Shown one piece after another: positions 1 to 25,472 of a stretch of DNA of 25,472 nucleotides. The notes under the pieces are model-generated. The model had not been told where the DNA came from. It saw only the letters and a program-made list of their open reading frames with translations, and searched no databases. The position numbers were made by a program, and so were the translations under genes. Each line of letters starts with the position of its first letter. Within the stretch, counting starts at the first letter, position 1. The stretch covers positions 1-25,472 of IMG/VR virus record IMGVR_UViG_3300032516_000184; one strand, given 5' to 3'. The stretch is from a virus.

Positions 1-51
1 AAGGCTGCTGTACAAGGTCAGGGTGGCGGATTTGATTTGAGCTTTCGACAT
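1..51 (-). CDS. 5' end of an unidentified leftward gene (cut by window edge)
   Basis: Only the first 17 codons are inside the window, reading MSKAQIKSATLTLYSSL. The start is well supported: an AAAGGAA ribosome binding site lies 7 nt upstream (about 59-65), and a consensus leftward promoter lies further upstream at 106-133. The product cannot be named from 17 residues. It is divergent from the terminase genes and carries the same promoter type as the leftward accessory genes near 14.8-15.3 kb, so it probably belongs to the same early or accessory gene set. That last point is inference. Confidence 0.7.
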   Translation of the reverse strand, partial: MSKAQIKSATLTLYSSL

Positions 52-105
52 GGGATGTTCCTTTGATCGTGTTGTGGGTGATCAGCCCATTCTGGTTGTG
101 AGGGT

Positions 106-133
106 ATCTTATCACTTGGGGTCAAGGTGTCAA
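106..133 (-). promoter_or_regulatory. sigma70-like leftward promoter (copy C of cassette)
   Basis: On the minus strand there is a perfect TTGACA (-35, at 133-128), a 16-bp spacer and TAAGAT (-10, at 111-106). Predicted transcription starts near 99 and serves the gene whose ATG is at 51. The block from GTTGTG (95) to TCAAGTATT (138) resembles the two intergenic cassettes at 14815 and 15323, making this a diverged third copy. Confidence 0.75.
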
Positions 134-142
134 GTATTGGAT

Positions 143-152
143 TTGATATGAT
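143..152 (+). promoter_or_regulatory. possible rightward promoter element upstream of terminase genes
   Basis: TTGATATGAT resembles the TTGATAWACT element found before the rightward genes at 2039, 15400 and 16010. If it acts as a -10 region, transcription would begin near 159 and leave a leader of about 86 nt before the terminase genes. The match is partial and no -35 is evident, so this is a weak call. The remaining bases up to 245 show no other signal I can support. Confidence 0.3.
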
Positions 153-244
153 GTAGAAGGTTGGCTTAGGGTATCAAAGTGTACAGGGTCAAAGTAGGGT
201 GATGATATTGTTGCTCTCCTTAAGCGCGGTGATAAAAAAAGGTA

Positions 245-667
245 ATGCCAGTCGGTATACCTCATAAACCCACCAAAGCTATGCGCAATCTTGTAGGCAA
301 GCTTGCAGGGTTTGGCCTTACATGGCCACAGATAGGAGCTTCACTAGGTGTTGATGGTGATACGGCTCAAAGGCATTACCAATCAGAATACACAAAAGGT
401 ATCAGTGACATTAACGGAAAGGTCATTGCGTCATTAGCACAGTTGGCTATTGGATGGTGTGAGAGAGACAAAAACGGCAAAATTACAAAGCGGTTGCCAC
501 CTAATGTTGTGGCTTGCATTTATTGGACTAAAACGCGTTGTCGTTGGCATGAAAGTGTTGAAGAAGATCCTGATAATGTGCCAAGTCGTCCACTCCTGAT
601 CATTCCTGGCCTTAAAGTCCCAGGCACTAATCATACTGGCATACCAGCTGGTGAATCAGTAGCATGA
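245..667 (+). CDS. terS: putative terminase small subunit
   Basis: This is a 140-residue protein directly upstream of the large terminase, overlapping it by 4 nt (ATGA), the usual position of a small subunit. Residues about 10-50 form a helix-turn-helix-like stretch (LTWPQIGASLGVDGDTAQRH) resembling the DNA-recognition domain of TerS-like phage proteins. A later segment (residues about 83-102) has the VVACIYWTKTRCRW pattern, which recalls the 'IFWLKTRAGW' motif of a common TerS-like phage family. Small subunits bind packaging sites on the concatemer and hand the DNA to the large subunit. The start is set by an in-frame TAA at 233. The ribosome binding site is poor (AAAAAAAGG immediately before the ATG). 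Family assignment is from memory and context, not a search. Confidence 0.7.
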   Translation: MPVGIPHKPTKAMRNLVGKLAGFGLTWPQIGASLGVDGDTAQRHYQSEYTKGISDINGKVIASLAQLAIGWCERDKNGKITKRLPPNVVACIYWTKTRCRWHESVEEDPDNVPSRPLLIIPGLKVPGTNHTGIPAGESVA

Positions 668-2004
668 GTGATAAAGCTCACGTTTGGGCAGGAAATCAGA
701 ACGTACAACACGATTTTTTAACTGATTGTATGCCAGGATGGACTTTGTACCAAGGTGGTATGGGCAGTGGCAAGACTTGGGCAGGTGCAAGGAAGCTGAT
801 CATTTTGCACTTGTTTAATACTCAGAGTCCAGGTGCTGTCATTGCTCCGACTTATGGTGATTTATGGCGTGTGTGTGTTCCTGAACTTATTGCTGCAGCT
901 GAAGAAGCGGGTATTAAAGTCAAGTCATACCCAAATGGTGGCGGCAAAATTCGCTATCCACATTTGTTGATTGATAACAGACCAATCATGTTGGTTTCAT
1001 GTGAAGAGCCTGATCGAATTGCAGGCTGGGAAGTTGGCCATCTGTGGGTGGATGAAGCAGCACGTATTCAGTCTTCACCAAACAATCCTCGTCGTGATGC
1101 TCCAACTCAGATTCGTGGTCGGTTGCGACATAAACTAGCCAAAAGTTTGCATGCTGTGGTTACAACGACACCAGAAGGTGTTGAAACCTGGGTTCAACGT
1201 GATTGGTGGGATGAACCACAGGAAAATCACCGCAAATTTGTTGGCCGAACAAGAGATAACCCAGCATTGGACCCTGACTATGCAAGAGATCTTGCAAGGG
1301 CAATCGGCAGTGACTTAGCTGAGCAATATTTAGATGGTCGGGCAGTGTCTTATACAAAAGACCGTGCACACCCGACGTTCAACATTGATAAACATGTCCG
1401 TGAGTTTGAGTGGCAAAATCAACAGACTGTTCATATTGGTGCAGATTTCAACGTTTCGCCATTGTGTTGGATCGTTGGACAAGAGCAAGCAGATGGCATG
1501 TTTGTTGTTTTAGATGAACTCGTGGTTGAAGATTTTGCTTTGGTTGATACTGCTGTGCGGCTTGCAGATGAAAAGCAGTGGGGTCATTACACTGATCATC
1601 GGCACGTGCGTCTTCCTAGACCTATGATCGATGTTCATGCTGATAGAAGCAGTAAGAATCGAACTGCTGTTGGTGATCCTCAGTGGGAAGTTTTGAATCA
1701 AACAGCACGAGATTGTCATTGGGCAATAACTGGTGATGTGTTTGGTTCAAATCCGCCAGTTAATGCACGTATTAACAACGTGAGCCGATTGTTGTTAGAT
1801 GGTGCAGGCAAAACCAGACTTAAGATTCATCCTCGTTGTACGCGACTGATTGAAGAACTTGGCCGAACGGGTAGAAAATCTAGTGGTTATGATGCGGGTT
1901 CAGATGGCAAGCGTGGTCACATTTTGGATGGTTTAGGATATTTGCTCTGGGACCTTTACGGTGAACCACATGTTAAGTTAAAAGCAAGCGGCATTCGTCT
2001 ATGA
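664..2004 (+). CDS. terL: terminase large subunit (packaging ATPase/nuclease)
   Basis: This 446-residue motor protein packages DNA into the prohead and cuts the concatemer. The N-terminal ATPase shows Walker A GGMGSGKT at residues 31-38 and Walker B HLWVDEA at 126-132, with D130 and E131 as the metal and catalytic acids. The C-terminal RNase H-like nuclease shows its acidic residues in order: D261 (in GADFNVSPLCW), D323/D327 (in MIDVHADRSS) and D422 (in HILDGLGYLLWD). Length is normal for the family. The ATG overlaps the stop of the small-subunit gene, suggesting coupled translation. The next gene, portal, is 34 nt downstream behind its own promoter-like element. Domain order and key residues make the call secure. 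Confidence 0.95.
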   Translation: MSDKAHVWAGNQNVQHDFLTDCMPGWTLYQGGMGSGKTWAGARKLIILHLFNTQSPGAVIAPTYGDLWRVCVPELIAAAEEAGIKVKSYPNGGGKIRYPHLLIDNRPIMLVSCEEPDRIAGWEVGHLWVDEAARIQSSPNNPRRDAPTQIRGRLRHKLAKSLHAVVTTTPEGVETWVQRDWWDEPQENHRKFVGRTRDNPALDPDYARDLARAIGSDLAEQYLDGRAVSYTKDRAHPTFNIDKHVREFEWQNQQTVHIGADFNVSPLCWIVGQEQADGMFVVLDELVVEDFALVDTAVRLADEKQWGHYTDHRHVRLPRPMIDVHADRSSKNRTAVGDPQWEVLNQTARDCHWAITGDVFGSNPPVNARINNVSRLLLDGAGKTRLKIHPRCTRLIEELGRTGRKSSGYDAGSDGKRGHILDGLGYLLWDLYGEPHVKLKASGIRL

Positions 2005-2038
2005 TTCCATCAAAACTCTCGGTTGATATACTCCTGCT
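2004..2038 (+). promoter_or_regulatory. rightward promoter element with predicted leaderless start at the portal ATG
   Basis: CTCGGTTGATATACTCCTG lies at 2018-2036. The -10-like TATACT (2027-2032) ends exactly 6 nt before the portal ATG (2039), so the expected +1 is the A of the ATG. The spacer holds CTCCTG and no Shine-Dalgarno sequence. An ATTCC stretch at 2004-2008 sits 17 bp upstream of the hexamer. The same ATTCC and core occur with identical spacing at 15963-15995. Confidence 0.55.
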
Positions 2039-3769
2039 ATGAACACTCTAATTAAGCCAACAGAATTAGGCCAAGTTAAACCTAATTCTTCGTTTGGTCC
2101 AGACGAAATTGCAAGATCATTTTGGAGGCTAAGCTTTCGCACTGGTCGTGACTACATTCGTGGTTGTGATGCTAGTGGTCTGCCAGTTTTGGTTCAGCAT
2201 GAACGTGAAGAAGCAGCATCGTATACCAGACGTTTGCGCACTACCAAACCACGAAATTTTGTAGGAACAATCCTTCGTAGATACAACGATCTTGTTTTTC
2301 GTAAATCACCTCAACGTGATGAACAAGCTGAAGATTTGTTCAAAATGTTGGTAGGTGATGCTGACGGCAGGGGCACTTCCTTGGATCAGTTCATGAAGGA
2401 CGCTTTGTTGTTGGCACAAATTGAGCGTGAAGTCTATATTGTCCCTGATGTTTTACGTGCTGTCAGTGATCAGGGGCGATCAACAGCCGCTGCAGTCAAA
2501 GAGGCTGGTACGCGTCCAATCCTTGTTCGTATCAATGCTTCGTCTGTTATTGATTGGTCTACGTGTGGTCAATCATTAAGCGAAATTTTGACCTTGTGGG
2601 ATTATGAAGGTCAGAAGGTTCTAAGGTGGTGGGGTGAGACTGAACGACAAGACTTCTTAATTGACCAAGATGCAATCGTATCAGGTACAATCAACATCAC
2701 TGGAACTGTTGCACCTGTTTTGCATGGATACAGCCGCATGCCAGTAGTGCGCCTTAAGCCTAATTTTGACCCAATGGGAGAAATTAACAAGAGCGAGGGT
2801 GATTCACAGGCTGGACCATTATCGGAATCACAACAAGCAATCACAAACCTTTTATCATTACTAAACGAAGAAATCACTAATGTGACGTTTAGCCAGATGA
2901 TCGCCACTGGGGTGAGTGAAAAGCAGGTTGGTGATGTACAAGTTGGTAATACCAGAGTTCTTTGCTTGCCAAATCCAGCTGCCAAAATGGAAATGATTGG
3001 TGCTGATCCTGCTCAAGCAGATAGCATTAGAGCATCAATCACAGACGAAAAAGAAAACCTGCTTGCATTAGCTGGTATTTCAAATAACGGTGCTGAATCA
3101 ACACAATCGGGAATCGCATTAGCCTTTCGTCACAATGACTTAGTGACAATCGTTTCAGCATTAGCGGTGTCATGTGAACAGGCTGAAAATCAACTGGTAG
3201 TTGAGCTTGCTGAAGCGTGGGGTGTTGAAAGTCCAGCTACTTCTGTATATTCAGGTAAGGATGCTGATCTTCCTGATTTTGCAGTTGAAGCCAAGTCTAT
3301 GCTTGAATTTGTTAGCAACACAGCACTTCCAAATGTGTTGCGCAGAAAAGTAGCAGAACGCTTCGCCGCTCGCAACTTACCACTAAATGAAGATGAAAAA
3401 GAAGAACTTAAAATCTCCTTTGGTCAACAAAACAAGCAATCTGCTGATCTTCTTTCTGGTAATCCGTTTCCGAATCTCGATTCTGAGCAAGAGGTTGAGG
3501 GTAAGCGGGTGGCAACAGTGCCTGCAGTGGCTCCAACTGAAAAGGTTCAAGATTCTGCACTTAACGGTGCACAGATTGCAAGTTTGGTTGAACTTTTATC
3601 GGCTGTTGGTCTTGGTACACTTGCTCCGGAAGCAGCTGTTCTTGCTATCACCAATGCTTTCCCTTCAATTGACGAAGTTGAAGCACGGAAAATGGTGGTG
3701 GCACAAACCAAAATCAAAAACAATCCAAAGTCTGGTGTTAATCCCAACGCCACGACGCTGCCTGCGTAA
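2039..3769 (+). CDS. phage portal protein (DUF4055-like)
   Basis: This 576-residue protein sits between the large terminase and the scaffold/capsid genes, the standard portal position. The N-terminal third carries TRRLRTTKPRNFVGTILRRY and FRKSPQ, similar to the entry motif of DUF4055 portals (tolerance of a short arginine-rich helix, then 'VFRKPP'). The central region has a helix-rich LSESQQAITNLLSLLNEEI segment. The segment around residues 350-400 (GAESTQSGIALAFRHNDL, then a helix with EQAENQLVVELAEAWG) resembles the C-terminal portal helices. The last 110 residues are low in motifs. Portals form the dodecameric DNA channel and terminase docking site at one capsid vertex. There is no ribosome binding site; see the promoter at 2004-2038. 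Position and length are strong; the subfamily is from memory. Confidence 0.85.
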   Translation: MNTLIKPTELGQVKPNSSFGPDEIARSFWRLSFRTGRDYIRGCDASGLPVLVQHEREEAASYTRRLRTTKPRNFVGTILRRYNDLVFRKSPQRDEQAEDLFKMLVGDADGRGTSLDQFMKDALLLAQIEREVYIVPDVLRAVSDQGRSTAAAVKEAGTRPILVRINASSVIDWSTCGQSLSEILTLWDYEGQKVLRWWGETERQDFLIDQDAIVSGTINITGTVAPVLHGYSRMPVVRLKPNFDPMGEINKSEGDSQAGPLSESQQAITNLLSLLNEEITNVTFSQMIATGVSEKQVGDVQVGNTRVLCLPNPAAKMEMIGADPAQADSIRASITDEKENLLALAGISNNGAESTQSGIALAFRHNDLVTIVSALAVSCEQAENQLVVELAEAWGVESPATSVYSGKDADLPDFAVEAKSMLEFVSNTALPNVLRRKVAERFAARNLPLNEDEKEELKISFGQQNKQSADLLSGNPFPNLDSEQEVEGKRVATVPAVAPTEKVQDSALNGAQIASLVELLSAVGLGTLAPEAAVLAITNAFPSIDEVEARKMVVAQTKIKNNPKSGVNPNATTLPA

Positions 3770-3793
3770 GCAGGAAAGGCACAGGAGTATCAT

Positions 3794-4528
3794 ATGCTGC
3801 GTTCTTTATTATTCCACACTGTTTTTATGAATGTTGATCTTGGTGGTGGTGGTGGCGGAGGCACGCCAACCGAATTGGCAAAAATCACCCTCCCAGGTGG
3901 TGTCACTATTGAACTTCCAAAGGTTGATGCTGAGAAAATTTTAACCGCTCGTCAAAAAGAAAATGAAGAGCGTACGGCATGGGCACAAAAGGTTGGTGCT
4001 GCTGAAGCTGAACGAAAATCAGCTGAAGAACGCGTTCAAGTTGAATTGCGTGATAAAGAAGCCATGAAGTTGGTCAAAGATGGTGAAATCGTCAAGGCAA
4101 AAGAAATTTTGACTGCTGAAGCCAATGGAAAACTTAACGCTTTAACAAAGCGAATTGCACATGGTGAAATGGAGTCTACATTAAGGCGGTTGGCTCCAAA
4201 CCTTGACGACAAAGCAGTTGGTGATATTCTGTCGTTAACTGCTACCCGTGCCACTTACAATGTGGACAGCGGCAAAGTGGTGATCTTGAACGAAACTGGC
4301 AAGCCAGTTGTTGATCAGGATGGGCAACCAGTGGGTGCGGATAGCTACCTGACTGATTGGCTCAAAGAACGACCGCATTTCCAAGCTGTACGTGTTCCTG
4401 TTGGTAATGGCGGAAGGCCAACCAATGGAACGGCTCCAATTGGGTCAATTCGTGTTGCTGACTTAGCAACAGCCGATAAAGACACGATTGCGGGTGTTGT
4501 AGCTGGAAAGATTAAGGTCGTAGATTGA
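3794..4528 (+). CDS. capsid scaffold-like protein
   Basis: This 244-residue protein lies between portal and major capsid protein, where scaffolds are encoded. Residues about 12-25 contain a Gly-rich run (DLGGGGGGGT) from a GGT/GGC repeat. Residues about 45-120 are highly charged and predicted helical or coiled-coil (KENEERTAWAQKVGAAEAER and onward), typical of scaffolds that template prohead assembly and then leave. The C-terminal part is mixed, with a basic/Gly segment (GNGGRPTNGTAP). GGAG at 3784-3787, 6 nt upstream, supports ATG 3794. An alternative ATG at 3827 (MNVDLGG) would drop the hydrophobic first 11 residues but lacks a ribosome binding site. No protease motif was seen. Function is inferred from position and composition. 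Confidence 0.7.
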   Translation: MLRSLLFHTVFMNVDLGGGGGGGTPTELAKITLPGGVTIELPKVDAEKILTARQKENEERTAWAQKVGAAEAERKSAEERVQVELRDKEAMKLVKDGEIVKAKEILTAEANGKLNALTKRIAHGEMESTLRRLAPNLDDKAVGDILSLTATRATYNVDSGKVVILNETGKPVVDQDGQPVGADSYLTDWLKERPHFQAVRVPVGNGGRPTNGTAPIGSIRVADLATADKDTIAGVVAGKIKVVD

Positions 4529-4584
4529 TCCAAGCTTGCTGCTCTTCCTGATCCACCAATCAACTTCTATACGGAGATTCAACC

Positions 4585-5718
4585 ATGGCTGTCACGCCAA
4601 ATACCCTGACGGTTCTTATTCCCACCATCATTGCAGCTTTGCAGCGAGTTCTTCGCAATCAAGGTGCTTTGGCCAACCTCGCCATTCGTGATCCTTCGAG
4701 TGATGCGGCTGGTCTTAACCAGTCGATTGATCTGCCTGCTTCTGCGACCCAGGCTGCTTATGATGTGGAACCAGGGGCCAATGCTCCTGCTCTCGTCGGC
4801 ACCACGCCTACCAAGAAAACCCTGACCATTGAGAAGTATCGTGGTAGTCGGTTCTCACTGACTGGTGAAGATTGGAAGGCAATTGCTGCTCGTGGTCCCG
4901 ATATGCGTTTGACTCAAGTTGATGAGTGCATCAGCACTTTGGTCGATGAAGTCTGTGCTTATATGTGGGGCAAGTACAACCTGCAATCTGGTTATGCAGT
5001 GGGTACGGCTGGTTCAAATCCGTTTGCCTCGAATCCTGATATTCTGGCTGACGGCTGGCAGACCTTGAGTGAAGCCAAAGCTCCAAACATTGGTCGTATG
5101 GGTTGCATTGGTCCACGTGAGTGGGCTGCTGCCATCAAGCTTGACCAATTCCAGAAGACCCTCGAAGCTCCTCCTGGTACCAGCTTTGCGACTGCTGCTT
5201 TCGGCATGCTGTCCAATTTCGCGATGACGTGGGACCAGCAAATCAGTAGCCACACCCCGGTTGGTACGGCTGCTGGTTATCTTGTCAACAACGGTCCTGG
5301 TTATGCCAAGGGCATTAAGGTGATCGAGGTTGATACGGGTGCTGGCACCATGTTGATTGGTGACGTTGTGGCAATCGGCAACTTCAAGTACGTGGTTGTT
5401 TCACTGGTTGGCACGACCATGACTCTGGCTGCTGGTTTGCTTGAAGCAATTCTGAACAATGACACCGTGACCTTGAGTGCTGCTCACCGTAGCAACTTGC
5501 TGGTGCATCCTGATGCGATGGTTCTTGCCATTCGCCCACCTGCTGAAGCTCCAGAAGGTGATGCTGCAACCAGTATTGCGATTGTGCGTGATCCTGTCAC
5601 CGGAATTGCAATGCGCCTTGCTCATTACAAGGGCTACCATGCTGGACAGTGGGAATTGTCGCTGGTTTATGGTGCGGTGGTTCGCCGCCCCGAATTGGCC
5701 GTCAAGCTGCTCGGTTAA
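4585..5718 (+). CDS. major capsid protein (P22-coat-like)
   Basis: This 377-residue protein follows the scaffold and precedes a strong terminator, as expected for the most abundant product. It begins with the MxxTPNTLTVLIPTIIAALQ pattern and ends with a LVHPDAMVLAIRPP ... GIAMRLAHYKGYHAGQWELSLVYGAVVRRPELAVKLL arrangement recalling P22 coat-type proteins (quoted in two parts around an acidic loop). It would form the HK97-fold shell. The ribosome binding site GGAG (4573-4576) precedes ATG 4585. Codon use differs from the neighbours: CTG and AAG dominate where TTA/TTG and AAA are common elsewhere, fitting selection for high expression. The P22-like assignment is from memory; the major capsid role is supported by order, size and codon bias. 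Confidence 0.85.
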   Translation: MAVTPNTLTVLIPTIIAALQRVLRNQGALANLAIRDPSSDAAGLNQSIDLPASATQAAYDVEPGANAPALVGTTPTKKTLTIEKYRGSRFSLTGEDWKAIAARGPDMRLTQVDECISTLVDEVCAYMWGKYNLQSGYAVGTAGSNPFASNPDILADGWQTLSEAKAPNIGRMGCIGPREWAAAIKLDQFQKTLEAPPGTSFATAAFGMLSNFAMTWDQQISSHTPVGTAAGYLVNNGPGYAKGIKVIEVDTGAGTMLIGDVVAIGNFKYVVVSLVGTTMTLAAGLLEAILNNDTVTLSAAHRSNLLVHPDAMVLAIRPPAEAPEGDAATSIAIVRDPVTGIAMRLAHYKGYHAGQWELSLVYGAVVRRPELAVKLLG

Positions 5719-5739
5719 TTGACTGGTTGGTGACCTATC

Positions 5740-5777
5740 AAACCCTGCCAATCATTAACGTGGTTGGCAGGGTTTTT
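5740..5777 (+). terminator. intrinsic terminator after the capsid gene
   Basis: A 15-bp stem (5740-5754 pairing with 5761-5775, with one G-T wobble) closes a 6-nt TTAACG loop and runs into a T-tract ending at 5777. The stem starts AAACCCTGCCAA and returns TTGGCAGGGTTT. It begins 21 nt after the capsid stop codon. It should terminate or attenuate transcription from the head operon, lowering expression of the tail genes relative to capsid. Confidence 0.9.
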
Positions 5778-5796
5778 GTGTTAAACAAGGACGAAG

Positions 5797-6351
5797 ATGC
5801 CTTTACAGTCACCGCATGATGTTCAGCGTGATGGACTGCTTGCGGCAATTCGTGATGCAAACGTAGCAAATGTCGCTGCTGTTAGTCCAGGTGATTGGGC
5901 ATCAACTACTTCACCACGTGTTTTGGTTGGTAATGCTGATGGTTACATTGCTGGTTTGCATCGTGGTCGTTTGCCTGCAGTCGAAATTTTCCAAGAATCA
6001 GATGATTGGGCAAGGCAAGCTGTTGGTGGTGGCGAAATAATGACAACTTGGGTGGTTCGCTGCCATGTTCCTGATCTTAGCAAACAAAATGCTGACTCAT
6101 TAGCTCGCTTGATCCTGCTCAAAGCATTGACCTTCATTCGTGCTGCTCCTTATTTTTATGAAGGGTCAGAGCTTTTTAGTGCTTTAACTCCTGGTCCGTT
6201 GGGTTCATTTCTTGAATTACGGGTGACAATGGCCTTCACCTACTGTCGTACAACTTATGAACTTAACCAAACTTCCTTTTTGTATCGTCGTCCTGGTGGT
6301 GTTGATCTTTATCATCGCCCGGGTGGCATCCCTCTTTACCTACGACCATGA
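5797..6351 (+). CDS. putative tail-completion/terminator-type structural protein
   Basis: A 184-residue protein of uncertain family. An alpha-beta layout (N-terminal helix, PRVLVGNADG, PAVEIFQES, then TTWVVRCHVP and a long helix) loosely recalls tail terminator proteins that cap the tail tube. The C-terminus is unusual: three consecutive variants of a short Arg-Pro motif (YRRPGGVDL, YHRPGGIPL, YLRP). AAGGA (5787-5791) supports ATG 5797. It is the first gene after the capsid terminator and lies 15 nt before a fibre-like gene. A structural role is likely from position; the specific role is inference. Confidence 0.45.
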   Translation: MPLQSPHDVQRDGLLAAIRDANVANVAAVSPGDWASTTSPRVLVGNADGYIAGLHRGRLPAVEIFQESDDWARQAVGGGEIMTTWVVRCHVPDLSKQNADSLARLILLKALTFIRAAPYFYEGSELFSALTPGPLGSFLELRVTMAFTYCRTTYELNQTSFLYRRPGGVDLYHRPGGIPLYLRP

Positions 6352-6366
6352 AACTGAGTAACCTCC

Positions 6367-6807
6367 ATGGCTGACTTAACCACTTCTGCTGATGTTGATG
6401 CCTTTATGGCGGCAGCTAATAATGCTGCTGCTCGCACCTCTCTTGGTCTTGGTACAGCTGCAGTTGAACCTGTTGCAACTTTTCTTGCAACAGCTTCAAA
6501 TTTGTCAGATGTTCCAGTAAAATCAACTGCTAGAACCAATCTTGCTTTTGGTACACCATCACCAGAAGCTGGTGATCGTGCTCTTGTTGCAGCTGATAAC
6601 GGTGCAACTCTCATTGGCACTGGTATCCGTATCTACACTGTTCCTAATGGTCTGCCAACTGGTTTTGGTGTGGCAATCAAAGGCAAGTGCAGTTTTGCGG
6701 GTGCTGCTGTTGTAACCGACCTTCGTGATGCTGGTGCTGGTTCAGATTGGTGTGTTCTTGTGCAAACAGCTGCAAATGCTTATGATGTTTTAGGTGGGGC
6801 AGTATAA
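6367..6807 (+). CDS. tail fibre-like protein
   Basis: A 146-residue, Ala/Thr-rich protein. Residues about 20-60 contain two copies of an ARTSLGLGTAAVEP / ARTNLAFGTPSPE-type motif, the 'ARTNLGLGTAA' spacer repeat common in phage tail fibres and their host-recognition regions. The rest is beta-rich (GTGIRIYTVPNGLPTGFGVA), compatible with a fibre tip or collar domain. There is no clear ribosome binding site (GAGTAACCTCC upstream), so it may depend on the preceding gene. It is followed at once by the BspA-like protein. The assignment rests on a visible motif plus context; the exact particle position is unknown. Confidence 0.6.
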   Translation: MADLTTSADVDAFMAAANNAAARTSLGLGTAAVEPVATFLATASNLSDVPVKSTARTNLAFGTPSPEAGDRALVAADNGATLIGTGIRIYTVPNGLPTGFGVAIKGKCSFAGAAVVTDLRDAGAGSDWCVLVQTAANAYDVLGGAV

Positions 6808-6808
6808 C

Positions 6809-7996
6809 ATGGGTGTGTTACCTAACGTCCTTGCTAGTATATTTCGCCATACTGGTGGCTTTACTATCGAAGTCAAAACTGATAACACTGCTCCATTTGG
6901 ATCAGTTAATGTTACAGCTGATGATCAGTTTAGATATGCACTATTACCAACTGTTGGTGGTTATTCATTTCGTATTAAGTGGGGTGATGGATCATACGAC
7001 GATGTGACATGTGGACTAGCGGTTGCACCTGTAGTTGTTAATTCATCGCCAGTACCAGGATCGTCAACGAGTGTTGGCACTTACGTCCCAACGAATTTGT
7101 TTGCAACGGTTCCATATTTGTTGCATACATACCCAGCGGCAGGTGTTTATAACGTCGTTGTGACACCAAATATTCCTGGTGGTCTTCCTGCTCCTATTTG
7201 CATTACTGATCCACGGCAAACCGCTGATCGTGGTAGTGATGCATTAAAGGTCACAAAGCTCAAACGTTGGGGCACTAATCAGTGGCAGCGGTTCACAAAT
7301 GCATTTCAAGGGTGCAGTAATCTTATCATCACTGCAACCGATGATGTAAGTGCAAACTTTTCCATATGCACACATTTTGGGTCAGCATTTGAACGAACTG
7401 CAATTACTTCATTTCCATCATTTGCTTTACCAGCTGCAACAAATATCAACTTCATGTTCTTCCAAGCATATTTGCTTGCTGTCGCACCAATATTCGTGCT
7501 CACTCCTGGGTGTCAGATGAACTCGACATTCCGCCAGTGTACAAGCCTTGTTACCTTCCCAGCTATTGACCTTAGTGGTGTGACCAAACTTCAAAATGTC
7601 TGTGACGGGTGTTCTGCTCTCGTTAATGGTCCAACTGGTCCAGCCTCCGCTGCTGATAACTTTACTCAGTCTTTTGGTAGTTGTCCGTTGCTTAAATCTT
7701 CTTTTGCTGCTTTAATACCAACTGCAATGACAGGTGCGGCAAACTTCGCGGTTAATTCAGATCTTAACAATCCAAATTCGGCAGCAAATCAAAACAATTA
7801 CAACACACTTCTTATTGCGTGGACGGGGTGGAGTGCAGGTGCTCCTGGTGCTGCAGGTATTGCATTGCAACCTAACGTTGTGATTGATTTTGGCGCATCG
7901 AAGTATGATTCAACAAATGCTGATGCAGTTGCTGCTCGTGCATGGTTGATTGGCACTAAAAGCTGGACTATAACTGACGGAGGAGCAATACCATGA
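6809..7996 (+). CDS. BspA-like/PKD-like surface-adhesin-type tail protein
   Basis: This 395-residue protein starts with a beta domain (residues about 10-125) containing FRIKWGDGS at 54-62 and HTYPAAGVYNVVV near 107-119. That is the WGDG...H-Y-x-x-G-x-Y pattern of PKD-type Ig-like domains. Residues about 150-320 hold irregular repeats of the type FQGCSNL, FRQCTSLVTFP, CDGCSALV, FGSCPLL, which resemble BspA/DUF285 leucine-rich surface repeats. The end (LLIAWTGW ... ARAWLIGTKSWTITDGG) also matches those proteins. Such folds bind proteins or glycans, so receptor binding or particle decoration is plausible. I prefer ATG 6809, 9 nt after GGTGGGG; an in-frame GTG at 6794 would overlap the previous gene. 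Families are from memory. Confidence 0.65.
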   Translation: MGVLPNVLASIFRHTGGFTIEVKTDNTAPFGSVNVTADDQFRYALLPTVGGYSFRIKWGDGSYDDVTCGLAVAPVVVNSSPVPGSSTSVGTYVPTNLFATVPYLLHTYPAAGVYNVVVTPNIPGGLPAPICITDPRQTADRGSDALKVTKLKRWGTNQWQRFTNAFQGCSNLIITATDDVSANFSICTHFGSAFERTAITSFPSFALPAATNINFMFFQAYLLAVAPIFVLTPGCQMNSTFRQCTSLVTFPAIDLSGVTKLQNVCDGCSALVNGPTGPASAADNFTQSFGSCPLLKSSFAALIPTAMTGAANFAVNSDLNNPNSAANQNNYNTLLIAWTGWSAGAPGAAGIALQPNVVIDFGASKYDSTNADAVAARAWLIGTKSWTITDGGAIP

Positions 7997-8919
7997 GCAT
8001 GGGTCTAGGACTTGGTTTAGGTTTACACCGTGTTAGTGGTATGGTTAGTGGTGGTGGTGGTTTTGTTGGTCCGCTTGATGGTTTGTCACAAATGCCGCAA
8101 GGAGCATATGCGCTAGAACGGTTATTCACTGCGTACAATGGGCCACTTGTTCGTCTTATCCGCTCGACTGATAATGCAGAACTTGATTGGTCAGCATTAC
8201 CTAACGGCGAACTCGACACCGCCGCAATCCTTACATGGGCGTCGACCGGATACGTCAACATTATTCGAATGTATTCCCAAGTTGGCGGCGATGATCTCAT
8301 GCAAAACGTCGCACTAATCCGCCCGATTCTCGTGTTACCTGTGGGCAGTTTGCAAGTCGTCAACGGCAAACCCGCCGCAATCTACAATTGGAGCGGGTTT
8401 GAATCGCGGCTTGACCTTGAAAATCCGATCGACGCAACGAACTTCCAAACGATGGGTGTATGCGTCAACTTCCCCACAGGTGCAAGTCGTATCATGTCAT
8501 TGACTGACGATGACATGCAAGACGATTACAACTCTCCGCTCCGTATGGTTTTCTACGGTGAATCGTACCCAAGCACCCGCAAGACAGGATCGTATTACGA
8601 CGGTTCAAACGTCGCGGTTAATCCGACGGTGAACATGGACAATAACCCGTTTGCGTTTCGCGTTGAGAAGGCAGTCAACGGCATGAACCAAAACGTAAAT
8701 GGAAACACTCAAGTCGGGCAGGGACGTGATTTCAGCGGGTTGGCAAACCCGATTTATATTTCCTGCGGGTGTGGCAAACAGGGGGCAGGCACCGGACTAG
8801 ACGGGTACTTCCCGACGCTCCTATTTTGGACGAACGCCGTATATGCGAACCTCCCGCCGATTACGGATTACTCCAACGTTTTCCGTCCTTACGCTCAATC
8901 ACGATTTGGTACACCATGA
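7993..8919 (+). CDS. arabinofuranosidase-B/LamG-like tail or decoration protein
   Basis: A 308-residue protein whose ATG overlaps the preceding stop (ATGA). After a Gly-rich leader (GLGLGLGL, GMVSGGGGF), residues about 34-80 read GAYALERLFTAYNGPLVRL followed by RSTDNAELDW and GELDTAAILTW. This is the characteristic start of ABF-B-like, concanavalin-type domains often fused to phage structural proteins. They may bind or cut surface glycans. I cannot verify catalytic residues, so carbohydrate binding is safer than hydrolysis. From about 8200 onward base use shifts: more C-ending codons and CpG, about 50% G+C in lines I counted versus about 40% in the previous gene. This suggests recent acquisition of this domain. 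Confidence 0.6.
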   Translation: MSMGLGLGLGLHRVSGMVSGGGGFVGPLDGLSQMPQGAYALERLFTAYNGPLVRLIRSTDNAELDWSALPNGELDTAAILTWASTGYVNIIRMYSQVGGDDLMQNVALIRPILVLPVGSLQVVNGKPAAIYNWSGFESRLDLENPIDATNFQTMGVCVNFPTGASRIMSLTDDDMQDDYNSPLRMVFYGESYPSTRKTGSYYDGSNVAVNPTVNMDNNPFAFRVEKAVNGMNQNVNGNTQVGQGRDFSGLANPIYISCGCGKQGAGTGLDGYFPTLLFWTNAVYANLPPITDYSNVFRPYAQSRFGTP

Positions 8920-9248
8920 CTGACATACTTCAATTCCCTGCCACAACTCCTGTTGATGATGCAGCACTCATTGAGAGCACAGTTGCACAGTGGAATCTTT
9001 GGGGTGGATTCGTTGCATGGAAGGCAGTTGATCCAAAATATGCAACTCAATTGATCGTAAAATCAATTTGGAAGAAACATCTTACGCTTCCTTTGTGGTG
9101 GGTTAATTTCAATGAAGTGAACATGTTGATTGCTAACATTGGTCGGGCTTCTATTATTGGTTCATTGATTGACACTTCGATTGTTCGTGTTGATGATGTA
9201 GATTTGGTGGCACTTGGTTACATTCAACCTATTCCTGCTCGTACATAG
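8916..9248 (+). CDS. hypothetical protein in fibre gene cluster
   Basis: A 110-residue protein of no recognised family. The ATG overlaps the stop of the previous gene (ATGA), arguing for coupled translation and for this start rather than the much longer open frame beginning at 8769 inside the neighbour. The sequence is mixed: a short N-terminal tail (MTDILQFPATTPVDD), Trp-rich helices (WNLWGGFVAW, WKKHLTLPLWW) and a C-terminal hydrophobic strand region. It could be a small fibre-associated or chaperone protein because it lies directly behind two adhesin-like genes. That is inference. Confidence 0.55.
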   Translation: MTDILQFPATTPVDDAALIESTVAQWNLWGGFVAWKAVDPKYATQLIVKSIWKKHLTLPLWWVNFNEVNMLIANIGRASIIGSLIDTSIVRVDDVDLVALGYIQPIPART

Positions 9249-9294
9249 ACCAACTGACCCTCAACGATAAAATCAACAACGAAGGATACACACA

Positions 9295-9648
9295 ATGAGC
9301 ATTCGAGACACCATAGTTGGCGTAATCTGGCGTGGACAAATTGCAATTGGCAACGCTGCCACTGGGACAAATCTCCTTGCAGCTTTGCGAACTGCAGGTT
9401 ACATTGGTCCTGATGAATGCGTGGTAAAAATTGCTGGCAAGGTAATTGCTGGCACTGATCGTGCACTTTTGACCATTGCAACTGCTCGCATTCCGACTGC
9501 AGCTATCGCTGCAGCAGATTTTACCACACATGGACAACCAGTTGCTGCAGGTATTGATTATACCGAACCCAGTGATCAGGATGCAAAACAGTCTTATATT
9601 CGTGCTCCAGGTGGTGCGATTGTTGCTCAAGCTATTGTTGTTTGGTAA
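9295..9648 (+). CDS. hypothetical structural protein
   Basis: A 117-residue, Ala/Ile-rich, apparently soluble beta-type protein with no motif I recognise. A clear AAGGAT ribosome binding site lies about 8 nt before ATG 9295. It is followed 6 nt later by the membrane/coiled-coil protein. Repeated AA and IA pairs (TARIPTAAIAAADF, RAPGGAIVAQAIVVW) suggest a packed beta domain like small tail or decoration proteins. Codon use matches its neighbours and supports a real gene. Confidence 0.55.
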   Translation: MSIRDTIVGVIWRGQIAIGNAATGTNLLAALRTAGYIGPDECVVKIAGKVIAGTDRALLTIATARIPTAAIAAADFTTHGQPVAAGIDYTEPSDQDAKQSYIRAPGGAIVAQAIVVW

Positions 9649-9654
9649 AACCAA

Positions 9655-10062
9655 ATGAACGATCTGCTGCCTTTTCTACGTGAATTTGGCTTCCCAGTTG
9701 CGTTGTGTCTTGTCCTTTTGTGGGCGATTCGTTCACAAAACACGCAATTAGTTAAGGCATATACTGATCGAATTGGAACGCTTGAATTGCTTGTTCATGA
9801 TTTATCAATGAAGGTTGATGATCTTGAACGTGATCGGATACGACGGGCTGATGAATACGGTACAACAATCAGAAGTATGGCCTTATCATGGGCAAGTGCC
9901 ACAAAAGAAACAAACGAAGTTGTCAAAAGTAGTCTCTCTGTGCAGAGAAAAATATGTGACTTTATTGCGACTATGGCGCAACGTATTCCTGGTGTGTCTT
10001 TTCCGTCAACCAACGAAGTACCACGAGACCCAATAACTGAACGCCTACCAAAGCAAACATGA
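9655..10062 (+). CDS. membrane-anchored coiled-coil protein, holin- or i-spanin-like
   Basis: A 135-residue protein with one N-terminal transmembrane segment (residues about 10-26, FGFPVALCLVLLWAI). A helical, charged region with heptad character follows (residues about 30-65, QLVKAYTDRIGTLELLVHDL and KVDDLERDRIRRADE). The layout of membrane anchor plus coiled coil is that of inner-membrane spanins and of some single-span holins. The next gene overlaps by 4 nt and encodes a lipobox protein, which is the partner expected for an i-spanin. Alternatively it is a generic phage membrane protein. No endolysin was found in the window. The ribosome binding site is weak (AAAACCAAATG). Confidence 0.5.
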   Translation: MNDLLPFLREFGFPVALCLVLLWAIRSQNTQLVKAYTDRIGTLELLVHDLSMKVDDLERDRIRRADEYGTTIRSMALSWASATKETNEVVKSSLSVQRKICDFIATMAQRIPGVSFPSTNEVPRDPITERLPKQT

Positions 10063-10595
10063 GGCACGTTCTTTTAATTTTGATTTTGCTGTTGTTAACT
10101 TCCTGTGAAATTGTCAGAAAAGAAGTCGAAAACACTGTTGAACAAGAGGTGTGGGAGTTGGGTCCTGTTGATGTGGAAACTTGGGCAGGCACAGTACGCA
10201 TTAATAAGACTGGCGTTGTCAGGAAGATGACCAAATACAGCACCACTACCGAAAGCAAAGAATTTTCCTTCCCAGAAGGTCGTGAAATTGGTGGTGCAAT
10301 TCTTGGTGGTTTGGGTGGTCCGCTTGCTGGTGGTGGTATGGTTGGCTTGGTTTCTGCATTTTTTATGAAGCGCATGCAATCAAAAAATCAATCTGAAAAG
10401 GAAATGTTGGATGAAGACTTAGAGCGAGTAAAACGCCAGCGTGACGAAGTGATCGATGGTATTGAAGAAGCAAAAAATAACCTCAAAGCTGTAAAGATTA
10501 CTGAAGATCATACTGCTTGGGATTCACTCACGAATGATCTTGAACGTAAACAATCACGTGATACGATAGATCACATCAGGAAAAAACTGAGTTAA
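10059..10595 (+). CDS. lipoprotein, candidate outer spanin-like protein
   Basis: A 178-residue protein. It begins with a lipoprotein signal peptide: MRH, then a hydrophobic run LLILILLLL and the lipobox LTSC, with Cys at residue 16. A second hydrophobic, Gly-rich segment lies near residues 77-104 (GGAILGGLGGPLAGGGMVGL and onward). It is followed by a strongly charged coiled-coil region (residues about 108-178). The ATG overlaps the stop of the upstream membrane protein. Adjacency of an anchored coiled-coil protein and a lipoprotein fits a two-component spanin. However, 178 residues is long for an o-spanin and the second hydrophobic segment is unusual. A structural or superinfection-exclusion lipoprotein is the alternative. 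Confidence 0.5.
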   Translation: MRHVLLILILLLLTSCEIVRKEVENTVEQEVWELGPVDVETWAGTVRINKTGVVRKMTKYSTTTESKEFSFPEGREIGGAILGGLGGPLAGGGMVGLVSAFFMKRMQSKNQSEKEMLDEDLERVKRQRDEVIDGIEEAKNNLKAVKITEDHTAWDSLTNDLERKQSRDTIDHIRKKLS

Positions 10596-10598
10596 ACC

Positions 10599-11378
10599 AT
10601 GTTTAATAACTTTGGTGCCGTTAATGCTGATGTTCTTTTGAAGTTTGCCCTTTCTGGGTACGCTCCAACTGAGGATGATTTTGGTGGAGCATCGGCAATA
10701 ACTGATGCTCTCAATGATGCTGTGCTTGCAGTAGTACAGGCGATGCCTGCAGTTATTCGTGACATGATCCAGCGTCCAGAATTCATGTTGGTTGAATCAC
10801 GTGCAACTGCCAACCAAACCGTATTTTTTGCTAAATCTTTATTACCCTTGATTGTTGGCAAAACTCACGTGTGGACAGGCAATCCACAGCAATTCGTATC
10901 GAAGCCAGTTTTGTTGAATTATCCTTGGGCACGTAGTGGGTTTTACATAGGTGCAAATACACAGGGTGGTTTGTTCCTACCAACTCCTCCAGGATCGTCA
11001 GTTGAACTTGCTGAAGATAAGTTCACAGTTAACAGTCTGGTCACTGGTCAAATTACATTGATTGAACCGCTCAACCGAAATGATCAGGTTTTCATTTCGT
11101 ATGAAGTTGATATTGAAGATGCAACTTTCACCCTCCCATCATTATCTGATCTTGCGGTTTTGGGTGCAACATCAGTGTTGGGTGCAAAGGTTTACCCACA
11201 AGCAACAAGCCAGTGGCCTTATGTTCAGTCAATGACAGAGGCTTGGGCAGAAGGTGTTGAAGGTCTTGCTAAAGGAACCTGGGTTCCAGCTGAACTCCGT
11301 GTTTTGCAGTGGTGGAAATCTCCTGAGCCAAACGCAGCTGAAGGTCTAGTGGGGTCAGTTCGTCGTTATAGGGCTTGA
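10599..11378 (+). CDS. putative head-tail adaptor or neck protein
   Basis: This 259-residue protein directly precedes the minor head protein genes. Residues about 8-60 are helical (NADVLLKFALSG ... ITDALNDAVLAVVQAMPAVI), similar in feel to DUF1320/gp6-type adaptors. Residues about 85-185 are beta-rich (an Ig-like or beta-sandwich insert). The C-terminal part returns to helices with Trp residues (SQWPYVQSMTEAWAEGVEGL). Adaptors form the ring under the portal. The start is supported by AGGAAA about 16-21 nt upstream, which is somewhat distant, and by the stop of the previous gene at 10595. Function is from position and a loose pattern only. Confidence 0.45.
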   Translation: MFNNFGAVNADVLLKFALSGYAPTEDDFGGASAITDALNDAVLAVVQAMPAVIRDMIQRPEFMLVESRATANQTVFFAKSLLPLIVGKTHVWTGNPQQFVSKPVLLNYPWARSGFYIGANTQGGLFLPTPPGSSVELAEDKFTVNSLVTGQITLIEPLNRNDQVFISYEVDIEDATFTLPSLSDLAVLGATSVLGAKVYPQATSQWPYVQSMTEAWAEGVEGLAKGTWVPAELRVLQWWKSPEPNAAEGLVGSVRRYRA

Positions 11379-11379
11379 T

Positions 11380-11997
11380 GTGAATAGGGAAGAAGCCAAA
11401 AAACTGGTTAATCAAGCTGATGAAGCTGGTGCAGCGGCAGCAGCACGGGTATTAAGTGTGTTGTCTGTAATGTCAACTGGTGCAATGGTTTCGGTTATTC
11501 GTTCTGTGTCAGTTGATTCTGGTGCTGGAATTGATGAACAACGCCAGGATTTGATAGTTATCCGTGCTGAATTATCCTCGTTATTTTCTGATACAGAAGC
11601 AGCGTTGTCTGATTTGGTGTCAGTACAAATGGGTATAGCTTTGATATCTGGGTTCATGGCTGAAGTTGAGGCACAAAACGAAGCACTACCTGATGGGACT
11701 GTAATCAAGCCAGACAAGAAGGAGTCACTGCTTTTAGTTGATCTTCCGATTTTGGGCAACACACGCCAAGAAACAGCCACCCACATTGCTTCAACTTGGC
11801 GATTCACCGTTGAAGGTGATGTTGGCAAAGCTGCTGCAGTTGGTGATGCTTCAATTCTGCCACCTGCTTTAATGGACACAAATCGAAAAACATCAAACCA
11901 AGTGGCTAATGCAGTAACTGAAGCATGGGTTTCTGGTCAGGGTGCAGCACGAAAAGCTGTTGGTATTGCTTTGACAAGATTGGTGCAGAATGCCTAA
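11380..11997 (+). CDS. minor head protein, N-terminal half of an SPP1 gp7/MuF-like protein
   Basis: A 205-residue, mostly helical protein starting at GTG 11380, one base after the previous stop, with AGGG (11370-11373) as ribosome binding site. Its last 60 residues (NQVANAVTEAWVSGQGAARK and on) resemble the helical region just before the Mu F/SPP1 gp7 core. The next frame begins with the remainder of that core. The two frames overlap by 8 nt. MuF-type proteins sit inside the head near the portal and are ejected with the DNA in some phages. Either the ancestral gene has been split into two coupled genes, or a frameshift joins them, or the read contains an indel. Confidence 0.6.
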   Translation: MNREEAKKLVNQADEAGAAAAARVLSVLSVMSTGAMVSVIRSVSVDSGAGIDEQRQDLIVIRAELSSLFSDTEAALSDLVSVQMGIALISGFMAEVEAQNEALPDGTVIKPDKKESLLLVDLPILGNTRQETATHIASTWRFTVEGDVGKAAAVGDASILPPALMDTNRKTSNQVANAVTEAWVSGQGAARKAVGIALTRLVQNA

Positions 11998-13579
11998 CGT
12001 AACTGTCACTTCAGCTGATTTACAGGCAGCATTGACTCTCGAGAATGCACAGGGTCTCGAAGCTGGTCATCTTGATAGCAGCAGTGTGTGGTACGAATTT
12101 TTGACCCAAGATGATGACAGAGTGCGTCCCAGTCATCAGGCTTTGCATGGGACAGTGTGGCGGGTAGGCGATGTATCGGCACCTGTGCCACCCCTCGACT
12201 ACGGTTGCAGATGCTTTATCAAGTACGTAGCCAAACCAGATAGTGAAGCTGCAAAGTTTTTACCTCCTGCAGAGTCTAAACCAACCACACAATCTAAAGC
12301 ATGGGGTGACTGGTTAGACAAGGAAGCTCCAACCTGGGAAACGCTGCTTAAAACGGCTATGAACACTCCGATTGAAGATCGGTTGCCAACTTTGACCCTG
12401 GCTATTCAAAAAGCAACCAACAAGCCTATGGTTGAGTCCAGAGACTTAGCTAGGATGGCATTAGCAACTGAGCAACAGGGGGCCAAATCACCTGCTAGTT
12501 TGAAGGTCGTGAAACCTCCAATATCAGACGCTCCGACATTACCTGTTCCTTCGCCCACGGCAGTACCACCGTTGGCAGCGGTGGCACCTCCGATACCACC
12601 CCCCATTTCGACACCCACTCCTGCTCCTGATGACGAGGAAGCCACCAAGAAGCGAGTTCTTGAAGCTGCTGTTGCTGCTGCTGAAGCTAGAATAGCAGCA
12701 AGGAAAGCAGCGGCAGCAATAGAAGCAGATGCAATAATAGCAACAGCGGCAGCAAGAGCAGCAAGAGCAGCAATACCTGTTAATCCTAATGATCAACTGT
12801 CTCAAGATCGGTGGGCAGCAATTAATGCCATACCCAAATTTGAGCCATCTGATGGTCTTAAACGTAAGCCATGGTTAAGCTCTCCCGCTGGTCCAGGAAT
12901 GGATAAAGCCTATGCACGGACAGTAACACAGAGAGGAAGTGACGGTGAGGGAAATGCTCAACGGGCTGAAGCTGCTAATGATTACCTGGAAGCTTTAAAA
13001 CGTGATGATGTTGTACCTTCATTTGCTTTTAGAGCGGCAAACCTTAAAGGGTTATTCACTAAAGGGTTGTTGAATCAGCATCATACTGGTACGTCTGGTG
13101 GCATGCTTGACCCTCAAAAGCGTGATGGTCTTGAAAAGTCAATGTTTGGTGTTTCTTCTAATGAAGCTGATGATCACCCAACTTATGGTTATTTGCGAGT
13201 TAGTGGCAAAGGGTCAGGTGTTTCGAATTATGGTGATATTGCAGTTCGTTTGAAGCCTCGTGTTTTGGAACGAACCACGTTCACACATGGTGACAGTCTT
13301 GATAGAAATTACCATCTGGTTAATGACAAAAATCAGGTGCAATCTCCTTTAGCTCCAGCTAGTCCTGCTCTCGAACCTGGGTTACAGTCTTTTAATACCA
13401 GTGGTCTTAAAAGTGTTAGTTATATCGAAGCGCAGTTTTTTGGTAAAATCACCAAAGACGACATTCTTCGCATTGACTGGATTAATAAGAAGCCAACAGA
13501 AGAACAAATCAAAATGATGGAAGCTGCAGGCATCCCGTACACAGTGAATAGTGGAGGCTACAACAAAGATTTGTTTTAA
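11990..13579 (+). CDS. MuF/gp7 C-terminal head domain fused to a toxin-like (DUF3626/ART-like) C-terminal domain
   Basis: A 529-residue multidomain protein. Residues 41-80 carry the Mu F/gp7 signature (DDDRVRPSHQALHG, then PVPPLDYGCRCFIKYV), with C73 and C75. Residues about 182-217 are a Pro-rich linker (PVPSPTAVPPL and on) and about 218-262 an Ala-rich helix. Residues about 300-529 form a separate domain: MFGVSSNEADDHPTYGYLRV, LERTTFTHGDS (R428, GDS 434-436) and YIEAQFFG (478-485). This order resembles DUF3626, which I associate tentatively with ADP-ribosyltransferase-like folds. MuF proteins with variable C-terminal toxin domains are a known phage class. The head role is well supported; the toxin role is inference. 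The convergent gene overlaps the stop by 4 nt. Confidence 0.7.
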   Translation: MPNVTVTSADLQAALTLENAQGLEAGHLDSSSVWYEFLTQDDDRVRPSHQALHGTVWRVGDVSAPVPPLDYGCRCFIKYVAKPDSEAAKFLPPAESKPTTQSKAWGDWLDKEAPTWETLLKTAMNTPIEDRLPTLTLAIQKATNKPMVESRDLARMALATEQQGAKSPASLKVVKPPISDAPTLPVPSPTAVPPLAAVAPPIPPPISTPTPAPDDEEATKKRVLEAAVAAAEARIAARKAAAAIEADAIIATAAARAARAAIPVNPNDQLSQDRWAAINAIPKFEPSDGLKRKPWLSSPAGPGMDKAYARTVTQRGSDGEGNAQRAEAANDYLEALKRDDVVPSFAFRAANLKGLFTKGLLNQHHTGTSGGMLDPQKRDGLEKSMFGVSSNEADDHPTYGYLRVSGKGSGVSNYGDIAVRLKPRVLERTTFTHGDSLDRNYHLVNDKNQVQSPLAPASPALEPGLQSFNTSGLKSVSYIEAQFFGKITKDDILRIDWINKKPTEEQIKMMEAAGIPYTVNSGGYNKDLF

Positions 13580-13842
13580 GGAGCCGACCAATAACCTTGT
13601 TTGATTACTGTATGCAAATTTTCAACTTGCACATCACCCCCACCACGTTCAATATTAGTTTCAGTTCGAAGTAATCCGATTGGTGGTTCTGTTCCATTGT
13701 TGTGGAAAAGTGCAGCAAAAACTTCACCATCATCACTCTTTTGAATTGCAATTAGTGTGGTGTTTTCGGGTGGTGTAAGGTCCATGGCTTTATTATACAG
13801 AGAAGCTGGTAATCTGCCAGCCACCCCACGTATGTGTTTCAT
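13576..13842 (-). CDS. small hypothetical protein, convergent with the MuF-toxin-like gene
   Basis: An 88-residue protein with no recognised family. I place the start at ATG 13842 because GGAG lies 6 nt upstream of it; an in-frame ATG at 13854 contains that GGAG in its own codons. The middle is beta-like (TTLIAIQKSDDGEVFAALFH), followed by an acidic, Gly-rich stretch and VQVENLHTVIKQGYWSAP. Its stop overlaps the stop of the MuF-fusion gene tail to tail. It is the last gene of the leftward island. The position next to an effector-like domain makes immunity or regulation a possibility, but nothing in the sequence proves it. Confidence 0.55.
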   Translation of the reverse strand: MKHIRGVAGRLPASLYNKAMDLTPPENTTLIAIQKSDDGEVFAALFHNNGTEPPIGLLRTETNIERGGGDVQVENLHTVIKQGYWSAP

Positions 13843-13893
13843 TTGTGTCTCCATACTTTTAATTCATCAAGCCTGTCGGGTAATTGATCTGGT

Positions 13894-14541
13894 TCACACC
13901 CACCACGGCTCTTGAGCAAATTGCGCCAGTCCTTCCTCTGCGATGCGTAGAATTTCAATCTTGGTAGCTTCAAATTCGATGACCCAAGCTTCAACTTTTA
14001 TTGGGTCACTGGTTTCAAGTTTGGCAACTTTTTGGAGCATATTAGCTGCCAAAGTGTTTATACTACGTGAACACTTGATTGACCCACTTTCAACTTCAAA
14101 GTTTAAAGGTATACCCAAGTATGCGCAACGGATTTCATAGCATGCTGACCAATGATCTTTACCCTTACGCGAGCAAGCTGAAACAATGCACAAGGCTAGA
14201 GGGTTGGCATACAACTCGTTGTAGCAACGCTCATTTGCACCATTGATAATAACTTTAGCTGCTCTACGACGAGCAACCATTTCTAAATATGGCTTAAGTT
14301 TACCTTCTGCAACTGCAGCTTTGGTCTGTTCGAGCAGTTTGTTGGTCAGTTTGGGCAGAGCATATTTTTGTCCATTGCACTTATAACACGTCGTGCTTCC
14401 CATTGAATTTCGGCTATGATGACCAGAACCATTGCAACGGCTGCAAAATTCGCCCAAATCAATAGCCCAAAGGCGAACTGGGACCATTGACTCGCGGCAT
14501 TGAAGGACAGAAGCGAAATCAGACGAGGTGAGCTTATTCAT
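13894..14541 (-). CDS. zinc-finger protein of unknown role (DnaJ-type CxxCxG motifs)
   Basis: A 215-residue protein with two DnaJ-like zinc knuckles near the N-terminus: CSRCNGSG (C33, C36) and CYKCNGQK (C52, C55). They should bind one zinc ion. The remainder is predominantly helical, with further Cys residues (SACSRKGKDHWSACYEIRCA) that could be structural. Similar zinc knuckles occur in phage Q-type antiterminators and in recombination accessory proteins. I cannot choose between these. Ribosome binding site AAGGAGAT lies inside the end of the upstream gene and the ATG overlaps its stop, so the two are coupled. It is transcribed against the structural genes from the promoter at 14826-14853. 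Confidence 0.6.
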   Translation of the reverse strand: MNKLTSSDFASVLQCRESMVPVRLWAIDLGEFCSRCNGSGHHSRNSMGSTTCYKCNGQKYALPKLTNKLLEQTKAAVAEGKLKPYLEMVARRRAAKVIINGANERCYNELYANPLALCIVSACSRKGKDHWSACYEIRCAYLGIPLNFEVESGSIKCSRSINTLAANMLQKVAKLETSDPIKVEAWVIEFEATKIEILRIAEEGLAQFAQEPWWV

Positions 14542-14798
14542 GACGCGATCTCCTTGGTGGTGATAAAGGCGTTGGCTTCTTCCAGGTCCATTGTTGAATC
14601 AAGGTAATCACCTTCTTCACCTCCCTGTTCAAAGAAGCCGAAAAAGTTGGCACCCAGTTGGGCGGCCCTGAGGATAGCTTCCTTGACGCTCAGCGCGTCA
14701 AATTCGTCGATTAGCTCGAAGTCTCGTACGACTTCGACGTAGACGCCTTGATCCGTACCTTTATGTATGCGAGCGGTGATGTTTTGGTTCTCGGTCAT
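14538..14798 (-). CDS. small acidic hypothetical protein
   Basis: An 86-residue acidic protein, the first gene behind the consensus promoter at 14826-14853, with ribosome binding site AAGGAA 7 nt before the ATG. The pattern is beta-beta then helix (TARIHKGTDQGVYVEVVRDF, then SVKEAILRAAQLGANFFGFF) with an acidic tail region (GGEEGDYLDSTMDLEEANAF). No family recognised. The strong promoter, good ribosome binding site and coupling to the zinc-finger gene support a real, probably early-expressed gene. Small acidic early proteins often modulate host factors, but that is speculation here. Confidence 0.6.
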   Translation of the reverse strand: MTENQNITARIHKGTDQGVYVEVVRDFELIDEFDALSVKEAILRAAQLGANFFGFFEQGGEEGDYLDSTMDLEEANAFITTKEIAS

Positions 14799-14814
14799 GG
14801 TGTGTTCCTTGGTT

Positions 14815-14888
14815 GTTGTGAAGATATCTTAGCAACTGGGGCAAGGGTGTCAAGTATTTCTACACAACACCCCAACTGATATATTCCT
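14815..14888. repeat. 74-bp intergenic promoter cassette, copy A
   Basis: It aligns without gaps to 15323-15396 with 5 mismatches in 74 positions (counted by hand), including a 41-bp identical core at 14843-14883. It contains a leftward TTGACA/TAAGAT promoter and, at its right end, the rightward element with one change (CTGATATATTCCT). GGGTGT and ACACCC form an inverted pair spaced 16 bp apart within the core. Confidence 0.9.
14826..14853 (-). promoter_or_regulatory. sigma70-like leftward promoter (copy A)
   Basis: On the minus strand a perfect TTGACA (14853-14848), 16-bp spacer and TAAGAT (14831-14826). Predicted start near 14819 gives a leader of about 20 nt that contains the AAGGAA ribosome binding site of the gene starting at 14798. 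It should drive the three genes down to 13576. Confidence 0.85.
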
Positions 14889-14899
14889 TTTAGTTGGTT

Positions 14900-15304
14900 T
14901 CAAATGCCACGGTTGCTAGAAAAACCAAGAGTTTGTCCACCATTTACCAAGTTGCGCTCCGCTTTTGCGGATTTGGCAAGGTTTGCAGCTGTCGGAAAAT
15001 CCAAGCACAGATCGCGAAGGCTGCTAGCGCGGCGTTCCAATTTCACCATTTTGGCTTTATTCTTTTCGCGAGTGATATGCTTTTTGATCACGTTTTTCGC
15101 AAATTCTTTAGCAGTGCAAAATAAATTATCAACCATTACCAAAGCATCAGCCTCTTCAAATATTCCCATTTTGACACCCGCAAGGGTAGGAACCACTACA
15201 CGCTTGAAAAGTGACTTGTCTGCGTACATGTACATAACTTTGATTCCTTTGTAGTCGCAGTCGTAGGTTCCTGGGATGGTGGTTGCTTTGATTGAGAGTT
15301 CCAT
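14900..15304 (-). CDS. accessory hypothetical protein flanked by repeated promoter cassettes
   Basis: A 134-residue protein of no recognised family. The start ATG 15304 has AAGGAAACAGATC upstream and lies just behind a consensus promoter, so it is preferred over an open frame extending to 15361. The N-terminal half is beta-like (IKATTIPGTYDCDYKGIKVM, FKRVVVPTLAGVKMG). The middle is helical and strongly basic (FAKNVIKKHITREKNKAKMV), which could bind nucleic acid. The tail is flexible. The gene and its promoter are bracketed by two 74-bp near-identical cassettes. It therefore looks like an independently transcribed, transferable accessory gene (a 'moron'). Confidence 0.6.
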   Translation of the reverse strand: MELSIKATTIPGTYDCDYKGIKVMYMYADKSLFKRVVVPTLAGVKMGIFEEADALVMVDNLFCTAKEFAKNVIKKHITREKNKAKMVKLERRASSLRDLCLDFPTAANLAKSAKAERNLVNGGQTLGFSSNRGI

Positions 15305-15322
15305 GATCTGTTTCCTTGTGGA

Positions 15323-15396
15323 GTTGTGAAGGTATCTTAGCAACCAGGGTAAGGGTGTCAAGTATTTCTACACAACACCCCAACTGATATACTCCT
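15323..15396. repeat. 74-bp intergenic promoter cassette, copy B
   Basis: This is the partner of 14815-14888 (69 of 74 identical by hand count; identical core 15351-15391). Unlike copy A, both arms face genes: the leftward promoter serves the gene starting at 15304 and the rightward element serves the gene starting at 15400. The inverted pair GGGTGT (15353-15358) and ACACCC (15375-15380) overlaps the leftward -35 and could be an operator. Confidence 0.9.
15334..15361 (-). promoter_or_regulatory. sigma70-like leftward promoter (copy B)
   Basis: On the minus strand a perfect TTGACA (15361-15356), 16-bp spacer and TAAGAT (15339-15334). The predicted start near 15327 leaves a short leader of about 23 nt with the AAGGAA ribosome binding site of the gene starting at 15304. 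Confidence 0.85.
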
Positions 15397-15399
15397 GAC
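15383..15399 (+). promoter_or_regulatory. rightward promoter element with predicted leaderless start
   Basis: ACTGATATACTCCTG at 15383-15397. TATACT (15388-15393) ends 6 nt before ATG 15400, exactly as at the portal gene, and there is no ribosome binding site. No good -35 is visible 17 bp upstream (TTTCTA). Confidence 0.55.
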
Positions 15400-15954
15400 A
15401 TGGGCTTCGACCTATCGGGATTAAAGCTTATCAAGCAAGTCAAAGAAGACTTAGCTCGTGCTGTATTTTTTGCCTGTCAAGAGTATGCTAATGGCGGGTT
15501 TCGTGCTGAACCTATTGTTAGGCAGCATTTTACTGATGGCAACCAAGGTCGTTATTCTTGGCCAGCACTTTCGACCAAATATGCAGATTGGAAAGCTGGC
15601 AATGTTAAGCAGTTAAAGCAAGGAATTAAGAAGGCTGGTAGAGTCGTGCCTAAAGGTAGAGGCTTGCCTATGCTCGTTTTATCTGGCAAATTACGTGATT
15701 CTATTGCTGGCAGGGGTGCAAAGATCAGTCGTACTGGTCCGGAATCTTTTTTGATTACTTGGGCAAACAGCCCACACTATGCAATCTTCCATCATACTGG
15801 CACCCCAAAGATGCCAAAGCGTAGTCCAATTGAACCAAATGCGAGTGATCAGAAGCAGGTGATTGATGCTGCTAACCGTTATTTGTCATTATTTCTGGGT
15901 AAGGCTGGTGTGGTGGTTGCGGGTGGTGCACCTGGACCTAGGGCAAGAGCGTAA
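15400..15954 (+). CDS. HK97 gp10-like/virion morphogenesis (tail completion) protein
   Basis: A 184-residue protein with the family hallmark layout: an N-terminal helix, then GLPMLVLSGKLRDSIAGRGA (the LxxTGxLxxSI-type motif, residues about 87-107). A strand pair follows, then SPHYAIFHHTGTPKMPKRSP (the 'YAxxHxxGT...PxRP' motif, residues about 126-145), and a C-terminal helix. These proteins act at the head-tail interface during tail completion. It is the first gene of the second structural block after the leftward island. There is no ribosome binding site; the start directly follows a promoter element, predicting leaderless translation. The family call rests on visible motifs. Confidence 0.75.
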   Translation: MGFDLSGLKLIKQVKEDLARAVFFACQEYANGGFRAEPIVRQHFTDGNQGRYSWPALSTKYADWKAGNVKQLKQGIKKAGRVVPKGRGLPMLVLSGKLRDSIAGRGAKISRTGPESFLITWANSPHYAIFHHTGTPKMPKRSPIEPNASDQKQVIDAANRYLSLFLGKAGVVVAGGAPGPRARA

Positions 15955-15962
15955 ACAAACAG

Positions 15963-15995
15963 ATTCCTTTGTTAAACTCGGTTGATAAACTTCTG
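15963..15995 (+). promoter_or_regulatory. rightward promoter element before the tube-candidate gene
   Basis: CTCGGTTGATAAACTTCTG at 15977-15995 matches the portal promoter element at 17 of 19 positions. ATTCC (15963-15967) lies 17 bp upstream of TAAACT (15986-15991), the same spacing as at 2004. The predicted +1 at 15998 would give a 12-nt leader beginning AGGAG, i.e. an mRNA that starts at the ribosome binding site of the gene at 16010. Confidence 0.55.
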
Positions 15996-16009
15996 ATAGG
16001 AGATTAGCC

Positions 16010-16402
16010 ATGGCTGTCGTTGTACATCTTTTGTCGTCTGCAACTGAGGGTGTGACTCCTATTCTTGATGTGCAATCCGCATCAATTGATGAAGGTGGGA
16101 GTGCACAAGAATATATCACTGCTGATGATCCTGATGTTCAGTTGGTTGCAGTTGATCGCATTGCTGCGACTGTCACTATTACCAAACTTGGATACGCAGC
16201 TGCACCCAATATTGGTGATGTTGCTGCTGCTCCAGGTTTGACACTTGTATTGAAGCCACGTGCTGAAGGTCGTGGTGTGGTGGCTTCGCCAGTTAGCATC
16301 ATTTTTCCTAAAGCAGTTCTTGTTGGTAAGGGCAGTGGTCCTTCAATTGAAGGCTCACCTTCTTATACTCTAACCTTCCGCTGTTACGCAGCACCTCTCT
16401 AA
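16010..16402 (+). CDS. putative tail tube protein
   Basis: A 130-residue beta-rich protein between the gp10-like gene and the chaperone/tape-measure candidates, the usual place for the major tail (tube) protein. Strands are evident (AVVVHLLSS, TVTITKLGY, TLVLKPRAEGRGVV, SYTLTFRCYAAPL) with few helices. It has its own promoter-like element and a good ribosome binding site (TAGGAG, 8 nt before ATG), as expected for an abundant product. Length is at the short end for tube proteins. I recognise no specific family; the call is from order, fold type and expression signals. Confidence 0.5.
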   Translation: MAVVVHLLSSATEGVTPILDVQSASIDEGGSAQEYITADDPDVQLVAVDRIAATVTITKLGYAAAPNIGDVAAAPGLTLVLKPRAEGRGVVASPVSIIFPKAVLVGKGSGPSIEGSPSYTLTFRCYAAPL

Positions 16403-16405
16403 GCC

Positions 16406-16906
16406 ATGATTGATCCAGCCTCTCGTTTAAAACCTGGGGTTGATATTAGGCGTGGTGAAGCAGTGACCACCAAAGCAGGTGCACTGTTATACATTCTTCC
16501 AATTTTGATTCGCCCAGTTGATGTGTTAACAGGTAAATGCCTGTCATGGCATTATGACATGTTAGAGCTTCGCAATCAGTGGGCAGGATCATCACGCAGA
16601 AGCTTGAGTCCGGTAATTCCTAGTTTGGTTGTGGCTCAAATTGCAAGAGAAGCTGTCGCTAATTCCTATATTATCAATGATGAAGTGATTAATGGCTGGT
16701 TTACTGATGATGATGGTGAATCATTAATCAAAATTTGCACTGCTGCTATGGGTTCAAATCATTCAAATCTTGGAATGGTTGACGTTCGCAGACGTGCATT
16801 GTGTATTGCCCTTGCTGGGTGTGGTGAATTGCCTTTATCAGCAATTGAAACAGCAATGGCATGTGATTTTGTGATTAACACTGGTCGTGCACCTGAGGGG
16901 AATTAA
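16406..16906 (+). CDS. putative tail assembly chaperone
   Basis: A 166-residue, largely helical protein lying between the tube candidate and the tape measure, where siphovirus assembly chaperones are encoded. The ATG is 3 nt after the upstream stop and its own stop is 2 nt before the tape-measure ATG. No second, frameshifted reading frame of the G/GT kind was found by eye, so if it is the chaperone it seems to be a single-product version. Contains RRRALCIALAGCGELPLSAI and other helices but no family motif I can name. It could instead be another tail protein. Confidence 0.45.
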   Translation: MIDPASRLKPGVDIRRGEAVTTKAGALLYILPILIRPVDVLTGKCLSWHYDMLELRNQWAGSSRRSLSPVIPSLVVAQIAREAVANSYIINDEVINGWFTDDDGESLIKICTAAMGSNHSNLGMVDVRRRALCIALAGCGELPLSAIETAMACDFVINTGRAPEGN

Positions 16907-16908
16907 CC

Positions 16909-18126
16909 ATGGCGGGTTTAACAGTACCTGTTAACGCTCCTGGTCTTAGTCAAACTTCATCAGAGTTTGATAGGCTTGATGCTAGCGCAAGCAAGGGTGC
17001 ACGTGCTATGATCGGTGCCAGTGCTGGTGCTGAAAAAATGAGTAAAAGCATGGAGGTGTTGAATAATAAACTGCAAAATGGTGCAGTTATTCGCAACGCC
17101 ACAGCTAGCATTGCACTCTTGACTTCTGGTTCAGGTGATGCTACAGACAAATTAACTGGTCTTGCTGCAAGTTTAGCTTCTATTCCTGGTCCAGTTGGTT
17201 TGATTGCAGCTGCAATGACTGCAAATCTCATAATTTTCAAAAGTTTTAGAGATAATGCAAGAGAATCAGTCACTGAAGTTGAAAATCTTAAAGCAGCACT
17301 CGAAAAATTAGCCTCTACACGAACAGCTGGATTAGAAGCAATATCTGATCGTATTAGTGGTGCAGCGGCAAAAGTTGGTATGTCGATTCGTAGTTCAACT
17401 GCTGCAGGTGCAACACAGGCAGATATCAACCGTGTAGGTGAAATTTCGGGTGGTGATTCTAACAAACAACTTGGAATAGCTGGCCAACTTGGTGAAAGTG
17501 GTTTGTCAAATGATGCTAAAGAAGAGGTTGTAAAAGTTCTTGAAGCTGTATATAACACAGGCAGAGAAATCACCCAAGAGTTGGCAGCAAAAGCAATCAG
17601 TGCATCAAAGGATGCGGCTGCAAATAGAACAATTGATGCGACAGGCATAGAAGGTATAACTGCTGATGCAAGGGCACAAGCCACTAGACGGGGTGGTGGT
17701 TCTTTTGTTGGTGGTGGTTATAATGAAAATGGCTTGCGTGAAGGAAACACAAGAACTGATCAGATAGTTGACTTGATTAATCCTTCGTCTGCTGACAGAT
17801 CAAAAACACTTGATCGTTTAAATCGTTCAATGTCTCAGTCTGCTATGGCTGAACAAGCAGCTTTGCGAGCGGCAGAACAACCTGGAATTGCTGAAAGTCG
17901 GCGTACGATAACTGATGCAACGCGAGGCTTGGAATCTGTTACACAAGAAGCACTGACCAAAGCAACAATGAACGCTGTATCAAGCACAGACACGCTTGTT
18001 AAAACAATTGATAATCTTGATAAAACAATCAAAGAAACCACCGCTAAACGGAATGAGGCATCAACTAAAGCTTATAGTGGATGGCGTTCTTTCTTCAACG
18101 GCGATGAACCACCGACAAGCCCATGA
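16909..18126 (+). CDS. tail tape-measure-like protein (short)
   Basis: A 405-residue, Ala/Ser/Thr-rich, mostly helical protein with coiled-coil-like stretches (FRDNARESVTEVENLKAALE; residues about 110-150). There is one hydrophobic segment (GPVGLIAAAMTANLII, residues about 92-108), as in tape measures. A Gly-rich break occurs near residue 262 (RRGGGSFVGGGYNENG). Helices resume to the end. It follows the tube and chaperone candidates and precedes hub genes. At the usual ruler of about 0.15 nm per residue it would predict a tail near 60 nm, short for a siphovirus. AGGGG ribosome binding site before the ATG. No lytic or peptidase domain was seen. Confidence 0.6.
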   Translation: MAGLTVPVNAPGLSQTSSEFDRLDASASKGARAMIGASAGAEKMSKSMEVLNNKLQNGAVIRNATASIALLTSGSGDATDKLTGLAASLASIPGPVGLIAAAMTANLIIFKSFRDNARESVTEVENLKAALEKLASTRTAGLEAISDRISGAAAKVGMSIRSSTAAGATQADINRVGEISGGDSNKQLGIAGQLGESGLSNDAKEEVVKVLEAVYNTGREITQELAAKAISASKDAAANRTIDATGIEGITADARAQATRRGGGSFVGGGYNENGLREGNTRTDQIVDLINPSSADRSKTLDRLNRSMSQSAMAEQAALRAAEQPGIAESRRTITDATRGLESVTQEALTKATMNAVSSTDTLVKTIDNLDKTIKETTAKRNEASTKAYSGWRSFFNGDEPPTSP

Positions 18127-18476
18127 CTGAAGTAATCGGAATTTGGACAGTTGATACAGCTGAAGGAATACTCAAGCCAGCACTTGGCGTGATTAAGATT
18201 AGCATTGATCCAGCACCTCCAGTATACGATACATCACTTGCAACTGGTCAAATCTCAATAATTCAGACCGCTCGCAGTTTTGCAACTGTCGCTTTGGCTT
18301 TGATAGAAGCTGAAGACTACCGAACTGCTTTTGGTCAAATAGTCATATTTCGCGGTGTGGCATGTTTTGTGGCCGATATCATTCCTGATCATCGTTCAGC
18401 ACGAACTGGAAATGCTGGTGAAGGCGTTGCAGTTGGTGAATGGCACCTCGTCACTCCGTATACCTGGGTACCGTAA
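18123..18476 (+). CDS. tail protein of unknown specific role
   Basis: A 117-residue beta-rich protein whose ATG overlaps the tape-measure stop (ATGA) and whose TAA overlaps the next ATG. It sits tightly between tape measure and hub, in the position of a distal tail protein, but is much shorter than a typical one. Strands: IGIWTVDTAEGIL, GVIKISID, GQIVIFRGVACFVADII. A tail-tip or baseplate component is likely from context. No family motif recognised. Confidence 0.5.
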   Translation: MTEVIGIWTVDTAEGILKPALGVIKISIDPAPPVYDTSLATGQISIIQTARSFATVALALIEAEDYRTAFGQIVIFRGVACFVADIIPDHRSARTGNAGEGVAVGEWHLVTPYTWVP

Positions 18477-20866
18477 TGAGCGTTTCAATCGGTGGTTTGT
18501 CTTATGGTGGCGCAATGGGCACTCCTTATCCAGTGGTGCCAGTTGCAAATCTTAAATCATGGGCCACCGTTGCTGAAACGTATCGTTTTCGTGGTTCACC
18601 TAGAAAAGATGGTGGTTTCATTACCGCATGGCTTGATTGCACACAGATCAATGCACAGCGCAGGCTTGCAGAAGCTGGTGGTCAAATTGGTTATATCATT
18701 TCTGTTATTTATACACACGGCACAATTTCAAATTTGCTTGTTGCTAGCGTTAATGGTGAGTGGCAAGCCAAAGCTGCCACGACTAACGGAGGCATTCTTG
18801 TAATTCGTATCACTTTTGATTACGAAAACAATAAAGACAGTGGTGATGTTGAACGTTCATTGGTGTGGTGTGAAGTTGCTTCTGCTCTTGCTGGTCCATG
18901 GACGCAGAAACCAACTTGGGCTTGTCTTGGACAACAAGAAGGTTTAGGCACTTACGTTGGTGATTCTGAAGCAACTGTTGTAAATGAACTTCCAGATACA
19001 ACACTGGTGGGAAAGTATGTTAGACTTGTACTTAAGGACGGTTATCCTGGTGTTAAAGATGTAAAATGGGTTGGTGTGATTCAAACAGTTGGTGCGCATG
19101 GGCGACGTGATCCATCAACTGGTACAAAATGGGGCAGCAAAACCACTTATCAATTTGCTGGTATTGGTGCTGTTCTTGCAAAACTTTTCCCAACAGAATG
19201 GCGTGGAACATTACAAGGTGGTGAAGATATTGGTGGTGCTGCAGGTGGTGCTGCTGTTCAAGCTGTTTGCGGATTTGCTGATTTCAATGCTGGTGGCGGC
19301 AAGGATCGTGGTAATAACCTTGTTATTGTTGCACCAGAAATTGTAGGTATTTTCTTGCATGGTACTGGTTTAGGTCCACTTGGTGATAAATGGAACGCTG
19401 GCCAAGCTTTGCGCACATTTTTAAACATCACAAGAAACAACCTAGGCAACTTCCCAATTAAGCTAGATGTTGCTTTTGATCCTCTTCTTGATTACAAAGA
19501 GACTTGGGCTACCAGTGGTCAATCAGTTCTTGACTTTATTGCTCAAGTCCTTTCACCATCTGTTAAACGAACCTTTCGCCTTGATACCACCACTGGTGAA
19601 TTAGGAGTTGCTGGTAGTGGTTTTGTGTCAATTGTACCAATCGATATTGAAGCAGCTGGCACTGAAGTTGATATCACAGTCAACAGTAGCACAGATTGGG
19701 AAGCCAGCATCGATGGAACACAAACCAACGACACTTGGTATCTTGACCTTGGACCACGTGAGTTTATTGCAACCGTTGGTTTAAATGCTACGGGTGGTGT
19801 AGAAGGCACCAGAGGTTGGACTGCTGGTGATGCTTTGATTTGGGACGCTAGAACTGGTTTAGGGCTTGTTGATAGTCAAATCATGGCAGTGTGGCGACGT
19901 TTTGTGATGGCACGTACTTGGAATCAGTTGACCGTTGGTGCACAAATTCCAAACATACGTGCTCTTAATGGCTTTTCTGAAGAAACTGGTGAACTCCTTG
20001 GAAATCAAACACCGCCAGATGGTGTGTATGGTTGGCGAATTAGTCGCACTTTGCCTTTTGGTCCAGGTAATGACTTTTCGGCTCCAAGTGCAAAAGTTGT
20101 GACCCCTAAATCACCTGTGATGGGTCCGCTTGTGTGGTGGGTCAAAGCTGGTTCACATGAACTTGCGCACGAGGATTTCCAAATACAAGTTGAACAAGAA
20201 ATGGCTGGCATTACTTTAGGTCGTGGTGGTGCTGATTCAACAACTATTAAAGCAAAAATAACTGACGGTTTTGATATTCGAGCAACGCTGTCTTTTGTGC
20301 ATTATTTCACTTGGCGTTGTTCAAGATTTGGTGTAATAGCAGTACCTAGAACTGATGCACCACGAGTAGGAATCACGAGACTCCGACCAGAAATACGCAG
20401 AACTGATATTGTCAACAACACTTTTGTTGGTCTTCTTGATGCAACCACTCCAGTTCTTGCAGCTGGTGGCAGAAAAGATGATGGACCAGATATTGCAGAC
20501 CTTGCTGATGGTTTCAAGCGTTGGTTCTTAACCAATAGCAATACTCTGCAGTGGAACGCTCCAAGTGTTGATGTATTAACACCACTTCCTGGTTTTATGG
20601 TTTCACAAGTAAAAGTGCCTGTATCTGCTGGTCCACCTCCAACAACTGGCATTATTGCATTGGGTGATATTCCAGTTGCACAACGTCGTATTTCGTGGGA
20701 TCTTTTTGATCCTAGTGTTTCATGGACTGCAAGCCGAATCATGCCTGCAATCGGCATTGGTGGTAGAGGTGCAGTGGTGGCTCAAAATGGAAATATTCCA
20801 AGAGTGACAGCATCACCTGGAATTGCTGGGTTTGTAAACTATCCGAATCCTGGTAGGGGTCTTTGA
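18476..20866 (+). CDS. large tail tip/baseplate hub-like protein
   Basis: At 796 residues this is the largest protein in the window. The start ATG 18476 overlaps the upstream stop; an in-frame ATG at 18440 lies inside the neighbour and has no ribosome binding site. Residues about 180-250 (VGKYVRLVLKDGYPGVKDVK, WVGVIQTVGAHG) and 255-420, with a helix before FIAQVLSPSVKRTFRLD, resemble the beta-barrel plus helix layout of hub proteins (gp27/gp44 type). The last 350 residues look like beta-sandwich domains with Pro/Gly linkers. It would close the tail tube below the tape measure and anchor fibres. The hub label is inference from size and order. Confidence 0.55.
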   Translation: MSVSIGGLSYGGAMGTPYPVVPVANLKSWATVAETYRFRGSPRKDGGFITAWLDCTQINAQRRLAEAGGQIGYIISVIYTHGTISNLLVASVNGEWQAKAATTNGGILVIRITFDYENNKDSGDVERSLVWCEVASALAGPWTQKPTWACLGQQEGLGTYVGDSEATVVNELPDTTLVGKYVRLVLKDGYPGVKDVKWVGVIQTVGAHGRRDPSTGTKWGSKTTYQFAGIGAVLAKLFPTEWRGTLQGGEDIGGAAGGAAVQAVCGFADFNAGGGKDRGNNLVIVAPEIVGIFLHGTGLGPLGDKWNAGQALRTFLNITRNNLGNFPIKLDVAFDPLLDYKETWATSGQSVLDFIAQVLSPSVKRTFRLDTTTGELGVAGSGFVSIVPIDIEAAGTEVDITVNSSTDWEASIDGTQTNDTWYLDLGPREFIATVGLNATGGVEGTRGWTAGDALIWDARTGLGLVDSQIMAVWRRFVMARTWNQLTVGAQIPNIRALNGFSEETGELLGNQTPPDGVYGWRISRTLPFGPGNDFSAPSAKVVTPKSPVMGPLVWWVKAGSHELAHEDFQIQVEQEMAGITLGRGGADSTTIKAKITDGFDIRATLSFVHYFTWRCSRFGVIAVPRTDAPRVGITRLRPEIRRTDIVNNTFVGLLDATTPVLAAGGRKDDGPDIADLADGFKRWFLTNSNTLQWNAPSVDVLTPLPGFMVSQVKVPVSAGPPPTTGIIALGDIPVAQRRISWDLFDPSVSWTASRIMPAIGIGGRGAVVAQNGNIPRVTASPGIAGFVNYPNPGRGL

Positions 20867-20867
20867 T

Positions 20868-21866
20868 ATGGACGTACAAGCCAGTATCCGTGAATTACAA
20901 CGCGAAATAACTGGCATTCCTTCTAGGTTTGCTGGTGGTGGTGCTGCAGCTGCTGTTGTGCCACTACCGTGGGTGAGTATCTTGGCTCAGAGTGGCAACA
21001 GCCTGATCATTGCTCCTGGGTTTGTTTATGGTATCAAGCGGGTTGCTGGACTTGTGGTTGCCGATACTTGGAAGTATTTACCACGACGAGCCACCGCAAC
21101 ATGTACAGTGCTTGCTGGTTCTGTCAACACGGTAACAGTGAATGATCCTGGTCTTAATTATCTGACACTTCCAGTTGTTACTGTCAGCCCACCTCCAGTT
21201 GGAATAACTGCAGTTTTAACCCCAACGATTGTTGCTGGTGGAACAGTTGAAACAGCGTACCCAACAGCATGTGGCACGTTGTATACCACAGCAACTGTTA
21301 CCTTTACTCCTGCTCCAGGTGGTGGCGTGACTGCAACTGGTACGGTGAATCTTAGAAATGGACTCGTAGTTGGAATCACAATCACGAACAAGGGGCGAGG
21401 GTATTTAGTTGCTCCAACTCCAACAATTGTTGGTGATGGTGCAGGTGCTGTATGTATTTCGATTTTGGGGCAAGCTGGCATAGCATTGGCTATTACTGTG
21501 GCAGGCACGGGTTATGTTGCGGCACCAACAATCACAATTGCTGCTCCAGCATTGAACCAACCTTTCCCTTTGCCACCAACACCTTCTTTCCCTGGTGGTG
21601 TATCTTGGCCAGATGGTCTTGGTTGGGGCATCATTGGTGGAGGTTCGCTCACTGGTGGTTTGGCAACTGGACAAGCTGTTATAATTGTTCATGATGATCG
21701 CAGCTTGGTGCCATATGGGTTGATGGGACTTGGTGCTACGATTCCATTTTCTAGGCCACCTGATTCGGTTTTGTCATGGTTTTTAACTTTGGTTCGTATC
21801 GTTGGTGCTGATGCTAATGCTGATGGCGTATTGCCAGCATGGGTGCCGCAAGCGGGTGGTGTTTAA
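20868..21866 (+). CDS. tail fibre-like protein with beta repeats
   Basis: A 332-residue protein. A short N-terminal helix (MDVQASIRELQREITGIPSR) is followed by a beta domain. Then, at residues about 75-225, three irregular repeats appear: TVNDPGLNYLTLPVVTVSP, ITNKGRGYLVAPTPTIVGDG, TVAGTGYVAAPTITIAAP. These have the 'VxNxGxGYxxxPTVTI' pattern of beta-prism/fibre repeats common in environmental phage structural proteins. The rest (PTPSFPGGVSWPDGLGWGII) is Gly/Pro-rich. It begins one base after the hub stop and its TAA overlaps the next ATG, so translation is coupled. The role is probably in a fibre or appendage. Confidence 0.6.
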   Translation: MDVQASIRELQREITGIPSRFAGGGAAAAVVPLPWVSILAQSGNSLIIAPGFVYGIKRVAGLVVADTWKYLPRRATATCTVLAGSVNTVTVNDPGLNYLTLPVVTVSPPPVGITAVLTPTIVAGGTVETAYPTACGTLYTTATVTFTPAPGGGVTATGTVNLRNGLVVGITITNKGRGYLVAPTPTIVGDGAGAVCISILGQAGIALAITVAGTGYVAAPTITIAAPALNQPFPLPPTPSFPGGVSWPDGLGWGIIGGGSLTGGLATGQAVIIVHDDRSLVPYGLMGLGATIPFSRPPDSVLSWFLTLVRIVGADANADGVLPAWVPQAGGV

Positions 21867-23428
21867 TGCGGGTCGCCTTGCCTATGCCAAATCCTGGATA
21901 CACAGGTGGTGGCAATGACGCTCTTGGTTACGCAACTCAATGGCCACAGTGGAATATCGGGGTCGGAGCAGGGGCACCATGGTCGGGTGGGACGCAGCGC
22001 ACCCCGTATCGGCATGGTGGTGGTGTGCCATGGGCCAAGACTTTCGAGGGGCCGCGCACGACAGGAACGCTCGTCAACGGCGGATTTCCTGGCACGTTTG
22101 AATATTTGACTGGTGCGATTCCCGCTCCAGTGGCGGCAGACGCTCACTATCTGACCGAAAAAATTGGGACCGCAGCAGAGTCATCGACCATCGCAGCCGG
22201 GGCGATTGGCAGTGGATTGGTGGGCGCAGTCAACGTGACTGGCGGCAACGATTTGACCTTTCAGCCGAATGCCACCGCTGTCAATTTCATGGCGGCACCA
22301 GCCTCACCGAACGGCACGCTTTTGGCAACGATGTTCGCGCATCCAGGCAAGCCAGTGCTCGGTGTCACGATTCAAAATCATGGACCCACAGGTGAAGCTA
22401 CACTCGGTATTGCGACAGAGTTAGGATTGGTTCGTGCTGGAATCACAGTGCTTAATGTTGAAACTTTAGGTGCACAGGTTCGTTACATCTTCCGAATTGC
22501 TGGTCTTGGTTACACGGTAGGAATTGGCGGCAACGCTGGTCCTGGTGCGGCTGGACCACCAGCAAACAAAAATCATAGCCAATACCCAATGGCATGGAAC
22601 GGCATTGCGTGGACGGCTGACGATGCAAACGACTCGCTTGGTCCATTAAGCGGTGCGGGTGACTACCGAATGACGGCACACTGCAACGGTGGATGGACTT
22701 ACAGTGCCACTGTGGACCCAACGACAGGTGCGATTTTGACGATTGTTCCTGTAACTGAACCTTCAGTTATTACTTCGTCAGTGCTTGATGAATTTGTTAA
22801 TTCGCGTGGCGGCGAACCTCGCGCCCATGCCATGGTGTGGGGCGGCATGCGGCAAATCCTTGCCCGACCGGATCTCGCCGCGCCGTTCGCCGTGATTGGT
22901 GGCGGACCAATTGCAGCTGGGATTCTTCGTTGGAGGCTTGCACAACCATGGCGCACCGTCATGCATCTGCGAAGGCGTGGGTGGCTTTTTGGTTTTCCAC
23001 CGCTTAATGATTGGACATTTGGTGTTGGTGCAGGAATGTTAAACGGTTTTTTACACCCGTTGGATTTTGTCAGTCCTGATCCTGCTGGTGGTTTTCCTCC
23101 TGGCGTTGGTTGTCCACTTCAACTTTTTCGTGGGCTTCGTGCTCGTGATTCGGTCGCGGTTAGTGGGGGGTGGAATACGCTTGCGACGTTTGCATTCCCG
23201 GCTGTGGGCAACGTCCAGGCGACCGGGGTTCCAGGCGCGACGCTCCCCGCGATCGGTGACGAAATCCTCATTTCGGGGCAATCGGGGTTTACTTTTACAG
23301 GCGGATTTCCCCCATTGATTCCGCCCCAACATTTGCCAATCAATTTTGTTTTGTATCCAGAAGCCTCACCCGTTGCAATCGCAGTGCCAATCGCACATGG
23401 TGGCGTGTTACAAGGTGGCAGGCCCTAA
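21866..23428 (+). CDS. putative receptor-binding/tail appendage protein
   Basis: A 520-residue Gly/Pro/Trp-rich protein and the last of the rightward structural block. ATG 21866 overlaps the preceding stop (TAATG), so it is preferred over an in-frame start at 21839. It contains many loops such as YTGGGNDALGYATQWPQWNI and a VGAVNVTGGNDLTFQPN beta segment. No family was recognised. Base composition changes sharply inside the gene: G+C-rich, CpG-rich blocks near 21960-22340, 22800-22960 and 23140-23310 alternate with A+T-richer stretches like the neighbours, suggesting domain shuffling. A terminal tail gene with this pattern is often the host-range determinant, which is inference. It overlaps the convergent nuclease gene by 21 nt at the stop ends. 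Confidence 0.5.
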   Translation: MRVALPMPNPGYTGGGNDALGYATQWPQWNIGVGAGAPWSGGTQRTPYRHGGGVPWAKTFEGPRTTGTLVNGGFPGTFEYLTGAIPAPVAADAHYLTEKIGTAAESSTIAAGAIGSGLVGAVNVTGGNDLTFQPNATAVNFMAAPASPNGTLLATMFAHPGKPVLGVTIQNHGPTGEATLGIATELGLVRAGITVLNVETLGAQVRYIFRIAGLGYTVGIGGNAGPGAAGPPANKNHSQYPMAWNGIAWTADDANDSLGPLSGAGDYRMTAHCNGGWTYSATVDPTTGAILTIVPVTEPSVITSSVLDEFVNSRGGEPRAHAMVWGGMRQILARPDLAAPFAVIGGGPIAAGILRWRLAQPWRTVMHLRRRGWLFGFPPLNDWTFGVGAGMLNGFLHPLDFVSPDPAGGFPPGVGCPLQLFRGLRARDSVAVSGGWNTLATFAFPAVGNVQATGVPGATLPAIGDEILISGQSGFTFTGGFPPLIPPQHLPINFVLYPEASPVAIAVPIAHGGVLQGGRP

Positions 23429-23881
23429 AGAAGACACCTGCTCCCATGATACACCTTTTTTTGGCTTAAATCCTAACACCATCAAGTCATAATATTGAAC
23501 AATTAAAAGACCTTTATCAGAAGTCCATGCAACGAGTGATAAACCACCAACTTCTTGATGTTCAAGTAATGCTGCGTGTTGATGCTTTTGAAAATCTGTC
23601 CAGGTGAGTCGATTACCTTTGCGTAATTTGCTCTCAACTAAAACTGATCGCCCACCACTGGCAACAGCACGAAAATCACCAGCAACCTTCTTCATTGGGA
23701 AAGCATGAGTAATCCTACCACCAGCACCACGCAAAACTTTCCAACCTGTCTCGACTCTTTCAATCATTTTTAACCCACTGATTGCAAGAGCAACAGCAAC
23801 TTCTGCTTCAGTAACTTCACCATCTTTGGCTGATTTTTTGCCAATTGCTTTCCAATCATGATGTATCATGTTAGTCATCAT
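23408..23881 (-). CDS. RecU-like Holliday-junction resolvase (PD-(D/E)XK nuclease)
   Basis: A 157-residue protein with nuclease core residues in the right order: D69 (in AGDFRAV), then E83 and K85 (in VLVESKLRKG). A helix follows with KHQHAALLEHQEVGGLSLVA (H100, Q101), matching the RecU-type 'HQ...GGxxF' segment. E24/E26 in the first helix fit the N-terminal acidic residue. Such enzymes resolve recombination or replication branches before packaging. The ATG at 23881 overlaps the upstream TGA (ATGA); in-frame ATGs at 23878 and 23869 are alternatives. The company of a Sak4-like ATPase and a DUF669-type ssDNA-binding protein supports a recombination role. Confidence 0.7.
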   Translation of the reverse strand: MMTNMIHHDWKAIGKKSAKDGEVTEAEVAVALAISGLKMIERVETGWKVLRGAGGRITHAFPMKKVAGDFRAVASGGRSVLVESKLRKGNRLTWTDFQKHQHAALLEHQEVGGLSLVAWTSDKGLLIVQYYDLMVLGFKPKKGVSWEQVSSLGPATL

Positions 23882-24084
23882 TTATTCACTTTTGGTTTTG
23901 GTTCGATGTACTCGATTGGTATTTGTTGTTCATTAATTAAAATGATTTGTGGTGTAGGGTCAGTGATGGTTGTACTCTTGATTACACGATTACTATTGAT
24001 TGTAAGACCCACAATCACACCAACAAAGAAAATTGCAATCATCAAAAGAGTCAAAAACAAACCCATGTTGGGGTGGCGGTTCAT
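23878..24084 (-). CDS. small single-span membrane protein
   Basis: A 68-residue protein with one hydrophobic segment (residues about 9-27, FLTLLMIAIFFVGVIVGLTI). It is preceded by a short basic N-terminus and followed by a polar tail ending KPKVNK. The ATG at 24084 overlaps the stop of the upstream gene (ATGA), and its own stop overlaps the nuclease start. An open frame to 24132 is therefore rejected. It sits in a replication module, so it may be a small membrane-tethered accessory factor or simply a passenger. No family recognised. Confidence 0.6.
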   Translation of the reverse strand: MNRHPNMGLFLTLLMIAIFFVGVIVGLTINSNRVIKSTTITDPTPQIILINEQQIPIEYIEPKPKVNK

Positions 24085-24371
24085 AGCAGGCGGTTTACCA
24101 CCAAAGTGGCATAACCAGCAATATCCTGCCACGAATCAACGTAATTTGGGTCGCCATTCAAAATTCGCCCTATTTTGTTGGCGATCATTTCTAGAGCTTC
24201 CTTTTGGTAATGATCTAAAGTACGCCACTTAGCAGCATCAAACTGTTGCATTTCTGATTTTAAAATTTGGGTGATCCTGGCATAATCCTCAAAGTCTCCA
24301 TACCGACTACCTCTCTCAGATAGGATTTGCTCAATAGTAACAGTGGGTGCTGGCGTGGGGTTGGTTGTCAT
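24081..24371 (-). CDS. DUF6378-like phage protein
   Basis: A 96-residue protein. The core has ILSERGSRYGDFEDYARITQ, then WRTLDHYQKEALEMIANKIG, then RILNGDPNYVDSWQDIAGYA, quoted in three parts. This is the strongly conserved layout of DUF6378, a common phage family of unknown biochemical role that resembles small MazG-like helical proteins. The ATG at 24371 was chosen because the family core starts shortly after it. The longer frame to 24614 runs through the neighbouring gene. No clear ribosome binding site. A hairpin lies upstream at 24421-24448. Confidence 0.75.
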   Translation of the reverse strand: MTTNPTPAPTVTIEQILSERGSRYGDFEDYARITQILKSEMQQFDAAKWRTLDHYQKEALEMIANKIGRILNGDPNYVDSWQDIAGYATLVVNRLL

Positions 24372-24420
24372 GGTATCATCGCTTTGTCGGGTGGTACTTC
24401 CGTGGGCACAAACCACATAG

Positions 24421-24448
24421 GGGGTTACTGACAGATGCCAGTAACCCC
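24421..24448 (-). terminator. hairpin between leftward genes, weak terminator or RNA processing site
   Basis: A perfect 10-bp stem (GGGGTTACTG at 24421-24430, CAGTAACCCC at 24439-24448) closes an 8-nt loop. It lies in the 94-nt gap after the ssDNA-binding protein gene, read leftward. The following leftward sequence (CTATGTGGTTTG) is only moderately T-rich, so partial termination or mRNA 3'-end stabilisation is as likely as full termination. Confidence 0.5.
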
Positions 24449-24465
24449 TACATGTCTTCCGTGAA

Positions 24466-25041
24466 TCAGAAGGGCGGTTCGTCTGAACCGTTCTTAGGAG
24501 CTTTGATCGTGGTCCGTGTGATGCCAGATTGGACATGGCTTGTCCGACTATTGGCGACAGCTGCCATTGGGGCAGGGGCAGGTGCAGCAACTGAGGCAGG
24601 GGCAGGTGCAGCAACAGCTACTGATCCATTACCTTTTATCAAACCGTTGATATAGGTATTCTTGTTGTCGTAGGTCTTACCATTGACGGTGCTCTGGCCT
24701 TTGGTACGAACCGCAATCTTGATGACCAAATCCAGCAAGATTGCCAGTTTGTTGTGGTCTTCAAGATCAGACAGTTTACCCTTCCAACCAAGAATGTTCA
24801 GATCAGCTTTGGCGTGTGCCAAAGTGTTTTCTGTCAAAACTCGATTGAAAGTGTGCTTATGACCAGCAAATTGACCAGTAGCCACGATCGTTTCAACAAC
24901 GAGCATATCATTACCGCTGCTGGTGGTGGTCAATTCCACGCGATCGATTCTTGCTTCATAATTACCATCTGGCAACGGACCGCTTTTCCGTTCTGCTTGT
25001 GCGGTTTGGTCGTAAATATTATCCAAGTCTTTAAGTGCCAC
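24466..25041 (-). CDS. DUF669-type single-stranded DNA-binding protein
   Basis: A 191-residue protein. Residues about 23-70 read PLPDGNYEARIDRVELTTTS and GNDMLVVETIVATGQFAGHK, the classic DUF669 start. An OB-like beta domain runs to about residue 135, followed by a flexible Ala/Pro region with two VAAPAPA repeats (residues about 142-160). The C-terminus is SDEPPF, an acidic tip like the DDIPF tail that bacterial SSBs use to recruit partners. It would coat ssDNA for annealing and replication. The start is GTG 25041, 3 nt after the upstream stop. The open reading frame, motif and operon place make this secure. Confidence 0.8.
   Translation of the reverse strand: MALKDLDNIYDQTAQAERKSGPLPDGNYEARIDRVELTTTSSGNDMLVVETIVATGQFAGHKHTFNRVLTENTLAHAKADLNILGWKGKLSDLEDHNKLAILLDLVIKIAVRTKGQSTVNGKTYDNKNTYINGLIKGNGSVAVAAPAPASVAAPAPAPMAAVANSRTSHVQSGITRTTIKAPKNGSDEPPF
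24569..24616. repeat. two tandem 24-bp repeats in the ssDNA-binding protein gene
   Basis: Units 24569-24592 and 24593-24616 differ at 2 of 24 positions (by hand). They encode VAAPAPAP and VAAPAPAS in the disordered linker before the acidic tip, a site where copy number can change without harm to the fold. Confidence 0.8.
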
Positions 25042-25044
25042 GGG

Positions 25045-25472
25045 TTATGCTTTCTTTGCAGTGGTGGTGGTGGTGGTGGCAGAAGTGTACGCTTTGGTTA
25101 GAGTGGCAAAAGTGTCAGCATCAGTTGCAATGCCAGTTGGTAATTTGCCTGATCTGTCGCCAGCGTCAAAAGTGCCTCCTGGTTTAGTGTGCAAGACAGG
25201 AGTTGTTCCACCTGCAGGCACTTCGAGGAACCAAACATTATCAACCATGCCAATGATTGCGTTGTACAATTCACCAGCCTTGTTGTCTCCAGGCAGAAAA
25301 GGCATAACCTTTTCGATGTTGCCAGTGCGTTTGGTTTCAGTTTTGGTTGTGCTATGCGCTAACATCCACACGCCAAGACCTTGGGCAGATAGCTTGGTGA
25401 GATATCGCTTCAATTCGTTGGTGATAAGGGCAGCACCCTTGCCATAACCAAGTTTGCCATCACCTCGATACT
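25045..25472 (-). CDS. Sak4-like RecA-fold ATPase, C-terminal part (cut by window edge)
   Basis: The last 141 codons are in the window and the frame is open to the edge, so the Walker A motif is out of view. Visible features: GYGKGAALITNELKRYLTKL, then GLGVWMLAHSTTKTETKRTG (a hydrophobic strand ending in H-S, as in the Sak4 'FISHA' sensor-like motif). MPFLPGDNKAGELYNAIIGM and VDNVWFL follow, matching the family's distal helices. The tail ATTTTTTAKKA is encoded by a GTG-repeat (complement) near 25061-25080. Sak4-type proteins are phage RecA-like single-strand annealing/recombination ATPases. It lies 3 nt upstream of its expected ssDNA-binding partner. Confidence 0.75.
   Translation of the reverse strand, partial: YRGDGKLGYGKGAALITNELKRYLTKLSAQGLGVWMLAHSTTKTETKRTGNIEKVMPFLPGDNKAGELYNAIIGMVDNVWFLEVPAGGTTPVLHTKPGGTFDAGDRSGKLPTGIATDADTFATLTKAYTSATTTTTTAKKA

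Follow-up and report, generated by a model that had tools for sequence, protein, structure and literature searches.

Phages carry accessory genes in several described arrangements. A moron is defined by comparison of related phages, as one or more genes that look like an insertion into an operon, and a terminator is not required (PMC2629481). In the "ant moron" of P22-like phages, accessory genes occupy one site in the structural operon, with variable content and with absence from some relatives (PMC2629481). PeSL cassettes of T4-type phages (Arbiol 2010, Comeau 2014), as outlined in PMC4503421 and PMC3950731, are repeated early promoters between small accessory genes and are proposed as an aid to shuffling. 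In cluster K mycobacteriophages, SAS/ESAS repeats lie upstream of many genes and have been suggested as possible recombination targets (PMC3203893), and in the haloarchaeal virus HGTV-1 a conserved promoter-like motif before many open reading frames has likewise been suggested to aid shuffling (PMC3950731).

We analyzed IMG/VR record IMGVR_UViG_3300032516_000184, a metagenome assembly of 25,472 nt that is referred to as the window in its full length. The window contains a leftward accessory island bordered by a MuF-like head gene and a neck gene, with a duplicated promoter-like cassette (Table 1). The locus is real and informative, and similar arrangements have been proposed before in other phage groups (PeSL, ESAS). 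Our best reading is that of a moron locus under a promoter family used across the phage genome, with a possible mode of action like that of PeSLs.

A repeated, predicted leftward promoter and its family

The window holds two 74-bp direct repeats, P1 and P2, that enclose a single 134-aa gene. They agree at 69/74 positions, the mismatches being at 14824, 14837, 14838, 14842, and 14884. The longest stretch without a mismatch measures 41 bp, ends at 14883, and is also the longest exact repeat of the whole window; first-order Markov shuffling of the window, done 50 times, gave exact repeats of no more than 20 bp. A preliminary description of this DNA had reported the two copies with their five differences, the 41-bp run, and exactly one enclosed gene, and all of these coordinates and counts were reproduced. 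The further claim that the copies are far more alike than their surroundings also held, with 60-bp ungapped flanks matching at 21/60 and 18/60 positions; when gaps are allowed, a weak likeness extends via the leader and ribosome-binding site to the start codon. To that description we add a partial third copy, 82% identical over 44 bp.

Table 1. Coordinates of the promoter copies, island genes, and bordering genes in the window
Feature	Position	Strand	Remarks
Third promoter copy	95..138	-	TTGACA 133-128; 5' of leftward gene starting at ~52, left of terminase module
MuF-like head gene	11990..13579	+	DUF3626 C-terminus; left border of island
92-aa gene	13576..13854	-	Last of island; G2 50% identical; G1 shares first ~27 residues only
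Scar	13842..13898	-	~19-codon (~57 bp) 3' remnant of a gene like the 71-aa gene of G1, between 215-aa and 92-aa genes
215-aa gene	13894..14541	-	Zinc-finger motif of CxxCxGxG type; likeness to anti-TRAP/DnaJ falls short of curated cut-offs
86-aa gene	14538..14798	-	Led by P1; relatives searched for, none found
P1, second cassette	14815..14888		Leftward TTGACA 14853-14848, TAAGAT 14831-14826; precedes 86/215/92-aa genes
134-aa gene between copies	14900..15304	-	ATG at 15304
P2, neck-side cassette	15323..15396		Leftward TTGACA 15361-15356, TAAGAT 15339-15334; CACAAC in leader, GTTGTG upstream
Tail completion/neck protein gene	15400..15954	+	phrog_26, 1.4e-9; right border of island; relatives 79-80% identity

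An exact 41-bp repeat in a metagenome contig lies within assembler k-mer range and could mislead an assembler into fusing two variants, both present in the population, of a junction that is single-copy. We regard such an artefact as very unlikely, since the leaders differ between P1 and P2, each has its own gene start, and the order of the flanks on both sides is as in the relatives.

Read leftward, the cassette has the form GTTGTG-9-TTGACA-16-TAAGAT-5-CACAAC, with TG preceding the -10; a leader that includes a ribosome-binding site comes next. At both island copies the ATG lies 27 to 29 nt past the -10. Relatives used for comparison were IMGVR 3300044858_003524 (G1), 3300002026_000086 (G2), and the more distant 3300044646_000926 (G3). 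A scan of the window and these three long relatives found three promoter copies in the window, four in G1, five in G2, and none in G3. All 12 copies, from three phages, are leftward and stand 5' of leftward genes, which belong to the island, to a group left of the terminase, or to an early-type region; the terminase-side copies have their gene start further downstream than the island copies do (ATG at ~52 in the window). P2 has counterparts in the same place in G1 (29098/29125) and G2 (21753/21780). The 6-bp pair GTTGTG/CACAAC is present in 7 of the 12 copies, with GTTGTG 8 or 9 nt from the -35.

A weight matrix built from the 12 sites found no extra sites in the contigs, none in G3, and none in shuffles; the high scores of the 12 sites are uninformative because the matrix was trained on them. 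The exact IUPAC promoter pattern, searched in 2.9 million IMG/VR contigs, matched only G1 and G2 (records near the window possibly lying outside the search), and the exact 21-bp cassette core had no match in IMG/VR. A pattern match in a GTDB Nitrospinae metagenome-assembled genome was set aside as chance, with an unrelated gene downstream and no terminase match in that genome. Megablast of the window against phage records gave no match, a terminase profile run against GTDB genomes found no relative and did not identify a host, and searches with the neck profile and the G3 neck protein gave no additional close relatives. The G+C content of the window is 46%, compared with 60-62% in relatives whose terminase is 89% identical, a large shift in composition within one phage group.

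No terminator-like sites were found adjoining the cassettes. The cassettes fold with z of -1.4 to -1.6, and the stem is not conserved in P2 of the relatives. A GGGTGT/ACACCC hairpin over the -35, a candidate operator or PeSL stem, was rejected on its absence from the relatives' P2. The fold at the convergent end of the MuF-like and 92-aa genes is stable (z of -2.9) and may act as a terminator. Judged from its sequence, the cassette is a lineage-specific leftward promoter and leader used phage-wide ahead of leftward gene groups, with promoter activity and its timing being predictions. This would be its primary role, and service as a recombination slot would be secondary.

Variable content of the island

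Read from left to right, the island is 92-215-86-P1-134-P2 in the window, 92-218-P'-98-95-P2 in G2, and 67-71-71-98-96-P2 in G1, where numbers are gene lengths in amino acids and P' is a second promoter copy. For the gene immediately left of P2 in G1 and in G2, and for the third G1 gene, lengths are counted from the post-leader ATG (the ORF lists give 118, 117, and 88 aa). In G3 the interval between the MuF-like and neck genes contains a rightward 70-aa gene only, with no island, promoter, or rightward -10. The leftward island is thus common to three phages with differing gene sets, and it is missing from G3 at the same place, which agrees with the insertion that defines a moron. The own promoter expected of a moron is represented by a strong consensus promoter in the right place, as predicted from sequence.

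The first genes behind the neck-side copy encode 134 aa in the window and 95/96 aa followed by 98 aa in G2/G1. The 134-aa protein had no relatives in Pfam, PHROGs, PADLOC, phage records, or IMG/VR, and its AlphaFold model was unusable (pLDDT 35). The 215-aa protein is 60% identical to the product of the 218-aa gene of G2 and has no counterpart in the G1 island. It matched the Q-like antitermination family phrog_6060 weakly (E of 0.033), and its structure model (pLDDT 69) had no PDB match at E < 0.001. It could be a regulator within the structural operon.

Likeness between G1 and G2 runs from the neck gene through the stop codon of the 98-aa gene and breaks off precisely at that point, the site of P' in G2. 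A second variable slot lies outside the structural module (G1 8868-9511, G2 147-473), with promoter copies of differing sequence and unlike genes; the G1 promoter at 9511 and an extra gene precede the gene that in G2 directly follows the promoter at 473. Content changes coincide with promoter copies at two loci, yet other changes occur elsewhere. Two island junctions lie away from any copy, namely, the scar that follows the 215-aa gene and the swap of the MuF C-terminus, which is DUF3626 in the window and G2 and ADP-ribosyltransferase-like in G1. The end of the neighboring 67/92-aa gene changes along with that C-terminus. MuF proteins with such C-termini have been described as phage polymorphic toxins against bacteria (PMC5576092). 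Counterparts of the MuF-like gene lie at 7106-8632 in L004 and at 6586-8334 in L005.

The preliminary description had proposed a promoter-carrying integration slot for morons and a search for the cassette in related genomes. The cassette does recur in G1 and G2 with different genes behind the neck-side copy, and the promoter-like sequence, its recurrence, the variable content, and the islandless G3 bear the proposal out in part; the junctions distant from the copies do not fit it. The single-copy, gene-free version of the arrangement that it had called for was not found among the relatives: none equals the window minus the 134-aa gene (three island-bearing phages, two of them close).

Each copy was said to hold a leftward consensus promoter and a rightward element, and this was seen for both (TTGACA-16-TAAGAT leftward; TATATT in P1 and TATACT in P2 rightward). 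P2 ends in the rightward extended -10 TGATATACT, with TATACT from 15388, 12 nt before the ATG of the neck gene, and G1 and G2 carry GGTATACT at the equivalent position. A rightward -10 is found 5' of the neck gene in all three island phages and not in islandless G3. This distribution suggests that the element at P2 starts the structural operon anew beyond the right end of the leftward island. Rightward -10-like motifs also occur at 2027 (TTGATATACT), before the portal gene, and at 15986 (TTGATAAACT), before the gene at 16010, the latter conserved as GATAAACT in G1 and G2; by their sequences, both are possible late promoters.

The cassette had been described as bidirectional, and this applies to both copies in the window; in the relatives only the neck-side copy is bidirectional, the second copy being solely a leftward promoter in G2 and absent in G1. 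The rightward element of P1 is an extended -10, TGATATATT, that points toward the 134-aa gene at its 3' end and serves no evident gene. Its direction into that gene would allow an antisense RNA that controls the gene. We consider such control improbable: copying of the whole cassette explains the element equally well, and the example is single. The rightward element of P1 looks like a by-product of copying.

Origin of the duplicated cassette

The stretch that spans the rightward -10 through the -35 is 40/41 identical in P1 and P2, and the stretch from there to the start codon agrees at 41/51 aligned columns. In the upstream part, the window copies match the relatives' P2 at 21-23/30 positions, and G1 matches G2 at 26/30. 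The upstream part of P1 and P2 is thus more alike within the window than to the relatives' P2, which indicates that it was recently duplicated or converted. The leader and spacer of P1 resemble copies other than P2. From these comparisons, the upstream part of the pair is probably younger than the split from G1 and G2, and the downstream part has another history.

We propose that a rightward structural operon was interrupted between the MuF-like and neck genes by a leftward moron island. P2 would drive the island leftward, and its rightward extended -10 would restart the neck and tail genes. In the window, the 134-aa gene and a duplicate of the P2 intergenic region lie between P2 and the remaining island genes, an arrangement that would give each gene group its own promoter. 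The duplication would have arisen on gain of a promoter-plus-gene unit, perhaps via a crossover within the core that the promoters have in common, and the 41-bp identity could permit loss of the 134-aa gene through recombination. Either a gain of the 134-aa gene with one crossover in the promoter core or a later conversion of P1 by P2 would produce the likeness seen between the copies. We consider this explanation as a whole, with phage-wide promoter copies serving a moron island, the restart at P2, and duplication with gene gain, to be likely on the sequences compared.

If the copies were regular substrates of homologous recombination, the enclosed gene would be repeatedly lost, gained, and swapped between them. 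The 41-bp exact identity of the direct repeats, the unlike genes behind the neck-side copy among relatives, and the resemblance of P1 to a hybrid of the P2 upstream half with another leader are all in keeping with such a slot. However, the relatives compared include no deletion or swap product that keeps these flanks, the second copy in the G2 island is 82% identical over 51 bp, the G1 island has no second copy, and the further breakpoints (the scar and the MuF swap) are distant from the copies. Regular exchange of this kind is possible in our view but doubtful, and recombination between P1 and P2 is a hypothesis from their sequences.

Alternatively, P1 could be a long-standing promoter ahead of the 215-aa gene group, orthologous to P', that was gene-converted by P2 in concerted evolution unrelated to gene gain. 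The 218-aa homolog in G2 is likewise led by P', and the leader and spacer of P1 resemble non-P2 copies. On the other hand, P1 has the rightward -10 and P' lacks it, so that the copied tract extends almost to the start of the neck gene, and the genes enclosed by P2 and the second copy (P1 in the window, P' in G2) have no relation to each other, which indicates that gene content did change there. We therefore regard conversion without gene gain as rather unlikely and retain the gain of a promoter-plus-gene unit, which would account for an accessory-gene slot built from reusable promoters; the sequences fit such a slot.

Comparison with known systems

The locus illustrates, in a small and clean case, how accessory genes may be gained without disruption of the structural operon of a phage, in that a single element would act as a bidirectional start signal and a possible recombination target. 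An islandless state, three unlike fillings, and a duplicated cassette are directly comparable at one site. A bolder reading, which we hold less likely than not, is a small tailed-phage lineage, unrelated to T4, with its own spreading promoter-leader cassette, in which promoter-plus-gene units might enter by crossover in the core and the duplicated bidirectional cassette might serve both as the start of the newcomer and as the restart of the operon.

The island resembles the ant moron in its single structural-operon site, its variable content, and its absence from a relative. In contrast to the ant moron, the promoter itself is here a repeated, genome-wide phage element that is duplicated at the island. 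ESAS feature an imperfect inverted repeat of 17 bp close to the start codon, which is missing here (the dyad is only 6 bp), and, in contrast to SAS/ESAS, the cassette is a full -35/-10 promoter with a leader. The repeated promoter-like motif of HGTV-1 is similar in kind but is archaeal TATA-box-like, with an inverted repeat. With PeSLs, as the cited accounts outline them, the cassette shares promoter repetition (12 copies in three phages), the early class of the present promoters being putative. It differs from PeSLs so outlined in that the stem-loop/terminator part was not found, the phage is small and unrelated, and the promoter is of the sigma70 type with GTTGTG/CACAAC flanks. PeSLs as there described are closest in proposed function. 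We class the locus among moron loci and call its cassette PeSL-like in its possible mode of action rather than a PeSL.
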